DNA from: Motilibacter deserti
GTDB taxonomy: Bacteria; Actinomycetota; Actinomycetes; Motilibacterales; Motilibacteraceae
NCBI RefSeq assembly: GCF_011250635.1
Contig: NZ_JAANNP010000001.1
Span: 838,933-902,932 of the forward strand
DNA length: 64,000 nt
Direction: 5' to 3'
Shown: in pieces, positions 1 to 64,000 of the stretch
Numbering within the stretch: position 1 is the first letter of the stretch
Layout of the letters: each line of letters opens with the position of its first letter
The notes under the pieces: generated by a model
What the model saw: only the letters and a program-made list of their open reading frames with translations
The model's database searches: none
Told to the model about the DNA's origin: nothing
Position numbers and translations under genes: made by a program

Positions 1-786
1 GCGGAGTTCCCCGTGGCGCGGTTGCGCACGAGCCGGTTGCCCGGCTCGTCGATGCGGAACCCGTGCTCGCCGTTGCCGACCGCCTCGTTGCGGTCGAGCA
101 GGGCGCCTTCCGTCCAGAAGTCCAGGGCGAACCCGTCGTACCGGTTGTCGGCGGCGAGGTTGCGCTCGGCGACCGCGTCCTCGGCCTGGTAGAGCAGCAG
201 CCCGTAGAACACATTGCGGTTGAGCTCGTTCCGCTCATAGGTGTTGCCGGTCGAGTAGCGGTCGATGACGCCGCCGTGGCCGTTGTCGTTGACCGTGGAC
301 CGCCGCACGGTCGTGTCCTCGCTCGACATCACCTCGATGCCGGCGAACTCGTTGCCGCTGGCGTCGACGCGCTCCAGGACGACGCCCTCGCCGTGTCCGA
401 TGGCGATGCCGATCGCGTTGTCGGTGGTCGTGACCCTGTCGATCCGGCCGCCGGCAGCCCGCTCGAAGTAGACGCCATGCGTGAAGCCGCGGACGGTGCC
501 GCGGCGTACGACCACGCCGTCGTGCTCGCCGTAGTTGTCGATCCCGACCCCGCGGCCCGGCCCGGAGACGGTGTGGCCGGCCAGGTCGATCGTGATGCCG
601 GGGGCGCCGACGAACAGGCCGGTGCCGCTGCACTCGAGGTCAGTCGTGAGCCGCACGCTGGTGGTCAGGACTGCACCGCACTCCACGGCGGGGGCGACCC
701 GGGCAGGCGTGGCCGCCGCGGCCGGGGCGGCGGCGGGTGGCGGCGGCGGCGAGCGCGGTGGGGAGGGCGAGACGGCGGGACAGCAT
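1..786 (-). CDS. secreted parallel beta-helix (NosD-like) protein, 3' end outside window, probable frameshift near its start
   Basis: Reading leftwards, the frame that ends at the window edge encodes a run of short Asn/Gly/Asp-rich repeats (for example GNEFAGIEVMSSEDTTVRRS, then NDNGHGGVIDRYSTGNTYER), the pattern of right-handed parallel beta-helix repeats in NosD- and pectate-lyase-like secreted proteins. Substrate unknown. The only good start is ATG at 784-786, which opens a clear signal peptide (MLSRRLALPTALAAAAT), but that frame stops after about 48 codons. Removing one C from the complement of GGG at 735-737 joins the signal peptide to the beta-helix frame through an Ala/Pro linker. So either the base is extra (sequencing error) or the gene is a frameshift mutant. 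The C-terminal part is not visible. Confidence 0.7.
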
Positions 787-1025
787 GGGAGGCCTCCGGG
801 AGGGTGGGCCGAGCGCGGGTGGCTCCGGCTCGGGGCGCCGGCCCGGTCGGCCGGACGCCTGCCGAGCGTCGCCCGGCGGCCTGTCATCCGGCTGTCAGTG
901 GGCTGTCGCAGACTCGGGCGGCGCGGCCCGGGCTCGCCGGGCGGGATGACGGGGCGAAGTCGGGCTGTTGGACACGCGGGTGGCCGAGCGCAAAGAGCGC
1001 GCGGTCAGGCCACGGGCCGGTGACA

Positions 1026-3398
1026 ATGTGGGGCGGCGTCGACGCCGTGGACCAGGACGACAGGAGCTCCTTGAACGGCGTACAGGCGGACCCGGTGCCG
1101 GCACCCCGGCTGGACGATGAGCTCGACGAGGTGCAGGCCGAGGAGCAGGACGAGGCGCACCCCGCGGCGGAGCTGGTCGCCCGCGAGACGGCAGCCGAGC
1201 AGGCGCACCTGGACGAGGTCTACGCGCACCTCGACCGGCGCCGCGCCGAGGTGTCCGCACAGCTGGCCAAGGCCGAGCGCGCCCCCACGGCGGGGACCCC
1301 GGCGGCCCGGGTCGAGCGCGACGCCCTCGTCCGGATGTACTCCGAGCGCGCCGCCACGCTGCGCGGCGTCGAGGAGCGGCTGCTGTTCGGCCGGCTCGAC
1401 ATGGTCGACGGCGCGAGCCACTACGTCGGCCGGGTGGGGCTGTCGACCGACGACCGCGTCCAGCTCCTGCTCGACTGGCGCGCGCCGGCCGCCGCCGCGT
1501 TCTACCAGGCCACCGCTGCGACCCCGCTCGGCGTCGCGCGCCGCCGCCACCTGTCCACCGAGCAGCGCCGGGTCACGGGCATCGAGGACGAGCTGCTCGA
1601 CACGAGTGCCGGCGGCCATCCCGCGGTCGCCGGGCAGGGCGCGCTGCTCGCCGCGCTCAACGCGCGCCGCAGCGGCCGCATGCGCGACATCGTGACGACC
1701 ATCCAGGCCGAGCAGGACCGCATCATCCGCGCGCCGCTGCCCGGCGTGCTCGTCGTCCAGGGCGGGCCCGGCACGGGCAAGACGGCCGTGGCGCTGCACC
1801 GGGCGGCGTACCTCCTCTTCACCCACCGCGAGCGCATCGCCTCCTCCGGCGTGCTGGTGGTCGGGCCGAACCGCGCGTTCCTGCGCTACATCGAGCAGGT
1901 CCTGCCGAGCCTCGGCGAGACCGGCGCCGTGCTCTCGACGCCGGGCCAGCTCTTCCCCGGCGTGGACGCCACCGCCCTCGAGTCGGCGGACGCCGCGGCG
2001 GTCAAGGGCGGTCTGCGCATGGCGGACGTCGTCGCGCAGGCGGTGCGCAACCGGCAGCGGGTCCCGGGCAAGCCGCTGCGCCTCTCGGTCGACGGCGCCC
2101 AGGTGACGCTGCGCCCCGCCGACGTCGTCTTCGCCCGCGACCGGGCGCGGGCGAGCCGCAAGCCGCACAACGCGGCGCGCGTCGTCTTCGTCAAGGCGGT
2201 GCTGGAGCGGCTGGCCCGCCAGCTCGCGGCGGCCCAGCGCGTGGAGCTGAACGAGGACACCCGGCCCGGCCTGCTCGCCGAGCTGCGCGAGTCGCGCGAC
2301 GTGCGGCGCGAGGTCAACCTCTGCTGGATGCCGCTGACCCCGCAGAAGCTGCTGACCGAGCTGTACGCCGACCCGGCCAAGCTCGCGGCCGCCGCGGACG
2401 GGCGGCTGAGCCGCGCCGAGCGCCGGCTGCTGCGCCGGGACCCGGGGTCGGCGTGGACGCCGGCGGACGTGCCGCTGCTGGACGAGGCGGCCGAGCTGCT
2501 GGGCAGCGACGACACCGCGGCCCAGCTGGACGCCGCGCGCGCCGCCGCCGAGCGCAAGGCCGAGCGGGACTACGCCCAGCAGGCGCTGGCCATGTCGGGC
2601 GCGGCCGGGATGCTGACCGCCGACGACCTGCTCGACCGCTACGCCAGCGACGCGGCCAGCCTGTCGGTCGCGGAGCGGGCGTCCGAGGACCGCGAGTGGG
2701 CGTTCGGGCACGTGATCGTCGACGAGGCGCAGGAGCTCTCGCCGATGCAGTGGCGGCTGCTCATGCGGCGCTGCCCCACCCGGTCCATGACGGTCGTCGG
2801 CGACATCGCGCAGACCGGCGCGCTGGCGGGGGCGTCGTCGTGGGGCGAGATGCTCGACCCCTACGTCGAGGGCCGGTGGCACCAGGAGCAGCTGACGGTG
2901 AACTACCGAACTCCGCGTCGGGTGATGGAGGTCGCGAACGACGTGCTCGAGGCGGCGGGGATCCCTGCTGCCGCGGCGAAGTCGGTGCGCGACGTGCACT
3001 GGGACCCGACGTCGCACTCGGTCGCGCCACGCGACGCGGCTGCGTTGCTCGATGTCGTACGCGACGAGCTCGGCCACCTCGACGGCGGCCGGCTCGCGGT
3101 GCTGACGTCGCGGGCGGACCAGGAGTGGGCGGTGGGGGTGCTGCGCGACGCGCTGCCCGCGGGCAGCGTGGGCGACGGCCCGACCACCCTCGACTCCGCG
3201 GTGTCCGTGATGACGGCGACCGAGGCGAAGGGGCTCGAGTTCGACGCGGTCGTGCTCGTCGAGCCCGCGGCCCTGCTGGCGGAGTCGGCGCGCGGGGTCA
3301 ACGACCTGTTCGTCGCCATGACGCGGCCGACGCAGCGGCTGCGGGTGCTGCACTCCTCCGCGCTGCCGGCGGGGCTCGGGGGGCTGCGGGCGGCGTGA
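1026..3398 (+). CDS. helR: HelR/HelD-type RNA polymerase recycling ATPase (UvrD-like helicase superfamily)
   Basis: Superfamily-1 helicase-like ATPase of 790 residues. HelD/HelR proteins bind stalled or rifamycin-bound RNA polymerase, dislodge nucleic acid and drug, and recycle the enzyme. Visible features: an acidic, coiled-coil-prone N-terminal arm (about residues 20-110), Walker A GGPGTGKTAVALHRAAYLL near residue 246, a long insertion, Walker B IVDEAQELSPMQW, a VVGDIAQTGA motif and a C-terminal EAKGLEFDAVVLVEP motif. Length matches actinobacterial HelR (about 750 residues). The start is uncertain: ATG 1026, GTG 1047 and TTG 1071 are in frame, and the last has AGGAG four bases upstream. The gene stands alone between divergent and convergent neighbours. 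In several actinomycetes helR is induced by rifamycins; I see no obvious rifamycin-associated element here. Confidence 0.85.
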   Translation: MWGGVDAVDQDDRSSLNGVQADPVPAPRLDDELDEVQAEEQDEAHPAAELVARETAAEQAHLDEVYAHLDRRRAEVSAQLAKAERAPTAGTPAARVERDALVRMYSERAATLRGVEERLLFGRLDMVDGASHYVGRVGLSTDDRVQLLLDWRAPAAAAFYQATAATPLGVARRRHLSTEQRRVTGIEDELLDTSAGGHPAVAGQGALLAALNARRSGRMRDIVTTIQAEQDRIIRAPLPGVLVVQGGPGTGKTAVALHRAAYLLFTHRERIASSGVLVVGPNRAFLRYIEQVLPSLGETGAVLSTPGQLFPGVDATALESADAAAVKGGLRMADVVAQAVRNRQRVPGKPLRLSVDGAQVTLRPADVVFARDRARASRKPHNAARVVFVKAVLERLARQLAAAQRVELNEDTRPGLLAELRESRDVRREVNLCWMPLTPQKLLTELYADPAKLAAAADGRLSRAERRLLRRDPGSAWTPADVPLLDEAAELLGSDDTAAQLDAARAAAERKAERDYAQQALAMSGAAGMLTADDLLDRYASDAASLSVAERASEDREWAFGHVIVDEAQELSPMQWRLLMRRCPTRSMTVVGDIAQTGALAGASSWGEMLDPYVEGRWHQEQLTVNYRTPRRVMEVANDVLEAAGIPAAAAKSVRDVHWDPTSHSVAPRDAAALLDVVRDELGHLDGGRLAVLTSRADQEWAVGVLRDALPAGSVGDGPTTLDSAVSVMTATEAKGLEFDAVVLVEPAALLAESARGVNDLFVAMTRPTQRLRVLHSSALPAGLGGLRAA

Positions 3399-3482
3399 CC
3401 CGCGGTCGGCCGGGCAGCTGGGTTGCCCGATGCGGCAAGTCGCTGACGATGTCCGCCCCTGACGCGTCCCCGTCCCCGACCC

Positions 3483-3500
3483 GGCGGCGCCCGGGCCGCC
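3483..3500. terminator. short GC hairpin between helR and the Tad operon
   Basis: GGCGGC-GCCCGG-GCCGCC forms a 6-bp perfect stem. It lies about 85 bases after the helR stop and directly after the convergent tadG-like stop. No T-run is present, as usual in high-GC actinobacteria. A bidirectional terminator is plausible but unproven. Confidence 0.35.
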
Positions 3501-3501
3501 G

Positions 3502-4059
3502 CTACCCGAGCGGCGAGCGTGCGCTGGCAGCCGCGGTGAGGCGCACGCTGCCGCGCCCGAAGCCGAGGATGCCGGTGAACGGCAGCCGCGCGGTGGCGGC
3601 CAGCTGCACGGTGACGGTGGTCCGGCTTTCGTCGAGCGCGACCCGCGCGACGCGCGCGTCGGGAAACTTCGCCCGCAGCTGCGTACGCGTGAGCTGGCGG
3701 TCGGCCCGGGCGCGCGCCGCCGAGGCGCTGAGCGGCAGGCTCGTGAGCGAGCCGTCGTAGAGCCGGTCGCGGTCCACTCCCCCGGCGGCCGCGAGGGCGG
3801 TCGAGTCCGCGGCGCCGGCCAGGGTGCGACGGGCGAGGTAGGCCGACGAGACGTCGGTGACCACGGCGATCAGGGCCATGACGACGACGGCGAAGCCGAG
3901 GATCAGTGGCGTGATGGTGCCCGTGTCACCGCGGGGACGTCGACTAGTCATCGGTACTGGCCGGGACATCGCTACTGCCTCGACATCGCAGGTGGCCCGG
4001 GGCCTCGGCACAGGTCCCAAGGGCGGCACTGGTCCGGACGTCCGTACCGGCGCGGTCAT
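3502..4059 (-). CDS. TadG-like pilus assembly protein
   Basis: Last gene of the minus-strand Tad operon, 185 residues. After a Pro/Arg-rich N-terminus comes the typical GDTGTITPLILGFAVVVMAL motif, one transmembrane helix, then LARRTLAGAADSTALAAAGG, as in TadG/Rv3660c-neighbour type pilus assembly proteins that are anchored in the membrane with the rest outside. The start at 4059 overlaps the stop of the preceding tadE-like gene (ATGA), so it is translationally coupled; an alternative start at the internal Met before SRPVP is possible. Role in the Tad machine is inferred from family and context; the exact function of TadG in Gram-positive Tad systems is not settled. Confidence 0.75.
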   Translation of the reverse strand: MTAPVRTSGPVPPLGPVPRPRATCDVEAVAMSRPVPMTSRRPRGDTGTITPLILGFAVVVMALIAVVTDVSSAYLARRTLAGAADSTALAAAGGVDRDRLYDGSLTSLPLSASAARARADRQLTRTQLRAKFPDARVARVALDESRTTVTVQLAATARLPFTGILGFGRGSVRLTAAASARSPLG

Positions 4060-4511
4060 CGGTACTGGTCCACGAGCTCGACGTGCCGACCATGGACCCG
4101 CACGGACGAGCCGCCGAGCCACTGCGGCACGAAGGGGAGCGGCACGCTGGCAGTGAGCTCGACCGTGACGGCCGACCCCGGGCGCAGGCTGCCGGTGATG
4201 TCGAGCTCGCGCCGGTCCAGCTCGGCGCCGAAGTCGCGGAGGGCGACCGACGCGGCGGCAACAGCCCGCGCCTCCGCCCGCGCCTGCGCCGCCGTGCCGC
4301 TGCCCGAGGTGCTGACGTACGCACGGCCGGCCTCGCGCGTCGCGGCCGTGACCGCGTACGCCGTGCCCTGCGCGCGGAAGACGGCGAGCAGCACCCAGGT
4401 CAACGGGATCAGGAGCAGCACGCCGAGCCAGCAGAACTCGACCAGCGCGCTGCCCTCCTCACAGGCCGCGTCCCGGTGCAGGCGGCGGGCAGCGCAACGC
4501 GCGCGTCTCAC
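4056..4511 (-). CDS. TadE-like pseudopilin/pilus assembly protein 1
   Basis: 151 residues. It begins with a basic stretch and the processed-pilin signature EEGSALVEFCWLGVLLLIPL, where the Gly before SALVEF would be the prepilin-peptidase cleavage site and the E of VEF the conserved Glu5-type residue. One hydrophobic helix follows, then a beta-rich tail. TadE proteins are minor pseudopilins of Tad/Flp pili. The gene overlaps its upstream neighbour by four bases (ATGA at 4508-4511) and its downstream neighbour likewise. Confidence 0.82.
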   Translation of the reverse strand: MRRARCAARRLHRDAACEEGSALVEFCWLGVLLLIPLTWVLLAVFRAQGTAYAVTAATREAGRAYVSTSGSGTAAQARAEARAVAAASVALRDFGAELDRRELDITGSLRPGSAVTVELTASVPLPFVPQWLGGSSVRVHGRHVELVDQYR

Positions 4512-4984
4512 GGCGTGATCGCCTCCTCGTCGAGGGCGTGAGCGGTGACGGTGAGACCGTCCGGGACGCCGGCCAGCCAGCCGACGAGCGGCAGGTCGGC
4601 CGTCACGCGTACCTCGACGACCGGGAGGCCGCGCTGCATGACGCGGCGCGCCGTGACTGTCGGGCCGAGCCGGTCGCCGAACGTCTGCCGCACGAGCTGC
4701 CGGGTGTGGGCCGCGCCGTCCTGCGGCCGGCGGTCCGCGTTCGCGGCGTAGCGCGCGCCCTCGGCCGCGTCGGCCGTGAGCGTGTTGCGCACGTGCAGGA
4801 CGACACCGAGCTGGAGCAGCGCGACGAAGATCGGCACGATCATTGCGGTGACGAGGACGAACTCGACCAGCGCCGCACCCGAGTCGTCGCGCACCCCGAG
4901 CCGAGCCTCGGCAGCCGACCTGGCTCCCACGCCCAGTCCTGCCCCGGCGACCGGCCGAGCGCCGGGGACCGGCCCAGGCCTCAC
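4508..4984 (-). CDS. TadE-like pseudopilin/pilus assembly protein 2
   Basis: 158 residues. A long basic/Ala-rich leader (about 33 residues) precedes DDSGAALVEFVLVTAMIVPIF, again the TadE G-xALVEF processing motif followed by a single membrane helix. The remainder is a soluble beta-rich domain with the VTADLPLVGWLAG type strand pattern shared with the next gene. Two tandem TadE-like genes followed by a TadG-like gene is a usual actinobacterial Tad arrangement. ATGA overlaps on both sides indicate coupled translation. Confidence 0.82.
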   Translation of the reverse strand: MRPGPVPGARPVAGAGLGVGARSAAEARLGVRDDSGAALVEFVLVTAMIVPIFVALLQLGVVLHVRNTLTADAAEGARYAANADRRPQDGAAHTRQLVRQTFGDRLGPTVTARRVMQRGLPVVEVRVTADLPLVGWLAGVPDGLTVTAHALDEEAITP

Positions 4985-5202
4985 GAACCCGCGCCCGGTC
5001 CCGTCACCGAGTCCATCGCCGAGTTGAACATCTGCTGGAGCTGCTCGCTCGCGACGCCCCAGATGATGACGACGAGGCCGGCGGTCATGACGGTGATGAG
5101 GACCCAGGCCGGGACGTCCCCGCGGTCACGGCGGCCGAGCCGGCCGGTCATCGCGTCGGAGGCGCGCATGAACGCTGCGGTGGCAAGAATGGCGAGCTGC
5201 AT
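4981..5202 (-). CDS. small single-pass membrane protein, Flp-pilin-like position
   Basis: 73 residues, with one hydrophobic segment (WVLITVMTAGLVVIIWGVA) in the middle and a polar C-terminus QLQQMFNSAMDSVTG. Its place right after tadC and before the tadE genes is where actinobacterial Tad operons carry the major Flp pilin. A classical Flp cleavage motif (G-x4-E-Y) is not obvious: RGDVPAWVLITV lacks the Glu and Tyr, so the pilin call rests on size, topology and position. No strong Shine-Dalgarno is seen; several internal Met codons could be the start. Confidence 0.65.
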   Translation of the reverse strand: MQLAILATAAFMRASDAMTGRLGRRDRGDVPAWVLITVMTAGLVVIIWGVASEQLQQMFNSAMDSVTGPGAGS

Positions 5203-5241
5203 TTCGGGAGTGTCTTTCTCGTGGAGGAAAGGAAGGAGCGG

Positions 5242-6180
5242 TCAGCCCGCGACGTCGAGGGTGACCAGTCCGGGAAAGAGCGCGAAGGCGACGGTGATGG
5301 GCATGACGAGGAAGACGACCGGCACCATCATTGCGACCTCTTTGCGCCCGCCGGCCTCGAGCAGGGCGCGCTTGCCGAGCTCGCGGACGTCGGCGGCCTG
5401 GGCGCGTAGCACATCGGCGAGGGGTGTGCCGCGTTCGACGGCCACCGCGACGCCGTCGACGAAGCGGGACAACGGGGCGAGGCTGGTGCGGGCGGCCACG
5501 CCTTGCAGGGCGGTGACCAGGCTCGCCCCGGAGCGCGCCTCGGCGAGCGCGCGGCCGAGCTCTCGCGTCAGCTCACCACTGCTGATCGACGTGACCCGCT
5601 CGAGCGCTCCGACTGCCCCTTCGCCCGCACTGACCGAGAGTGCGAGCAGCTCGGCGATGGTCGGGAACTCCTGCAGCATCCGGCGCTCGCGGCGGGTGAC
5701 CTCCTGGCCGAGCTGGTAGTCACGGGCGAGGACGCCGCCGGCGGCCGCGAGCAGGCAGAAGACGAGAAGCACCACCGGTTGCGTGGACCGCCCGCTGGCG
5801 AGCAGCAGCAGGCTGACGAGCAGCGCGAGCGCGAGCGCGACGGCACCCCAGAGCACCTGCTCGACGCGGAACTGGTCGAGCGTCTTCTCCGAGCCCGACT
5901 GCTCGAGCTTGCGCCGGATCGACGCGCTGCCGCCGAGGACCCGCTCCAGGAGCCGCCCGGCGTCGGCGACGGACGGCCCGACGATGCGCTCGAGCGTGGG
6001 GAAGGGCGTGACGGCGCGCGAGGTGCGCAGCAGTCGTGACTGACGCGGCGTGTCCCGCAGGTAGGGCGCGAGCCGGTCGTCCAGCGTGGGACGGCGGAAC
6101 ACGGGTAGCCGCCAGAGCGCCGTGACGAGGCCGAAGCCGGCCACCAGCCCGAGCAGTGCGCCGGGGAGCAGGCCGTTCAC
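5242..6180 (-). CDS. tadC: TadC-like inner-membrane platform protein (type II secretion F family)
   Basis: 312 residues from a GTG that overlaps the tadB stop (GTGA at 6177-6180); upstream frames are only readthrough. Two N-terminal and C-terminal hydrophobic segments flank a GspF-type cytoplasmic domain (LLALSVSAGEGAVGALERV ... SLVTALQGVAARTSLAPLSR ... GVAVAVERGTPLADVLRAQA). The C-terminus KEVAMMVPVVFLVMPITVAF is the conserved TadC end. Together with TadB it forms the membrane platform on which the TadA ATPase acts to assemble Flp pili. Confidence 0.88.
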   Translation of the reverse strand: MNGLLPGALLGLVAGFGLVTALWRLPVFRRPTLDDRLAPYLRDTPRQSRLLRTSRAVTPFPTLERIVGPSVADAGRLLERVLGGSASIRRKLEQSGSEKTLDQFRVEQVLWGAVALALALLVSLLLLASGRSTQPVVLLVFCLLAAAGGVLARDYQLGQEVTRRERRMLQEFPTIAELLALSVSAGEGAVGALERVTSISSGELTRELGRALAEARSGASLVTALQGVAARTSLAPLSRFVDGVAVAVERGTPLADVLRAQAADVRELGKRALLEAGGRKEVAMMVPVVFLVMPITVAFALFPGLVTLDVAG

Positions 6181-7037
6181 CGCAGTACCCGCTCTTCCTC
6201 GGGCAGCCGGGCGATGCGCAGCATCAGCCGGTACGCCACGAGGCAGAGCCCGCCCCCGCCCGCGAGCAGGAGCGCACCGGCCGCGCTGTTGTAGGCGTCG
6301 ACGCCGTCGGGGTTCAGCGAGAGCATCGCGAGCACGAGCCACGGCGACGCCACCGCGAGCCGGGCGCCGTTGACCGTCCAGGACTGGCGGGCCTGCAGCT
6401 CGGCGCGGGCACGCGCCTCCTCGCGGAGGAAGCCGGAGAGCGTCCGCAGCAGCCGGCCGAGGTCGGACCCGCCGACCTCGCGGGCCATCCGCAGCGACTC
6501 GACGATCCGGTCCCCCACCGGGTCGGCGAGCGAGGCCTTCAGCCGATCGAGGCTCTGCGTGAAGCGGCCGGTGGCGCGGTAGTCCTCGCCGAAGCGGACG
6601 AAGTGCGCACGCACCTGCTCGGGGCCGCGTACGCCCACCTGGGCCAGCGCCTCGGGCAGCGAGAGCCCAGCGCGTACGCCCGACGCGAGGTTGTCCACGA
6701 CCTCGGGCCAGACCTCACGCAGGTCGGACTGGCGCTTGCGCTGCCGGTAGCGCACGAGCACCAGCGGCGCGTACGCCGCCATCAGCGCGAACGCGAGCGC
6801 CACGACCGGGGAGCGCGACACGACCAGCATCGCCAGCAGGACGACGAGCCCGGTCCCGAGGCAGGAGCCGATCAGTGCCAGCGGTGTCACCGACTCGATG
6901 CCGGCCTGCGCGAGCATGTCCGCGAGCCGCTCGCGCAGCGCGGGCTTCGTGCGGACGCGCGGGGGACGGGGCGGACCGAACGCGGACCAGACGAGGAAGA
7001 GGCCGATCCCGAGGGTCAGGCCGAGGAACGCGCCCAC
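6177..7037 (-). CDS. tadB: TadB-like inner-membrane platform protein (type II secretion F family)
   Basis: 286 residues from GTG 7037, two bases after the tadA stop. Membrane segments lie at the N-terminus (GAFLGLTLGIGLFLVWSAF), around residues 55-95 and near the C-terminus. The middle has the F-domain pattern WPEVVDNLASGVRAGLSLPE ... EVGGSDLGRLLRTLSGFLRE. Family knowledge: polytopic platform subunit for pilus assembly, partner of TadC and TadA. Confidence 0.88.
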   Translation of the reverse strand: MGAFLGLTLGIGLFLVWSAFGPPRPPRVRTKPALRERLADMLAQAGIESVTPLALIGSCLGTGLVVLLAMLVVSRSPVVALAFALMAAYAPLVLVRYRQRKRQSDLREVWPEVVDNLASGVRAGLSLPEALAQVGVRGPEQVRAHFVRFGEDYRATGRFTQSLDRLKASLADPVGDRIVESLRMAREVGGSDLGRLLRTLSGFLREEARARAELQARQSWTVNGARLAVASPWLVLAMLSLNPDGVDAYNSAAGALLLAGGGGLCLVAYRLMLRIARLPEEERVLR

Positions 7038-7038
7038 G

Positions 7039-8271
7039 TCACGCCGCGCTCTCGCCGGACAGCAGCGCCGGCAGGCTGTAGCCCGCGCGCTCGAACCGGT
7101 CCTGGTGCGGAGGCCAGCCGTCCGCGCGGACGAGCTCGCCCCGCCGGGTGGTGAAGATGTCCGCCGTCTCGATCACGTCGCCCTCGACCCGGCCCGGCAC
7201 CGCGACGATCTCGCGCACGCGTCGCCGGCCGTCTGCCTCGGTCGCGGCGTGCACGACGAGGTCGATGCAGGACGCGACGGTCGGGACGACGAAAGAGTGG
7301 CTGACGTTCTCCCCGGCCAGCAAGGGAAGAGTGCAGAGCTTCGTGACCGCCTCGCGGGCGCTGTTGGCGTGGATCGTGCACATGCCCGGCAGGCCTGAGT
7401 TCAGCGCGATGAGCAGGTCGAGGCTCTCCTCCTGCCGGACCTCGCCCACCACGATGCGCGAAGGACGCATCCGCAATGCTTCCTTCACCAGACGCCGGAG
7501 CTTGATCTCGCCGGTGCCCTCCAGGCTCGGCTGCCGGCACTGCATCGCGACGACGTCGGGCAGCGGCACCTTGAGCTCGAAGACCTCTTCGCACGTGATG
7601 ACCCGCTCGCGAGCGGGCACCGCCGCTGTCAGGCAGTTGAGCAGCGTCGTCTTGCCCGCCTGCGTGCCGCCGGCGACGAGGACGTTCAGCCCCGCCGCCA
7701 CCGCCGCGTCCAGGAACCGCGCGGCCGCAGCGGTCAACGACCCGAGCGCGACCAGGTCCTCCAGATGCGTCGCCTTCACCACGAACTTGCGGATATTGAC
7801 CGACCAGTGCGCCCGCGTCACGTCCGGGATCGCCACGTGCACGCGCGACCCGTCCGGCAGCGACGCGTCCACGAACGGCGTCGACAGGTCCACCCGTCGC
7901 CCGGACGCCTTCAGCATCCGCTCGACCAGGTCGCGCACGTCGTCCGCGGTCAGCACCGTCGTCGTCAGCTCCGACACCCCCTGCCGGGCGACGAACACCT
8001 TCGACGGCTCGTTGATCCAGATCTCCTCGACGGCAGGGTCGTCGAGGTAGCGCTGCAACGGCCCCAGCCCGGCGACCGCGTCGAACACGTCCCGCGCCGC
8101 CTCGCGCGGGTCCGCCAGCGCGGGCAGACGCCCGTCCAGCGACCGCTCGTCGTACTCCGCGATCACCTCGTCGACGAGCCGGCGCACCACGGCCGGGTCC
8201 GCGACCGGGTCGATCCCCCGCCGCCGGACGAGCTCACGGACCTCGTCCTCGACCACACCCACAGCACGCAC
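7039..8271 (-). CDS. tadA: TadA/CpaF-type pilus assembly ATPase
   Basis: Secretion ATPase of 410 residues powering Flp pilus assembly. I chose GTG 8271 because GGGGAG lies about 8 bases upstream; the longer frame to 8469 has no coding character. Features: N-terminal CpaF domain (DPAVEEIWINEPSKVFV), Walker A LVAGGTQAGKTTLLN near residue 200, Asp/His boxes, Walker B ALRMRPSRIVVGEVRQEESL, and LIALNSGLPGMCTIHANSA. It is the first gene of the seven-gene Tad operon. No tadZ/cpaE or tadV prepilin peptidase is next to it. The 293 bases upstream to the end of the next gene hold no recognised gene and presumably the operon promoter. Confidence 0.9.
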   Translation of the reverse strand: MRAVGVVEDEVRELVRRRGIDPVADPAVVRRLVDEVIAEYDERSLDGRLPALADPREAARDVFDAVAGLGPLQRYLDDPAVEEIWINEPSKVFVARQGVSELTTTVLTADDVRDLVERMLKASGRRVDLSTPFVDASLPDGSRVHVAIPDVTRAHWSVNIRKFVVKATHLEDLVALGSLTAAAARFLDAAVAAGLNVLVAGGTQAGKTTLLNCLTAAVPARERVITCEEVFELKVPLPDVVAMQCRQPSLEGTGEIKLRRLVKEALRMRPSRIVVGEVRQEESLDLLIALNSGLPGMCTIHANSAREAVTKLCTLPLLAGENVSHSFVVPTVASCIDLVVHAATEADGRRRVREIVAVPGRVEGDVIETADIFTTRRGELVRADGWPPHQDRFERAGYSLPALLSGESAA

Positions 8272-8564
8272 TTCGACCGCTCCCCGTCGCGCCAACCCGA
8301 CAACGGGAATAGTGCACAGACACCGGAGCGCGTGGTTCCGTCGTCCACAGGCGATTCGCTCGAACGTGCGGAGGCCAAAGTCCCGATCGGTGGAAGCGTC
8401 GACGGAGGAAGATCGCCGCATCCGGGCAAAGCGCGCGCGCATCACCGAGCGCCGTCGGGTTCGCCCCATCTCGGTCGAGATCAGTGCCGACCGGACGTTC
8501 TCGTCGAGGCCGTCCAGCCTTCAGCGATGTCAACAGAGAGCGAGGGCGTGAGCGCCGTCCTGGC

Positions 8565-11500
8565 TCAGCCGAGAGCGCGCGCAACGGGCGAACCAGAGTT
8601 CGCCAGATGCGGCGTGCGGCCGTTTCCACGATCATGCGCGTCGCTCAAAGCGCTCTCCGAGGACACCGTGATGGCCTGCTCCGGGCTGAGGGCCTGCTGG
8701 CAGCGCCGGACCGTGTCGCCGCCCAGATCCCGCGCCCCCTCGACGTCACCCACCGCAGCTCGCGCCCGGATGAGCGCCGCCGCCACGAGCAGGGCGATCG
8801 GGTGATCGGGGCCCAGCCGCCGCGTACACCGTTGAAGTGCCTCCTCGCCCACGTCGTGCGCGGCCTCGAAGTCCCCCTCGCCATTGAGGGCATGGGCCAC
8901 CGCTCCCGCGGCGAGCAGGGTCCGCGGATGGTCCGGCCCGAGGACGCGGCGGCAGCGCGCGAGGGTGTCCTCCCCGAGTGCGCGCGCCGACGCCGTGTCG
9001 CGCAGTTCGACCCGCGCGAGCGTCAGGGCAGCCGCTGTCCAGAGCGTCGTCGCGTGGTCGGGGCCGAACACCCGACGGCAGCGGTGCAGCGTGTCCTCGC
9101 CGAGCACGCGCGACGCGCCGGCCTCGCCGACCTGGACCCGGGCCGTCGTGAGCGCCGCCGCGGCCCACAGGGTGGTCGCATGGTCCGCCCCCAGCACCCG
9201 GCGGCAGCGGCCGAGCGTGTCCTCCCCCAGGGCGCGCGCCTGCTCGGCGTCTCCCGTCGCGGCCAGCGCCCCGGTGAGGGCCGCCGCGGACAGCAGGGTG
9301 ACCGCCGCGTCCGCGCCGAGCACGCGGCTGCATCGGCGCCACGTGTCCTCCGCGAGGGCGCGCGCGGCGACGACGTCGCCGGAGAGCCCCAACGCCTGGA
9401 TGAGCGCCGCCGCCGTCCACAGGGTCGTGGGGTGGTCGGATCCGAGCACCCGCCGGGCTCGGTCCAACGTGTCCTCGCCGACGCCGCGCGCCTGCGCGAC
9501 CTCGCCCAGCTGGACCAGCACGCGCGTGAGGCTGCTCGCCGCCGTCAGGGTGTCGGGGTGGTCCGGGCCGAGAGCCGTCCGCCGGCGCTCGACCAGGGGC
9601 TCGCAGACCGCCCGGCTCGCCACGCTGTCGCCCCGGGCCTGCAGGTAGCGGTCGATGTCCAGCACGAGGCGCCGGCCGGCCGGTGAAGCCTCCGCGTCGG
9701 CGGCGGCCGCGAGCACGTGCGGCGCGAGCTCGGCGTACGCGTCCCACCGGGCCGGGTCCTCGGGAGTCCCCGGCAGTGCGGCGGCCAGCAGCGCTACGGC
9801 CTGCTCCGCGGCTGCCTGCCGTCGCCCGGGCTCGAGCCGCTCGCGGACCGCGGCCTGCACCAGCCGGTGGACCTGGAACCCGCTGCGGTGGCGCCGGGCG
9901 AGCGAGTAGCTGACCAGTGAGCCGACGGTGTCGCCCAGCGCGTCCTCGTCAGCCGCAGCCGTGCGCAGCGGCTCGTCGAGCGGGTCGGGCCGGCGGGCGA
10001 GCAGGGACAGCGGCACAGGCTCCGGCGCGAGGAACGCGGCCAGCTCCAGGAGCTGCACCGCGGCCGGGTCCTGGTCGCGCAGCCGCTCCACGGACAGCGC
10101 CCAGGCGGTGTCGACCCGCCCGGCGTACCCGGGCACCTCACCGCGGGCCAGCAGCGTGGCGCGGCGCGTGCGGTAGCGGCGCAGGTAGTCGCCCGGCGGG
10201 AGGTCGGTCTGCTCGAGATATGCGGCAGCCTGAGCGGCCGCCAGCGGCAGGTCCCCCAGCTCCGCGGCCAGGTCGTCCCCCTGCGACTGGCTCAGCGCGG
10301 GGATCCGCGCCCGCAGCAGGGCGATCGTCTCGGCCCGCGGCAGCACGTCCACCTCCAGCCGGCCGCCCAGCGCGCCCCAGCCCGGGAACCGGGACGTGAC
10401 GACCACGTGCCCACCGCCGCCGGGCAGCTCATCGACGATGTCGGACGGGCGGACGGCATTGTCGAAGACGAGCAGCCAGCGGTCCCGCCCGCGCAGCTCG
10501 ACGAGCAGCCGGTCGATGGTCTCCGCGTGGGTACGCCCGGGCGGCAGGCCGAGGCGGGCGGCCAGCGCCGTGAGCTGCTCGCCGATGAGGACCGGTCGCT
10601 CGGCGTCTATCCACCACACGACGTCGTAGTCCGCGGCGAACCGGTGTGCGTACTCGATCGCCAGCTGGGTCTTGCCGACGCCGCCCATCCCGTGCAGCGT
10701 CTGCACCGCTGCCGAGCAGTCCCCCGACGCCAGCCGCGAATGCAGCTGCTCGATCAGGCCGCCGCGACCGGTGAAGTGCGCGTTGCGCGACGGCAGCTTC
10801 TGCACCCGGGCCACCGGAGGATCGACACGCACCGGGGGCGTCCAGTCCAGGCGCGGGTCCTGGGCGAGGACGGCGGCCTCCAGGTCGCGCAGACGGCGGC
10901 CGGCATCGATGCCGAGCTCGTCGGCGAGCCCGGCGCGGACCCGTCGGTAGGCGCTCAAGGCGTCGGCCTGCCGGCCGCAGCGGTAGAGGCTGAGGATCAG
11001 CTGGCGGTGCAGCTCCTCGACCAGGGGATGCGCCCGCACCAGTGCCTCGAACTCGCCGACGAGCTGCGCGTGCCGCCCGAGCCCGAGATCGGCCTCCACC
11101 CGCGCCGTCAGGCAGGCCAGCCGCTGCTCCTGCAGCCACGGCCTCTCCGCCTGCGCGAAGGGCTCGTCGACGAACTCCGCGAGCGGCTCCCCCCGCCAGA
11201 GCTGCAGGGCCTCGGCCAGCCGGTCCGCGGCCGTCTCCGGGCCAGTTGTCGCCGCCTCGGCCCCCTCGCGGGCCAGCCGCTCGAACCGATGCAGGTCGAG
11301 TGCCTCCGGGCCCAGCTCCAGCACGTAGCCGGGCCCGTGCCGACGGAGCGTGCAACCGGGCCCGTCCGCCAGCACCTTCCGCAGCCGGGAGACGTAGACC
11401 TGCACGATGTTGACTGCGCTGGCCGGGGGCTCGGTCGCCCACAGCCCCTCGACCAGCTGCTCGACCGGAGCCACCCGGTTGGCCCGCAGGGCGAGCATCG

Positions 11501-11588
11501 CCAGCACGGCGCGCTGCTTCACGCCCCCGAGCGGGAGCGGGCGCCCCTGGTCCCACGCCTCGAGCGGCCCGAGCATCCGTATGTCCAC
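8565..11588 (-). CDS. AfsR-type transcriptional regulator: SARP DNA-binding/BTAD, NB-ARC ATPase, TPR repeats
   Basis: 1007 residues. N-terminal OmpR-like winged helix (residues 1-95; VNIVQVYVSRLRKVL is the recognition region), then the bacterial transcriptional activation domain (about 100-245). The NB-ARC-type NTPase follows, with P-loop LHGMGGVGKTQLAIEYAHRF near residue 300 and Walker B RWLLVFDNA. From about residue 665 seven TPR-like units of exactly 42 residues each carry a PDHPxTL-like motif (PDHPDTL, SDHPTTL, ADHATTL and so on). This is the domain order of AfsR, a global activator of secondary metabolism in Streptomyces. The final 40 residues are unlike the repeats. The gene faces away from a small gene at 11850 with a SARP-like repeat between them. 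Confidence 0.9.
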   Translation of the reverse strand: MDIRMLGPLEAWDQGRPLPLGGVKQRAVLAMLALRANRVAPVEQLVEGLWATEPPASAVNIVQVYVSRLRKVLADGPGCTLRRHGPGYVLELGPEALDLHRFERLAREGAEAATTGPETAADRLAEALQLWRGEPLAEFVDEPFAQAERPWLQEQRLACLTARVEADLGLGRHAQLVGEFEALVRAHPLVEELHRQLILSLYRCGRQADALSAYRRVRAGLADELGIDAGRRLRDLEAAVLAQDPRLDWTPPVRVDPPVARVQKLPSRNAHFTGRGGLIEQLHSRLASGDCSAAVQTLHGMGGVGKTQLAIEYAHRFAADYDVVWWIDAERPVLIGEQLTALAARLGLPPGRTHAETIDRLLVELRGRDRWLLVFDNAVRPSDIVDELPGGGGHVVVTSRFPGWGALGGRLEVDVLPRAETIALLRARIPALSQSQGDDLAAELGDLPLAAAQAAAYLEQTDLPPGDYLRRYRTRRATLLARGEVPGYAGRVDTAWALSVERLRDQDPAAVQLLELAAFLAPEPVPLSLLARRPDPLDEPLRTAAADEDALGDTVGSLVSYSLARRHRSGFQVHRLVQAAVRERLEPGRRQAAAEQAVALLAAALPGTPEDPARWDAYAELAPHVLAAAADAEASPAGRRLVLDIDRYLQARGDSVASRAVCEPLVERRRTALGPDHPDTLTAASSLTRVLVQLGEVAQARGVGEDTLDRARRVLGSDHPTTLWTAAALIQALGLSGDVVAARALAEDTWRRCSRVLGADAAVTLLSAAALTGALAATGDAEQARALGEDTLGRCRRVLGADHATTLWAAAALTTARVQVGEAGASRVLGEDTLHRCRRVFGPDHATTLWTAAALTLARVELRDTASARALGEDTLARCRRVLGPDHPRTLLAAGAVAHALNGEGDFEAAHDVGEEALQRCTRRLGPDHPIALLVAAALIRARAAVGDVEGARDLGGDTVRRCQQALSPEQAITVSSESALSDAHDRGNGRTPHLANSGSPVARALG

Positions 11589-11735
11589 GGGTGGGCCTCC
11601 GATCCCGGCCGGCCCAGGGCGAGGAATCGCCCTGTGAACGGCCGCTCGTCCGACGGTCCCCCCGCTGACAGAGGAAGGAGCTCGGGCGAGGCGCAGGAGA
11701 TACCCGAACGCCGCTTCGGGACTGTGACGGCGGCG

Positions 11736-11764
11736 TTCAGCCGCCGTTCAGCCCCGCTACAGCC
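11736..11764 (+). promoter_or_regulatory. candidate SARP/AfsR operator: three heptamers with exact 11-bp period
   Basis: TTCAGCC at 11736-11742, TTCAGCC at 11747-11753 and TACAGCC at 11758-11764 recur every 11 bases. Direct heptamers at 11-bp spacing are the known binding architecture of SARP proteins and of AfsR/PhoP boxes (GTTCACC-like). The block lies 148 bases upstream of the SARP gene start and 86 bases upstream of the divergent small gene, so it could serve either. No clear -10 box was identified. Confidence 0.6.
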
Positions 11765-11849
11765 ACGTCCCCCAACGTCATGGCGGTAGGCACCCCGCCT
11801 GCAGCACCGGCCCGGAGAGCCCGGCGCCGGAGACGAGAAGGAGATCGAC

Positions 11850-12230
11850 ATGCCCAACGTCAAGGTCAAGTTCGACCGCATCCAGGTCGACCGCAAGGGT
11901 GAGCCGCTCCAGAAGGGCAAGCTCTACTGGAAGCTCAGCGTCAACGGCGCCGTCGTCGAGGAGCGGAACAAGGCCAACCCCCAGCTCGTGCAGAACGGCA
12001 GCAACGTCGACCTGGCCAGCTCCCGGTCGGTCGAGCTCAAGCCCGACGAGGACCTCCGGGTCAGCGGCTTCATCGCCGAGTCCGACAGCCTGACCTCGGG
12101 CAAGGACGAGATGCTCGTCATCGACCGCACCTTCGACCGCTCCGAGAACTGGGGCTCGGGCCACCAGCGCGTCAACCGGGTGGACCGGGGCCTGGACTGC
12201 ACGCTGCACTACGACGTCACCGTCGAGTAG
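11850..12230 (+). CDS. conserved hypothetical protein, candidate SARP target
   Basis: 126 residues with a strong ribosome site (GAGAAGGAGATCGAC before ATG). The sequence alternates charged and hydrophobic residues (NVKVKFDRIQVDRKGE, GKLYWKLSVNGAVVEE, RSVELKPDEDLRVSGFIAES) and looks like an all-beta, calcium/C2-like or jelly-roll sandwich. There is no signal peptide or membrane segment, so it is probably cytoplasmic. I do not recognise the family with confidence. It is divergent from the AfsR-like gene, with the 11-bp direct repeats in its upstream region, a position comparable to that of AfsR-controlled afsS, although the protein is not AfsS. Confidence 0.8.
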   Translation: MPNVKVKFDRIQVDRKGEPLQKGKLYWKLSVNGAVVEERNKANPQLVQNGSNVDLASSRSVELKPDEDLRVSGFIAESDSLTSGKDEMLVIDRTFDRSENWGSGHQRVNRVDRGLDCTLHYDVTVE

Positions 12231-12262
12231 CACGGCTCGATGCCCTGTCGAGGGTGGTGGGG

Positions 12263-12297
12263 CGGGTGGCGGAGCTGGCATACGGCACCGCCACCCG
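12263..12297 (+). terminator. hairpin terminator after the 126-residue gene
   Basis: CGGGTGGCGG at 12263-12272 pairs perfectly with CCGCCACCCG at 12288-12297 (10-bp stem, 15-base loop), 33 bases after the stop. Confidence 0.55.
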
Positions 12298-12396
12298 GTC
12301 CTCGCGCCCACAGCAACGCAGAGGCTCGCCGCGCCGCACCGGCCGTGCGTCGATACACGCCACCGCCCCGCTGGCGCCGCATCGCCAGCGGCCGCG

Positions 12397-12633
12397 CTAG
12401 GTCGAGCACCGACAGGACGCCCCCATTCCCGCCGACACATCGGTGGGCATCGTCCACCACGGAGCCGACAGGGCGTACAGCACACACCGTGCAGCCGGCT
12501 CAGCGCAGGCCGACCGCAGGGCCTGCAGGGCGGCGAGGTGGCGGCCACGCGCCTCGACGGCCTCGGCGTCGTCCCGCGGCTGCTCCCGGGGGCGGTCGGC
12601 GGCGCCCGGCCCGCGGTCGCGACGCCGGAACAT
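12397..12633 (-). CDS. possible small gene downstream of the YezG-like gene, doubtful
   Basis: A 78-codon reading frame begins at ATG 12633 with a purine-rich GAGGGGGTGACGAG directly upstream. Its first 45 residues are charged and helix-like (EQPRDDAEAVEARGRHLAALQALRSA), but the C-terminal third is low in coding character. It lies 61 bases after the yezG-like stop. It may be a decayed gene of the toxin island. Apart from it, 12298-12694 shows nothing recognisable. Confidence 0.25.
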   Translation of the reverse strand: MFRRRDRGPGAADRPREQPRDDAEAVEARGRHLAALQALRSACAEPAARCVLYALSAPWWTMPTDVSAGMGASCRCST

Positions 12634-12694
12634 CTCGTCACCCCCTCGCTCCTGGCAGCTTCAGGAGCCGAGCCCCCCGGATGTATGGGCGAGC

Positions 12695-13147
12695 TCAAGC
12701 CGGCGCGCAGCCGCTCGCGTTGCCAGACTGCCGCACCTTCTCCTTCAACCACCCGGGGAGCGACTCCTCGTCGCGCGGGAACATCTCCAGGTCCTCGACG
12801 TACGTCTCCGGCACGACGTCGAACCGCCACTGAGGCTCGTGGTCGTAGTCCAGGTCGATAGACAGTCGCCCGTCCGGCGTGACTCCGACGCGTGCGGTGT
12901 ACCAGGCGCCCTTCCCCTGCTGGTACAGCTGCTCTCGAAGAGCCCTCAACGCCTTGCCGAAGTCCCAGGAGACGTTGTCGAGGTCCACCTCCCTGCCGTC
13001 CTGCATCCGCGCAACGGCCCGCCACTCCGCTGTCTTGCCCGCGCGGGCATAGGTTCCTTCCAGCTCGCCCCATCCGGCCGGCGCCGCATCCACGAGTGCG
13101 CGCGCGATGCGGGCGTACAGCTCACCGACGGGATCAGATGCGTTCAT
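12695..13147 (-). CDS. YezG-family (DUF600) immunity/antitoxin protein
   Basis: 150 residues. The pattern MNASDPVGELYARIARALVD, WDFGKALRALREQLYQQGKG, AWYTARVGVTPDGRLSIDLD and DYDHEPQWRF matches the YezG/DUF600 immunity family, cytoplasmic proteins that neutralise nuclease toxins of the YeeF/LXG type in Bacillus. No matching toxin gene is next to it, so it is an orphan immunity gene at the left end of the toxin island, as is usual for islands that accumulate immunity genes. The Shine-Dalgarno is weak. Confidence 0.8.
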   Translation of the reverse strand: MNASDPVGELYARIARALVDAAPAGWGELEGTYARAGKTAEWRAVARMQDGREVDLDNVSWDFGKALRALREQLYQQGKGAWYTARVGVTPDGRLSIDLDYDHEPQWRFDVVPETYVEDLEMFPRDEESLPGWLKEKVRQSGNASGCAPA

Positions 13148-13411
13148 CGCTCACATTCCCTTCGCATCGACGGCTCCCCCTTGGAGGACCCGGCCTGCAG
13201 GGTTCATCAGGACCGCAACGGGTCGAGCAGAAGCGCCACAACGCCGCCCTTATCGCCTCGCGCGCCGCGGGGCCGGACGTCTTGTTCGCCATGGTCCGCA
13301 CGCGCACCACCTACCAACCACGGGCGCCCACGCCCGCCCCGGAGAAATCCCTCGCGGCTTGACGCCACAGGACCACCCGAATCGGGGAGGGTACGTGCGC
13401 TCGGGACGCCG

Positions 13412-13654
13412 TCAGGCGGCATAGTTCGTGCGGTCAGGGAAGGCTGAACCGGAGTTCAAGATATTCGAGAGGCGCTTGCGCGCATTGGAGAAGTCGACGC
13501 CCGGCGGGTCGCTGTCCGGCGACTCCAGCTGCGTCACCTCGCCCGACTCCTTGTCCAGCTCGAGCAGGCCGAGGTTGTCCTCCGTGGGACCGAACCTGTA
13601 TCGCACCCGCGCCTCGTCCTCCTCCACCTTGCAGAGCATCGTGAACGGCGCCAT
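13412..13654 (-). CDS. 80-residue putative immunity protein, copy A
   Basis: 80 residues from ATG 13654, preceded by AAAGGAACCGTTGAG. The sequence is acidic and beta-rich (VEEDEARVRYRFGPTEDNLG, LLELDKESGEVTQL). It differs from copy B at only six positions (3, 8, 44, 63, 64, 77). Copy B sits one base after an intact toxin gene, which is the ground for the immunity call; here the gene follows only the last codons of that toxin. I recall similar short proteins beside WXG100-linked toxins in Streptomyces but no named family. Cytoplasmic. Confidence 0.75.
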   Translation of the reverse strand: MAPFTMLCKVEEDEARVRYRFGPTEDNLGLLELDKESGEVTQLESPDSDPPGVDFSNARKRLSNILNSGSAFPDRTNYAA

Positions 13655-13655
13655 C

Positions 13656-13721
13656 TCAACGGTTCCTTTCGTGAACGTCAGCTCCGGGATGCCACTTCGG
13701 TGCTGCCGAAGTGCACCCCTG
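13656..13721 (-). pseudogene. C-terminal remnant of the WXG100-linked toxin gene
   Basis: Directly upstream of immunity copy A, one frame encodes KWHPGADVHERNR followed by TGA, the same last 12-13 codons as the intact toxin that ends at 17151 (EWHPGADVHERNR). Nucleotide similarity continues to about 13721 with small indels and then ends at the stop of the neighbouring pseudogene. No start codon; not a working gene. Confidence 0.8.
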
Positions 13722-13722
13722 A

Positions 13723-14583
13723 TCAGTCTCGCGCCAGCTCCTGTGTCGTACCGCCGACGTCCGTCAGCTCCGCCCGGGGCGCGGTCACCTCGAACACACC
13801 CGGCTCGACCTCCTCGCCGGCCAGCGCCGCGATGAGCCCCGGGTCGTCCTCGAGCAGCAGGAGCCGTGCCTGCCCCGCACTGTGCAGCACGATCCGGGCC
13901 CTCGCCCCGTGCCATCGGCATGCCAGCACCAGCTCGAAGACCTCGTCCACGTCAGCCAGGGGCGCCACCGCACGCCAGACCTGCGGGCGGACCGGCTCGA
14001 AGCCAGGCAGCGGCGCCGCCTCACCCACGGACACCAGCTCCAGCGTCGAGGAGCCCGGCACCAGCGCCGCCGGCAGGTCCAACCCCCGCCACGTGGCCCT
14101 CGGCCCCACCAGGTGCAACGGCGGGAAGTAGCCCGCCGCCCCGCGCCACCCAACCGCCAGACCGTGAAACACCGCGAGCAGCTGGTCGGACCCGTCCGCA
14201 CCCAGCCGACGCAGCTCCGTCCCGATCGGCACCCGCGTCCGCTCGAGCATCCACACCGGCACGGCCGAAGGCCCGTACAGGAAACCGCTCTCGTACGTCG
14301 GCCACGGCCGCACCCCCGCGTCACCGGACGCTCCAGCCGCATCAACGGGTCGACCTCGAACCGCACCACGAACACCTCGTCCGGCACGCCGCCGAACGGC
14401 CCCGTCGGCCCACCCGGGCGTACGCCGTCACGAGCTCGTGCGGCCCCATCCCGGCCACGTCGACCGCGCGCACCACCGGGCCACCAACCGAGAGTAGCCC
14501 TGCTCCAGCACGCCCCGGCCAAGCCACGGCACCAACAGCTTCTGCAGCAGCTCTGGCGACAGCCGCGCCCCGCCCGACGTCAC
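13723..14583 (-). pseudogene. frameshifted gene of about 287 codons, unknown function
   Basis: The start GTG 14583 overlaps the stop of the 144-residue gene (GTGA). Translation runs TSGGARLSPELLQKLLVPWL ... then needs three frame changes: near 14490 (to SVGGPVVRAVDVAGMGPHEL), near 14415 (to FGGVPDEVFVVRFEVDPLMR) and near 14330 (to ASGDAGVRPWPTYESGF). After that an open 190-codon frame runs to 13723 (YGPSAVPVWMLERTRVPIGT ... LADVDEVFELVLACRWHGAR). Together the pieces make a coherent protein, so the gene is probably decayed (or the read has several errors). Family not recognised. Confidence 0.65.
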
Positions 14584-15014
14584 CCGTCCCTCCGCACCGG
14601 CAAGTCCTTCTCCTCCACCCGGACGTGGGTCAGCTCCGCCAGGGGGGTGCTGCCCCGCCATCCGTCGTGCTGGCTTCCCTTCGCGCCGTTGGCGGCAGCC
14701 CATGCAGGCCCCGCGTTCGTGTAGTACCAGACGTGCTCGGCGTCGGCGAGCCCCTCGAGATAGACCTCGGCACCCCGCCAAGTCGCGGAGACTTCCCTCG
14801 CCAGCAATCGCTCGAGTGCCGACTCCTTGATCTTGACCCGGTCGTCGCGAGCCCCTGCGGTCTGGCCGAGGAGATCCTCGTCGGCGAACGCACCGCGACC
14901 TACCCCGCTCAGATCGAGGAGGACGTAGCCACGGCCGGAGGCACGCACCGCGTACTCCGCGCCGTGGTAGACGGCGTAGGTGCCGGACGCCGTCACCGCA
15001 GGACCGCCGTTCAC
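14580..15014 (-). CDS. 144-residue protein of the toxin island, unknown function
   Basis: I chose GTG 15014 because it overlaps the TGA that ends the in-frame toxin N-terminal remnant (GTGA); GTG 15029 is the alternative. Sequence features: GTYAVYHGAEYAVRASGRGY, VLLDLSGVGRGAFADEDLLG and a Trp/Tyr-rich AEHVWYYTNAGPAWAA. No signal peptide or membrane helix. It overlaps the next (decayed) gene at 14580-14583. It sits between the N-terminal and C-terminal remnants of a toxin gene and may be an immunity protein, but no family was recognised. Confidence 0.65.
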   Translation of the reverse strand: MNGGPAVTASGTYAVYHGAEYAVRASGRGYVLLDLSGVGRGAFADEDLLGQTAGARDDRVKIKESALERLLAREVSATWRGAEVYLEGLADAEHVWYYTNAGPAWAAANGAKGSQHDGWRGSTPLAELTHVRVEEKDLPVRRDG

Positions 15015-15035
15015 CCGGCCCTGACCCACCTCTCA

Positions 15036-15167
15036 TCGAGCTTGTCCCGAGACGTGTCCGCCGCCCGCCCGGTCCACCCGTCCGTCGTGACCTTGGCCAG
15101 CGCCTCCCCGACCTGCCGGAACGACGCCCCCTTCTGCCGCGCCACGCCGGCCTTGGGATCACCCGAG
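15036..15167 (-). pseudogene. N-terminal remnant of the WXG100-linked toxin gene
   Basis: This stretch matches 18497-18640 of the intact toxin gene. The conceptual translation is GDPKAGVARQKGASFRQVGE then ALAKVTTDGWTGRAADTSRD, corresponding to about residues 8-52 of the toxin with a 15-base in-frame deletion near the front. The frame is open from the TGA of the SseB-like gene, has no start codon, and ends in a TGA that overlaps the start of the 144-residue gene. Confidence 0.85.
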
Positions 15168-15187
15168 GGGCATACGGCGCCAGCCTC

Positions 15188-15880
15188 TCAACGCACCCGT
15201 GCCGCCGGGACCTGATCCGCCAACTGTCGGAGGACGCCTTCATCGAGGGTGATGAGGTCGACGGTAGGCAGGCCAGGAGTAGCGCCCAGATACTCCGCAA
15301 TGCGCTGCGCCGACGAAGAGGTCACGCTTGCACCACCCAGCGCGACGGTGAGTAGCGGCCGACCGTGTGCCGCCCGCTCGAAGACCCACAGCTCGGCTCC
15401 GGGTGGCAACGGGCACGCCAATAGCGCGTCGAGAAGACGAGGGGGAACGTCATCTGCGGCGCGTGCCCGCAACGGCTCCGACGTTCTGGTCACACCGTCC
15501 GGTCCGGTTGCCAGCCCGTCGAGCGCGAGCGACAACTCCTGCAACCCGACCTCCACGGGGTTCGGCCCGGCCGGGTCGAAGAGCACGCCGACGACGCCCT
15601 GTGCCGCCGCCAAGTCGACCAGGTCCTTGCCTGGCACCGAGCCCGCCCGATCGGCGGCTCCCCACGCTTGCAGCGCGTCCGGGCCGGAGAACGCCGGCAG
15701 CAGTCGGCGACCGCCCGCATCGGTGGCGACCAGCGGAGCTATGAGCCCTTGCTTTGCGGTCGTGGGCACGAGCACCTGGCCGCGGTGCAGCGCCGCAGCA
15801 ACCCCTCCTGCGTCGACCACTGCCAGCGCAGCACGAAGCGGCTCGTTCACCTGCACCCTCACCGTTTCCCTGCCGCTCAT
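15188..15880 (-). CDS. SseB-family protein linked to toxin immunity
   Basis: 230 residues from ATG 15880, overlapping the stop of the preceding immunity gene (ATGA). It opens MSGRETVRVQVNEPLRAALA and continues with the SseB N-terminal pattern (GQVLVPTTAKQG, LLPAFSGPDALQAWG, LVDLAAAQGVVGVLFDPAGP), then a C-terminal domain with LLACPLPPGAELWVFERA. SseB-domain proteins are frequent as immunity-like partners in actinobacterial polymorphic toxin loci, often beside the true immunity gene; the mechanism is not established. Cytoplasmic. Confidence 0.75.
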   Translation of the reverse strand: MSGRETVRVQVNEPLRAALAVVDAGGVAAALHRGQVLVPTTAKQGLIAPLVATDAGGRRLLPAFSGPDALQAWGAADRAGSVPGKDLVDLAAAQGVVGVLFDPAGPNPVEVGLQELSLALDGLATGPDGVTRTSEPLRARAADDVPPRLLDALLACPLPPGAELWVFERAAHGRPLLTVALGGASVTSSSAQRIAEYLGATPGLPTVDLITLDEGVLRQLADQVPAARVR

Positions 15881-16269
15881 GCCCCAGCCTTTCGCTGGCG
15901 GAATCTTCCCGTCGCCACGTCCTGCGCGTCCGCTGCCGTCCTCGTCACACTGCACCACGCTGTGGGCCGGGAGGTCGGCGGGTGAGCACGACCGTTCGCC
16001 CACACTGACGACGGATCGCTCACCTCCCACAACAGGACATGCACAGCCTCACCCAGCTTCGGCTCGTGCCACGGCCCACCGTCACGTCGCGTCACGAGCA
16101 GCACCATCGGGCCGTCAGGCTCGGTGTCGGGCACGTCGAGCCGAACGTAATCCGACGAAAGCTCCGGGCCCGGCACGGGCTCGTGCACCTGGACCCGGCG
16201 GGGAATGTTCCAGAAGTATTGATCCCCGCTCGTGAGCCAGGCCTCCCGATGGGTGTTGGCCGCGGTCAC
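15877..16269 (-). CDS. 130-residue putative immunity protein to the orphan toxin domain
   Basis: The start GTG 16269 overlaps the stop of the toxin C-terminus gene (GTGA at 16266-16269), and its own stop overlaps the SseB-like start. The sequence begins TAANTHREAWLTSGDQYFWN and includes YVRLDVPDTEPDGPMVLLVT; the last 35 residues are basic and low in structure. Tight coupling directly after a toxin domain is the main reason for the immunity call. No family recognised. Confidence 0.65.
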   Translation of the reverse strand: MTAANTHREAWLTSGDQYFWNIPRRVQVHEPVPGPELSSDYVRLDVPDTEPDGPMVLLVTRRDGGPWHEPKLGEAVHVLLWEVSDPSSVWANGRAHPPTSRPTAWCSVTRTAADAQDVATGRFRQRKAGA

Positions 16270-16694
16270 CGTGGCAGCCAGTCGCCAGGGCGGCGTGTCC
16301 ACGGCTCGTTGACACCCTCGATGCGGACCGTATCGACGGCGTCGCCCGCGCCCTCAATGTGGTACTCCGGCCACCCACCGGGATTCCCGTCCAGCGGCAG
16401 CGCAGGGCGCACCTCGGTGACGGCACCCGGATCGACGAGACGGCCCTCGATCAGGAAACGGCCCGGGTTCTCGTCGGGAAGGCCTGCGTCAACACGGAAG
16501 CCCGAGCTGAGCGAGGGATCCTTCGGCGTCCATGACATCCCACTCGGCAGCGAGCCTCGCTGCAGTCCGCCGATTCCGTCCTGTGCCTCGCCGTAGACCC
16601 GCCACACCGTCATTCCCTCCTGGGGAACGGCGATCGGGTCCTCGAAGCCGTCGAGCAACGTCCCATCGGATGTCCCGCCTGCATGGGCCGGCAC
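16266..16694 (-). CDS. orphan C-terminal toxin domain without secretion module
   Basis: The frame is open from upstream, and GTG 16694 is the most likely start if it is expressed; ATG before TVWRVYG is another. Key residues: TVWRVYGEAQDG, MSWTPKDPSLSSGFRVDAGL, PDENPGRFLIEG and RPALPLDGNPGGWPEYHIEG. I recall the same pattern (GLP-x-N-GRF ... ALPLDGN-GG-x-E) at the C-termini of RHS and other polymorphic toxins, but not its activity. There is no WXG100, RHS or other N-terminal delivery part. Just upstream is the duplicated segment, so this is an orphan cassette that could recombine with a full toxin gene. Confidence 0.65.
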   Translation of the reverse strand: MPAHAGGTSDGTLLDGFEDPIAVPQEGMTVWRVYGEAQDGIGGLQRGSLPSGMSWTPKDPSLSSGFRVDAGLPDENPGRFLIEGRLVDPGAVTEVRPALPLDGNPGGWPEYHIEGAGDAVDTVRIEGVNEPWTRRPGDWLPR

Positions 16695-16735
16695 CTCGGA
16701 CAGGCTGTGGTCGGAGACCTCACCCGGCCTTCGGG

Positions 16736-17219
16736 GCTCATCAGGACGGCAACGGGTCGAGAAGAAGCGCCACAACACCGCCCTTTTCGCCTCGCGCGCC
16801 GCCGCGCCGGACGTCCCCGTTCGCCTTGGTTCGCCATCGACGGCCCGAGTCCCGGTCGCGGCGACGGCACGGGCTCGGCGGAGCGCCTCATGCGCTCAAG
16901 ACACATTCAGGCGGCATAACTCGTGCGGTCGGGAAAGGCTGAACCAGAGTTCAGGATCTTCGCGAGGCGCTTGCGTGCGTTGGAGAAGTCGACGCCCGGC
17001 GGGTCGCTGTCCGGCGACTGCAGCTGCGTCACCTCGCCCGACTCCTTGTCCAGCTCGAGGAGTCCGAGGTTGTCCTCGGTGGGACCGAACCTGTATCGCA
17101 CCCGCGCCTCGTCCTCCTCCACCTTGAGAAGCATCGTGAAAAGCGCCATCTCAACGGTTCCTTTCGTGAACGTCAGCTCCGGGATGCCACTCCGGTTGCT
17201 GCCAAGTGAACCCCTGAGC
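16736..17219. repeat. segmental duplication, copy B (immunity gene with flanks)
   Basis: Partner of the block at 13200-13721. It holds the 3' end of the intact toxin gene, the immunity gene copy B and the conserved downstream stretch (16738-16826). The orphan toxin cassette begins directly after it on the minus strand. The 16827-16906 part has no recognisable content. Confidence 0.85.
16907..17149 (-). CDS. 80-residue putative immunity protein, copy B (cognate to the intact toxin)
   Basis: 80 residues, starting ATG one base after the toxin TGA (TGA-G-ATG), so it is transcribed and very likely translated with it. The sequence (VEEDEARVRYRFGPTEDNLG, SPDSDPPGVDFSNARKRLAK) is 74/80 identical to copy A. 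It is small, acidic and without signal peptide, as expected of an immunity protein acting in the cytoplasm. The pairing with the toxin is inferred from position only. Confidence 0.78.
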   Translation of the reverse strand: MALFTMLLKVEEDEARVRYRFGPTEDNLGLLELDKESGEVTQLQSPDSDPPGVDFSNARKRLAKILNSGSAFPDRTSYAA

Positions 17220-18659
17220 CTTGACGGCCTCGTGGGCCTCCGGGTAGGGCACGCCGTGCTGGCGCATGTAGTTCGACTCAGCGAGCTCGTGGCGGAGCAG
17301 GTCGAGGTCGTTCGGCAACGGCTTCCCGGCCGAGAGGCGGCGCCAGGCATCGGCGATGTCGGGGTCGGAGTCGAAGACATCAATGCGACCGTCGCCGAGG
17401 TCGTGCTGTTCGTGGAACAGATGCCTCTCGATCTGCTCGATCTGCCTGCGGGCCATCCCCGAGGACCGGGCGATCTCGTCAAGCGACCCTTCCCCGCCCG
17501 ACCGCACCGCCTCGTAGTAGTCCTGCGAATAGCGGTCACGGAGGCGATAGGCGCTCAGCGAGTCCGGGTCCGAGATCCGCGACAGTACGTCGTCCCACTC
17601 CTGAGGGCTCCTGATCCCCGAGCTCCGCACGAGGTCGCTCAGGCCGTCGAGGCCGTCTGCGGCGTGGCGGGCGTCGTTCAGGCCGTCGAGCCCGTCCGCG
17701 CCCCGCCCCAGCGCGGCGAGGTCGGCCAGCGCGTCCGCGCCCTTCAGCCCGCGGGTGACCGCAGCGGCCGTGCCACCGGTGAACACCGCCGCCACCAGGT
17801 CCGGCACCAGATGCCCCAGGGCGCGGGAGGGGTCGTCGGCCCACGTGTCCCAGTCCAACAGCCCCTTGCCCAGCTGCTTGCCGAACTCGACCGGGTCGTC
17901 CTTGAGCGCCTGCAGCAACGCCCCGGCCTGCTCGAGCGTGAGCCGGTTGCGCATGGCCAGCTCCTCGAGGGTCAGGTCGCCCGAGAGCACGGCCTGCAGG
18001 TCCGCGATCGGCCGCCACAATGGCGTCGTGACCAGCTTGCCCAGGTCCCAGAGCGCCTCCCCCGCGCCTACGAACACCCCGCCCACCGCCGCCGCGGCCG
18101 ACTCCAGCCAGTTGCGCTTGTCCGGCGCGTCCGCGCACCCGGCCCGCACCTCGCCCGCGCACTCGTGCGCCGCCGCGTCCAGCGCTGCCCGCGCCGAGGC
18201 CAGCTCCGCCAGCGCTCCGTCGCGCACCCCTTGCCCGGGGTCGGAGAACGGGATGATGGTGAGCGTCAACGTCGTGCCCTGCGCCGCCGCGTCCGCGACC
18301 TCACGCCGCGCCCGCGCCACGTCCGCGTCATAGGCGGCCCGCGCGTCCCGCGTCACCTGCTCCCCGCGCGCGTACTCCCCCTCGGCCCACTCGGCCCGCG
18401 CCTGCGCGTCCGCGAGCGCGTCGGCCCACCCCTCCAGCGCCGCGGCCGCCCGCTCGAACCCGGCCCCCGCCTTGTGCCAGCGCTCGGGCTCGGCGTCGAA
18501 CTTGTCCCGGAACGTGTCCGCCGCCCGCCCGGTCCACCCGTCCGTGGTGACCTTGGCCAGCGACTCCCCGACCTGCCGGAACGACGCGCCCTTCTGCCGC
18601 GCCACGCCGGCCTTGGCCCGGACCGCCCCGGGATCACCCTTGATCGAGAAGTCCGGCAC
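17151..18659 (-). CDS. polymorphic toxin with type VII secretion (WXG100-like) N-terminus
   Basis: 502 residues. Residues 1-190 form the helical putative T7SS-secreted domain (SIKGDPGAVRAKAGVARQKG, then DGWTGRAADTFRDKFDAEPE, a WxG motif with a long coiled region). Two weakly hydrophobic segments follow (AAAAVGGVFVGAGEALWDL near 190; LVPDLVAAVFTGGTAAAV near 295). A variable toxin tip occupies about 345-502, with EIARSSGMARRQIEQIERHL, DPDIADAWRRLSAGKPLPND and LLRHELAESNYMRQHGVPYP; the HELAE at residue 457 resembles a metal or catalytic motif, but the activity is unknown. The gene lies between a WXG100-like gene (3-base gap) and its putative immunity gene (1-base gap). Delivery by an ESX-type system is inferred; no ESX genes are in the window. 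Confidence 0.82.
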   Translation of the reverse strand: MPDFSIKGDPGAVRAKAGVARQKGASFRQVGESLAKVTTDGWTGRAADTFRDKFDAEPERWHKAGAGFERAAAALEGWADALADAQARAEWAEGEYARGEQVTRDARAAYDADVARARREVADAAAQGTTLTLTIIPFSDPGQGVRDGALAELASARAALDAAAHECAGEVRAGCADAPDKRNWLESAAAAVGGVFVGAGEALWDLGKLVTTPLWRPIADLQAVLSGDLTLEELAMRNRLTLEQAGALLQALKDDPVEFGKQLGKGLLDWDTWADDPSRALGHLVPDLVAAVFTGGTAAAVTRGLKGADALADLAALGRGADGLDGLNDARHAADGLDGLSDLVRSSGIRSPQEWDDVLSRISDPDSLSAYRLRDRYSQDYYEAVRSGGEGSLDEIARSSGMARRQIEQIERHLFHEQHDLGDGRIDVFDSDPDIADAWRRLSAGKPLPNDLDLLRHELAESNYMRQHGVPYPEAHEAVKAQGFTWQQPEWHPGADVHERNR

Positions 18660-18662
18660 CGC

Positions 18663-18992
18663 TCAGCGCCCCATCACGCGCACCGCGCGGACGTCACCGG
18701 CCACCGCCGTCATCCGCTCGTTGCCCTGCGCGTCGAACTCGGCGTAGTTCGTCGCGACCTGCCCGAGGCGGCCGCCCATCTCCTCCACGTCCCCGACCAG
18801 GTTGTTCATCCCGCGCTCCCAGCGGTCCTTGAACTCCTCGACCGCGGACCACACCACGTCCGAGCCCAACGCCGCCTCGCCCGGCACCAGGTCCTCGACG
18901 TCCTTGTCCTTGAACAGCTGCACCGTCTCCGCGACCCCCTGCGCCGCAGCAGCCAGCGACTGCAGGTCCACCTCGAAGTCGTACGACGGCAC
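18663..18992 (-). CDS. WXG100/ESX-like small secreted partner of the toxin
   Basis: 109 residues, helical, opening MPSYDFEVDLQSLAAAAQGV with VVWSAVEEFKDRWERGMNNL in the middle, where DRWERG takes the place of the WxG turn. Length and position (3 bases before the toxin) match WXG100-like proteins that pair with large T7SS effectors. First gene of the three-gene toxin operon; promoter in 18993-19171, shared with the divergent WXG100 pair. Confidence 0.78.
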   Translation of the reverse strand: MPSYDFEVDLQSLAAAAQGVAETVQLFKDKDVEDLVPGEAALGSDVVWSAVEEFKDRWERGMNNLVGDVEEMGGRLGQVATNYAEFDAQGNERMTAVAGDVRAVRVMGR

Positions 18993-19171
18993 CCCACACC
19001 CCCAGAACCACGGACAACCGGCGGCAGGCTACCTACCGCGAGCACACCCGGGCAGAACATCCCCGCCGGCCGCCCGGGCCGCGCGCCGCCCGACACCACC
19101 CGATCGGGCGGCGCTCTCCGAGTGCCCCCGTGGGCCCGATGGGACAGTAGATCGACGGACGGAGGAGGACG

Positions 19172-19492
19172 ATGGCCGACACCCAGCTCGAGCTCGGCGC
19201 CCAGGCGCGCGCGGCGCAGACCGTGCAGCAGGCGCTCGACCCTATCCAGACCACGCTGAGCAGCCTCGCCGACGCGCTGCAGAGCTCCGGCTCGGGCTTC
19301 GCCGGCGGGGCCGCGGCCGGGTTCGCCGAGGCGGCGACAGCGTGGTTCGAGGCGGCGCAGGACCTGCTCCCCGCGCTGCAGGAGTACGCCGGCAACCTCG
19401 TCGCGACCGACGTGACCGCCGCGACCACCGACGCCGAGCAGCAGGCCGCGTACGCCGCCCGGCTCGCCGGCCGTCTCGGAGGCCCGCAGTGA
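19172..19492 (+). CDS. WXG100-family-like protein 1 of divergent pair
   Basis: 106 residues, Ala-rich and helical, with good Shine-Dalgarno (GGAGGAGG). The sequence shows QTVQQALDPIQTTLSSLADA, a FAEAATAWFEAAQDL turn region and the C-terminal AAYAARLAGRLGGPQ. No signal peptide. Size and pattern fit ESAT-6/WXG100-like export substrates or chaperones, although a canonical WxG is lacking (AWFEA). It overlaps the next gene by GTGA. Confidence 0.65.
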   Translation: MADTQLELGAQARAAQTVQQALDPIQTTLSSLADALQSSGSGFAGGAAAGFAEAATAWFEAAQDLLPALQEYAGNLVATDVTAATTDAEQQAAYAARLAGRLGGPQ

Positions 19493-19788
19493 GCGGGCGC
19501 GGCCTGGTCGTGCACGTCGCCGACCTCGAGGCCATGGAGCACGCGATGACGCTCGCCCACGAGCAGATCCTCGAGCAGGTCAAAGCCGTGCTCGACGACG
19601 TCAACACCCATATCACCGGATGGTCGGCGGCCACCGCCTCCCGCGCCGCGGAGATGGACCACCAGCGCCGGCTGCGCGACGGGGTCGAGAGCCTGTGCAG
19701 CGCGCTCGAGCGCGTACGCGCCGCCCTCGCCGAGGTCCGCGCCGACGCCCACGACACCGAGGTCCGCAACGTCGCCCTGCTGAGCTGA
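19489..19788 (+). CDS. WXG100-family-like protein 2 of divergent pair
   Basis: 99 residues from GTG 19489, overlapping the upstream stop (GTGA). Helical throughout: ADLEAMEHAMTLAHEQILEQ, then HITGWSAATASRAAEMDHQR (a central turn between two helices), then SALERVRAALAEVRADAHDT. The pair resembles EsxA/EsxB-type heterodimer genes and faces away from the toxin operon over a 179-bp intergenic region. Role with the toxin is inferred from neighbourhood. Confidence 0.65.
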   Translation: MSGRGLVVHVADLEAMEHAMTLAHEQILEQVKAVLDDVNTHITGWSAATASRAAEMDHQRRLRDGVESLCSALERVRAALAEVRADAHDTEVRNVALLS

Positions 19789-19867
19789 CCCGTCCCGGTT
19801 GAGCGCCCTCTCCCGGGGCACAGTCCGGCCGTCTGACGGGGCAGGGCGAGGGTGAAGGGCGACAGCC

Positions 19868-21016
19868 ATGCGCGCGATGGTCTACCGCGGGCCCTACCGG
19901 GTCCGCGTCGAGGAGAAGGACATCCCGCCGATCGAGCATCCGAATGATGCGATCGTGCGGGTCACGATGGCCGCCATCTGCGGCTCCGACCTGCACCTCT
20001 ACCACGGGATGATGCCCGACACCCGGGTCGGCATGACGTTCGGACACGAGTTCATCGGCGTGGTCGAGCAGGTCGGGTCGTCCGTCCAGAACCTCAAGGT
20101 CGGCGACCGGGTGATGGTCCCGTTCAACATCTACTGCGGGTCCTGCTTCTTCTGCGCGCGCGGCCTCTACTCCAACTGCCACAACGTCAACCCGAACGCG
20201 ACCGCGGTGGGCGGCATCTACGGCTACTCGCACACCTGCGGTGGCTACGACGGCGGCCAGTCCGAGTACGTCCGGGTCCCCTTCGCCGACGTCGGCCCGA
20301 GCCTCATCCCCGACTGGATGGACGACGAGGACGCGCTGCTCTGCACGGACGCGCTGTCGACGGGCTACTTCGGCGCCCAGCTCGCGGACATCGTCGAGGG
20401 CGACGTCGTGGTCGTCCTCGGCGCCGGCCCGGTGGGGCTCTACGCGGCGAAGTCGGCATGGTTCATGGGCGCCGGCCGCGTGATCGTGATCGACCACCTC
20501 GACTACCGGCTGGAGAAGGCGCGCACGTTCGCGCACGCCGAGACCTACAACTTCACCGAGTACGACGACATCGTCGTGCACCTGAAGAAGATCACCGACT
20601 ACATCGGCGCGGACCGGGTCATCGACGCGGTCGGCGCCGAGGCCGACGGCAACTTCCTCCAGCACGTCACCTCGACGAAGCTCAAGCTGCAGGGCGGCTC
20701 GCCGATCGCGCTCAACTGGGCCATCGACGGTGTGCGCAAGGGCGGCACGATCAGCGTCATGGGCGCGTACGGGCCGCTCTTCAGCGCGGTGAAGTTCGGC
20801 GACGCGATGAACAAGGGGCTGACGCTCCGGATGAACCAGGCGCCGGTGAAGCGCCAGTGGCCACGGCTCTTCGAGCACATCCGCAACGGCTACCTGAAGC
20901 CGAACGACATCGTGACCCACCGCATCCCGCTCGAGCACATCGCCGAGGGATACCACATCTTCTCGGCGAAGCTGGACGGCTGCATCAAGCCGATCATCCT
21001 CCCGAACGCCTCCTGA
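19868..21016 (+). CDS. zinc-dependent alcohol/formaldehyde dehydrogenase family protein
   Basis: Medium-chain zinc dehydrogenase of 382 residues. Catalytic zinc site: CGSDLH, GHEF; structural zinc cysteines in NIYCGSCFFCARGLYSNCHN; Rossmann motif VVVLGAGPVGLYAAKSAWFM. The sequence NEGAEADGNFLQ-like insert and length resemble the glutathione-independent formaldehyde dehydrogenase branch. Cytoplasmic NAD(P)-dependent oxidation of an alcohol or aldehyde adduct; the true substrate is not evident. It shares an operon with the next gene (16-base gap). Confidence 0.85.
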   Translation: MRAMVYRGPYRVRVEEKDIPPIEHPNDAIVRVTMAAICGSDLHLYHGMMPDTRVGMTFGHEFIGVVEQVGSSVQNLKVGDRVMVPFNIYCGSCFFCARGLYSNCHNVNPNATAVGGIYGYSHTCGGYDGGQSEYVRVPFADVGPSLIPDWMDDEDALLCTDALSTGYFGAQLADIVEGDVVVVLGAGPVGLYAAKSAWFMGAGRVIVIDHLDYRLEKARTFAHAETYNFTEYDDIVVHLKKITDYIGADRVIDAVGAEADGNFLQHVTSTKLKLQGGSPIALNWAIDGVRKGGTISVMGAYGPLFSAVKFGDAMNKGLTLRMNQAPVKRQWPRLFEHIRNGYLKPNDIVTHRIPLEHIAEGYHIFSAKLDGCIKPIILPNAS

Positions 21017-21032
21017 CGAAGGGCAGCAGACG

Positions 21033-21608
21033 ATGGCCTACACGCCGGAGAAGCCGCCGCTTCCCGAGACGACGGAGCAGTTGCGCGCCCGCATCCCCGG
21101 GTGGGGGGTCGACCTCGACCCCGAGGACCGGCCGGCGGTGCCGCGCGAGCGCTTCGACCCCGCGGCGAGCGGGGCGCGGTGGGAGTTCCCCGAGCGCCAG
21201 CCGGAGAAGTGGCCGCGCGAGCGCTCGATCGAGCACAAGTTCCTGACACCCGTCTTCGGCACGTCCACCCCTCCGAAGGGCCTGTCGGGGGTCATCCGCC
21301 GCCACGCCTACGCGAAGTACAGCGAGGGGCGCGCCGCCCACTGGCTGCTGCTCGTTGCCGCCGACCGGGTCGACCGGACCGAGCACGTGCTCGCGTCCTT
21401 CCTGACTCCGCGGCCGGACAACCCGGTCACCGAGACCGGCGTGCTCAGCGAGCCGAAGAGCCACCCGGTGTCCAGCCGGTTCGGCCAGAAGCGCGCCGAC
21501 GTCAACCACCAGTGGCTGGACCCGATCCTCGTCGGCGGGCCGTGGGTGCTCAGCGGCATCGTCGCCTACCGGACCGTGCGCGGGGCCGTGCGCCGCATCC
21601 GCCGCTGA
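21033..21608 (+). CDS. conserved hypothetical protein co-transcribed with the zinc dehydrogenase
   Basis: 191 residues. It starts with a Pro/Glu/Arg-rich region (PEKPPLPETTEQLRARIPGW, GVDLDPEDRPAVPRERFDP) and has a central KGLSGVIRRHAYAKYSEGRA followed by WLLLVAADRVDRTEHVLASF. A weak hydrophobic segment (LVGGPWVLSGIVAYRTV) near the C-terminus could sit at the membrane. I recall such proteins next to this type of dehydrogenase in actinobacteria, but no function is known to me. Confidence 0.75.
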   Translation: MAYTPEKPPLPETTEQLRARIPGWGVDLDPEDRPAVPRERFDPAASGARWEFPERQPEKWPRERSIEHKFLTPVFGTSTPPKGLSGVIRRHAYAKYSEGRAAHWLLLVAADRVDRTEHVLASFLTPRPDNPVTETGVLSEPKSHPVSSRFGQKRADVNHQWLDPILVGGPWVLSGIVAYRTVRGAVRRIRR

Positions 21609-21659
21609 GGGCGGCCGCAGCCGGCACCAACGAGCCGCGGACGCGATCGCCCGTCGCCG

Positions 21660-22115
21660 TCACCGTGCGGGCTCGGCCAGCTTCCAGCCGTCCCCCGCGG
21701 CCTCGACCTCCGGGCCGCCGATGTTTGCCTGCGGTCGGCCGTTCCCGTCCGCTGCCTGCACCCGCACCCGCCCCGTCGCGCCCTGCTGCACGGTGATGGT
21801 GAAGGGCAGCACACCGCTTCCGGAAGCAGAGTTCTGCTGACTCTGCGGTGTCACGGTCACGCCCGCAGGGGGCTCGAAGGTGATGGACCCGCCGAGCCGG
21901 GGGTCGACGCAGAACCACAGGGTCGTCGAGGCCCCGTAGGCGTGCGTCTCCCCTGTCCAGTGGAACCCCACCGCCGCCGCCGCGTCCTTGCCCTGCAGCG
22001 ACACGTGGTTGCAGTCGGCGGGCCGGGCGGGCGCCCCGGACGTGCCTGCGTCGGAGCCGCACGCCGCGAGCACGAGCACGGCGGCGAGCGGGAGGGCGGC
22101 AGTGGCGGGTCGCAC
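21660..22115 (-). CDS. small lipoprotein of unknown function
   Basis: 151 residues with a lipoprotein signal (ALPLAAVLVLAACGSDAG; lipobox LAAC), so anchored on the outer face of the membrane. The rest is beta-rich: TLWFCVDPRLGGSITFEPPA and VLPFTITVQQGATGRVRVQA. Two further cysteines could form a disulphide. It lies downstream of a hairpin that separates it from the secreted-protein gene upstream. Confidence 0.75.
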   Translation of the reverse strand: MRPATAALPLAAVLVLAACGSDAGTSGAPARPADCNHVSLQGKDAAAAVGFHWTGETHAYGASTTLWFCVDPRLGGSITFEPPAGVTVTPQSQQNSASGSGVLPFTITVQQGATGRVRVQAADGNGRPQANIGGPEVEAAGDGWKLAEPAR

Positions 22116-22131
22116 GGCCTCATTGTCGGTC

Positions 22132-22163
22132 CCGGCCCCGCCCCTTCGCAGGGACGGGGCCGG
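22132..22163 (-). terminator. hairpin between secreted-protein gene and lipoprotein gene
   Basis: CCGGCCCCG (22132-22140) pairs with CGGGGCCGG (22155-22163), 6 bases after the stop at 22170 on the minus strand. The loop contains a further CCC/GGG pair. Confidence 0.55.
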
Positions 22164-22169
22164 AAGGCT

Positions 22170-22994
22170 TCACGGCACGACGCGGTAGCTCAGCTGGGCA
22201 CTGAACCCGACCGGGCCGTCGACGCGGCCGTGGAACGGGTGCCACTTGCCGTCCTGGTTGCGCGTCGGGGCCGTCGCCCAGGCGGTCGCCCAGTCGGCCT
22301 CGCTGTCACTGCCCTGGCCCCAACTGGGCCCGAGGCCGTGCACGCACAGCTCGAAGAAGTCGCAGTCGTCGTCGTACATCTCGACCGCGGCCGTGATGGT
22401 GGGCGCGGTGTTGGGCACGGTCAGCACGAGCCCGTGCAGCGACGTGCCGACGCCGTTCAGTCCGTCCCCGTCGATCTGCCGGCTCTCGTCGATCGTCACC
22501 TGCGCGTCGCCCGCCCGGCCGTACACGCTCATGTCGCCCGCCGACCAGAAGTCGCTGTCGTCCCAGACGTCGGCGGTGTCGAAGCGCACCTGCACCCGGC
22601 CGCGCTGCGTGCTGACCGTGCTCTGCCGGGCGACGGCGGCCCCGGAGGCGTCGATCACGGTCGCCCACCACGTGTAGTCGTTGGCGGGGCTCAGCCCGTC
22701 GACGCTGAGGACGTGCGTGGTCGACGGGACGCTGACCACCTTGGCGCCCGCCACGCCTCCGGTGGAGTCGAAGAGGTAGTAGTAGGCGGTCGTCGGCACG
22801 TTGGTCTGCAGCGTCGTCGTCACGTTGCTCAGGCCGGCGCCCGTCTGCGCCGCGGTGATGCACACTCCGTCCTTGCACGTGTCGGCGTGCGCTACGCCGG
22901 TCGAGGCGAGCGAGGCCGACAGCGTCGCGAGCACGAGGGCGATCGCGGAGAGGATGCTGGTGAGAGGCCGCTTGGCGGCGGGTCGGTTCGTCAT
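22170..22994 (-). CDS. secreted beta-rich protein, palindrome-controlled candidate
   Basis: 274 residues from ATG 22994. Sec signal peptide (LTSILSAIALVLATLSASLA ... AHA), then a fibronectin-like domain (QTNVPTTAYYYLFDSTGG, VLSVDGLSPANDYTWWATV) and a C-terminal beta domain (DDSDFWSAGDMSVYGRAGDA, MYDDDCDFFELCVHGLGPSW). Exported; function unknown. Two copies of the TGAGCA-N5-TGCTCA palindrome lie 36-52 and 77-93 bases upstream of the start. Confidence 0.72.
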   Translation of the reverse strand: MTNRPAAKRPLTSILSAIALVLATLSASLASTGVAHADTCKDGVCITAAQTGAGLSNVTTTLQTNVPTTAYYYLFDSTGGVAGAKVVSVPSTTHVLSVDGLSPANDYTWWATVIDASGAAVARQSTVSTQRGRVQVRFDTADVWDDSDFWSAGDMSVYGRAGDAQVTIDESRQIDGDGLNGVGTSLHGLVLTVPNTAPTITAAVEMYDDDCDFFELCVHGLGPSWGQGSDSEADWATAWATAPTRNQDGKWHPFHGRVDGPVGFSAQLSYRVVP

Positions 22995-23029
22995 GCCCAC
23001 AGGACACTCCGCTCCGCCCCCTTCCCGGC

Positions 23030-23046
23030 AGAGCATCGATTGCTCA
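23030..23046. promoter_or_regulatory. palindromic operator copy 1
   Basis: AGAGCA-TCGAT-TGCTCA, one mismatch to TGAGCA-N5-TGCTCA. It is 36-52 bases upstream of the minus-strand secreted-protein start, where a -35/-10 region is expected, so binding would probably affect that promoter directly. Confidence 0.6.
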
Positions 23047-23070
23047 GCTCAGGCAGTGGCACGGGCGACG

Positions 23071-23087
23071 TGAGCAAGAAATGCTCA
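23071..23087. promoter_or_regulatory. palindromic operator copy 2
   Basis: TGAGCA-AGAAA-TGCTCA, perfect 6-bp arms. Its centre is 41 bp (about four helical turns) from copy 1. It lies between the secreted-protein gene and the truncated haemoglobin gene (75-91 bases upstream of ATG 23162). Confidence 0.65.
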
Positions 23088-23161
23088 GGCCCGGCCCGCG
23101 CGCCCGTGGTGCAATCGCTGTGACGGCGGGAGACCCCGCGCAGAGCGAGGAGGCGGACCGC

Positions 23162-23596
23162 ATGGCGACGACGGAGGCGCGAGAGCAGGACGGCCCCGAG
23201 CCGGCGGACGACCCGCTGCACGCGGAGGCCATGGCGACGGGGAGCCTCTACGACCAGCTGGGCGGTGGCGCTGGGCTGCGGACGGCGGTGGCCGTGTTCT
23301 ACGCCCGCGTGGTGCAGGACCCGCTGCTCGCGCCGTGGTTCGCCGGAATCGACCTCAAGCGGCTCAAGAGCCACCAGCACGCCTTCCTCAGCACGGCGGT
23401 CGGCGGCCCGGACGTGTTCACCGGCCGGACGATGGCCGCGGCCCACGCCGGGCTCGCCGTCACCGACCCCGCGTTCGACGCGATCGTCGAGCACCTCGCG
23501 GCCACGCTGCGCGACCTCGACCTCGAGCCCGGTGCGGTCGCCGAGGTCGTCGAGCGGGTCGAGGCGCTGCGCGCCGACGTCGTCGAGCACGACTGA
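23162..23596 (+). CDS. truncated haemoglobin
   Basis: 144 residues from ATG 23162, with GAGGAGG in place; an inner ATG before ATGSLYDQLGGG (23231) would give the bare globin. The 2-on-2 globin pattern is visible: SLYDQLGGGAGLRTAVAVFY, LAPWFAGIDLKRLKSHQHAF, GGPDVFTGRTMAAAHAGLAV (the His of AAAHAGL fits the proximal haem ligand). Group I (trHbN/GlbN) proteins bind O2 and NO in the cytoplasm and are used for NO detoxification or redox sensing. It precedes the LAL regulator by 62 bases, perhaps in one transcript. Confidence 0.85.
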   Translation: MATTEAREQDGPEPADDPLHAEAMATGSLYDQLGGGAGLRTAVAVFYARVVQDPLLAPWFAGIDLKRLKSHQHAFLSTAVGGPDVFTGRTMAAAHAGLAVTDPAFDAIVEHLAATLRDLDLEPGAVAEVVERVEALRADVVEHD

Positions 23597-23658
23597 CAAA
23601 GCCCTTCGGCGCGCAGAATTCGGCTGCACGGCACGGACAACTACGGCAAAGTGTGCCC

Positions 23659-26409
23659 GTGTCGTCGGAGAGCGCGGCTGCGGGGGCGGGCGTCCGCTGC
23701 CACCCCAGAGCCGACGCGTACGCCACCGGCTCCCCCGGCGACGGCGGCACCAGGCCCGCGGCCTCCCCGGGCACCCAGCACCGGTGGCCCCTCGTCGGCC
23801 GTGAGAGCCTGCTCGAGCAGGTCGAGGCCGCGCTGCACCGCCCAGGGCTCCGCGCCGTGCTGCTGCACGGCCCGGCCGGCGTGGGCAAGACCCGCCTGGC
23901 CCAGGAGTGCGCCGCGCGGCTGGAGCGGACGTACCCCGTCTTCCGGATCAACGCGACCCGCACGCTCGCCGCCGTGCCGCTCGGGCCGCTTGCCGGGCTG
24001 CTCACCCTCGGCGAGGTGGACCTCGACCCGCTGACGACCGACGCCGTGCGCCTCTTCGCGCACGCCCGGCGGGTGGTCGCGGACCTCGCCGGAGGGTCGC
24101 GGCTGCTCCTGCTCGTCGACGACCTGCCGTCGCTGGACCCGCTGTCGACGGGCGTCCTTGCCCAGCTGCTCGAGGAGGACCTCGCCGTCCTGCTCGCGAC
24201 CGCGCGGGCCGGCGAGGCGCTGCCCGACGCGGTGCTCGCGATGTGGAGCGCGGACCGAGCGCTGCGGCTGGACGTCCCGCTCCTGACCACCCGGGAGTGC
24301 GGCGACCTGCTCGCCGCGACGCTCGGCGGGCCGGTCGCCCCGCAAGTGGTGGAGGCGTTCGCCCGCGAGAGCGGAGGCAACGCCCTCCACCTGCGCGAGC
24401 TCCTGTCCGAGACGTCGCGGCGCGGCGGCTTCACCTCCGTCTCCGGGGTCTGGCAGCTGACCGGCCCGGTGACCGGCAGCCCCGCGCTGCTCGAGCTGCT
24501 CCGGCTGCGGCTGGACGGCATCGACGCCGCCGGGCGCGCGGTCCTCGAGCGCCTCGCGCTGTGCCAGGTGCTCGGCGTCGACGAGCTCGTCGAGCCGTCG
24601 GCGCGCGACGCGCTGGCGGCCCTCGAGGAGGCCGGCTTGGTCACGGTCGAGCCCGGGCCGAACGACGCATCCGGGCAGCTGCTCGCGCGGCTGGCGCACC
24701 CGCAGTACGAGGCGGTGGTCCGGGCCGGCATCTCGCGGCTGCGGGCCGCGGACCTGCTGCTCCAGCAGGTCGCCGTCATCGAGGCCCGCCCGCAGCGGCG
24801 CGGCGACCCGCTGCGGGTCGCGCTGTGGAGGCTGGAGGCCACCGGCACCGCCGACCCGGACCTGCTGCTGCGCGCCGCCCGGCTGGCGCGCCTCGCCCAC
24901 GACTTCGTGGCCGTGGAGCGGCTGGCGCGCGCCGCCGCCCGGTCCTGGCCGGAGCATGGCCCGGGGCTCGCCGAGTCGCTCCTGCACCTCGGCGAGGCCG
25001 AGTGCGAGCTCGGCCGGCCCGACGACGCCGCGCAGACGCTGCGCGACGCCGGCCGCATGTCGGCGACCGAGGAGGTACGGGCCCGGGTCGCCGCCCTGCG
25101 GGCCGGCCTGCTCGCCGACGACGGGCCGGCGGGGGTCGACGCGGCGATCGCCCTGCTCGACAAGGCTCAGGCGGCCCTGCCGGGACAGGCGACGCCCCTC
25201 GCGGCCGCGCGCGCGGAGATCCTGCGGGCCGCCTACCGCATGCACGAGGCGCTGGCGGCGGTCACCGCGGTGCCCGCGCCCACCCGGCCCGGCGACCGGC
25301 TCGAGTGGTCCGTGGCGGCCTCGGTCGCCCTTGCCTGGACCGGCCGCGCCCGTGAGGGCGTCGAGCTCGCGGAGGAGAGCACGAGCGCGATGTCACGGCT
25401 GCGCGGGGCCGCGCTGCTGCACAGCTCGGCGCCCGAGCTCGCGCGCACCGCCGCGCTCATCCAGGACGGGCGCGTCGAGGACGCGACGAAGGCCGCGCAC
25501 CGAGCGCTGGCCTACGCCGTGCAGGACGGGCTCGACCGCGCGGTCACCGTGGCCGAGTGGACGCTGACGATGGCGCTGCTGCACGCGGGCCGGCCCCGCA
25601 GCGCCTCCCGCTGGGCCCGGGACGTCGTCAGTGGGGGCCAGGCGCACGGGCCCCGGCGACACGTCTGCCTGGGCCTCGCCGGGCTCGCGCTCGCGCACGC
25701 GTGGCTCGGGGAGCCCGGCCCGGCCCGCGAGGCGCTGGCGCGCATCCCGGGCACGGGCGACCCCGACGAGCCGTGGCGGGTGCTGGCCGGCTGCTGGGTG
25801 CGTGCCCTCGAGGGCGACCTGGACGGCGCCACCTCGGGCCTGCGCGACCGCGCGGACCGGGCGCTGGCGGCCGGGCACCCGACGCTCGGCGCGGCGCTGC
25901 TGCACGGGGTCGTACGCCTCGGCCGGCCGCAGCTCGTCGTCGATCAGCTGGAGCGCCTCGAGGCCTCGACCGAGGGCGTCCTCACGGCCGCCTTCGCCCG
26001 GCACGCCACGGCGGCCGCACGCCGTGACGTCGGCGGCCTCACCGAGTCGGCGGACGAGTTCGAGCGCATCGGGTCGCGGATGAGCGCCGCCGAGGCGGCC
26101 GCCCAGGCCGTGCAGGCAGCCACCGGGAAGCGCTCGCAGCGCGAGATCGCGGCGCTCACGGCGCGCGCCCGGCAGCTCGCCGGACGCTGCGAGGGCGGCG
26201 TGCTGCACGCCCTGCTCGTGGAGTCCGTGTCCCCGCTCACCGAGCGGGAGCAGGAGATCTCCCGGCTGGCCGCACGGGGCCTGTCGAGCAAGGAGATCGC
26301 CGAACGGCTCTTCCTGTCCGTGCGCACGGTCAACAATCACCTGCAGGCGGCGTACACCAAGCTCGGGATCGGCAGCCGCCGCGAGCTCGCGGCGGCGCTC
26401 TCGGCGTGA
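23659..26409 (+). CDS. LAL-type LuxR-family regulator with AAA ATPase domain
   Basis: 916 residues from GTG 23659 (GTG 23653 also possible). N-terminal ATPase with Walker A LLHGPAGVGKTRLAQECAAR near residue 70 and Walker B RLLLLVDDLPSLD. A long helical/TPR-like middle follows. The C-terminus is a LuxR-type helix-turn-helix (SPLTEREQEISRLAARGLSS, KEIAERLFLSVRTVNNHLQ). LAL (MalT-like) proteins are ATP-dependent activators responding to small inducers. It is flanked by four copies of one palindrome in the promoters of secreted-protein genes, so it is the best local candidate to bind them, though this is inference. Confidence 0.85.
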   Translation: MSSESAAAGAGVRCHPRADAYATGSPGDGGTRPAASPGTQHRWPLVGRESLLEQVEAALHRPGLRAVLLHGPAGVGKTRLAQECAARLERTYPVFRINATRTLAAVPLGPLAGLLTLGEVDLDPLTTDAVRLFAHARRVVADLAGGSRLLLLVDDLPSLDPLSTGVLAQLLEEDLAVLLATARAGEALPDAVLAMWSADRALRLDVPLLTTRECGDLLAATLGGPVAPQVVEAFARESGGNALHLRELLSETSRRGGFTSVSGVWQLTGPVTGSPALLELLRLRLDGIDAAGRAVLERLALCQVLGVDELVEPSARDALAALEEAGLVTVEPGPNDASGQLLARLAHPQYEAVVRAGISRLRAADLLLQQVAVIEARPQRRGDPLRVALWRLEATGTADPDLLLRAARLARLAHDFVAVERLARAAARSWPEHGPGLAESLLHLGEAECELGRPDDAAQTLRDAGRMSATEEVRARVAALRAGLLADDGPAGVDAAIALLDKAQAALPGQATPLAAARAEILRAAYRMHEALAAVTAVPAPTRPGDRLEWSVAASVALAWTGRAREGVELAEESTSAMSRLRGAALLHSSAPELARTAALIQDGRVEDATKAAHRALAYAVQDGLDRAVTVAEWTLTMALLHAGRPRSASRWARDVVSGGQAHGPRRHVCLGLAGLALAHAWLGEPGPAREALARIPGTGDPDEPWRVLAGCWVRALEGDLDGATSGLRDRADRALAAGHPTLGAALLHGVVRLGRPQLVVDQLERLEASTEGVLTAAFARHATAAARRDVGGLTESADEFERIGSRMSAAEAAAQAVQAATGKRSQREIAALTARARQLAGRCEGGVLHALLVESVSPLTEREQEISRLAARGLSSKEIAERLFLSVRTVNNHLQAAYTKLGIGSRRELAAALSA

Positions 26410-26433
26410 CGCGCCGGGCGCGGGGAGCACGGC

Positions 26434-26464
26434 GCGGGCCGCGAGCATCTCGCTCGCGGCCCGC
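26434..26464. terminator. strong bidirectional hairpin terminator
   Basis: GCGGGCCGCGAGC pairs perfectly with GCTCGCGGCCCGC across a 5-base loop. It lies between the convergent stops of the LAL regulator (26409) and the metalloprotease (26481). Confidence 0.75.
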
Positions 26465-26480
26465 GACAGGCATCCCTCGG

Positions 26481-27665
26481 TCAGAGCACGTGGTCCGCGT
26501 GGAGGACGGTGTCCAGGCTCGAGCCGAGGCCGCGGTCGTTCCACGCCTTGCGGAAGGTCATGATCGTGGGGTTGCCGACGCCGGCGGCTGCGTCGAGCTC
26601 CTTGTCGAAGATCTGGAAGATCGAGCGGTCCCGGGCCGCGAAGCGGTCCCAGGGCTCGACGTTCGTGTCGTCGTCGGTCAGGTCCCAGAGGCTGGCGGCG
26701 AGGAAGAGCTCGACCTCGTCCCCGGTGACGGACGCCGGGAGCGGGCCGCAGTTGCCCTTCTCGAGCCGAGCCTCGTCGAACGTCCCCTCGCCCGCCGCGT
26801 TCACGTTGCCCTCCAGGTGCTCGCCCCGGAACGCACGCGACACCGCGTGCGGGAACCAGTCGGCGAAGGCCTCCATCCAGGAGTGGTCGGCAGTGTTCAC
26901 CGGGTTGTGGAAGACGTCCTCGGTGATGCAGCCGTCGTGGGCCGCCGGCAGCCACGGGAACGACCCGATCTTGTCCTGCAGGAAGTGCGTGTACTCGTGC
27001 AGGATCGCGAAGTCCGTGAACGCGTTGCCGCTGTTGATGACGACCGTGCTGTTCACCGGGTTGTAGTAGCTACCGGTGACGGACGTCGGCTGCACGTCCG
27101 CACGCGGCAGGGGGTCGCTGTCCCCGCGGTTGGCGGCCGCGTAGTCGCGCCCGAGCCTGATGGTCTCGGCGATGTTGAAGTGCTGCGGCGTCCAGTCGTC
27201 CGCGAAGTGCCAGTTGAACGTGAGCTGGGTGTTCGGCCGGGTCGAGGTGAGGTGGACCGGCTGGCTGCCGTGCCCCGGCTCGGCCCAGAACGGCTGCGCG
27301 TGCAGGAAGTCGTTGGGCCACACCTGCGCTGCGCTGTTCGTCGCGAAGACCCGCAGCGCGAAGATCGCGTCCTTCACGAAGGGGAAGCTCGTGTTGATGC
27401 GCCCCTTGTCGTCGGTGAAGACGGTGCGTTCGTTCGCCCATGTCCATATCCCGAACGTGCGGGGGGCGAAGCGCCACACCTCGACCTTGCTGAACTTGAT
27501 CGGGCCGGTCTTGTTGGAGTCCTCGTAGGACAGGTTGGAGGTGATGGTGGTGACGTCCTGCGCGGAAGCCGGGGCGGCGCCGGCCGCGGGCACGACGAGA
27601 GCGGCGGCGGCGAGGACGAGCGCGGACGCGGCGCGCCACGGGCGGCGCGAGAAGCTGATGTGCAC
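26481..27665 (-). CDS. secreted HExxH metalloprotease-like protein
   Basis: 394 residues from GTG 27665, with AGGAAGG upstream. A Sec signal peptide (AASALVLAAAALVVPAAGAA PASA) precedes a beta-rich region of about 130 residues (SKVEVWRFAPRTFGIWTWAN). The zinc site is H223-E224-Y225-T226-H227 (ILHEYTHFLQDK), followed by MEAFADWFPHAVSRAF, whose Glu may be the third ligand (gluzincin-like). It is exported and probably a zinc peptidase; the substrate is unknown. A perfect-arm palindrome lies 80-96 bases upstream, and a divergent secreted hydrolase shares the promoter region. Confidence 0.75.
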   Translation of the reverse strand: MHISFSRRPWRAASALVLAAAALVVPAAGAAPASAQDVTTITSNLSYEDSNKTGPIKFSKVEVWRFAPRTFGIWTWANERTVFTDDKGRINTSFPFVKDAIFALRVFATNSAAQVWPNDFLHAQPFWAEPGHGSQPVHLTSTRPNTQLTFNWHFADDWTPQHFNIAETIRLGRDYAAANRGDSDPLPRADVQPTSVTGSYYNPVNSTVVINSGNAFTDFAILHEYTHFLQDKIGSFPWLPAAHDGCITEDVFHNPVNTADHSWMEAFADWFPHAVSRAFRGEHLEGNVNAAGEGTFDEARLEKGNCGPLPASVTGDEVELFLAASLWDLTDDDTNVEPWDRFAARDRSIFQIFDKELDAAAGVGNPTIMTFRKAWNDRGLGSSLDTVLHADHVL

Positions 27666-27744
27666 GGGAGGCACCTTCCTCTGACGGTCGGCCGGCGGGG
27701 TGCCGGCACGACGTCGACTCTTCCGCCGCAGCGGTCGCTGCACC

Positions 27745-27761
27745 TGAGCAGGCGTTGCTCA
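27745..27761. promoter_or_regulatory. palindromic operator copy 3
   Basis: TGAGCA-GGCGT-TGCTCA, perfect arms, 80-96 bases upstream of the metalloprotease start. Confidence 0.65.
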
Positions 27762-27813
27762 ACCGCGCCCGCTCCCGCTGCTCACCCGGCGGGGGCACGA
27801 GCAGGCCGGCGAG

Positions 27814-27830
27814 TGAGCAATCGTTGCTCT
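27814..27830. promoter_or_regulatory. palindromic operator copy 4
   Basis: TGAGCA-ATCGT-TGCTCT, one mismatch, 35-51 bases upstream of the alpha/beta hydrolase ATG, at the same distance as copy 1 from its gene. Between copies 3 and 4 is a looser TGCTC-N15-GAGCA pair (27779-27803). Confidence 0.6.
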
Positions 27831-27864
27831 GTCTGCGCCCGAAGGGCCGGGCGAGGCTGCGTGC

Positions 27865-29223
27865 ATGACACACCGCCTCCGCCGCAGCGCGGCCTTGCTG
27901 GCCGCCCTCGCCGCTGCACCGCTGTCCGCCACGACGACCGCGTCCGCGGCTCCCGCCGAGGAAGCCCGGGTCCTCACCGGGGCCCTCGCCGACGGTGCCG
28001 CCTACCGCCTGGAGGTGCCGCCGGCATGGAACGGCACCGTCGTCCTCTACAGCCACGGCCTGCGCTTCCCCGGCGAGGACAACCCGCCCGAGACCGCGGC
28101 CAGCGACGCGTCACGGCAGTGGATGCTGGACAACGGGTACGCCCTGGCTGGCTCCTCGTACGCCGGCACTGGGTGGGCGGTCGAGGAGGCCGTCGACGAC
28201 CAGCTCGGGACGCTCGACGCGTTCACGGCCCGGGTGGGGGCGCCCACCCGCACAATCGCGCTCGGCGAGTCGCTCGGCGGGCTCGTCACCACCGCCCTGG
28301 TCGAGCGGCACCCCGAGCGCTTCGACGGCGGGCTCTCTCTGTGCGGGCTGCACGCAGGCGGCCCTGCGCTGTGGGACAGCTACCTGGACGGCGCGTACGT
28401 CCTGCGAACGTTGCTTCCGGAGTCAGGCGCGGTGCGCATCACGGGGGTCGACGACCCGCTCGGCAACCTCGACGCCGCGCAGAGGATCCTGTCCGACGCG
28501 GCTGCCACTGCCGCAGGACGCGCCCGCATCGCGCTCGCCGCGGCCGTCATGCAGGTGCCGGGGGCGGTCGACCCGCTGGCGCCGTTCCCCGCGGACGCCG
28601 CCGGGCGCGCGGCGGCCCGCCTGGCCTGGATGACCGAGTCCTTCCCCGTCTTCGCCTTCGCCGAGCGCGGGGAGCTCGAGGCGCGCGCGGGTGGCAACCC
28701 CTCGACCAACGTCGGGGTGGACTACGAGCGGATGCTGCGCGACTCCGAGCAGCGCTCGGACGTGCGAGCTCTCTACCGGGCGGCGGGGCTGGACCTGGAC
28801 GACGACCTCGCGACGCTCGCCGCAGCCCCCCGAGTGGCGGCCGACCCAGTGGCCAGGACGTACCTCTCCGCCCACGGCGGGCTGACGAACGCTCCCGCCA
28901 AGCCGCTGCTCACGCTGCACGGGACCGCGGACGGGCTCGTGCCCAGCTCGCACGAGCGGGCGTACGCCGAACGAGCCGGGCGGCCCGAGCTGCTCCGGCA
29001 GGCCTTCGTGGACCGCCCCGGGCACTGCACGTTCACCTCTGCCGAGATCGTGTCGGCGTTCGGGGCACTGCAGGAGCGGCTGGACAGCGGGGTGTGGCAC
29101 GTGAAGCCGGCATTCCTGAATCAGCGTGCAGCAGAGCTGGGCCCGGAGCTGAACACGGGCGCGGGCATACCCGTCGCGCCGGCTTTTGTCCGGCACCACC
29201 CGCTGGCATTTCCGCGAGCCTGA
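27865..29223 (+). CDS. secreted alpha/beta hydrolase (serine esterase/peptidase type)
   Basis: 452 residues with a signal peptide (LRRSAALLAALAAAPLSATT ... ASA). The catalytic triad can be placed: nucleophile Ser136 in ALGESLGGLV, Asp356 in HGTADGLVP, and His387 in DRPGHCTFTS. The oxyanion strand VVLYSHGLRFPGEDN follows the usual HG motif. An insertion of about 150 residues between nucleophile and acid forms a helical cap. It acts outside the cell on an unknown ester or amide. It carries an operator-like palindrome at -35 to -51 and faces away from the metalloprotease. Confidence 0.82.
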   Translation: MTHRLRRSAALLAALAAAPLSATTTASAAPAEEARVLTGALADGAAYRLEVPPAWNGTVVLYSHGLRFPGEDNPPETAASDASRQWMLDNGYALAGSSYAGTGWAVEEAVDDQLGTLDAFTARVGAPTRTIALGESLGGLVTTALVERHPERFDGGLSLCGLHAGGPALWDSYLDGAYVLRTLLPESGAVRITGVDDPLGNLDAAQRILSDAAATAAGRARIALAAAVMQVPGAVDPLAPFPADAAGRAAARLAWMTESFPVFAFAERGELEARAGGNPSTNVGVDYERMLRDSEQRSDVRALYRAAGLDLDDDLATLAAAPRVAADPVARTYLSAHGGLTNAPAKPLLTLHGTADGLVPSSHERAYAERAGRPELLRQAFVDRPGHCTFTSAEIVSAFGALQERLDSGVWHVKPAFLNQRAAELGPELNTGAGIPVAPAFVRHHPLAFPRA

Positions 29224-29234
29224 GACGTCCCGCC

Positions 29235-29615
29235 TCACGCGACAGGTTCCGCGAACGCGTCCTCCAGCCGCGCCTGCGCGGCGCCTCCCACCTCCTCGAC
29301 ACGACGGCCGGGCAGCCTGACCACCAGCTGCCCGGCCGGGTCGGCCTCGACGTCGTAGACGAGCAGCGCGCCGGCCCCGCTCCGGGCGCAGCCGTCCGCC
29401 AGCTCGTACGCGTAGCCGTGGAGCGGGCAGACCACGACCTCGGCGTCGACGAGCCCGTCGGCGAGCGGGCCGCCGCGGTGCGGGCACTGCGCCTGCACGG
29501 CACGCAGCGCCCCGCCGCGCAGCCGGAACACCGCGACCTGCTCGCCCCCGACGACGAAGGCACGCCCCTCCCCCTCCGGGATGGCCTCGGCCGGGCCGAG
29601 CACGTGCGTGCTCAC
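29235..29615 (-). CDS. nirD: nitrite reductase small subunit (Rieske-type NirD)
   Basis: 126 residues with the Rieske [2Fe-2S] ligands CPHRGG and CPLHGY. The first motif follows AVQAQ and the second follows EVVV, as in NirD. It is the small partner of the NADH-dependent assimilatory nitrite reductase NirB (nitrite to ammonium, cytoplasm). It overlaps the nirB stop by ATGA (29612-29615). Its stop is 12 bases from the convergent hydrolase gene. Confidence 0.88.
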   Translation of the reverse strand: MSTHVLGPAEAIPEGEGRAFVVGGEQVAVFRLRGGALRAVQAQCPHRGGPLADGLVDAEVVVCPLHGYAYELADGCARSGAGALLVYDVEADPAGQLVVRLPGRRVEEVGGAAQARLEDAFAEPVA

Positions 29616-32125
29616 GGGGCCGGCCGGACTGGGACCTGCGGCAGCTCGACGAGCGGCAACGAGGTGCGGAACTGCCCCGGGGTCGCCGGCTGCCCGGCCT
29701 CGAGCCAGGGGTCCTTGTAGGCGTCCACGGACTCCTGCATGCGCCGGTCGAGGTCGGCTGCTATGCCTTCACTGTCGTCGACGATCACGGCCCGCAGGTG
29801 CTCGATGCCGACCCGGGGGACGAACGAGTAGGTGCGCTCGAGCCAGTCGGCGTTCTCCCGGTAGTACTGCATGAACCGCCCGGTGAGCGTCACGACCTCC
29901 TCCGGGGTGTCGACGGTCGCGAGCAGGTCGCCCTTGCGCACGTGAGCGCCTGCAGCGCCCCCGACGTAGACCTCCCACCGCCCACCCTCCACGGCGACGG
30001 CCCCGACGTCCTTGACGAGCGCCTCCGAGCAGTTGCGCGGGCACCCGGCCACGGCGAGCTTCATCTTCGCCGGGCTGTCGAGCCCCTTGTAGCGGTCCTC
30101 GATGGCGATGCCCAGCGCAGTGGAGTCCCCCACGCCGAAGCGGCAGAAGTCCGAGCCCACACAGGTCTTCACCGTGCGGAAGCTCTTGCCGTACGCGTAG
30201 CCCGAGGGCATGCCGAGGTCGGCCCAGACCTTGGGCAGGTCCTCCTTGCGCACACCGAGCAGGTCGATGCGCTGCCCACCAGTCACCTTGACCAGCGGGA
30301 CGGCGTACTTGTCGGCGACGTCGGCGATCGTGCGCAGCTGCTCGGGCGTGGTGACCCCGCCCTTCATCTGCGGCACCACCGAGAACGTCCCGTCGCGCTG
30401 GATGTTGGCGTGGACGCGGTCGTTGACGAAGCGCGCGTCGCGCTCGTCGACGTACTCGTCGTTCCACATGGTGCGCAGCAGCGAGGCGAGGGCCATCTTG
30501 CTGCCCGCGTCCTCCTTGCCCTCGGGGGCGAGCGCGGCGAAGACGGCAGAGACGCTCTTCAGCTCCCGCTCGCGGATCGCCGCCATCAGCTCGGCCTTCT
30601 CCAGCGGCACCCCGGGGACGTACCACCGCTCCGACGGGTCCTGCTCGACCGCGCCGCCCGCGGCCCACTCGCAGACGTCCTTGACCAGGCTCTTGCACGA
30701 GCCGCAGCCCTTGCCCGCCCGCGTGGCGTTCATGACCCCGGACACCGTGTGCTCGCCGCCGCGGACGCACGCGACGAGCTGCCCCTTCGTCACCCCGTTG
30801 CAGTTGCAGACCTGGGCGTCGTCCGCGAGCTCGGCGGCTCCGACCTCCGGCGAGGGGCCGCCGATGTCGAAGAGCAGCTTGATGCGCTCCTCGGGCAACG
30901 GCAGGCCACGGTCGAACGCCTGGGTCAGGAACGCGACCTTGCTGACGTCCCCGAGCAGGGTGGCGCCCACGAGCTTGCCGCCACGCACGATGACCGTCTT
31001 GTACACCCCGCGGCGCGGCTCGGAGAACTGGACGAACTCGTCGTCCTCGTGCTCGGGCTCCTTGAGCCCCATCGCGGCGACGTCCACGCCGGCGACCTTG
31101 AGCTTGGTGGCGACCCGCGAGCCGTGGTAGGACGCGCGCGGGTTCACGCCGGTCAGATGGTCGGCGAGCACGCCCGCCTGCTCCCAGAGCGGCGCGACCA
31201 GGCCGTAGACCTGCCCGCGGTGCTGCGCGCACTCGCCCACCACGTAGACGTCGTCGTCGTCGACCGAGCGCAGCTGGTCGTCGACGACGATGGCGCGCTC
31301 CACCGTGAGCCCCGCGCGGCGGGCCAGCTCGACGTTGGGACGGATCCCGGCGGTCATGACGACCATGTCGCAGTCGAGCGCCGACCCGTCGCCGAACCGC
31401 ACCCCGGTCACCTTCTCCTCGCCCAGGACCGCGGTGGTGCGGACGTTGCAGTGCACGGTGATGCCGAGCTTCTCGACCGAGCGTTGCAGGATGCGGCCGG
31501 CCTGCGCGTCGAGCTGCTGGTTCATGAGGGTCGGTGCGGCGTGCACGACGTGCGTCGTCATGCCGTAGTTCTGCAGGCCGCGGGCGGCCTCGAGCCCGAG
31601 CAGCCCGCCGCCGATGACTACCGCGACGTCATGGTCGGGCGCGTGGCGCATCATCTCGGCCGTGTCGTCGAGACCGCGGAAGCCGAACACCCCCGGCGTG
31701 AGGGTCTTGAGGTCCTGCCACATCCCCTCGAGCGGCGGGAAGAACGAGCGGCTACCCGTGGCGATGACGAGCTTGTCGTAGCGGACGATCGAGCCGTCGT
31801 TGCCGTAGACCAGCTTTGCGAAGCGGTCGACCCGCACCACGCGCACCCCGCAGTGGAAGGTGACGCCGTGCTCGGCGTACCACTCCACCGGGTTGAGGTA
31901 GATCTCCTCGGTCGCCGCGTTGCCGGCCAGCACCTCCGAGAGCAGGATGCGGTTGTAGTTCCCGTACGGCTCTTCACCGAAGACCTCTACAGCGAAGAGG
32001 TCGCCGCCACCGCGGGCGAGGACCTCCTCGACAGCGCGGGCGCCGGCCATGCCGTTGCCGATGACGACGAGCCGGGAGCGCGTGTCGGGCCGAGTGGGCT
32101 CCGGAGCGGTCAGGGTCATGGTCAT
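29612..32125 (-). CDS. nirB: NADH-dependent nitrite reductase large subunit NirB
   Basis: Siroheme-containing nitrite reductase of 837 residues, catalysing six-electron reduction of nitrite to ammonium with NADH. Domains in order: FAD/NAD pyridine nucleotide-disulphide oxidoreductase (VVIGNGMAGARAVEEVLARG; second Rossmann VAVVIGGGLLGLEAARGLQN), BFD-like [2Fe-2S] site (CNCNGVTKGQ and GCGSCKSL), ferredoxin-like nitrite/sulphite reductase half domain, then the [4Fe-4S]/siroheme cysteines (TCVGSDFCRFGVGDS and GCPRNCSEALVKDVGA). Full length. It is upstream of and coupled to nirD, 14 bases after the small gene that follows nasC. Confidence 0.93.
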   Translation of the reverse strand: MTMTLTAPEPTRPDTRSRLVVIGNGMAGARAVEEVLARGGGDLFAVEVFGEEPYGNYNRILLSEVLAGNAATEEIYLNPVEWYAEHGVTFHCGVRVVRVDRFAKLVYGNDGSIVRYDKLVIATGSRSFFPPLEGMWQDLKTLTPGVFGFRGLDDTAEMMRHAPDHDVAVVIGGGLLGLEAARGLQNYGMTTHVVHAAPTLMNQQLDAQAGRILQRSVEKLGITVHCNVRTTAVLGEEKVTGVRFGDGSALDCDMVVMTAGIRPNVELARRAGLTVERAIVVDDQLRSVDDDDVYVVGECAQHRGQVYGLVAPLWEQAGVLADHLTGVNPRASYHGSRVATKLKVAGVDVAAMGLKEPEHEDDEFVQFSEPRRGVYKTVIVRGGKLVGATLLGDVSKVAFLTQAFDRGLPLPEERIKLLFDIGGPSPEVGAAELADDAQVCNCNGVTKGQLVACVRGGEHTVSGVMNATRAGKGCGSCKSLVKDVCEWAAGGAVEQDPSERWYVPGVPLEKAELMAAIRERELKSVSAVFAALAPEGKEDAGSKMALASLLRTMWNDEYVDERDARFVNDRVHANIQRDGTFSVVPQMKGGVTTPEQLRTIADVADKYAVPLVKVTGGQRIDLLGVRKEDLPKVWADLGMPSGYAYGKSFRTVKTCVGSDFCRFGVGDSTALGIAIEDRYKGLDSPAKMKLAVAGCPRNCSEALVKDVGAVAVEGGRWEVYVGGAAGAHVRKGDLLATVDTPEEVVTLTGRFMQYYRENADWLERTYSFVPRVGIEHLRAVIVDDSEGIAADLDRRMQESVDAYKDPWLEAGQPATPGQFRTSLPLVELPQVPVRPAP

Positions 32126-32139
32126 GTGCGTGCCTCCGG

Positions 32140-32490
32140 TCAGACCTCGACGAGGCCGAGGTCGACGACGACGGTGCCAGCCACGCCCTCCGGCGCGGCG
32201 ACGTGCAGCTCCAGCCGGGTGTCGCTCAGCAGGTCCTCGACCACTCGCAGCGCGACGTGCGTGGCGCCCTTCGCGCCGATCGGGAACCAGCGCATCGGGC
32301 TGCCGTCGCGCAGCAGGACGATGCTCACCATCTCGTCGGTGCCGTTGCCGCCGCGGAAGTAGACCGGCTGCGCCGTGACACCTGCGGGGACCACGTAGGC
32401 CGGCGCGGCGGGGATGGCGACCGGCTTGTCCAGGCCGGCTCCCTCGAAGGCGTACGCGCCCTGCAGGAAGCGTGGAGTGCTCGCGTTCAT
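32140..32490 (-). CDS. small conserved protein between nasC and nirB, unknown function
   Basis: 116 residues from ATG 32490, overlapping the nasC stop (ATGA). Beta-rich: YVVPAGVTAQPVYFRGGNGT, EMVSIVLLRDGSPMRWFPIG and GVAGTVVVDLGLVEV. No cysteines, metal motifs or signal peptide. Its coupling to both nitrate and nitrite reductase genes implies a role in nitrate assimilation, such as an accessory or assembly factor, but I recognise no family. Confidence 0.75.
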   Translation of the reverse strand: MNASTPRFLQGAYAFEGAGLDKPVAIPAAPAYVVPAGVTAQPVYFRGGNGTDEMVSIVLLRDGSPMRWFPIGAKGATHVALRVVEDLLSDTRLELHVAAPEGVAGTVVVDLGLVEV

Positions 32491-34583
32491 GGGGTCTCCA
32501 GAGGGTCGAGCCGGGTGAGGGCCACCGCGCACGCCTTGAACTCGGGCATGCGGGAGTAGGGGTCCAGGGCCGGGTTGGTCAGCGCGTTCGCCGCTGCCCG
32601 CCCGCCCCAGTGGAAGGGCACGAAGACGGTGTCGGGACGGATCGAGTCCGTGACGCGCGCCCGCAGCACGGCCTCGCCCCGCCGCGAGCGCAGCCGCACG
32701 ACGTCCCCCTCGTCCACACCCGCTTCCGCCGCGACGTACGGGTGCACCTCGACGAAGGCCTCCGGCTCTGCGGCGGCGAGGGCGGCGACGCGCCGGGTCT
32801 GCGTGCCGGACTGGTACTGCCGCAGCACGCGCCCGGTCGTCAGGACGAGCGGGAACTCTGCGTCCGGCCTCTCGGCTGGCTCCTGCGCGTGGACCGCGTG
32901 GAACCGCGCACGCCCGTCGGGCGTCGGGAACCGCTCGGCGAAGAGCCGCGGGCTGCCGGGGTGCGCGTCGTCCGGGCACGGCCAGAAGACGCCCTGCTCG
33001 GAAGCGACCCGCTGCCGGCTGATGCCCGCGTAGTCCGCCGTTCCCCCCGCACTGGCCCGGCGCAGCTCGTCGAAGACGTCCGCGGGGTCGGAGGAGAAGT
33101 ACTTGCCCCGGCCGAGCCGCTCCGCCAGCTCCGTCAGGACCTCGAGGTCGGAGCGCACTCCCGGCGGAGGCTCGACCGCCTTCCGGCGCAGCAGCACGCG
33201 GCCTTCGAGGTTCGTGAGCGTGCCCTCCTCCTCGGCCCACTGCGTGATGGGCAGGACGACGTCCGCCCGCTCGGCGGTCTCGGACAGGAACATGTCGCAG
33301 ACCGCGAGGAAGTCCAGCGCCCCCAGCCGGTCGACCATGCGGTCGCGGTTCGGGGCCGAGACCGCGATGTTCGACGCCAGCACCAGCAAGGTGCGCACGC
33401 CGCCGGGCGTCCCGAGCCGGTCGAGCATCTCGTACGCCGACAGCCCGGGCCCGGGTAGCTCGTCCGCCTCGACCCCCCACACCGCGGCGACGTGGGCTCG
33501 CGCGGCGGGGTCGTCGATGCGCCGCGCACCAGGCAGCTGGTCGGCCTTCTGCCCGTGCTCGCGGCCGCCCTGCCCGTTGCCCTGCCCGGTGATGGTCCCC
33601 CAGCCGGAGAAGGCCCGGCCGGGCAGTCCGAGGGCCAGCGCGAGATTCAGGAATCCCAGTGCGGTGTCCGTGCCGTGCGCGTGCTGCTCGGCCCCGCGCG
33701 CGGTGAGGATCATCGCCGAGTGGGCCTCACCCAGCATGCGGACGGCGGCCACCATGTCCTGCACCGCGACGCCCGTCATCCGCTCTACCCGGTCCGGCCA
33801 GTACGCCCGGACCGCCCGTCGCACCACGTCGAAGCCGTTCGTGCGCTCGCCGATGTAGTCCTCGTCGATGTAGCCCTCGCGGATCGCGAGGTGCAGCAGG
33901 CCGTTGGCCAGGGCGAGGTCGCTGCCGGGGACGGGCTGTAGGTGCAGGTGGGCGGCGCGGGCGGTCGCGGTGGCGCGGGGGTCGATGACGATGTGCCGCG
34001 CGCCTCGCTCGCGCCCGGCCTCGAACCACCGCATGGCCGGAGGCAGCGTGTCTGCGGGGTTGCTGCCCACGAGCATGACGACGTCCGCCCCGGCGACGTC
34101 GGACAGCGGGAACGGCAGCCCCCGGTCGATGCCGAAGGCCTTCGTACCGGCGGCGGCGGCCGAGGACATGCAGAAGCGGCCGTTGTAGTCGACCGCCGAG
34201 GAGCCGAGCGCCACGCGGACGAACTTGCCGACCTGGTAGGCCTTCTCGTTGGTGAGTCCGCCGCCGCTGAAGCATCCGACGCTGTCGGGGCCGTACGCCG
34301 CCCGGCTGCGCTCCATGGCACCGGCCACGCGCTCCAGCGCCTCGTCCCACGTCGCGGGCCGCAACGGCTCGTCCCGGCTGTCGCGCACGAGCGGGGTGGT
34401 GAGCCGCTCGGGCGACGTCAACAGCTCCGCGGCGGTCCAGCCCTTCTGGCAGAGACCGCCCCGGTTCGTGGGCCAGTCCTGCTGGGCGGCGAGCTCCACC
34501 CGCCCGTCCTGGACCGCAAGCGTGATCCCGCATTGCAGCGCGCAGTATGGGCAGTGGGTCGCGGTGGGAGAGGTCCCGCGCAT
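32487..34583 (-). CDS. nasC: assimilatory nitrate reductase catalytic subunit (molybdopterin)
   Basis: Molybdopterin guanine dinucleotide enzyme of 698 residues that reduces nitrate to nitrite. I chose ATG 34583 because the [4Fe-4S] ligands follow at once (C11, C14, C18 and C45: HCPYCALQCG, GGLCQKGW). The molybdopterin region has FSGGGLTNEKAYQVGKFVRV and YNGRFCMSSAAAAG; the GQGNGQGGREHGQKADQLPG stretch is typical of NasC/NarB; the C-terminal domain begins LVLTTGRVLRQYQSGTQTRR. No C-terminal BFD cluster is present, and electrons probably come from a separate ferredoxin or reductase not identified here. The longer upstream frame overlaps narK and is not coding. Confidence 0.92.
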   Translation of the reverse strand: MRGTSPTATHCPYCALQCGITLAVQDGRVELAAQQDWPTNRGGLCQKGWTAAELLTSPERLTTPLVRDSRDEPLRPATWDEALERVAGAMERSRAAYGPDSVGCFSGGGLTNEKAYQVGKFVRVALGSSAVDYNGRFCMSSAAAAGTKAFGIDRGLPFPLSDVAGADVVMLVGSNPADTLPPAMRWFEAGRERGARHIVIDPRATATARAAHLHLQPVPGSDLALANGLLHLAIREGYIDEDYIGERTNGFDVVRRAVRAYWPDRVERMTGVAVQDMVAAVRMLGEAHSAMILTARGAEQHAHGTDTALGFLNLALALGLPGRAFSGWGTITGQGNGQGGREHGQKADQLPGARRIDDPAARAHVAAVWGVEADELPGPGLSAYEMLDRLGTPGGVRTLLVLASNIAVSAPNRDRMVDRLGALDFLAVCDMFLSETAERADVVLPITQWAEEEGTLTNLEGRVLLRRKAVEPPPGVRSDLEVLTELAERLGRGKYFSSDPADVFDELRRASAGGTADYAGISRQRVASEQGVFWPCPDDAHPGSPRLFAERFPTPDGRARFHAVHAQEPAERPDAEFPLVLTTGRVLRQYQSGTQTRRVAALAAAEPEAFVEVHPYVAAEAGVDEGDVVRLRSRRGEAVLRARVTDSIRPDTVFVPFHWGGRAAANALTNPALDPYSRMPEFKACAVALTRLDPLETP

Positions 34584-34808
34584 GGGTCCAGAGGCTGCAC
34601 GGGTGCCGTTGCCCCACGATGGACGCCGCGTTACGGCCACGTTCCGAGGCGCTGGCCCGCCATCGCCCGGCATCGTGATTCGGCCCCTCGCGTGCGTCGG
34701 GCCGTTGTGAGGCGGATGTAGCACCGACGACAAGCCGGCCGAACTCTTCGGAAATTCCGCACTCCTACGTTCGCCCTCGACGGACCGCTGCACGCCTCGG
34801 AGGGCTCC

Positions 34809-36188
34809 ATGTCGATCACCGCAACACCGGTTGCCACTCATGACGAAGGCCCTGGCCGCACGCAGAGCCGCTGGATCAAAGACTGGCGGCCGGAGGACCC
34901 GCAGTTCTGGGCGAGCACCGGCGAGCGGGTGGCCCGTCGCAACCTCGTCTTCTCGATCCTGTCCGAGCACATCGGCTTCTCCGTGTGGAGCATGTGGTCG
35001 GTCCTCGTGCTCTTCCTCGGCCCGGGCTACGGCTTCGACGCCGCCGACAAGTTCCTGCTGACCTGCGTCCCCACGCTGGTGGGAGCCGTTCTCCGGCTGC
35101 CCTACACGTTCGCCGTCGCGAAGTTCGGCGGGCGCAACTGGACGGTCTTCAGCGCGGCCCTCCTGCTCGTGCCGGTCGCGCTCGGCGCGGTCGTGCTGGA
35201 GCCCGGTGTCTCGCTCGGGACGCTGCTCGTCGTCGCCGCGGTCGCCGGTGTCGGAGGCGGCAACTTCGCCTCCTCCATGGCCAACATCAACGCCTTCTAT
35301 CCCGAGCGCCGCAAGGGCTGGGCGCTGGGGCTCAACGCGGGCGGCGGCAACCTGGGCGTCGCCGCGGTGCAGCTCGTGGGGCTGCTCGTGCTCGCCACCG
35401 CGGGCAGGGAGCACCCGAGGGTGGTGCTCGCGATCTACGTGCCGCTGATCGTCCTCGCCGCGCTCGGTGCCTGGTGGAAGATGGACAACCTGGCCCACGC
35501 GAAGAACGACAAGCGGGCGATGCGCGCGGTCTGCCGCGACCCGCACACGTGGATCATGTCGCTGCTCTACATCGGCACGTTCGGCTCGTTCATCGGGTTC
35601 GGCTTCGCGTTCGGCCAGGTGCTCCAGGTGCAGTTCAAGGCCGACTTCGACACTCCCATCAAGGCGGCGTACCTGACCTTCCTCGGGCCGCTGCTGGGAT
35701 CGCTGATCCGACCGGTCGGCGGACTGCTCGCCGACCGGATCGGAGGAGCCAAGGTCACGTTCCTCAATTTCGTGGCGATGGCCGCGAGTGCGGGAGTGGT
35801 GCTCCTCGCGTCCACCCAGAAGTCCCTCCCGCTCTTCCTCGCCGGCTTCATCGCGCTCTTCGTCTTCTCCGGCGTGGGCAACGGGTCGACCTACAAGATG
35901 ATCCCGGCGATCTTCCGGGCGAAGGCCGCGGCCAAGGTGATGCACGGCGACGACCTCGAGCGGGCGGGCAACGAGGCGCGCAAGCTGTCCTCGGCGCTGA
36001 TCGGCGTCGCGGGCGCGATCGGGGCCTTCGGCGGGGTGCTGGTCAACCTCGCGTTCCGCCAGTCGTTCCTCGACACCGGCACCGGAAACCGGGCCTACGT
36101 CGCGTTCATCGCGTTCTACGCCGTGTGCTTCGCGGTGACGTGGGCCGTCTATCTGCGGCCGTCGGCGCGCAAGCTGTCGGCGGTCTAA
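34809..36188 (+). CDS. narK: nitrate/nitrite transporter NarK
   Basis: Major facilitator protein of 459 residues with about 12 membrane segments. Nitrate-porter signatures: GVGGGNFASSMANINAFYPE (nitrate signature 1) and FVFSGVGNGSTYKMIPAIF (signature 2), with the conserved arginines between. N-terminus WIKDWRPEDPQFWASTGERV is typical of actinobacterial NarK. It lies in the cell membrane and imports nitrate or exports nitrite. Divergent from nasC over 225 bp; a GGAACGTGGCCGTAAC stretch on the minus strand (34630-34645) loosely resembles half of a GlnR site. Confidence 0.92.
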   Translation: MSITATPVATHDEGPGRTQSRWIKDWRPEDPQFWASTGERVARRNLVFSILSEHIGFSVWSMWSVLVLFLGPGYGFDAADKFLLTCVPTLVGAVLRLPYTFAVAKFGGRNWTVFSAALLLVPVALGAVVLEPGVSLGTLLVVAAVAGVGGGNFASSMANINAFYPERRKGWALGLNAGGGNLGVAAVQLVGLLVLATAGREHPRVVLAIYVPLIVLAALGAWWKMDNLAHAKNDKRAMRAVCRDPHTWIMSLLYIGTFGSFIGFGFAFGQVLQVQFKADFDTPIKAAYLTFLGPLLGSLIRPVGGLLADRIGGAKVTFLNFVAMAASAGVVLLASTQKSLPLFLAGFIALFVFSGVGNGSTYKMIPAIFRAKAAAKVMHGDDLERAGNEARKLSSALIGVAGAIGAFGGVLVNLAFRQSFLDTGTGNRAYVAFIAFYAVCFAVTWAVYLRPSARKLSAV

Positions 36189-36198
36189 GCGGCCTCGT

Positions 36199-36240
36199 CG
36201 CGAAGCGCCCGTGGGCTGCGGCCTCACGGGCGTCTTCGCG
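36199..36240 (+). terminator. hairpin terminator after narK
   Basis: CGCGAAG-CGCCCGTG pairs with CACGGGCG-T-CTTCGCG, a 15-bp stem with a one-base bulge and an 11-base loop, 10 bases after the narK stop. Confidence 0.7.
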
Positions 36241-36300
36241 TGGGCGGCGCCCTCGGCGTGCATGAGGGAGTCCGCGGGTCGCCGCCCGCACGCAGTAGCC

Positions 36301-36352
36301 GACCTTGTGTGCACCAGGAGGCGTCATCACGCACCCAGACGTACACAAGGTC
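36301..36352. repeat. perfect 10-bp inverted repeat in narK/nnaR intergenic region
   Basis: GACCTTGTGT at 36301-36310 and ACACAAGGTC at 36343-36352, separated by 32 bases. It lies downstream of both convergent genes, so its role is unclear (extra terminator, protein site or mobile remnant). The region 36241-36404 holds no gene. Confidence 0.6.
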
Positions 36353-36404
36353 CGCCGCAGGCAGAAACAGGCGCGGGGCCGTGCACCCGCTCCGAGCGGC
36401 GCGG

Positions 36405-37646
36405 TCAGCGCTCCTCTTCGTCCTCGCACGCGTCGCGCAGGTGCGGCGGGTCGTAGGCCAGCCGGTAGCCGCGCTTCACGACGGTCTGGATGCAGCGCGG
36501 GTCACCGAGGGCCGACCGCAGCCGGGTCACCGCCGACTCGACCGCGTGCTCGTCGATGCCGACGGCGGGGCCGCCGGTGCTGCGGGCGATGGCGCGCAGC
36601 AGGTCGGCGCGCGACAGGACCCGTCCCGGGTAGCGGGCGAGGGCGCGCAGCAGCGCCATGGGGACCGGCGGCAGCGGCACGACGCGGCCGTCCACGACGA
36701 CGGCGTGGCCGCGTACGTCAAGCTCGTGGCCGGCGGCCTCGAGGCGCGCGCCACGGGCGGGGAGCTCGTCGACGACGGTACGCGCCAGCGCGCCGAGCCG
36801 GGCCCGCGCCGGCTGCGCCGTGGGCACGTCGCGGCGCTCCAGCGGCCCGGCGGTCACCGGCCCGACGCAGGCGACGAGCACGTCCTTGCGCAGGACGTCG
36901 AGCAGCTTGTCCTCGTCGCCCCGGCTCTCGGCGAGACGGAGCAGGCTGACGGCCGCGGGCGCGCTGGTGAACGTGATCGCGTCGACCTGCCGGGCGAGCA
37001 CCTGGTCCAGCAGCCGCTCCATCGGCGCGGTGTCCTCCGGGCTGACCCAGCGGTAGACCGGGACCTGCACCACGTCGGCCCCCGCGCCCTCGAGCGCGTC
37101 GATGAAGTCCGGCAGCGGCTCGCCATGCAGCTGGACGACGACGCGCTTGCCCTCGAGGTCGTCCTCCAGCAGGTGCTCGAGGACCTCGGAGGACGACTCC
37201 GACGCCGGGGACCAGGCGTCCACGAGGCCCGCCGCGCGGACGGCGCCGCGGGCCTTGGGGCCACGGGCCAGCACCCGGGCGTGCGACAGCTGCTCGCGCA
37301 GCTCGTCCCCGAGCCCCCAGCCCTCGGCGGCCTCGATCCACCCGCGGAAGCCGATGCCCGTGGTGGCGACCGCGAGGTCCACCGGCGCGGCCAGGCAGGC
37401 CTTCGTGGCGGCCAGCAGCTCGGTGTCGTCCGGCAGCGGCACGATGCGGATCGCAGGGCCGTGCACGACACGGCCGCCCCGACGCTCGAGCAGCGCGATG
37501 AGCTCGTCCGCCCTGCGGGCCGCGGTCACGGCCACGGTCCAGCCGGCCAACGGCGCGACGGCAGGCTCGGTCGGCTGCACCGCGGGCTCGGGCCCGGGCG
37601 CTGCCTCCGAAGGCGGCTCGACCTGCAGGACCGTCTCTCCTGGCAT
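36405..37646 (-). CDS. NnaR-like regulator: uroporphyrinogen-III synthase domain plus winged helix
   Basis: 413 residues if ATG 37646 is used; GTG 37700 is the alternative, and neither has a clear Shine-Dalgarno. An HemD-like domain (GWTVAVTAARRADELIALLE, VDLAVATTGIGFRGWIEAAE, VDAITFTSAPAAVSLLRLAE) is followed by an OmpR-type DNA-binding domain (PMALLRALARYPGRVLSRAD, AVESAVTRLRSALGDPRCIQ, TVVKRGYRL). In Streptomyces the protein of this architecture next to narK, NnaR, co-regulates nitrate/nitrite assimilation with GlnR. The position here, convergent with narK, supports the same role. True synthase activity is not excluded. Confidence 0.82.
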   Translation of the reverse strand: MPGETVLQVEPPSEAAPGPEPAVQPTEPAVAPLAGWTVAVTAARRADELIALLERRGGRVVHGPAIRIVPLPDDTELLAATKACLAAPVDLAVATTGIGFRGWIEAAEGWGLGDELREQLSHARVLARGPKARGAVRAAGLVDAWSPASESSSEVLEHLLEDDLEGKRVVVQLHGEPLPDFIDALEGAGADVVQVPVYRWVSPEDTAPMERLLDQVLARQVDAITFTSAPAAVSLLRLAESRGDEDKLLDVLRKDVLVACVGPVTAGPLERRDVPTAQPARARLGALARTVVDELPARGARLEAAGHELDVRGHAVVVDGRVVPLPPVPMALLRALARYPGRVLSRADLLRAIARSTGGPAVGIDEHAVESAVTRLRSALGDPRCIQTVVKRGYRLAYDPPHLRDACEDEEER

Positions 37647-37808
37647 GGCGGAAGGGTTGCCGGGGAGCGTTGCGGTCACGGGTCCCCGGTGTTTCGGCAC
37701 GGCTACGTGTCGTGGGCAGCCTACGACCGGCGGCTGTGAGTACGCCGTCGTGGCCGCCCGCGGGGCCTAGCCGGCCGCCGCGCACCGGAGCACTGGGAGA
37801 ATCCGCCC

Positions 37809-39089
37809 GTGCCCCTGCCGACCCGTCCCGCCTCCCTGCCCGCCGACGCGGTCCCCCGCGCTGCGGCCGGCGGCGCGCTGCTCCTCGCCGCCGTCGTGCT
37901 GACCGCAGTCAACCTGCGCACCGCGGTCACGAGCGTCGGCCCTGTCCTGGAGGAGCTGCGCGCGGGCGTCGGCATGTCGGGCGCGGTCGCCGGGCTGCTG
38001 ACGAGCATCCCCGTGCTGTGCTTCGCGGCCGTCGGGTCGCTGGCGCCGGCTGCGGCCCGCCGGCTCGGGCCGCACGCGGCGCTCGCCGTCGCGCTCGCGC
38101 TCATGGCCGCCGGCGTCGTGCTCCGCGCGCTGTCGACGGCCCCGCTCGCCGTCCTCGCCTGCACGATGCTCGCCCTGGTCGGCGGCGGGGTCGGCAACGT
38201 GCTGCTCCCGATGCTGGTCAAGCTGCACTTCCCCGGCCGGGTCGGGCTGCTCACCGCGGTCTACACCACGGCGCTCGCGGTGGGCGCGACGACAGCCGCC
38301 GCCTGCACGGTGCCGATCGCGGAGCTCGCCGGGGACGGGGATGCGTCGGAGGGCTGGCGCGTGGGCCTCGGCGTCTGGGCCGTGCCCGCGGTGGCCGCGG
38401 CGGCCGTGTGGGCGGGAGTCGTCCTTCGCCGCCGCTCGACCGAGGCGACGGCCCCGGCCCCTGCGGGCGGTAGCCGGCCGCTGCACCCCTCGCGCACGAC
38501 CGCCGGCCGGGCGCTCGCGGTCTACTTCGGCTCCCAGGCCCTGCTGGCGTACGTCACGATGGGCTGGCTGGCCCAGTTCTTCCGCGACGCCGGGGCCTCC
38601 GCGCCCACGGCCGGCTACCTGCTCGCGTTCACGTCCGCGCTGTCGGTCCCGGTGTCGATGGTGGTGCCGTCGCTCGCGGCGCGGATGCCGTCCCAGCGCG
38701 GCCTGGTCGTCGCGCTCGCGCTGGCCTACCTGCTCGGCTACGTCGGGCTGATCGTCGCGCCGCTGGGCGGGGCCTGGCTCTGGGCGCTGCTCATCGGGCT
38801 CGGCGCGGGGTCGTTCCCGCTGGCGCTGACCTTCATCGGGCTGCGCTCCGCGAGCCCGGCCGAGACGGCGTCGCTGTCCGCCTTCGCGCAGAGCACGGGC
38901 TATCTGCTCGCGGCGCCCGGCCCGCTGCTGATCGGCTGGCTGCACGGCACCGGCGGGTGGACCGGGCCCTTCGTCGTGCTCTTCGTCGCGCTCGCCGTGC
39001 AGGTCGTCGCCGGTGTCTACGTCGCCCGGCCCGTACGTGCGTCGAGCCACTCCAGCAGCGCCGGGCCCAGCTCGCCGAGCCCCTTGTAG
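37809..39089 (+). CDS. CynX/NimT-family MFS transporter
   Basis: 426 residues, about 12 membrane segments. The VVLTAVNLRTAVTSVGPVLE segment near the N-terminus is the signature of the CynX/NimT group (cyanate, 2-nitroimidazole and related transporters). No substrate can be named. The C-terminal 25 residues overlap the 3' end of the convergent DUF3445 gene by 73 bases. Confidence 0.82.
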   Translation: MPLPTRPASLPADAVPRAAAGGALLLAAVVLTAVNLRTAVTSVGPVLEELRAGVGMSGAVAGLLTSIPVLCFAAVGSLAPAAARRLGPHAALAVALALMAAGVVLRALSTAPLAVLACTMLALVGGGVGNVLLPMLVKLHFPGRVGLLTAVYTTALAVGATTAAACTVPIAELAGDGDASEGWRVGLGVWAVPAVAAAAVWAGVVLRRRSTEATAPAPAGGSRPLHPSRTTAGRALAVYFGSQALLAYVTMGWLAQFFRDAGASAPTAGYLLAFTSALSVPVSMVVPSLAARMPSQRGLVVALALAYLLGYVGLIVAPLGGAWLWALLIGLGAGSFPLALTFIGLRSASPAETASLSAFAQSTGYLLAAPGPLLIGWLHGTGGWTGPFVVLFVALAVQVVAGVYVARPVRASSHSSSAGPSSPSPL

Positions 39090-39931
39090 TCGCGCATCCC
39101 GGCCGGCATCCCGCGCAGCCAGGCCGCCAGCCCGGCGCACGCCGCCGAGTCGTCGGCGATCGAGGTGAGCGGGTCGACGTAGGTCCGGATCGTGAAGACG
39201 ACCGCTCCCGTCGCGGGCAGCCGGCGCAGCGTCTGCCGCTCGACACGCAGGAAGACCGATTCCGGAACTGCAGCCGGGGCGACGCGCGGGACGGCGACCG
39301 GCTGGAAGAGCGCCGGGTCGTCCAGCACGCTGCCGTTGAGGCGCCACAGCCCGCGCTCCGGCGTCAGCTTGCGCAGGACCAGGTCGACCGGTGTCCCGAT
39401 CTGGGCCGCGTAGCCGGGCACGGGTGCGTGGATCGCGTCGACCGGCTGCCCCAGCTTGTCGGCCAGCAGCCACCGGGACGGGAACGCGACGCTCGCGGCG
39501 ACGAGCCGGAGGACGCCGTCGGCGTCGTGCAGGTGCAGGCAGAGGTCCTCGGGCACGAGCCGGCCGGCGAGGTCGACCGGGTGCAGCCGGGCGCGCAGGG
39601 CGGGGTCGACGTTCGCCTCTCCGGTGCGCGGGTCGACCAGGCCGTCGGCGCCGCGCGCGTAGCGCTCGGGGAACCGCTCGAGCAGGTGGGCCTGCAGCAC
39701 CGCGAGCAGCTCGGCGGACGCCTCGCGCACCGCCGCCGCGCCGGGGCCGGGCGGCCCGTCCAGCACGCCCACGACGCTGGCGGCGTAGCCGGAGAGGACC
39801 CGGCGCTTCTCCGCGAGCTGGGCGTCGGCGTCGTCCCCCAGCTCGATCCAGCCGGCGGGGTCCAGCGTGCGCGTGCCCACCCGGTGACGGTCGCTCCCGG
39901 CGTCGAAGGGCAGGTAGCGGGGCGCCGGCAC
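39017..39931 (-). CDS. DUF3445 / haem-dependent oxidative N-demethylase family protein
   Basis: 304 residues, cytoplasmic. Opens with RYLPFDAGSDRHRVGTRTLD and WIELGDDADAQLAEKRRVLS, then has LVPEDLCLHLHDADGVLRLV, VAFPSRWLLADKLGQPVDAI and HAPVPGYAAQIGTPVDLVLR, the usual DUF3445 pattern. Members are haem-dependent oxidative N-demethylases of alkylamines. The His in AIHAPVPG is a likely haem ligand by family knowledge. It stands alone and its 3' end overlaps the convergent transporter gene. Confidence 0.8.
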   Translation of the reverse strand: MPAPRYLPFDAGSDRHRVGTRTLDPAGWIELGDDADAQLAEKRRVLSGYAASVVGVLDGPPGPGAAAVREASAELLAVLQAHLLERFPERYARGADGLVDPRTGEANVDPALRARLHPVDLAGRLVPEDLCLHLHDADGVLRLVAASVAFPSRWLLADKLGQPVDAIHAPVPGYAAQIGTPVDLVLRKLTPERGLWRLNGSVLDDPALFQPVAVPRVAPAAVPESVFLRVERQTLRRLPATGAVVFTIRTYVDPLTSIADDSAACAGLAAWLRGMPAGMRDYKGLGELGPALLEWLDARTGRAT

Positions 39932-40024
39932 TCCCGAACGCTAACCGGGGTCCCGACGCGGCGACGCCGGACGTCACCGGTGGCGGCGACTGAGCCGCCC
40001 GCCGGACCTCGGGCTCTGGACGGG

Positions 40025-40041
40025 AGGGCCCTTCCGGCCCT
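40025..40041. promoter_or_regulatory. DosR/DevR-like palindrome upstream of transhydrogenase genes
   Basis: AGGGCC-CTTCC-GGCCCT, a 17-bp perfect dyad 104-120 bases upstream of the pntA start. GGGCC-N5-GGCCC dyads resemble hypoxia/redox DosR-type boxes in actinobacteria (GGGAC/GGGCC ... GTCCC/GGCCC). Assignment is by resemblance only; no DosR/DosS gene is in the window. Confidence 0.4.
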
Positions 40042-40144
40042 ATACCCCTGTCATGGGACGACGAGGTCCCGGGCCTGCGGACGGGAGGTACGCGGTGCTG
40101 CATCCAGGTGTGGGCGCCTGCGACCCGCTGCGCGGAGCGCGCGC

Positions 40145-41311
40145 ATGAGCGGGCTCACGGTGGCGGTGGCCGAGGAGCCGCCCGGGGAACGACGGGTGGC
40201 CCTGGTCCCGGAGAGCGTCCGCCGGCTCACCGGATCAGGGCTTCAGGTGATCGTCCCGCCGGGCGCGGGGGCCGGGGCCTGGATATCCGACGCGGCCTTC
40301 AGCGAAGCCGGAGCCAGGATCCTGGCTGCGCCCGAGGCGTACGCCGCGGCCGACGTCGTGCTCGCCGTCGCGCCCCCGGCGCCGTCCCTCGTGGCAGCGC
40401 TCCGCGCGGGGCAGGCGCTCGTCGGGATGCTGCAGCCGCTGACCTCTCCGGACCTCGTGCGCCAGCTCGCGCAGCGTGGGATCACGGCAGTGAGCCTGGA
40501 CGGCCTGCCGCGCACGCTCAGCCGCGCGCAGGCCATGGACGCCCTCACCTCGCAGGCGAGCGTGGCCGGCTACCGCGCGGTCATCGAGGCCGCTCACGCC
40601 TACGGCAGGTACTTCCCGCTGCTCATCACGGCGGCAGGGACCGCGAAGCCGGCCGAGACGCTGGTGCTCGGCGCGGGCGTCGCGGGGCTGCAGGCGATGG
40701 CGACCGCTCGCCGGCTGGGCGCGGTCGTCCGTGGCTACGACATCCGGCCGGAGACTCGGCAGGAGGTCGCCTCGCTCGGGGCCGAGTTCCTGGAGCTGCA
40801 GTCGGTGCGCTCCGGCAGCGGCGAGGGTGGGTACGCCCGGATGCTCGACGAGAGCGAGCTCGCCGCGCAGCAGGCCGAGCTCGACGGACACATCGCCCGC
40901 CACGACGTCGTCATCACCACCGCCCAGGTCCCCGGCCGCCGTCCGCCGCTGCTGGTCCGCAGGACGGCCGTGGAGCGCATGCGCGCCGGGTCCGTGATCG
41001 TCGACATGGCGGCCAGCGCGCACGGCGGGAACGTCGAGGGCTCGGTCGCCGGGCAGACCGTGGTCACCGGCAACGGGGTCACGGTCATCGGAGCGGACGA
41101 CCTGGCCTCGCGCACGGCGGGGTCGGCCTCGGCGGCGTACTCGCGCAACGTGACCGCGCTCCTGCTCCACCTGCTGCGCGACGGCGCGCTGGCCGTCGAC
41201 CTCACGGACGAGGTGCAGGCTGGCGTCGTGGTCACCCACGGCGGCGAGGTCGTCCATCCCGCGGCCGCCGCCCGGCTGGCCGGGCAGAGCACCGAGGGAG
41301 CCGCACGATGA
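40145..41311 (+). CDS. pntA: NAD(P) transhydrogenase subunit alpha part 1 (PntAA)
   Basis: 388 residues from ATG 40145. NAD(H)-binding domain I of proton-translocating transhydrogenase: VAVAEEPPGERRVALVPESV at the start, LVLGAGVAGLQAMATARRLG (Rossmann), VRGYDIRPETRQEVASLGAE, and QVPGRRPPLLVRRTAVERMR (the mobile-loop/QVPGR region). Transfers hydride between NADH and NADP at the inner face of the membrane. First gene of a pntAA-pntAB-pntB operon with four-base overlaps. Confidence 0.92.
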   Translation: MSGLTVAVAEEPPGERRVALVPESVRRLTGSGLQVIVPPGAGAGAWISDAAFSEAGARILAAPEAYAAADVVLAVAPPAPSLVAALRAGQALVGMLQPLTSPDLVRQLAQRGITAVSLDGLPRTLSRAQAMDALTSQASVAGYRAVIEAAHAYGRYFPLLITAAGTAKPAETLVLGAGVAGLQAMATARRLGAVVRGYDIRPETRQEVASLGAEFLELQSVRSGSGEGGYARMLDESELAAQQAELDGHIARHDVVITTAQVPGRRPPLLVRRTAVERMRAGSVIVDMAASAHGGNVEGSVAGQTVVTGNGVTVIGADDLASRTAGSASAAYSRNVTALLLHLLRDGALAVDLTDEVQAGVVVTHGGEVVHPAAAARLAGQSTEGAAR

Positions 41312-41618
41312 GCGAGCAGCTGCTGTCCGACGTCACGGTCTTCGTGCTCGCCGTGCTCGTCGGCTTCGAGGTCATCGGCAAGGTGCCGTCGACGCTGCAC
41401 ACCCCGCTGATGTCGGGGACGAACGCGATCCACGGCGTCGTGCTCGTCGGCGCGGTCCTCATCGCCTCCACCGCCGACGACGCGCTGTCCTATGTCCTCG
41501 CCTTCGTCGCCGTCGCCTTCGCCGCGATGAACGTGACCGGCGGCTACGTCGTGACCGACCGGATGCTCGGGATGTTCCGCCGGCGGCGCGATCCCGTCCC
41601 CGTCAAGGAGCAGCGGCC

Positions 41619-41622
<4 letters not shown>
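41308..41622 (+). CDS. NAD(P) transhydrogenase subunit alpha part 2 (PntAB)
   Basis: 104 residues from ATG 41308 (ATGA overlap). Three membrane helices: VTVFVLAVLVGFEVIGKVPS, then LHTPLMSGTNAIHGVVLVGA, then SYVLAFVAVAFAAMNVTGGY, followed by VVTDRMLGMFRRR. This is the small membrane subunit of the split-alpha type transhydrogenase; the LHTPLMSGTNAIHG motif is conserved. Confidence 0.92.
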
Positions 41623-43028
<1,406 letters not shown>

Positions 43029-43035
43029 GCAGGCG

Positions 43036-43113
43036 GCGCCGCGTCCCGGCGGCGCGGCTCGCGCCCCCGTCCCGAGGTCGCCATACGGCGCCCGGCGCCG
43101 TCCCGACGGCGCC
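43036..43113. terminator. two GC hairpins between pntB and convergent MFS gene
   Basis: GCGCCGC (43036-43042) pairs with GCGGCGC (43049-43055); GGCGCCGT (43094-43101) pairs with ACGGCGCC (43106-43113). The region is built of repeated GGCGCC units and sits between convergent stops at 43028 and 43141. Confidence 0.55.
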
Positions 43114-43140
43114 TGGCGCCGCCTGGCGACGCGCCTCCGG

Positions 43141-44643
43141 TCAGACCGCCATGGCCCCCTCGGCGGGCACGTCCTCGCGCTTGGCGTTGACGAACAGCGC
43201 GGCCGCGACGAGCCCGGCCAGCAGCAGCATGCCGCCCCAGAAGAACGCGACGTGGTAGCCGCGGACCAGCGCGTCGGCCTGCACTCGGGCCGCGTCCTGC
43301 GGGTTGGTCAGGTTGTCGGTGATGTAGGCGGTCACCGCCGAGGCGTAGAGCGTGTTGAGCAGCGCCGTGCCCAAGGACCCGCCGATCTGCTGGGACGTGT
43401 TGAGCACCGCCGACGCGATGCCCGCGTCGTGGCCGCCCACGCCGACCAGCGCGACGCTCGAGGCCGGGATGAAGACCAGCGCCATGCCGACGCTCATCAC
43501 GATCTCCGAGGGCAGGACGTGCGTCCAGTACGACGTGTCCTGCGTGATCTGGGTCAGCCACAGCATGCCGGCGATCGCCAGGACGAGCCCGACCAGCAGC
43601 AGCGGGCGCGGGCCGACCCGGGGCAGCAGCTGGGCCGCCACGCCGGCCGTGGCGATGATGCCGAGGCTGAACGGCAGGAACGCGAAGCCGGACTTCAGCG
43701 GGCTGTAGCCGAGCGTCTGCTGCAGGTAGAACGTCAGGAAGAGGAACATCGCGAACAGGCCCGCGCCGACGAACAAGAAGATCAGGTATGCACCACCGCG
43801 GTTGCGGTCCAGCACGATGCGCAGCGGCAGCAGCGGGTTCTTCGCGCGCGCCTCGTAGGCCACGAACGCGGCGAGCAGCACGACGGCGACCACGAGGAAC
43901 GTGATGGTCGAGCCCGCGGTCCAGCCGACGTCCTCCTTGGCCGCCTCGGTGAAGCCGTAGACCAGCGTGACCAGGCCCAGCGTGGCGAGGACGGTGCCGG
44001 GGATGTCGTAGCTCCGGTCGCCGGGGGCACGGCTCTCGTGCACGACCGGGATCGCGGCGAGCGCGGTCAGCACGGCGATCGGCACGTTCACGCCGAGGCA
44101 CCAGCGCCAGGAGGCGTACTCGGTGAGCACGCCGCCGAGGATCAGGCCGATCGCCGCACCACCGCCGGAGATCGCGCCGAACACGCCGAACGCCTTCGCC
44201 CGCTCCTTCGGCTCGGTGAAGGTCACGGTGATGATCGACAGCGCGGCAGGAGCGAGCAGCGCGCCGAACGCGCCCTGCAGCGCACGGGCCGCGAAGAGCA
44301 GCTCCTGGTTGGGCGCGATGCCGCCGAGGCCGGACGCGAACGCGAAGCCCAGCAGGCCGACGAGGAAGGTGCGCTTGCGGCCCGTGAAGTCCGCGATGCG
44401 CCCGCCCAGCAGCAGCAGGCCGCCGAAGGCGAGCGTGTAGGCCGTGACGATCCACTGGACGTTGGCGTTGCTGATGCCCAGGTCGTCACGGGCGGACGGG
44501 ATCGCGATGTTCACGATCGACGCGTCCAGCACCACCATCAGCTGAGCCACCGCGATGACCGCGAGCGCCCTCCACCGGGTGGGGTCCGGGGCACCGCCCG
44601 ACCCCTCGTGCTCGTGGCGCGCGACGCCTTCGGCTGCCGACAT
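43141..44643 (-). CDS. DHA2-family (14-helix) MFS drug exporter
   Basis: 500 residues. The N-terminus ALAVIAVAQLMVVLDASIVN and the following IAIPSARDDLGISNANVQWI are the motif D/1 signature of EmrB/QacA-type transporters; GRIADFTGRKRTFLVGLLGF is motif A and LGGVLTEYASWRWCLGVNVP motif C region. About 14 membrane helices. Proton-driven export of a lipophilic compound or drug is expected; the substrate is unknown. No regulator gene is adjacent. Confidence 0.88.
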   Translation of the reverse strand: MSAAEGVARHEHEGSGGAPDPTRWRALAVIAVAQLMVVLDASIVNIAIPSARDDLGISNANVQWIVTAYTLAFGGLLLLGGRIADFTGRKRTFLVGLLGFAFASGLGGIAPNQELLFAARALQGAFGALLAPAALSIITVTFTEPKERAKAFGVFGAISGGGAAIGLILGGVLTEYASWRWCLGVNVPIAVLTALAAIPVVHESRAPGDRSYDIPGTVLATLGLVTLVYGFTEAAKEDVGWTAGSTITFLVVAVVLLAAFVAYEARAKNPLLPLRIVLDRNRGGAYLIFLFVGAGLFAMFLFLTFYLQQTLGYSPLKSGFAFLPFSLGIIATAGVAAQLLPRVGPRPLLLVGLVLAIAGMLWLTQITQDTSYWTHVLPSEIVMSVGMALVFIPASSVALVGVGGHDAGIASAVLNTSQQIGGSLGTALLNTLYASAVTAYITDNLTNPQDAARVQADALVRGYHVAFFWGGMLLLAGLVAAALFVNAKREDVPAEGAMAV

Positions 44644-44842
44644 CGTTCCGTCTCCTCCGCTCGCGGCCGAAGGCGGCCGGGATGGCGTCTGCTGTGCCCT
44701 CCCGGCCGCTCGCGTCGTCGCGGTGCAGCTCGAGGAGTCGGAAGTACGTTAGGACTACCGCGCGGTCAGCCACCACTCGGCGGCGGGATGACCTCGGACA
44801 CAGCAGCCGCACTCAACCGCATCCCGGCCCCGCGACGAAAGC

Positions 44843-46615
44843 TCATTTCACGGTGAGCCGAATGCGCGCGCTGGACTCCGGGCCACCCGTGGCGGAGATA
44901 CCGAGGCCCTCCAGCGCCTTCCACTCCTCGAGCTCGGCCGCGTCCCCGCCCTGCGCCTCGGCCACCGAGAACGCCTTGGCGAGATCGACGAAGAGGACGA
45001 AGCCCTGCCCCTCGGCGTCCGGGACGGCCCGCCGGAAGGCGTCGGAGTCGCGGACCTGGCCACTGGCGCCGGCCTTGCCGAGCGTGAGCCGCAGCCCGTC
45101 CCCCTCGCGCTGCACCTCGACGTCCGCACCGGCCTGGGCGGCGTCGAGCAGCCGGCGCAGCACCTGCTCCCCGCGGGCCGGGTCCTCGGACCGCGTCCGG
45201 ACCGTGAGCCCGAGCCCCTCGACCGGGCTCGCCGGGTCGTCCCCGAGCGCGACCGCCGTGTCCGTGCCGAGCAGGGCGCGCAGGTCGTCGCCGTCCTCGA
45301 TGCCGATCTGGGCGGCCTGCTCGCGGACCTCCTCCGGGTACGCCTCGAAGAGGGTCGCCGCGTAGTCGCCGAGGCCGGTGAGGGCGAGCGCGGCGATCGA
45401 GCCGCTGGTCGCCTCGTCGAGCAGCCCGGTCGGCGTGGAGGCGTAGGCACCTCCGGACGCGTCGGCGCTCAGCTCACGCCCCTTGGCCTGGACCTCGAGA
45501 TAGTCCTCGTCCACGTGCAGGCCCATCGCCACGCGGCCCGACGCGTCCGCCCCGAGGCCGCCCAGGCCGAACGGGGTGAAGCTGCCGACCGCTGCGCCGT
45601 CCATGCCCTCCACGCCCGCGAACATGGACCTGAACGTCTCGTTCAGCCCGCCGAGGTCGGCCCACGCGACGGCCACCTGGTCACCCTCCAGGGCGTCGAG
45701 GTCACCCGACAGCGCGTCGTCCTCGGACAGCGGGGAGTCCTCCCCCTCCGCGATCAGGTCGTCCACGGTCTGCTGGCTGTCGGAGAGGATCGCGAAGCCG
45801 TCGTGCAGGGTGTAGGCGAACGACCCGTCACCCGAGTCCAGCTCGGCCCGGTCCAGCGCGGCGCGCGCCGCGTCCTCGTCGGTGTAGGCGAGGGCCACCG
45901 CGAAGCGGAACGGCATCCCCGGGATGCCGGACGCCTCCTCCGCGGCTCCTGGTGGGATCTCGCCGTCCGGGACGGGGGTGTACGGCCCGCCGGTCGCCAG
46001 CGGCTCGGGCGCCGCCCCGGCCCCGCCCCCGTCCCCGGCGTACAACGCGACCGCCGCCCGGTCCCCGAGCCACGGGCGGACGTCCTCGTCGTAGGACCAG
46101 CCGTCGCCGGCCTCCTCGAGCAGCGGGCGCACGAGCGTGTCCTTGAGGCTTCCCGACTCCGCCCCTTCGGACAGCCCCGGAAGCTTGCGCGAGAGCCGCA
46201 GCGCCGCGACCTTCTGGCCCGCCGGCGGGTCGAGGTCCACCTTGGCGAACGCCAGCGCGGACCCCGGGAGCACGTCCTCCGGCTGCGCCCCGCCGCCGGA
46301 CAACGCGCCGTAGGCGACGGCCGCGCCCGACGCCGCGAGGACCGCGGCGACGGTGCCACCGATCAAGGCGGCCCGCTTGCCCCGGCCGGCGGGCCGGCCG
46401 CCGTCGCTTCCGTCCGCCCCCTCGGCACCGGCGGCCGCCCACGTCGTGTGCTCCAGGTAGTCCGGACGCCCGTGCGGCTGGTCCGGCCACACCGGGCTGC
46501 CCGCACCGTCACCCTGCGTGGCAGCTTCGCGTGTCGGGCCGTCCTGCGTCGGGCCGTCCTGCGTCCGACGGTCATGCGCGTCGCCGGAATTCCCAATAGG
46601 CTCTTTGTCGGACAT
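44843..46615 (-). CDS. DUF3352 membrane-anchored protein
   Basis: 590 residues from ATG 46615 with GGAGGGGGA upstream. A disordered, Thr/Gln/Asp-rich N-terminus (about 85 residues, with QDGPTQDGPT repeats) is followed by one membrane helix (AALIGGTVAAVLAASGAAVA) and a large extracytoplasmic DUF3352 domain (DVLPGSALAFAKVDLDPPAG, TLVRPLLEEAGDGWSYDEDV). The family is common in actinobacteria; function unknown. Stop TGA follows ARIRLTVK. The 333-bp divergent region to idi (46616-46948) holds only promoters as far as I can see. Confidence 0.82.
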   Translation of the reverse strand: MSDKEPIGNSGDAHDRRTQDGPTQDGPTREAATQGDGAGSPVWPDQPHGRPDYLEHTTWAAAGAEGADGSDGGRPAGRGKRAALIGGTVAAVLAASGAAVAYGALSGGGAQPEDVLPGSALAFAKVDLDPPAGQKVAALRLSRKLPGLSEGAESGSLKDTLVRPLLEEAGDGWSYDEDVRPWLGDRAAVALYAGDGGGAGAAPEPLATGGPYTPVPDGEIPPGAAEEASGIPGMPFRFAVALAYTDEDAARAALDRAELDSGDGSFAYTLHDGFAILSDSQQTVDDLIAEGEDSPLSEDDALSGDLDALEGDQVAVAWADLGGLNETFRSMFAGVEGMDGAAVGSFTPFGLGGLGADASGRVAMGLHVDEDYLEVQAKGRELSADASGGAYASTPTGLLDEATSGSIAALALTGLGDYAATLFEAYPEEVREQAAQIGIEDGDDLRALLGTDTAVALGDDPASPVEGLGLTVRTRSEDPARGEQVLRRLLDAAQAGADVEVQREGDGLRLTLGKAGASGQVRDSDAFRRAVPDAEGQGFVLFVDLAKAFSVAEAQGGDAAELEEWKALEGLGISATGGPESSARIRLTVK

Positions 46616-46948
46616 GGAGTCCCCCTCCGTAGACCGGCTTCCCGGCACAGTCGTCGCTGTGGTGCCGGGCCCCCGCGTGCAGGCCCTCGTCACAGGCGAT
46701 TCCCCTGGCTCCTTCGACGCAATCGTGAAGATCAATTGGCGAAGCCGCATTCACCGAAGAGCAAGGGCCCAAGCTTGCGGTGCCCGACGGGCCGGCTCGA
46801 CGGCCCGCCCGCGACCGTGCCACGCAGTGCCGCCGGGTGACGCCGTGACGACGCGTTCGGGGCTCCGGCTTCCCCTGCGCGCCGCCGTGAGCGACGATGG
46901 CACGCCGCGGCGGGCAGTGGAGCCCGCCACCGTCCCCCGGAGCCGTGC

Positions 46949-47515
46949 ATGTCCTCCCCCGCCCTCGAGCGCGTCGTCCTCCTCGACTCGTCGGGTCGTC
47001 CGGCCGGCGAGGCCCTCAAGAGCGAGGTCCACACCGGTGAGACGCCGCTGCACCTGGCGTTCTCCTGCTACGCGTTCGACGCCGACGGCCGCGTCCTCTT
47101 CACCCGGCGCGCCCTCGGCAAGCGGACCTGGCCCGGGGTGTGGACCGGCAGCGTCTGCGGGCACCCGGCGCCCGGTGAGGACTCCCAGGAGGCCGTCGTG
47201 CGCCGGCTCGACCAGGAGCTCGGCCTGACCGCGAACGCGATCACCATGGCGCTGCCCGAGTTCGCCTACCGGGCCGTCGACGCGTCCGGCGTGGTCGAGA
47301 ACGAGGTGTGCCCCGTCTACCTCGCCCGCGTGGACCGGGACCCGACGCCGGACCCGGACGAGGTCGCCGAGTGGCAGTGGGCGCAGTGGGACGACCTGGT
47401 CCGGGTCGCCGCCACCACGCCGTGGCTGATCAGCCCGTGGGCCGTGCTGCAGATCGCCGAGCTGGCGCCGGTCCTGCCCGACCTGCTGCCGGAGTTCGTC
47501 ACGATCTGCCCCTGA
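46949..47515 (+). CDS. idi: isopentenyl-diphosphate delta-isomerase, type I
   Basis: 188 residues. Nudix-like type I IDI: LHLAFSCYAFDADGRVLFTR, WPGVWTGSVCGHPAPGE (catalytic Cys in CGHP) and YRAVDASGVVENEVCPVYLA (the ENE-xC motif with catalytic Glu), ending with EWQWAQWDDL. It interconverts IPP and DMAPP in the cytoplasm for isoprenoid synthesis. No other isoprenoid gene is beside it. Confidence 0.93.
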   Translation: MSSPALERVVLLDSSGRPAGEALKSEVHTGETPLHLAFSCYAFDADGRVLFTRRALGKRTWPGVWTGSVCGHPAPGEDSQEAVVRRLDQELGLTANAITMALPEFAYRAVDASGVVENEVCPVYLARVDRDPTPDPDEVAEWQWAQWDDLVRVAATTPWLISPWAVLQIAELAPVLPDLLPEFVTICP

Positions 47516-47657
47516 CCGCTCCGCCCGCGGGAACCCCGGCGGCGGCGTTGCGCGTCGGGCAGCGCGTACGCCGCGCAGCTCCCCCGGCACGCCTGCCTGG
47601 GAGACTGCCGGGCAGGAGCCGCCGCGCGCGCTGCGCGGCCAGGAAGGGGACGACACC

Positions 47658-48605
47658 GTGACGCTCGACGTGACTCTGGTGGGCACGACGACGAAGATCG
47701 CCGTGCTCAACCTGCGCCCCGGGCAGGTGGTCTACAGCGAGGCCGGCAAGTTCCTGTTCGCCTCCGACGACGTCGTCATGGAGACCAAGCTCTCGGCTCC
47801 CAGCGCCCCTGCCGGCCAGCCCCAGCCGGCCCCGGCGGGCCAGCCGGGGCCGCAGGGCGGGGGCATGGGCGGCGGGACGGGCGGTGGCCTGGGCGGGCTG
47901 CTCGGCGGGCGCGGTGGGGCCGCCGGGGGCGGTGGCGGAGGGCTCGGCGGGATGCTCGGCGGACTGGGCGGCGCAGCGCCCGGGGGCGCAGGCGCCGGAG
48001 GGACCGGAGGGGCCGCGGGCGGGCTCGGCGGCATGCTGCGCACCGCGGCCCAGGCGGGCAAGCGGATGCTGGCGGGCGAGTCGTTCGCCTTCACCCACTT
48101 CCACACCCAGGGCGGCGACGGCCTTCTCGGGCTGGCCGGCGTCATCCCGGGCGAGATGCGCGCGATCGAGCTCGACGGGCGCACGACGTGGTTCGCGGAG
48201 AAGGACGCCTTCGTCGCGGCGGAGGCGGGGGTCGACTTCGACATCGCCTTCTCCGGGCTGCGGCAGGGCATGTCCGGGGGCGAGGGCTTCATCCTCGAGA
48301 AGTTCACCGGGGTCGGCACCCTCCTGATCGCCGGCGCCGGGGACTTCATCGACATCAACCCCGCCGACTACGGCGGCCGTATTCGCGTGGACACCGGCTG
48401 CATCGTCGCCTGGGACTCCAACATCCGCTATGGCGTGCAGCGCCTCGGGGCGCTCAACAAGCAGGGGATGATGAACGCGATGTTCGGCGGGGAGGGCATG
48501 TCGCTCGCCACGGTCGAGGGCAACGGCCAGGTCATCCTGCAGTCGGTGACGATGGACGGGCTGTCGAAGGCGCTGGCGAAGAACGCGGGCGCCGGCGACC
48601 GCTGA
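47658..48605 (+). CDS. AIM24-family protein with Gly-rich insert
   Basis: 315 residues. An AIM24/TRAP-like beta-helical domain: VTLVGTTTKIAVLNLRPGQV, VYSEAGKFLFASDDVVMETK, then RMLAGESFAFTHFHTQGGDG and MRAIELDGRTTWFAEKDAFV, TGCIVAWDSNIRYGVQRLGA. Between strands, residues 52-130 are a low-complexity Gly/Ala/Pro insert with GGLGGMLGG-like repeats. Family members of this shape are frequent in actinobacteria, function unknown. It is the fourth AIM24 paralogue of the window; the other three form an array at 59394-61470. Confidence 0.82.
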   Translation: MTLDVTLVGTTTKIAVLNLRPGQVVYSEAGKFLFASDDVVMETKLSAPSAPAGQPQPAPAGQPGPQGGGMGGGTGGGLGGLLGGRGGAAGGGGGGLGGMLGGLGGAAPGGAGAGGTGGAAGGLGGMLRTAAQAGKRMLAGESFAFTHFHTQGGDGLLGLAGVIPGEMRAIELDGRTTWFAEKDAFVAAEAGVDFDIAFSGLRQGMSGGEGFILEKFTGVGTLLIAGAGDFIDINPADYGGRIRVDTGCIVAWDSNIRYGVQRLGALNKQGMMNAMFGGEGMSLATVEGNGQVILQSVTMDGLSKALAKNAGAGDR

Positions 48606-48686
48606 TCCGGGAGGCCCCTTCTCGGCGGGCAGCCGCTGCGGGATCATGAGGGCCACGCCCGACCGTGGCGTACGGATGGAGGGGAC

Positions 48687-49286
48687 GTGGCGCTCATCTC
48701 GCGCGGGTTCTCCGGGCGGCCGCGCTCGGACGAGCCCGACCTGCCCCCGGGGCAGTACCTCACCTCCGACTTCCCGGTGCTGTCGGCCGGGCCCACCCCG
48801 CGGGTGCCGTTGGACACATGGGCCTTCACGATCGTCACGGAGGCCGGGGAGCGGCACAGCTGGGACTGGAAGGCCTTCCGCCAGCTCCCCGCCGAGGACC
48901 TGACCGTCGACCTGCACTGCGTGACCCGGTGGTCCAAGCTCGGCACGAGCTGGCGCGGGGTCTCGCTCGACACCCTTCTCGAGGACGTCGAGACCGCGGC
49001 GGAGTACGCCCACGTCCGGTCCTACGGCGGCTACACGACCAACCTCCCGCTGGAGGACCTGCTCGACGGGCAGGCGTGGATCGCGTTCGAGTACGACGGC
49101 GAGGACCTCGCGCCGGAGCACGGCGGCCCCGCGCGGCTGCTCGTCCCGCACCTCTACCTCTGGAAGAGCGCGAAGTGGGTGCAGGGCCTGATCCTCACGC
49201 CTGAGGACGAGCCGGGCTTCTGGGAGACGGCCGGCTACCACATCTACGGGGACCCGTGGCGCGAGCAGCGCTACGCAGGCGACTGA
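48687..49286 (+). CDS. sulfite oxidase-like molybdopterin oxidoreductase (MsrP/YedY-like)
   Basis: 199 residues. SUOX fold with the molybdenum-binding cysteine at C78 (DLHCVTRWSKLGTSW), plus HVRSYGGYTTNLPLEDLLDG, HGGPARLLVPHLYLWKSAKW and VQGLILTPEDEPGFWETAGY. No signal peptide, unlike MsrP, so it is probably cytoplasmic. Its reaction is not known; family members reduce or oxidise S- or N-oxides. Coupled to a flavin reductase and a zinc-ribbon protein that may supply electrons. Confidence 0.87.
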   Translation: MALISRGFSGRPRSDEPDLPPGQYLTSDFPVLSAGPTPRVPLDTWAFTIVTEAGERHSWDWKAFRQLPAEDLTVDLHCVTRWSKLGTSWRGVSLDTLLEDVETAAEYAHVRSYGGYTTNLPLEDLLDGQAWIAFEYDGEDLAPEHGGPARLLVPHLYLWKSAKWVQGLILTPEDEPGFWETAGYHIYGDPWREQRYAGD

Positions 49287-49291
49287 CGCCG

Positions 49292-50023
49292 GTGCGGTGG
49301 CAGCCGGCCGAGGTGTCCGCCGTTCACGCGGAGACGCAGTCGGCCCGCACGCTGACGCTCCGCGTCGAGGGCTGGGCGGGCCACTTGCCGGGCCAGCACG
49401 TCGACGTCCGGCTCACCGCCGCCGACGGCTACACCGCGACGAGGTCCTACTCGATCTCCTCCGCGCCGGCCGAGGGCGAGCTCGAGATCACGGTCGATGA
49501 GGTACGCGGCGGCGAGGTCTCGCCCTACCTCGTGCGGGACGCCGCGCCCGGGGACGCCGTCGAGGTGCGCGGGCCGCTCGGAGGATGGTTCGTGTGGTCC
49601 CCCGACAGCATTCGGCCGCTGCAGCTGGTCGCGGGCGGGTCGGGCATCGCGCCGCTGATGTCGATGCTGCGCGCCCGGGCCGCCGCGGGGAGCACCGCCC
49701 CGGCCCGCCTGCTCTACTCGGTACGCCGTCCCGGGGCGGCGATCTTCGCCGCCGAGCTGGAGCGGCTGGCCGCCCCCGGCAGCGGGCTCGAGGTGACGTA
49801 CGCCTACACCCGCGCGGTGCCGCCCGGCTGGCCGCGCCCCGCCGGCCGCGTCGACGCGCGCCTGCTCGCAGAGGCGGCATGGCCGGCCGACCGGTCCCCG
49901 GACGTCTACGTGTGCGGGCCCACGGGCTTCGTCGAGACCGCCGCAGACCTGCTCGTGGCCGCCGGCCACAGCGCCACCGACGTCCGGACCGAGCGGTTCG
50001 GACCGACCGGGAGCACGTCATGA
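49292..50023 (+). CDS. ferredoxin/flavodoxin reductase-like FAD/NAD-binding oxidoreductase
   Basis: 243 residues from GTG 49292, five bases after the stop of the previous gene. FNR fold: HLPGQHVDVRLTAADGYTAT, RSYSISSAP (FAD-binding RxYS), GGEVSPYLVRDAAPGD, PLQLVAGGSGIAPLMSMLRA (NAD(P) site), and DVYVCGPTGFVETAADLL. It has no [2Fe-2S] domain. It probably hands NAD(P)H electrons to the upstream molybdenum protein. It overlaps the next gene by ATGA. Confidence 0.88.
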   Translation: MRWQPAEVSAVHAETQSARTLTLRVEGWAGHLPGQHVDVRLTAADGYTATRSYSISSAPAEGELEITVDEVRGGEVSPYLVRDAAPGDAVEVRGPLGGWFVWSPDSIRPLQLVAGGSGIAPLMSMLRARAAAGSTAPARLLYSVRRPGAAIFAAELERLAAPGSGLEVTYAYTRAVPPGWPRPAGRVDARLLAEAAWPADRSPDVYVCGPTGFVETAADLLVAAGHSATDVRTERFGPTGSTS

Positions 50024-50355
50024 CCGATTCCTTCTCCACGAGCCTGCCCGCACCCGACGGCAGCGCGCCCGACGGCACCGCCACCGTGCCCGAGCCGGCC
50101 TTCCTCGACGGGAACGCGGCCGCCGGCCCGCTGCGCGAGCTCTTCACCGTCGACCTCACCGCCGCGGTCGGCACGTGCGCCTCCTGCGGCGACGCCGGCC
50201 CGCTCGGCGGCGTCCGCCTCTTCACCCAGGCGCCCGGGCTCGTCGGTCGATGCCCGGGCTGCGAGGACGTGCTGTTCACGCTCGTGCGCAGCGAGCGCGA
50301 CACCTACCTGAGCATGAAGGGCTTCACGACGCTGAGGTTCCCGACCGCCGGCTGA
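50020..50355 (+). CDS. DUF6510 zinc-ribbon protein
   Basis: 111 residues from ATG 50020 (ATGA overlap). It has FLDGNAAAGPLRELFTVDLT, a zinc-ribbon made by CASCG and GRCPGC, and the C-terminal DTYLSMKGFTTLRF. Four cysteines fit one zinc or iron site. Small proteins of this type accompany the SUOX-like/FNR gene pair; I infer an accessory or electron-transfer role. Confidence 0.8.
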   Translation: MTDSFSTSLPAPDGSAPDGTATVPEPAFLDGNAAAGPLRELFTVDLTAAVGTCASCGDAGPLGGVRLFTQAPGLVGRCPGCEDVLFTLVRSERDTYLSMKGFTTLRFPTAG

Positions 50356-50364
50356 CCCGCCCGC

Positions 50365-50751
50365 TCAGCGCGCCTGGTAGGCCGCGACGAGCGCAGTGGG
50401 CGCGCACGCGGCCCATCCGTCCTCGAGCGCGGCCTGCAGCGCCTCCCGCGACACCCGGTCGAGCTGGACGAGCACGGCCGCGTACCCGTCGAAGTGCGGG
50501 ATGGTGAAGAACGCGTCATCGCCCGCCGCGAGCACGGCCTCCTTCTCGCCGAGGTCGGCGACGGCGACCGCGAGGATGGGCCCGGTCGGCGGGACTTCGT
50601 CGCCGTAGCGCTTGAGGTCGGCCTTGCTGAACGGGCGCTCCCAGGCGAAGGCCTTCTTCCCGACGACCCACGTGCGGTGGCCGTAGCGCGTCCCCTCGGC
50701 CACCTCGGGCAGGGCGGAGGCGAGGGCCGCGGCGTCGTCGAGGGAGGCCAT
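50365..50751 (-). CDS. MmcQ/YjbR-family protein
   Basis: 128 residues. Pattern ALPEVAEGTRYGHRTWVVGK, KAFAWERPFSKADLKRYGDE and FFTIPHFDGYAAVLVQLDRV is that of YjbR/MmcQ proteins with a CyaY-like fold. The family is called DNA-binding from structure, but no cellular role is firm. Convergent with the DUF6510 gene (9 bases apart). Confidence 0.85.
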   Translation of the reverse strand: MASLDDAAALASALPEVAEGTRYGHRTWVVGKKAFAWERPFSKADLKRYGDEVPPTGPILAVAVADLGEKEAVLAAGDDAFFTIPHFDGYAAVLVQLDRVSREALQAALEDGWAACAPTALVAAYQAR

Positions 50752-50888
50752 GGGCGAACGCTAGTGCGCGGGCCGCTCCCGGTCACGCTCTCGGCGTACC
50801 GGCCGGGGGTCGCTGGACAGCGCGCCGCCGCGCTGATGGACTACCCCCGCCCTGATCAAGGGGCGGCAAGGCGAGGAAGGCGGGACCC

Positions 50889-52592
50889 ATGACGCTGACG
50901 GCTCCTGAGACCGGACGCGAGTCTCACGAGCGGCCGGTGCTCCTCAGCGTCGAGGACGACCCCGGGGTGGCGCGAGCGATCGCCCGCGACCTGCGCCGGC
51001 GCTACGGCGACACCCACCGGGTGGTGCGGGCCGAGTCCGGGCCGGAGGGCCTGGACGCGCTGCGCGAGCTGACCGTGCGCGGCGACCGCGTCGCGCTGCT
51101 GCTCGCCGACCACCGCATGCCCGCGATGACCGGCATCGAGTTCCTCGAGCAGGCCATGGACCTGGTGCCCGACGCCAAGCGCGTGCTGCTGACGGCCTAC
51201 GCGGACACCGACGCCGCGATCCGGGCCATCAACGAGGTCGACCTGGACCGCTACCTGCTCAAACCGTGGGACCCGCCGGAGGAGCGGCTCTACCCCCCGC
51301 TCGACGAGCTGCTCAAGGAATGGGCGGCGACGTCGAAGGCGCCGACCGAGGGGCTCACCCTCGTCGGGCACCAGTGGAGCGCGCAGACCCAGCTGGCCAA
51401 GGAGTTCCTCGCCCGCAACGGCATTCCCTACCGCCACCTCGACGTTCGCGGCGAGGAGGCCCGTCGGCTGCTCGCGGTCGCCCGGCTGGACGACACGCCG
51501 GACGAGCTGCCCGTCGCCTTCATGCCCGACGGGACCGTGCTGGCGCGGTGCACGCCGCGCGACCTCGCCGAGCGGGTCGGGCTGTCGACGGCAGCCGGCA
51601 GCCCGTTCTACGACGTGGTCGTCGTCGGCGGCGGCCCGGCGGGGCTCGGGTCCGCGGTCTACGCGGCCAGCGAGGGGCTGCGCACCCTGCTCGTGGAGCG
51701 CGCCGCGACCGGCGGCCAGGCGGGCCAGAGCAGCCGCATCGAGAACTACCTCGGCTTCCCCCGCGGCGTCTCCGGGGCCGACCTCGCCCAGCGGGCGCGC
51801 GACCAGGCGCTCCGCTTCGGCGTGGAGATCGTGACGACGGTGGAGGTGACGTCGCTGGAGTCCTCCGGCGAGGGGCGCAAGGCGCACTTCGCCGACGGCT
51901 CGGAGGTCGCGTGCCATGCGGTCGTGCTCGCGACGGGCGTCTCCTACACGACGCTCCCGGCGCCCGGCGTCGCCGAGTTCACCGGGCGCGGCGTCTATCA
52001 GGGAGCGGCCGCCCACGAGGCGCACAACTGCGAGGGGCAGGACGTCTACATCGTCGGAGCCGCCAACTCCGCCGGGCAGGCCGCACTGTTCTTCGCAAAA
52101 TACGCTTCACGTGTCGTGATCGTGGCGCGCGGTGCGGACCTGCGCCGCAGCATGAGCGAATACCTCGTGGCCCGCATCGAGGCGTCCGACAACATCGTGG
52201 TCCGCACGTGCACGGAGATCGAGGCGGCCGAGGGCGGCGAGCACCTCGAGCGGCTGCGGCTGCGCGACAACCGCAACGACACCGTGGAGACCGTCGACGC
52301 CGAGTGGCTCTTCATCTTCATCGGCGCGAAGCCGCGCACGTCCTGGCTCGGCGAGGGGGTCGTACGCGACGAGAAGGGCTTCCTGGTCACCGGCCCGGAC
52401 CTGCTCGACGCCCAGCGGCGGCCGCCCGCGGGCTGGCCGCTCGACCGCGACCCCTACCTGCTGGAGACGAGCGTCCCGGGGGTCTTCGCCGCCGGCGACG
52501 TCCGCGCGACCTCGATCAAGCGCGTGGCCTCCGCCGTCGGCGAGGGCGCCCTCGCCGTCAGCCTCGTGCACCGCTACCTGGAGGGGCTGTGA
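50889..52592 (+). CDS. fusion of response-regulator receiver and thioredoxin-reductase-like flavoprotein
   Basis: 567 residues. Residues 15-140 are a CheY-like receiver (VLLSVEDDPGVARAIARDLR, phospho-acceptor D74 in LLADHRMPAMTG, K in YLLKPWDPPEER). A short linker domain (150-235) looks like a glutaredoxin/thioredoxin-fold segment (AKEFLARNGIPYRHLDVRGE). The rest is a FAD/NAD oxidoreductase of thioredoxin reductase type (VVVVGGGPAGLGSAVYAASE, VYIVGAANSAGQAALFFAKY, GVFAAGDVRATSIKRVASAV). The redox-active CxxC is absent: its place has AHNCEGQDVY with one Cys. It is coupled by GTGA to a histidine kinase gene. Likely a redox-linked signalling enzyme; substrate unknown. Confidence 0.88.
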   Translation: MTLTAPETGRESHERPVLLSVEDDPGVARAIARDLRRRYGDTHRVVRAESGPEGLDALRELTVRGDRVALLLADHRMPAMTGIEFLEQAMDLVPDAKRVLLTAYADTDAAIRAINEVDLDRYLLKPWDPPEERLYPPLDELLKEWAATSKAPTEGLTLVGHQWSAQTQLAKEFLARNGIPYRHLDVRGEEARRLLAVARLDDTPDELPVAFMPDGTVLARCTPRDLAERVGLSTAAGSPFYDVVVVGGGPAGLGSAVYAASEGLRTLLVERAATGGQAGQSSRIENYLGFPRGVSGADLAQRARDQALRFGVEIVTTVEVTSLESSGEGRKAHFADGSEVACHAVVLATGVSYTTLPAPGVAEFTGRGVYQGAAAHEAHNCEGQDVYIVGAANSAGQAALFFAKYASRVVIVARGADLRRSMSEYLVARIEASDNIVVRTCTEIEAAEGGEHLERLRLRDNRNDTVETVDAEWLFIFIGAKPRTSWLGEGVVRDEKGFLVTGPDLLDAQRRPPAGWPLDRDPYLLETSVPGVFAAGDVRATSIKRVASAVGEGALAVSLVHRYLEGL

Positions 52593-54022
52593 CCGACCTG
52601 AGCACCAGCACCGCCCGCGTCAGCCCGGACGAGCTGCGCAAGCTCTTCCTGTTCGAGGCGCTGCCCGAGTCCAAGCTGGAGTGGCTCTCCGAGCGCGGGG
52701 AGCGCCGGACATACGAAGCGGGCTCCGTGGTCTACCGCGAGGGCGAGCCGGCGAGCTGCTTCTACTCCATGCTCGAGGGGCGCATCCGCCTGCTGCGCAC
52801 GGTCAACGGCGAGGACGTCCTCATCAACGAGACGGACCACGTCGGGACCTACGCGGGAGCGATGAAGTCGTTCATCCCCGGGGCGGAGGAGGCCTACTTC
52901 AACTCCCTCGTGACGGTGGAGGCGAGCAGCTTCTATCAGCTGGACGCCTCGCTGTTCTCCGAGTTCATGCACGTGCACATGCCGATGGCCGTGCACCTGC
53001 TCGAGGGGCTCTACGTCGGCGTCCGCAACAGCGAGTCGGTCGTACGCCAGCGCGAGCACCTGGCCAAGCTCGGCACGCTGTCGGCGAGCCTTGCGCACGA
53101 GCTCAACAACCCCGCGGCCGCCGCCGGCCGGGCCACCGCGCAGCTGCGCGAGCGCGTCGACGGCCTGCGCCGGGGGCTGGCGATCCTCGCCGGGCCGCAG
53201 GTCGACCCCGGCGCCCTGCAGCGAGTGTTCGCCGCCCAGGAGTCGGCGGTGCGCCTGGCAAAGGAGGCGCCCCCGCTGAGCCCGCTGCAGCGCGCCGACC
53301 TCGAGGACGAGCTCGGCGAGCGCATCGAGGACGCCGGTGTCGACGGGGCCTACGACCTGGCCGCCGTCTTCGTCGGCGCCGGCCTGGGCACCGAGTGGCT
53401 CGAGGACGCGCTGGACGGCATGACCGGCAAGCTCGCGCAGAAGTGCCTGCGCTGGGTGGCGGACGCCCTCGAGACCGAGGCGCTCATGGACGAGATCGGC
53501 CGCTCGACCAGCGCGATCTCCGAGCTCGTCGCAGCAGTGAAGCAGTATTCGTACATGGACAGCTCGGCCGTCCAGGACGTCGACGTGCACGCCGGCCTGG
53601 AGAGCACGGTCATCATGCTCGGCCACAAGCTGCGCGCCGTGGAGGTGCTGCGCGACTACGCCGATGGCCTGCCGCACATCCCGGCCTACGGCGCCGAGCT
53701 CAACCAGGTGTGGACGAACCTCATCGACAACGCGGCGCAGGCGATGAACGGCCACGGGACCCTGACGTTGCACACCGAGCTCGACGGGGACGTCGTGCAC
53801 GTCGACGTCGCCGACACGGGGCCGGGGATCCCGGAGCAGGTGCAGCCGCGGGTCTTCGATGCCTTCTTCACCACCAAGCCGCAGGGGCAGGGCAGCGGGC
53901 TCGGCCTGGACAACGCGCGGCGCATCGTGGAGCGCCGGCACAACGGCTCCATCGGCTTCACGACCGGGGACAGCGGCACGACGTTCCGGGTCACGCTCCC
54001 CGTGGCCCAGCGGCTTTCCTGA
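52589..54022 (+). CDS. cyclic-nucleotide-binding-domain histidine kinase
   Basis: 477 residues from GTG 52589 (GTGA overlap). Residues 12-140 form a cNMP-binding fold (LFLFEALPESKLEWLSERGE, VVYREGEPASCFYSMLEGRI). Then comes an H-box LSASLAHELNNPAAAAGRAT with phospho-acceptor His170, a helical middle, and an HATPase_c domain (NQVWTNLIDNAAQAMNGHGT, DTGPGIPEQVQPRVFDAFFT, GSGLGLDNARRIVERRHNGS). No membrane helix, so it senses an internal signal. It probably phosphorylates the receiver fused to the neighbouring flavoprotein. Confidence 0.9.
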   Translation: MTDLSTSTARVSPDELRKLFLFEALPESKLEWLSERGERRTYEAGSVVYREGEPASCFYSMLEGRIRLLRTVNGEDVLINETDHVGTYAGAMKSFIPGAEEAYFNSLVTVEASSFYQLDASLFSEFMHVHMPMAVHLLEGLYVGVRNSESVVRQREHLAKLGTLSASLAHELNNPAAAAGRATAQLRERVDGLRRGLAILAGPQVDPGALQRVFAAQESAVRLAKEAPPLSPLQRADLEDELGERIEDAGVDGAYDLAAVFVGAGLGTEWLEDALDGMTGKLAQKCLRWVADALETEALMDEIGRSTSAISELVAAVKQYSYMDSSAVQDVDVHAGLESTVIMLGHKLRAVEVLRDYADGLPHIPAYGAELNQVWTNLIDNAAQAMNGHGTLTLHTELDGDVVHVDVADTGPGIPEQVQPRVFDAFFTTKPQGQGSGLGLDNARRIVERRHNGSIGFTTGDSGTTFRVTLPVAQRLS

Positions 54023-54092
54023 ATCCCTCGACCCGCCCGCCCCTCCCGGCCCCGCTCCGCGGCCGAGAGCCCCGTCCGACAAGGAGAGCACC

Positions 54093-54395
54093 ATGGCCGA
54101 CCCGTCGAACTGCAGCCACCTCGACACCATCGACGCGTCCGTCGCGCCCAGTGCCGACGGGTGCGAGGACTGCCTGAAGCAGGACGGCTGGTGGGTCCAC
54201 CTGCGGCTCTGCCGGTCGTGCGGGCACGTCGGGTGCTGCGACTCCTCCCCCTCCAAGCACGCCACCGCGCACAGCCGCAGCAGCTCGCACCCGGTGGTGC
54301 AGTCGTTCGAGCCGGGCGAGGACTGGCTCTGGTGCTACTCCGACGAAGTCGGCTTCACCCTTCCGGAGCTCACCCCGAGCCCGTCGCACAGCTGA
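54093..54395 (+). CDS. UBP-type zinc finger protein
   Basis: 100 residues with AAGGAGA upstream. Zinc ligands follow the UBP (ZnF-UBP) pattern: CSHLD, CEDCLKQDGWWVHLRLCRSC, GHVGCCDSSPSKHATAHSRS and SHPVVQSFEPGEDWLWCY. In eukaryotes the fold binds ubiquitin C-termini; bacterial stand-alone versions have no proven role. It follows the receiver-flavoprotein and kinase genes and completes the three-gene module. Confidence 0.87.
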   Translation: MADPSNCSHLDTIDASVAPSADGCEDCLKQDGWWVHLRLCRSCGHVGCCDSSPSKHATAHSRSSSHPVVQSFEPGEDWLWCYSDEVGFTLPELTPSPSHS

Positions 54396-54432
54396 CCACC
54401 GGACAACCTAGGGCGGGGCGGCCGGCAGCGGC

Positions 54433-54648
54433 TCAGATGCGGCGCACCTCGCGCCCCGGCTCGCCCAGCTCGTGGAACTCGACCTCGAGGACGTCGGCCA
54501 CCCTGTCCGCCGTCACCTCGGGCGGGATGACGACGTCGGGGTCCGGGCGGCGCACCCCGTCACCGAGCCGGTAGACCCGCCACTGCCCGCCGTCGCGGAC
54601 GACCTCCAGCCGCAGCCGCCCGTAGACGTCGAACCGCAGGCGCTGCAT
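54433..54648 (-). CDS. DUF7661-like small protein
   Basis: 71 residues: MQRLRFDVYGRLRLEVVRDG, QWRVYRLGDGVRRPDPDVVI and EVEFHELGEPGREVRRI. The xFDVYGR start, W-x-V-Y and the final FHE-x8-VxRI fit a widely spread family of about 70 residues that I know as DUF7661. Function unknown. Downstream of it on the minus strand is the convergent zinc-finger gene. Confidence 0.7.
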   Translation of the reverse strand: MQRLRFDVYGRLRLEVVRDGGQWRVYRLGDGVRRPDPDVVIPPEVTADRVADVLEVEFHELGEPGREVRRI

Positions 54649-54750
54649 GGGTTCATTGTGGGAGCGCGCGGACCGCAGTCAAGGGCCGGGCGGCCGATCT
54701 GCCCGATGGCGACGGGACCCGTGTGTGCGCGGTCGCAGGCCGTGACCCCC

Positions 54751-54818
54751 CGGTCGTGACGATGGGCCGGTCGTGACGATGGGCCGGTCGTGACGATGGC
54801 CCGGTCGTGACGATGGCC
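54751..54818. repeat. four tandem 17-bp repeats
   Basis: CGGTCGTGACGATGGGC twice (54751, 54768), then CGGTCGTGACGATGGCC twice (54785, 54802), head to tail without gaps. They lie in the 230-bp region between the 5' end of the DUF7661-like gene and the 3' end of the GNAT gene. No gene is present at 54649-54878. Confidence 0.9.
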
Positions 54819-54878
54819 CGGGTGGCGAGTGACCCGGTCCCCGCGAGGGACCCGGGCCGCAGCGGGTGGCCGCGCCCG

Positions 54879-55196
54879 TCAGTCGGCGCTCCCGATGCGG
54901 GTGCGCGAGCTGTAGACGAGGTCGGCGTACTCCTGATGCTTGGCGATGTAGCTCTTGACGAACGGGCACAGCGGAAGCACCCTTCGCCCGTCGCGGCGCA
55001 CGTCGTCGAGCGCGTCGTGGACCAGGCGCGAGGCCACACCCTGCCCCTCGTATCCGTGGAAGACCTCGGTGTGGGTGAAGACGACGAGGCCGTCGGTGAG
55101 GAGGTACTCGGCGACGGCCGCGAGCGGGCCGGACGCGTCCTCGACGCGGCCCTCGTAGCGCTTGTGCTCGGGCGAGTTCGAGACGGCGAGACGCAT
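54879..55196 (-). CDS. small GNAT-type N-acetyltransferase (YjdJ-like)
   Basis: 105 residues. Pattern AVSNSPEHKRYEGRVEDASG, LVVFTHTEVFHGYEGQGVAS (acetyl-CoA pyrophosphate loop GxEGQGVAS), RLVHDALDDVRRDGRRVLPL and CPFVKSYIAKHQEYADLVYS is that of the short GNAT proteins of the YjdJ/Gtn10 type. Acetyl acceptor unknown. Cytoplasmic. Confidence 0.87.
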   Translation of the reverse strand: MRLAVSNSPEHKRYEGRVEDASGPLAAVAEYLLTDGLVVFTHTEVFHGYEGQGVASRLVHDALDDVRRDGRRVLPLCPFVKSYIAKHQEYADLVYSSRTRIGSAD

Positions 55197-55288
55197 GACA
55201 TCCCTTCGGACGGAGCGGGTTCCTCGACCGCAAAGCTCTCATGCCATACGGTCCGGACGACAGGCCCGCAGCCGGAGAGGAAGATCTC

Positions 55289-55534
55289 GTGGACGAGCAG
55301 TCGATCCTGCAGCAGGTGCACCAGCTCGTGGAGCAGGAGCACACGCTGCGCGCCCAGGTCGAGGACGGCACGATCAGCGCGGACGACGAGCGCGCGCGGC
55401 TCCAGCGGCTGGAGGAGGCGCTGGACCAGTGCTGGGACCTGCTGCGCCAGCGCCGGGCGCGCCGGGACGCCGGCCAGGACGCGGACGGCGCGGCGGTCCG
55501 GCCCGTCGGCGAGGTCGAGGGCTACCTGCAGTAG
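55289..55534 (+). CDS. DUF2630 family protein
   Basis: 81 residues from GTG 55289, with GGAGAGGAAG just upstream. Helical and acidic: DEQSILQQVHQLVEQEHTLR, ADDERARLQRLEEALDQCWD and LLRQRRARRDAGQD, the DUF2630 pattern found across actinobacteria. Function unknown. Confidence 0.85.
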   Translation: MDEQSILQQVHQLVEQEHTLRAQVEDGTISADDERARLQRLEEALDQCWDLLRQRRARRDAGQDADGAAVRPVGEVEGYLQ

Positions 55535-55630
55535 GCCCGTCCACTCGGACCGCGACGAGAACGGCCGATAGGGGCCGCAGGACGGCGTACCGGCGGGACG
55601 AGCCGCGCCACGACAGGAGGAGGAGCGGTC

Positions 55631-56356
55631 CTGCTCGGCCGATCTACCCGCGTCGCGCTGCTCGCCCTCGCGCTGACGGGCTGCTCCCTGCCCGACTACA
55701 CGGCACCCGCTCCGGCGGCGCCCGCGCCGGCCGCGCCCACGTCCGGCGGGAGCGGGCCCGGCGGGAACGCGCTCGCGGCGCTCGACGCCCTGGTCGTGAA
55801 GGGCCGAGCTCCCCGGGCCGGCTACGACCGCGAGGAGTTCGGCCCGGCCTGGGCCGACGTCGACCGCAACGGCTGCGACACCCGCAACGACGTGCTCCGC
55901 CGCGACCTCGCCGAGGTGGCGACGAAGCCGGGCACCCGGGGCTGCGTCGTCGCCACGGGCACGCTCGTCGACCCCTACTCCGGCGCCACCATCGAGTTCG
56001 TCCGTGGCATGGGCACCAGCCAGGCCGTCCAGATCGACCACGTGGTCGCGCTCTCGGACGCCTGGCAGAAGGGCGCCCAGCAGTGGGACGAGGCGCTCCG
56101 CGAGGAGTTCGCGAACGACCCCCTGGAGCTGCTCGCCGTGGACGGCCGGCTCAACTCGGCCAAGCGCGACGGGGACGCCGCGACCTGGCTGCCGCCGGCC
56201 CGGCCGGCCCGGTGCGCGTACGTCGCCCGCCAGGTGGCCGTGAAGGCGAAGTACCGGCTGTGGGTCACCGCCGCCGAGAAGGCCGCGATCGGGCGCGTGC
56301 TCGCCGGGTGCCCGGACGAGCCGCTGCCCCCGTCGACAGTGGCCGCCCGCAGGTAG
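55631..56356 (+). CDS. secreted HNH-endonuclease-like lipoprotein, probable CTG start
   Basis: 241 residues. The N-terminus LLGRSTRVALLALALTGCSL is a lipoprotein signal (lipobox LTGC), followed by an Ala/Pro linker and a GmrSD/DUF1524-type HNH domain (YDREEFGPAWADVDRNGCDT, VQIDHVVALSDAWQKGAQQW and LNSAKRDGDAATWLPP). The two cysteines of the domain may form a disulphide. In this frame no ATG, GTG or TTG lies between upstream sequence and the lipobox; CTG 55631, eight bases after a GGAGGAGGAG stretch, is the best start. Proteins of this type are probably extracellular nucleases. Confidence 0.75.
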   Translation: MLGRSTRVALLALALTGCSLPDYTAPAPAAPAPAAPTSGGSGPGGNALAALDALVVKGRAPRAGYDREEFGPAWADVDRNGCDTRNDVLRRDLAEVATKPGTRGCVVATGTLVDPYSGATIEFVRGMGTSQAVQIDHVVALSDAWQKGAQQWDEALREEFANDPLELLAVDGRLNSAKRDGDAATWLPPARPARCAYVARQVAVKAKYRLWVTAAEKAAIGRVLAGCPDEPLPPSTVAARR

Positions 56357-56417
56357 GCCCGAGCGTTGAACCGACCCCGCCCGGTGCCCTACGTTGCGCC
56401 GGGACGGGGAGGATCGG

Positions 56418-57503
56418 GTGAAGGACACCGGGCCGGACGAGGAGCCTGCGGGCTTCTGGAGCTACGCGCACGCCGACGACGACGGCGAGGACGGGCGCCT
56501 GACCCGGCTCGCCGGGCGCGTCCGGGCCGAGTTCGCGGCGACCACCGGCAGCGACCTCGTCCTCTTCCTCGACCGGGACGCGCTGTCCTGGGGCTCCCAG
56601 TGGCGCGCCCGCATCGACGCCGCCCTGCGCGCCACGACGTTCTTCGTCCCGCTCGTCACCCCGAGGTACTTCCGGAGCCCGGAGTGCCGGCGGGAGCTGC
56701 TCGGCTTCGCGGGCCACGCCGAGAGCCTGGGGCTGCGCGAACTACTACTTCCGGTGTACTACATCGATGTCCCGGGCCTGTCCGAGGACTCCGCGGACGA
56801 GGCCGTCGCGCTGGTCGCCGGGGTGCAGTGGGAGGACTGGCGCGGGCTCCGTCTCGAGGACGAGCACTCGTCGGCATATCGCAAAGGGGTGGCGCGCATC
56901 GCCGCGCGGCTGGCGGCCCTCGCCGCTGCGCGGGCGCAGGAGCCGCGCGGACACGTACGCCGGCTCCCCCGGCCGGCCGACGACCGGCGGCACGAGCGGC
57001 TGGCCCGCTGGCACGCCACGGCGAGCGGCTGGGCCTCGGCCCTCGCCGAGCTTGCCGCCGCGGCAGCCCAGGTCGCGTCGGTCGTCGATCGGTCCGCACC
57101 ACGCCTGACCACGGCCACGACGGCCACGGAGCGCGAGGCCGAGGCCCGACGCCTGGCCCGCGAGCTGGTGCAGCCGGCGGAGCGGGTCTTCGCGTTGGGC
57201 AGCGGCCTCGCCGCTCGATCGGTCGAGCTCGCACCCGGCGTGCTGTCGACGGTGCGCGCGGCCGCCGACCAGCGCGACGACGAGGGGACCGGCTTCTTCT
57301 CGACGGTGCTCGGCCTCGCGGACGCGCTCGCGGAGCTCGCCGGAGAGGCCGCGTCCACCCGGCTCGTGCTGGGAAGGGCCCGGACGCTGAGCGATGAGCT
57401 GCACGGGCCGGTCGACCGCATCGCTGCGGGCATCCGCGGCATGGAGGACGCCCACACGGTGGTCGGGGAGTGGGCCCGGCTGGTCCGGCGGCTCCCGCGC
57501 TGA
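56418..57503 (+). CDS. TIR-domain protein with helical C-terminal region
   Basis: 361 residues from GTG 56418, with GGGGAGG 7 bases upstream. Residues 10-165 form a TIR domain (GFWSYAHADDDGEDGRLTRL, DLVLFLDRDALSWGSQWRA, RATTFFVPLVTPRYFRSPEC), with Glu89 in SPECRREL at the place of the NADase catalytic glutamate. The last 190 residues are helical and Ala-rich without known motif. Bacterial TIR proteins serve as NAD-depleting effectors in anti-phage defence or as toxins. No sensor partner (such as a STAND or Thoeris gene) adjoins, so the role is open. Confidence 0.82.
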   Translation: MKDTGPDEEPAGFWSYAHADDDGEDGRLTRLAGRVRAEFAATTGSDLVLFLDRDALSWGSQWRARIDAALRATTFFVPLVTPRYFRSPECRRELLGFAGHAESLGLRELLLPVYYIDVPGLSEDSADEAVALVAGVQWEDWRGLRLEDEHSSAYRKGVARIAARLAALAAARAQEPRGHVRRLPRPADDRRHERLARWHATASGWASALAELAAAAAQVASVVDRSAPRLTTATTATEREAEARRLARELVQPAERVFALGSGLAARSVELAPGVLSTVRAAADQRDDEGTGFFSTVLGLADALAELAGEAASTRLVLGRARTLSDELHGPVDRIAAGIRGMEDAHTVVGEWARLVRRLPR

Positions 57504-57650
57504 CCCCGATCCCTGCGACGGGGGCTGCGTCAGGAAGCGAACGCGGCCAGCGTCACGCGCGGAACGGTGCCCGTCATCCGGTTCGCGCAGAGTTCTCGGT
57601 GTCAGGCCGCGGACAGGCCGCAGCCGACCACCCGGAAGCGAGCAGAGCCC

Positions 57651-59204
57651 ATGAACCGCACGATCGCCCTCGTCGCCGCCGTCGCCGCCTCCACCGTCAC
57701 CGTCCTCGGTGGCGGAGCCACCGCCGCCTTCGCGGCCCCCACCGCCGCCGTCAACCCGTTCCCCGGCCTGGGCAAGGTGCCCGCCGGTGCCGACAAGGCC
57801 CTCTTCGGCGAGCAGCTCGCCGACCGCCTCGGCGAACGCTCGGCCGGGTCGTACGTCGACGAGAAGGGCGCACTCGTCGTGACGGTCCTCGACTCCGCGG
57901 CGGGCGCCCAGGTGGAGGCAACGGGAGCTGAAGCGAAGCTCGTGAAGCTGAGTTCGGGTGACCTGGAGGAGGTGACAGAGTCGCTCAACGAGAGCGGCCA
58001 GGCGGTGGGCACCGCGTGGAGCACCGACGTCGCGACGAACCAGGTCGTCGTCACGGTCACGCCGGACGCGAAGGGCCCGGCCCTCGACGCCCTGCTCGAG
58101 GAGGCCCGTGAGCAGGGCGAGGCCGTCCGCGTCGAGCACGCCGCCGAGGCGTACGACACCTTCGTCGGCGGCGGGGACGCCATCTATTCGAACACCAGCC
58201 GCTGCTCGCTCGGGTTCAACGTGCGGCAGAGCAACGGCACGGACGCCTTCCTCACGGCCGGGCACTGCGGCCCGGTCGGCACGCCCTGGTACGCCTCCTC
58301 CTCGCGGACGCCATTGCTCGGCACGACAGCCACGTCGGTGTTCCCCGGCCCCGGCGACTACGCCGTCGTCCCGTACGCCGCGGGGGCGCCTGCCCGTCCC
58401 AGCGCGGCCGGCCCGCAGACCATCACCCGGGTGCTGGACGCCGCCGTGGGCCAGTCCGCCTGCCGGCGTGGCAGCACGACCGGGACGCACTGCGGCTCGG
58501 TCACCGGCCTCAACGCCACGGTGAACTACCCCCAGGGCACGGTCACCGGGCTCGTGCGCACCAACATCTGCGCCGAGCCGGGCGACAGCGGCGGCGCGCT
58601 CTACGCGGGGACGGCCGCGCTCGGCCTGACCTCCGGCGGCAACGGCAACTGCACCACCGGTGGCACGACCTTCTTCCAGCCCGTCAAGCCGCTGATGGCG
58701 CAGTTCGGGCTGAGCATCCCGGTGGCGAACCTCGTGCTCAACGGCAGCTTCGAGAACCCCGACGTCCCGACCGGCCTCGCCTACGGCTACTACTCGATCC
58801 CGGGCTGGAGCACCCCGTCCGGCCGCCCGATGGAGATCCAGGACCACGCCCCCGGCGGCGGTGACGCGGCCGACGGCCGGCAGCTGCTCGAGCTGGACGC
58901 CAACATCTCCACGACCGTCACACAGCTCGTCCCGACCACTGCGGGCCGGACGTACGAGCTGACCCTGTCCTACTCCCCCCGCCCGGGCGTCAGCCCGGTG
59001 GACAACACCATGCGGGTCTCCTGGAACGGCGGCAGCGTCAAGGACGTCTCGGCCGACGGGGCCGGCCTGACCGCTCCGAGCTGGCGGACGCTCACGACCA
59101 CGTTCACCGCCACGAGCGCGCTGAGCACGCTGTCCATCGCCGACCTCGGCCCGGGCAACGGCCTCGGGATGTACGTCGACAAGGTCGTCCTCGCGGCGGT
59201 CTGA
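57651..59204 (+). CDS. secreted S1-family serine protease with DUF642-like C-terminal domain
   Basis: 517 residues. Signal peptide ([20 protein letters not shown] ... AFA), then a propeptide of about 140 residues ([40 protein letters not shown]) of alpha-lytic/streptogrisin type, then the chymotrypsin-fold catalytic domain with His205 (TAGHCG), Asp236 (PGDYAVVPY) and Ser313 (EPGDSGGAL). From about residue 360 a DUF642-like beta-sandwich follows ([45 protein letters not shown]), probably for carbohydrate or cell-wall binding. Exported and self-processed. A 14-bp-stem terminator lies behind it. Confidence 0.9.
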
Positions 59205-59245
59205 GCCCGCCCGTCCAGCACCATCGAGCACCAGCGACAGCTGGC

Positions 59246-59277
59246 GGGTGCCGCAGCCTCCGGGCTGCGGCACCCGT
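59246..59277 (+). terminator. strong hairpin terminator after the S1 protease
   Basis: CGGGTGCCGCAGCC (59246-59259) pairs perfectly with GGCTGCGGCACCCG (59264-59277) over a TCCG loop, 42 bases after the stop. Confidence 0.8.
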
Positions 59278-59393
59278 TCGGCGTGACCGGCGGATGTATC
59301 ACCCGGCCCCCGCCCGCCTCCTCGACGTTGCTGTCCTGCTGGGGCAGACTGCGAGACCGCGCCCGCGAGGGCAGCGGCGGAGGAGGGAAACGA

Positions 59394-60014
59394 GTGGCGC
59401 AGTTCCGGATGAACGGTGCACGCGTGCTCGAGGCCCATCTGGCCGGGGACGCGGTCCGCGCGCTCACCGGCTCGATGGTGGCCTACGAGGGCAACGTGCA
59501 GTTCAAGAACGCCGGCATGGGCGGGGGCGGCGGCTTCAAGGCCGCGCTGAAGCGCAAGATGACCGGCGAGTCTCTCGAGCTGATGGAGATGGCCGGGCAC
59601 GGCGTCGTCTACCTCGCGAGCGAAGGCATGGAGGTCGAGCTCGTCCAGCTCACCGGGGACACGCTCTCGGTCGAGTCGAGCGCGCTGCTCGCCATCGGCC
59701 CCAACCTGCGCACCGACGTGGCCTTCGCCGGGCTGCGCGGCGCAGCGTCCGGGCAAGGGCTCTTCACGACGACGGTGTCCGGCCACGGCGAGCTCGCCGT
59801 GCTGTCCGACGGGCCGATGATCGCGCTCGAGGTCTCTCCCGCGTACCCCCTCGTCGTGGACCCCGACGCCTTCATCGCGCACCGCGGGCAGCTCAACCAG
59901 ACCTTCGTCACCGACGTGTCGTGGAAGTCCCTGATCGGCGAGGGCGGCGGCGAGGCCTACAGCCTGCGCTTCGACGGCTCCGGCGTCGTCTACATCCAGC
60001 CCGCGGAGCGTTGA
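59394..60014 (+). CDS. AIM24-family protein, array member 1
   Basis: 206 residues from GTG 59394, with AGGAGGGA in place. Opens AQFRMNGARVLEAHLAGDAV, then GSMVAYEGNVQFKNAGMGGG, MEMAGHGVVYLASEGMEVEL, LQLAIGPNLRTDVAF-like strand and GLFTTTVSGHGELAVLSDGP: the AIM24 double-stranded beta-helix pattern. No signal peptide. First of three adjacent AIM24 genes, 1 base before the next. Confidence 0.85.
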   Translation: MAQFRMNGARVLEAHLAGDAVRALTGSMVAYEGNVQFKNAGMGGGGGFKAALKRKMTGESLELMEMAGHGVVYLASEGMEVELVQLTGDTLSVESSALLAIGPNLRTDVAFAGLRGAASGQGLFTTTVSGHGELAVLSDGPMIALEVSPAYPLVVDPDAFIAHRGQLNQTFVTDVSWKSLIGEGGGEAYSLRFDGSGVVYIQPAER

Positions 60015-60015
60015 C

Positions 60016-60687
60016 GTGTCCAGGTTCGAGAAGGTCAACAGCAAGGTCGTCAAGGTCCAGCTCGGCGCGCCCGTCGTGGCGCGTCGCGGCTCGATGCTCG
60101 CCTACTCCGGGCAGATCGGCTTCACGCCGCACGGCGTGCCCGGCGGTATGGGCGGCGGCATGGGCGGCTTCGGCGGGCTCGCCGGCGGCCTGATGCAGCG
60201 CGCCGCGGGCGAGCACGTGTCGATGATGGAGGCGCACGGGCAGGGCGAGGTGCACTACGGCTTCCGTGGAGCGCACATCACGCTGCTCGACGTGGCCCCC
60301 GGCCAGCAGCTGCAGGTCGAGGCCGAGCGCCTCCTCGCGCACGACTCCTCGCTGCAGACGTCGACGGTCTTCCTCGGCTCCGGCGGCATCCGGCAGGCCA
60401 TCAGCGGCGCGGTGACGGGCCAGGGCCTGTTCACCACGCAGCTGTCGGGCTCGGGGTCGGTGGCGATCCTCAGCCACGGTGGCACGATCGCGCTGCCCGT
60501 GACGCCACAGAGCCAGGTCGCGGTCGACCCGCAGGCCTACGTCGCCGCGCTCGGCCAGCTCAGCGTGGAGGTCGCGGCGAAGGTCGGCTGGCGCGACGCC
60601 GTCGGCAAGGGGTCCGGCGAGGCCATCCAGCTCAAGGTGACCGGGCAGGGCACGGTCTACGTCCAGGCGAGCGAGCGCAAGCTCTGA
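60016..60687 (+). CDS. AIM24-family protein, array member 2
   Basis: 223 residues from GTG 60016, one base after the stop of member 1. SRFEKVNSKVVKVQLGAPVV opens the domain; a Gly/Met-rich insert (PGGMGGGMGGFGGLAGGLM) sits at residues 43-63; then EHVSMMEAHGQGEVHYGFRG, LLAHDSSLQTSTVFLGSGG and GLFTTQLSGSGSVAILSHGG. Paralogous to member 1 along its length. Cytoplasmic; function unknown. Confidence 0.85.
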   Translation: MSRFEKVNSKVVKVQLGAPVVARRGSMLAYSGQIGFTPHGVPGGMGGGMGGFGGLAGGLMQRAAGEHVSMMEAHGQGEVHYGFRGAHITLLDVAPGQQLQVEAERLLAHDSSLQTSTVFLGSGGIRQAISGAVTGQGLFTTQLSGSGSVAILSHGGTIALPVTPQSQVAVDPQAYVAALGQLSVEVAAKVGWRDAVGKGSGEAIQLKVTGQGTVYVQASERKL

Positions 60688-60720
60688 TGTCGAACGCGCG
60701 GAAGCTCTAGGAGACCGACG

Positions 60721-61470
60721 ATGGCACCCACGATCCTGAACCCGTCCACGCTGCCGAGCGACGACAACGTCAACCCCTACGCGTTCTGCATCGAGCTGCG
60801 CCAGCCGTGGTTCCTGCGCAAGGGCGCGATGATCGCCTACTACGGCCAGGCCAGCTTCGAGGGCCTGGCGCAGACCTCCCTCTCGGCGATGGTCGCCGCC
60901 CGCTTCTCCAGCCCGCTCTACGCCCAGCAGTGGGTCGTCGCCCAGGGCGTGGGCAAGGTGGTCATCGGCGACCGCGGCTACGACATCAACTCCTACGACC
61001 TCGACGCCGGCAACCTCACCATCCGGGCGGCGAACCTGCTCGGGTTCGAGACCGGCCTCGAGCTCAAGCAGTCGATCGTGCCGGGCTTCCTCACCCTCGT
61101 CGGCACCGGCAAGTTCCTCGCCTCCTCCAACGGCCCGGTGATCTTCGCCGAGCCGCCCATGCGGGTGGACCCGGAGGCACTGCTCGGCTGGGCCGACTGC
61201 CCGTCCCCGTCGCACCACTACGACACCGGCTGGATGCAGGGCTTCCTCGGCTCCATGGCCCACGCCGTGCTCGGCGTGCAGTCCGGCGAGGAGCGCCAGT
61301 TCGACTTCACGGGCGCGGGGACGATCCTGTTCCAGTCGACCGAGGTGCCGCGGCCCGACCCGGCCTACCTCGCCCAGCTCGAGAGCCAGGTCACGGGCCT
61401 CGGGGTGCCCGGGCTGCAACGGCTGCAGACCGTGATCGGACAGCGCCTCGCGGCCGAGCAGCAGCACTGA
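60721..61470 (+). CDS. AIM24-family protein, array member 3
   Basis: 249 residues from ATG 60721 (GGAGACCGACG upstream), 33 bases after member 2. NPYAFCIELRQPWFLRKGAM, IAYYGQASFEGLAQTSL, WVVAQGVGKVVIGDRGYDIN and IVPGFLTLVGTGKFLASSNG fit AIM24. It is the most divergent of the three and has an extra C-terminal helix (YLAQLESQVTGLGVPGLQRL). Probably in one operon with members 1 and 2, perhaps forming a hetero-oligomer. Confidence 0.82.
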   Translation: MAPTILNPSTLPSDDNVNPYAFCIELRQPWFLRKGAMIAYYGQASFEGLAQTSLSAMVAARFSSPLYAQQWVVAQGVGKVVIGDRGYDINSYDLDAGNLTIRAANLLGFETGLELKQSIVPGFLTLVGTGKFLASSNGPVIFAEPPMRVDPEALLGWADCPSPSHHYDTGWMQGFLGSMAHAVLGVQSGEERQFDFTGAGTILFQSTEVPRPDPAYLAQLESQVTGLGVPGLQRLQTVIGQRLAAEQQH

Positions 61471-61500
61471 GGCGAGCGCGGGACGGGCGCGACCACGCCG

Positions 61501-61590
61501 TCACCGGCGGTCCAGCCCGTCCCGCGAGTCCGCTCCGAACAGCGGCGTGAGCACAGCGAGCAGGACGAGGAATCCCAGCACTACCAGCAT
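61501..61590 (-). CDS. 29-residue single-pass membrane protein
   Basis: ATG 61590 with GGGAGG nine bases upstream. The sequence MLVVLGFLVLLAVLTPLFGA continues with DSRDGLDRR: one membrane helix, then a polar tail. I recall the LTPLFGADSRDG ending in many actinobacterial micro-proteins of this size, which supports a real gene despite its length. Function unknown. Divergent from the LysR gene. Confidence 0.65.
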   Translation of the reverse strand: MLVVLGFLVLLAVLTPLFGADSRDGLDRR

Positions 61591-61686
61591 TTCTACGGCC
61601 CTCCCGGCCTCTTCGACACCGTCCCGGCCGGGCGGCGTCCGCGTGCTTCCACGCTCCTCGCAGTGGCCTCGAACGACAAGCAATGA

Positions 61687-61732
61687 GTTCTGCACGACCT
61701 TTCAGCTGTGCTGCACGATCGAAGTGCTGCAC
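61687..61732. promoter_or_regulatory. three direct repeats upstream of lysR
   Basis: GTTCTGCAC at 61687-61695, GTGCTGCAC at 61708-61716 and GTGCTGCAC at 61724-61732, starting 21 and 16 bases apart. The last is 10 bases from the LysR start. They lie between the LysR gene and the divergent micro-protein gene, the usual place for LysR-type binding, but they are not the classic T-N11-A dyad. Confidence 0.4.
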
Positions 61733-61741
61733 CATGGGGAC

Positions 61742-62659
61742 GTGCTGGACGTCCGCCGCCTCCGGGTGCTCAAGACCGTCGTCGAGTGCGGGTCGGTCAC
61801 CGCTGCCGCGCACGCACTGAGCTACACGCCCTCCGCCGTCAGCCAGCAGCTCTCGGCCTTGGAGCGGGAGGCCGGGACCCCGCTGTTCGAGAAGGCCGGG
61901 CGGGGGCTGCGGCCGACCGCCGCCGGGACGCTGCTCGCCGAGCACGCCGGCGGGGTGCTCGCCCGCCTCGAGGAGGCCGAGCAGGCGCTGGTGTCGCTGC
62001 GCGCCGGGCAGGCCGGCCAGCTCAGCATGGTCGTGCTGCCCTCGGCGCTGTCCGGCCTGCTGCCCGCAGCGGTGGGCGAGTTCCGTCGCCGCTGCCCGCA
62101 GGTCAGCCTCGACCTGCGTCCGGGAGAGGCGGACGACGCCTTCGCCGCGCTGCGCTCGGGAGTTGCGGACCTCATCGTCGCGGTGCAGCCCGGCTCGGCC
62201 CGCGAGGTGCCCGACGACGGCCTGACCTACGTCCACGTCGTCGACGACTGCTACAAGGTCGTCCTGCCCAAGGCGCACCGGCTCGCGAACCGTCGGCTGA
62301 TCGACGTGGCCGACCTGGCCGAGGAGGACTGGGTGACGACCTCCTCCTGCCCGGGCTACTGCCAGCTGCCGGTCTACGAGACGTGGGAGGCCGCGGGCTT
62401 CACGCCGCGCACCGGCATGGACGCCGACGACTTCCCGGCGGCGCAGGGCTACGTCGCCGCCGGCCTCGGCGTCGCGCTCATCCCGCGCATCGCGCTCACG
62501 AGCGTGCGCGACGACGTCGTCGTGCGCCGGCTGCGCGGCGACGAGCCGTTCCGCCGGATCTTCGCCGTCACGCGGCCGGCCTTGGCCGGCGACACCCGGG
62601 TCCGGCACATGGTCGAGTCGCTGCAGTCCGTCGTGGCGCCGCGGCTGGCGACGGCCTAG
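61742..62659 (+). CDS. LysR-family transcriptional regulator
   Basis: 305 residues from GTG 61742; the upstream in-frame extension overlaps the divergent promoter. N-terminal winged helix: LDVRRLRVLKTVVECGSVTA and AAHALSYTPSAVSQQLSALE. C-terminal periplasmic-binding-like effector domain: LRPGEADDAFAALRSGVADL, VLPKAHRLANRRLIDVADLA and GYVAAGLGVALIPRIALTSV. The inducer is unknown. The downstream secreted-protein gene is 4 bases behind. Confidence 0.88.
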   Translation: MLDVRRLRVLKTVVECGSVTAAAHALSYTPSAVSQQLSALEREAGTPLFEKAGRGLRPTAAGTLLAEHAGGVLARLEEAEQALVSLRAGQAGQLSMVVLPSALSGLLPAAVGEFRRRCPQVSLDLRPGEADDAFAALRSGVADLIVAVQPGSAREVPDDGLTYVHVVDDCYKVVLPKAHRLANRRLIDVADLAEEDWVTTSSCPGYCQLPVYETWEAAGFTPRTGMDADDFPAAQGYVAAGLGVALIPRIALTSVRDDVVVRRLRGDEPFRRIFAVTRPALAGDTRVRHMVESLQSVVAPRLATA

Positions 62660-62663
62660 CGCG

Positions 62664-63650
62664 ATGGCGGTCGACTTCCCCCGATGGCTGGCGGTCCCCG
62701 TGGCGTCGGCTGCCTTCCTCGGCGCTGCCCTCGTCAGCGCGCCGGGCGCGGCGGCGGACGTGGTCCAGTGGCCGGACGAGGCGGGCGACGGCGGCGTCGC
62801 CCAGGCGGACGTCACGGCGTACTCGCTCGGCGTCTTCGCCGACTTCACCGGCGGCAGCGTGCGGCTGGCGGCGTACGACGCCACCGCGGTGACCCGCCTC
62901 GTCATCAGCGTCTCGCTGGACGTGGACGCGGACGGCTCGGCCGACTACGTGATCTGGAAGTACGCCCGCCCCGGCCCGGTCGAGGTCATCCGCGAGTCCG
63001 ACGCCGAGACCGTCTGCACCAACGGCTTCGCCGCCTACGACCCCGCAGCCTCGACGGTCTCGGTGTACGCCCCGAGCAGCTGTGTGGGCAGCCCCGCCTC
63101 GGCGCGCGCCCAGGTCTACGTCGGCGGCTACGCCCTGGCCACCGGGGCCGCGGACTTCGCCCCCGACGCCGACAGCTTCTCCCCCGCCGTGCGCGTGAGC
63201 CCGGCCTCGCCGCTGCAGCCGCCCGCGGCGACGCCCGCGCCCACGCCGGCTCCGCCCGCGCCCCCTGCGCCCACACCGACCCCGACCCCGACCCCGACAA
63301 CGTCCCCCGTGCCGCCCGTCGCCCCGGAGCCCGGGACGGCCGCGCGGACGGCGCCGCGGGCCCGGGCGAGCGTGTCCTACAGCCGTGGCGTCGCGACGGT
63401 GTGCGTGGTGGCGCGCTCGGGCTCGGCCCCGCTGCGCGCGGAGCGGGTGCAACTGCTGACGAAGCCGCCCCGGGCCGCCGCCTGGCGCGCGGGGCCGGCG
63501 TACACGCTCAACCGCGTGGGGCGGGCGTGCGTCACGCAGCCGGCGGTGCGGGTCTGGCAGTACCGCTGGCGGGTGCTCGGCAGCCCGGCCGTCACCCCGG
63601 TGACGACCGGCACGGTGCGAGTGGAGCCGCGGCCCGTCCGGGAGCGCTGA
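62664..63650 (+). CDS. secreted protein with Pro-rich linker, unknown function
   Basis: 328 residues, ATG 62664, four bases after lysR. Signal peptide WLAVPVASAAFLGAALVSAP ... AAA, then a beta-rich domain (QADVTAYSLGVFADFTGGSV, RLVISVSLDVDADGSADYVI) and a PTPTPT/PAPP linker (about 190-225). The C-terminal domain (SVSYSRGVATVCVVARSGSA, WQYRWRVLGSPAVTPVTTGT) is Arg- and Val-rich. Exported; no family recognised. The linker DNA holds CCGACCCCGACCCCGACC triplet-type repeats. Confidence 0.75.
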   Translation: MAVDFPRWLAVPVASAAFLGAALVSAPGAAADVVQWPDEAGDGGVAQADVTAYSLGVFADFTGGSVRLAAYDATAVTRLVISVSLDVDADGSADYVIWKYARPGPVEVIRESDAETVCTNGFAAYDPAASTVSVYAPSSCVGSPASARAQVYVGGYALATGAADFAPDADSFSPAVRVSPASPLQPPAATPAPTPAPPAPPAPTPTPTPTPTTSPVPPVAPEPGTAARTAPRARASVSYSRGVATVCVVARSGSAPLRAERVQLLTKPPRAAAWRAGPAYTLNRVGRACVTQPAVRVWQYRWRVLGSPAVTPVTTGTVRVEPRPVRER

Positions 63651-63790
63651 CGCGCCGCGACCGCGACGACCACGCCGGGGCGTACGAGCTGGCGTCCCTC
63701 GTGTGCCGCTCGTAGGCCAATGATCGACGGCTGGCCCGGCCGGCCCTTATGCACGCGACGCATGAGGACGTCGAGTGGGAGGATCAGGGC

Positions 63791-64000
63791 ATGGAGGTCC
63801 TGCAATCTGCCAAGCTCGCCGATGTCCTCTACGACGTCCGCGGCCCCGCACTGACCCGGGCGAAGGAGCTGGAGAGCGCAGGGCACCGGGTCCTCAAGCT
63901 CAACATCGGCAACCCCGCGCCGTTCGGCTTCGAGGCGCCGCACGAGCTGCTCGAGGACATGATCGCGAACCTGCCGATCGCGCAGGGCTACAGCGACAGC
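63791..64000 (+). CDS. AlaA-like pyridoxal-phosphate aminotransferase, 3' end outside window
   Basis: Only the first 70 residues are visible. ATG 63791 has GGGAGGATCAGGGC upstream. EVLQSAKLADVLYDVRGPAL, TRAKELESAGHRVLKLNIGN and PAPFGFEAPHELLEDMIANL are the start of class I aminotransferases of the alanine-synthesising AlaA/AspC type (the GNPAPFGF motif). It would transfer an amino group between glutamate and pyruvate in the cytoplasm. The lysine that binds pyridoxal phosphate lies beyond the window. Confidence 0.85.
   Translation, partial: MEVLQSAKLADVLYDVRGPALTRAKELESAGHRVLKLNIGNPAPFGFEAPHELLEDMIANLPIAQGYSDS

Follow-up and report, generated by a model that had tools for sequence, protein, structure and literature searches.

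Gene arrangement at the locus

We analyzed a 64,000-nt window of Motilibacter deserti (NZ_JAANNP010000001.1, 838,933–902,932, forward strand), in which three genes follow one another on the plus strand. The first (50889..52592; ATG at 50889, TGA at 52592) encodes P0001, a 567-aa protein composed of a receiver (REC) domain, a thioredoxin-fold domain, and an AhpF/TrxR-like flavoprotein. The second (52589..54022), with its GTG start in a GTGA overlap, encodes a soluble CRP-fold histidine kinase (P0002, 477 aa), and the third (54093..54395), with a clear ribosome site (AAGGAG) ahead of its ATG start at 54093, encodes a stand-alone UBP zinc finger (P0003, 100 aa). A sequence-only reading of this DNA had described a three-gene redox-signalling module at 50889–54395; all three genes were found there, GTGA overlap included, and its numbering of Asp74 and His170 was correct.

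Co-occurrence of the three genes across genomes, which that reading had named as a check, bears out one half of the proposed module and modifies the other. The kinase gene was the next gene after the flavoprotein gene at 75 of 80 related loci, in most with the 4-nt overlap seen in the window, and of the 34 kinase matches in 197 Actinomycetota genomes, 29 lay within 3 kb and on the same strand as a member of the flavoprotein family. The UBP gene followed the kinase at 37 of the 80 loci. Because of these two frequencies the arrangement is not attributable to chance; the kinase–flavoprotein linkage stands, but the zinc finger is optional, and its consistent partner is the flavoprotein, whether a kinase is present or not. 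Scans of the window yielded no RNA family match (Rfam) and no promoter-like site ahead of the operon. Upstream of 110 receiver-flavoprotein genes, consensus scans gave no SigB-type sites, two AdpA sites against four expected, and four SigR-like sites against 1.6 expected, a count within the range of shuffled sequences, which reach five.

The novelty implied by the earlier reading is reduced by existing catalogues of REC–TrxB response regulators (PMC2716373, PMC9739842, PMC9953108). 'TrxB' response regulators are an enzyme-output class in P2CS (PMC2716373, PMC9953108) in which, as here, a receiver is fused to a TrxR-like output and a kinase is adjacent, and SCO7297/SCO7298 of S. coelicolor are listed as a kinase/regulator pair (PMC9739842). 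The portions of the P2CS 'TrxB' entries accessible to us do not mention a dead thioredoxin fold, CxxC loss, a degenerate CNB domain, or a UBP partner.

The receiver, the kinase, and the tie between them

The receiver domain (aa 17–130; 50937..51278; Pfam Response_reg, 5e-13) retains the acidic pocket E22/D23/D24, the predicted phospho-acceptor Asp74 (51108..51110), T102, and K125, all conserved in nearly all kinase-linked homologs: of the 103 kinase-linked receivers that could be scored, 102 have Asp at position 74, and T102 and K125 are each present in 104/104. A separate clade without an adjacent kinase (n = 15) has a broken receiver in all 15 members, with Asp74 itself gone in ten, and a kinase ortholog is absent genome-wide from 12 of its 14 genomes. 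Four intact receivers have no adjacent kinase (L028, L081, L084, L138). An independent-pairs test relating decay of the receiver to loss of the kinase found only one informative pair, and the correlation of kinase presence with receiver integrity is essentially one phylogenetic contrast. In a covariation analysis of 78 kinase–receiver pairs (effective number 45; the receiver is too conserved for the analysis to be informative), pairs between DHp1 and the receiver were not enriched and DHp2–receiver pairs numbered five versus 2.9. Because the linkage is near universal and the receiver residues track an adjacent kinase, being kept beside it and lost in the kinase-less clade, the proposed wiring from kinase to flavoprotein is supported, and at the level of sequence we regard control of the flavoenzyme by the kinase as well supported. 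For REC-type members, a literature search turned up no measurement of phosphotransfer, flavin, or turnover.

The kinase carries an H-box (HELNNP) with the predicted phosphorylated His170 (53096..53098), invariant in 78/78 homologs, together with N and G boxes (N377, DTGPGIP, GLGL) and a HATPase_c catalytic domain (53696..54007; Pfam, 3e-25), and the structure model places a helical insertion (aa 207–275; 53207..53413) between the two DHp helices. Its input domain (52616..52978) has the CRP/CNB fold, as identified by Pfam (cNMP_binding, PF00027, 1e-10) and by the model, and its best solved CNB match is DNR. Cyclic-nucleotide binding relies on a Glu and an Arg of the phosphate-binding cassette. 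The Glu position (A91 in the window) is Ala in 72 of 78 homologs and Glu in two, and the window sequence has no Arg at the corresponding position, where the alignment is less certain. The earlier label 'cNMP kinase' therefore describes a fold that is present but does not hold as a statement about the ligand; judged by these residues, the CRP-fold domain is unlikely to bind cAMP or cGMP in the canonical manner.

A flavoprotein without its CxxC pairs

Behind the receiver, the structure model places a thioredoxin/glutaredoxin-fold domain (aa 156–230; 51354..51578; predicted beta-alpha-beta-alpha-beta-beta-alpha, pLDDT about 90) for which Pfam gave no match; it has no CxxC, and its predicted cis-Pro, P208, is kept in 122 of 123 REC-type members. 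The TrxR-like FAD/NAD(P)H domains that follow (aa 240–565; 51606..52583) were identified by TIGR01292 (7e-63), Pfam Pyr_redox_2 (3e-35), and fold matches, with the TIGR01292 score of 212 bits far below the 343-bit family cut-off. The motifs GGGPAGLG, GGQAG, NSAGQ, and GDVR for FAD and NAD(P)H are conserved. In the AlphaFold model of the flavoprotein (pLDDT 91) the best whole-chain fold match was AhpF (4xvg, 4o5q), and TrxR was among the best fold matches of the FAD/NAD(P)H part. By sequence comparison, the segment equivalent to the TrxR CxxC site (51993..52031) lacks the CxxC and ends in a single conserved cysteine, Cys381. Neither the window protein nor any of the 144 aligned family members has a redox CxxC where the NADPH domain begins, and only one of the 144 has a CxxC in the thioredoxin fold. 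The earlier description of a receiver fused to a flavoprotein lacking the CxxC pair is upheld, and 'thioredoxin-reductase-like' suits the FAD/NAD(P)H part; the chain as a whole is AhpF/TrxR-like, and its thioredoxin-fold domain and Cys381 had been missed. The NADPH 2'-phosphate motif of low-Mr thioredoxin reductase, HRRxxxR, is likewise not found here, being VRGxxL in relatives and ARGADL in the window.

Of 104 kinase-linked proteins, 98 retain Cys381, which might take part in the chemistry. The protein could be read as a genuine thioredoxin (or polysulfide) reductase working by unusual means, through this cysteine or by direct flavin-to-disulfide transfer. Such a reading would fit the names trxB3 and thioredoxin-disulfide reductase, and plasmids from Rhodococcus and Streptomyces carry a thioredoxin gene with WCGPC beside the UBP and cNMP-TrxR genes. 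SCO7298 (trxB3) is induced by polysulfide (HSnH) and its promoter is bound by AdpA (PMC9952706), and it is also induced by acid, but it lies outside the set of genes overexpressed in that study, and expression data are no proof of activity. Some disulfide-reducing activity is possible, because a cNMP-domain relative, ATII-TrxR, is reported to use NADPH for the reduction of DTNB and thioredoxin, at a kcat of 28 per s on its own thioredoxin (PMC6544261). Against a reductase stand the near-total absence of CxxC from both folds, the sub-threshold TIGR01292 score, and the loss of Cys381 in 14 of 15 members of the kinase-less clade. We consider thioredoxin-reductase chemistry unlikely and the reductase reading as a whole distinctly improbable.

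AhpF, the top whole-chain match, shares with the window protein a thioredoxin-fold part joined to a TrxR-like flavoprotein, but it has two thioredoxin folds with working CxxC pairs, whereas the window protein has a single thioredoxin fold, lacks CxxC, and is preceded by a receiver in the same chain. TrxR-type ferredoxin/flavodoxin-NADP reductases also have a TrxR fold without CxxC; they lack receiver and thioredoxin domains, and the window flavoprotein is closer in sequence to TrxR than to them. The same flavoprotein core also occurs with a cNMP domain replacing REC or without any N-terminal domain. Three cNMP-domain TrxRs (L088, L089, L180) resemble the window protein in having a CxxC-less core, a thioredoxin fold, and an adjacent UBP gene; in these and in ATII-TrxR, a CRP-fold domain replaces the receiver and there is no kinase. 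The cNMP-fused core is a one-component counterpart of the cNMP-kinase and REC pair. The names trxB3 and 'cNMP kinase' are probably misleading, because the residues they imply, the CxxC and the cNMP-binding Glu, are absent from nearly all members.

We propose, with moderate confidence, that the locus encodes a soluble two-component system with an enzyme, not a DNA-binding domain, as its output, and with the UBP protein as an accessory to the flavoprotein. The kinase would read a cytoplasmic signal through its CRP-fold domain, autophosphorylate at His170, and pass the phosphate to Asp74 of the receiver. Phosphorylation would most likely change how the receiver and the dead thioredoxin domain sit against the flavin and NAD(P)H domains, thereby gating the flow of electrons from NAD(P)H via FAD to an acceptor, which would be reduced by something other than the usual dithiol relay. 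Information might instead flow in reverse: the flavoprotein would be the sensor, with the NAD(P)H or flavin redox state as its input, and would set the activity of the kinase through the receiver, while the kinase acts on other regulators. The missing CxxC is as compatible with a redox sensor as with an enzyme, NifL offers a precedent for a flavin-based regulator, and a kinase input domain without the cNMP-binding Glu agrees with this direction of flow. The flavoprotein core nevertheless persists in three further contexts that lack a kinase (broken-receiver, cNMP-fused, and bare), the full phosphorylation machinery of the receiver is kept where a kinase is present, and no other response regulator is annotated beside the loci whose gene tables were examined; we judge reversed flow unlikely.

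The UBP zinc finger and its partner

P0003 matches zf-UBP (Pfam, 6e-14), and its closest solved structure is 2ida (6e-32). The zinc ligands C24, C27, C40, C43, C48/C49, H56, H60, and H66 are present in 78/78 homologs. The window zinc finger belongs to one fold family with 2ida and the eukaryotic ZnF-UBP domains of HDAC6, USP33, and USP5, and it retains both W and Y of their WCY motif. In ubiquitin-tail-binding ZnF-UBP domains, the Arg of the GRY motif contacts the C-terminal carboxylate; the bacterial UBP proteins have DSS-like residues in place of GRY, and the Arg position is Ser in the window and not Arg in at least 75 of the 78 homologs. The C-termini of the flavoprotein and kinase have no shared GG tail for the zinc finger to bind.

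Among the 197 Actinomycetota genomes, 46 carry a UBP gene, 43 a flavoprotein, and 34 both (odds ratio 45, p 7e-20, the kinship of the genomes being ignored). UBP genes adjoin the flavoprotein without any kinase in actinobacteria, alphaproteobacteria, and betaproteobacteria, lying upstream, downstream, or divergently, and their neighbours in several phyla include the REC, cNMP-fused, and bare versions. Adjacency changed state 16 times on the flavoprotein tree, and a UBP gene is present somewhere in each of the 15 listed genomes that carry the kinase-less version. From this genomic context, UBP appears to be a consistent accessory partner of the flavoprotein and not of the kinase. It might also be a frequent hitch-hiker, a general stress-island gene functionally unconnected to the flavoprotein: it was not found beside 43 of 80 close relatives, 12 of the 46 UBP-bearing genomes have no flavoprotein, and UBP also occurs fused to Na+/H+ antiporter-like proteins. 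The varied orders and orientations with their repeated changes of state, the adjacency to all three flavoprotein versions, and the presence of UBP in every listed genome that has the kinase-less version argue against mere hitch-hiking, to which we give little credence.

More tentatively, bacterial UBP could act independently of ubiquitin as a partner dedicated to AhpF/TrxR-like flavoproteins without CxxC, where it would stand in for the missing dithiol relay or steer it (for instance with an acceptor docked at the flavin), in a complex switched by an in-chain CRP-fold domain or by a CRP-fold kinase through the fused receiver. The kinase–flavoprotein pair is already known as a catalogue entry; in the literature accessible to us, no description of the zinc-finger/flavoprotein link was found. 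If true, the proposals made here would mean that an NAD(P)H flavoprotein, and not transcription, is under widespread two-component control, and would give a concrete starting point for finding what the UBP fold, familiar chiefly as a reader of ubiquitin tails, does in bacteria; SCO7297/SCO7298 of S. coelicolor offer a laboratory test bed. In addition to its conserved ligands, the window UBP has C7, H9, and C81, with D84 replacing the last Cys.

Anatomy of the operon

Three linked genes occupy the forward strand of the window: gene 1 (50889-52592, +) encodes a 567-aa protein in which Pfam recognises both a receiver (5e-13) and thioredoxin reductase (TrxR)-type domains for FAD and NAD(P)H (3e-35), gene 2 (52589-54022, +) a 477-aa kinase with a CRP/cNMP-type domain, His170 in an HELNNP motif and an HATPase domain (Pfam), and gene 3 (54093-54395, +) a 100-aa UBP zinc finger. 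Re-reading the window reproduced the coordinates in the sequence-only reading exactly, and the GTGA coupling described there is present as an overlap at 52589-52592, within which GTG is the start codon of gene 2. Neither the Pfam result nor the structure model contained a membrane segment in the kinase. A conserved helical insertion, unusual in a HisKA-type kinase, separates the two DHp helices (residues encoded at 53207-53413).

A YjbR gene (50365-50751, -) diverges from the operon. A three-gene set upstream (48687-50355) encodes a molybdopterin sulfite-oxidase-like protein, an FAD/NAD reductase and a DUF6510 protein, and at 55796-57503 a GmrSD_C (HNH-like) protein gene precedes a TIR-domain protein gene, both possibly for defence.

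Linkage of kinase and receiver

Kinase and flavoprotein are kept together over actinobacterial genomes, and this part of the three-gene unit proposed from sequence stood. At 75 of 80 loci of gene 1 relatives (56-71% identical in the best segment) the kinase gene follows directly (73 from an automatic count, L065 and L083 by reading the loci), usually with the same 4-nt overlap, and 29 of 34 kinase matches in 197 Actinomycetota genomes lie within 3 kb of a gene 1 relative on the same strand. Some genomes carry three tandem kinase genes after the receiver-flavoprotein gene (L065; G125:C106; G174:C1).

Kinase-adjacent receivers (n = 104) retain D74 in 102 of 103 and T102 and K125 in all 104, whereas in a clade of 15 whose genes have no kinase beside them at least one of these residues is gone from every member (D74 from 10), and the receiver of L149 no longer gives a Pfam match. 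Twelve of the 14 genomes with this clade lack any kinase ortholog; the other two have their own kinase matches. The pattern, to be read with caution as one contrast on the tree and with four receivers intact without an adjacent kinase (L028, L081, L084, L138), is as predicted if the gene 2 kinase phosphorylates the gene 1 receiver.

Domain anatomy and gene linkage are directly demonstrated, and from them we infer all catalytic steps of the scheme that we consider most likely: a signal would reach the CRP-fold domain, His170 and then Asp74 would be phosphorylated, and the receiver and a dead thioredoxin fold would shift relative to the domains that bind FAD and NAD(P)H, so that the passage of electrons from NAD(P)H via FAD to an acceptor would change, with the zinc finger as an accessory. 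We rate the opposite direction of signalling, in which the flavoprotein would be the sensor, as less likely, since in several lineages the flavoprotein is present with no kinase.

The core of thioredoxin fold and TrxR domains is fused to a CRP-fold domain in L088, L089 and L180 and lacks an N-terminal domain in L152; the CRP-fold domain thus accompanies the core either directly or via kinase and receiver. "cNMP kinase", the earlier label, is supported for the fold recognised by Pfam but not for a cyclic nucleotide as ligand: the phosphate-binding-cassette Glu position is Ala in 72 of 78 family members and Glu in 2, and the closest solved cyclic-nucleotide-binding domain is that of DNR, which is not known to use cAMP. 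These features indicate that the label names the kinase's fold only and need not name its signal.

The kinase/TrxB-class regulator pairing has already been catalogued. Three sources give thioredoxin-disulfide reductase among response-regulator outputs in P2CS (PMC2716373), S. coelicolor SCO7298 as TrxB-class partner of kinase SCO7297 (PMC9739842), and one TrxB-class response regulator in a thermophilic cyanobacterium (PMC9953108). SCO7298, a putative gene 1 ortholog by TrxB class, kinase neighbour and genus, is induced by HSnH (as trxB3) and has AdpA bound at its promoter (PMC9952706), and acid shock raises it (PMC2631018).

Thioredoxin-fold domain and active site of the flavoprotein

A third domain (aa 156-230), overlooked in the sequence-only reading and without a Pfam match, separates the receiver from the flavoprotein part. 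In the AlphaFold model (pLDDT 91; alignment of 53 rows) it has the beta-alpha-beta-alpha-beta-beta-alpha topology of thioredoxin/glutaredoxin; P208, at the cis-Pro place, is proline in 122 of 123 receiver-type members, and inspection of the alignment found no CxxC in this domain of the gene 1 protein. Once the thioredoxin-fold domain is counted, the gene 1 chain is similar to AhpF (4xvg, 4o5q), the top match among solved folds that align over the whole chain.

The absence of a CxxC pair from the flavoprotein, noted earlier, was borne out: none of 144 aligned family members has CxxC at the TrxR position, where the family instead has G(V/I)(Y/F)YGAAxxEAxxC. A single cysteine about 10 residues beyond, C381, is kept by 98 of 104 proteins linked to a kinase and by 18 of 21 cNMP-type or bare flavoproteins, and 14 of the 15 members of the kinase-less clade have lost it. 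Because of this active-site segment and a TIGR01292 (TrxR) score of 212 bits, far below the 343-bit cut-off, ordinary thioredoxin-reductase chemistry seems unlikely; against this conclusion, a cNMP-type relative is reported to reduce DTNB and thioredoxin, and those residues that the paper names as redox cysteines (206/223, 376/467) are not a CxxC pair (PMC6544261).

The zinc finger and its probable partner

As a constant member of the unit the zinc finger did not hold up, following the kinase at only 37 of the 80 loci. Its partner appears to be the flavoprotein, because UBP genes adjoin kinase-less cNMP-type or bare flavoprotein genes (upstream, downstream or divergent) on plasmids of Rhodococcus, Streptomyces, Agrobacterium, Rhizobium, Microvirga, Novosphingobium, Paraburkholderia and Burkholderia; because the two co-occur over 197 genomes (34 with both, out of 46 with UBP and 43 with the flavoprotein; odds ratio 45 at p 7e-20, relatedness ignored); and because all 15 listed genomes with the kinase-less version carry a UBP gene somewhere. 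A literature search, with most subscription journals outside its reach, found no paper describing this link; bacterial zf-UBP mini-proteins are listed without function (PMC2602986).

A WCGPC thioredoxin gene also adjoins the UBP/flavoprotein genes in two plasmids. On the Rhodococcus and Streptomyces plasmids L088 and L180, the UBP/cNMP-type pair closes a chaperone row (DnaJ-like, CbpM, ClpB, thioredoxin; also GrpE in L180).

In UBP domains that bind ubiquitin, the Arg of the GRY motif holds the ubiquitin carboxylate; bacterial UBP proteins have D-S-S-like residues at this position and retain W and Y of WCY. The ligands C7, H9 and C81, which by analogy with HDAC6 we take to form one zinc site, are retained or lost as a set, missing in 36 of 40 module proteins and kept in four, including that of the window. 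The UBP is not exclusive to the flavoprotein, since it is also fused to antiporter-like proteins: a second UBP of the same genome forms the C-terminus of a long CPA1 Na+/H+ antiporter-like protein (G000:C234:287682-287867, L002), and comparable fusions occur elsewhere (L102; H154), a Deinococcus one annotated as cation:proton antiporter. A conserved tail, PGPAGRVPxDW, is frequent in module-linked zinc fingers without C7/H9/C81.
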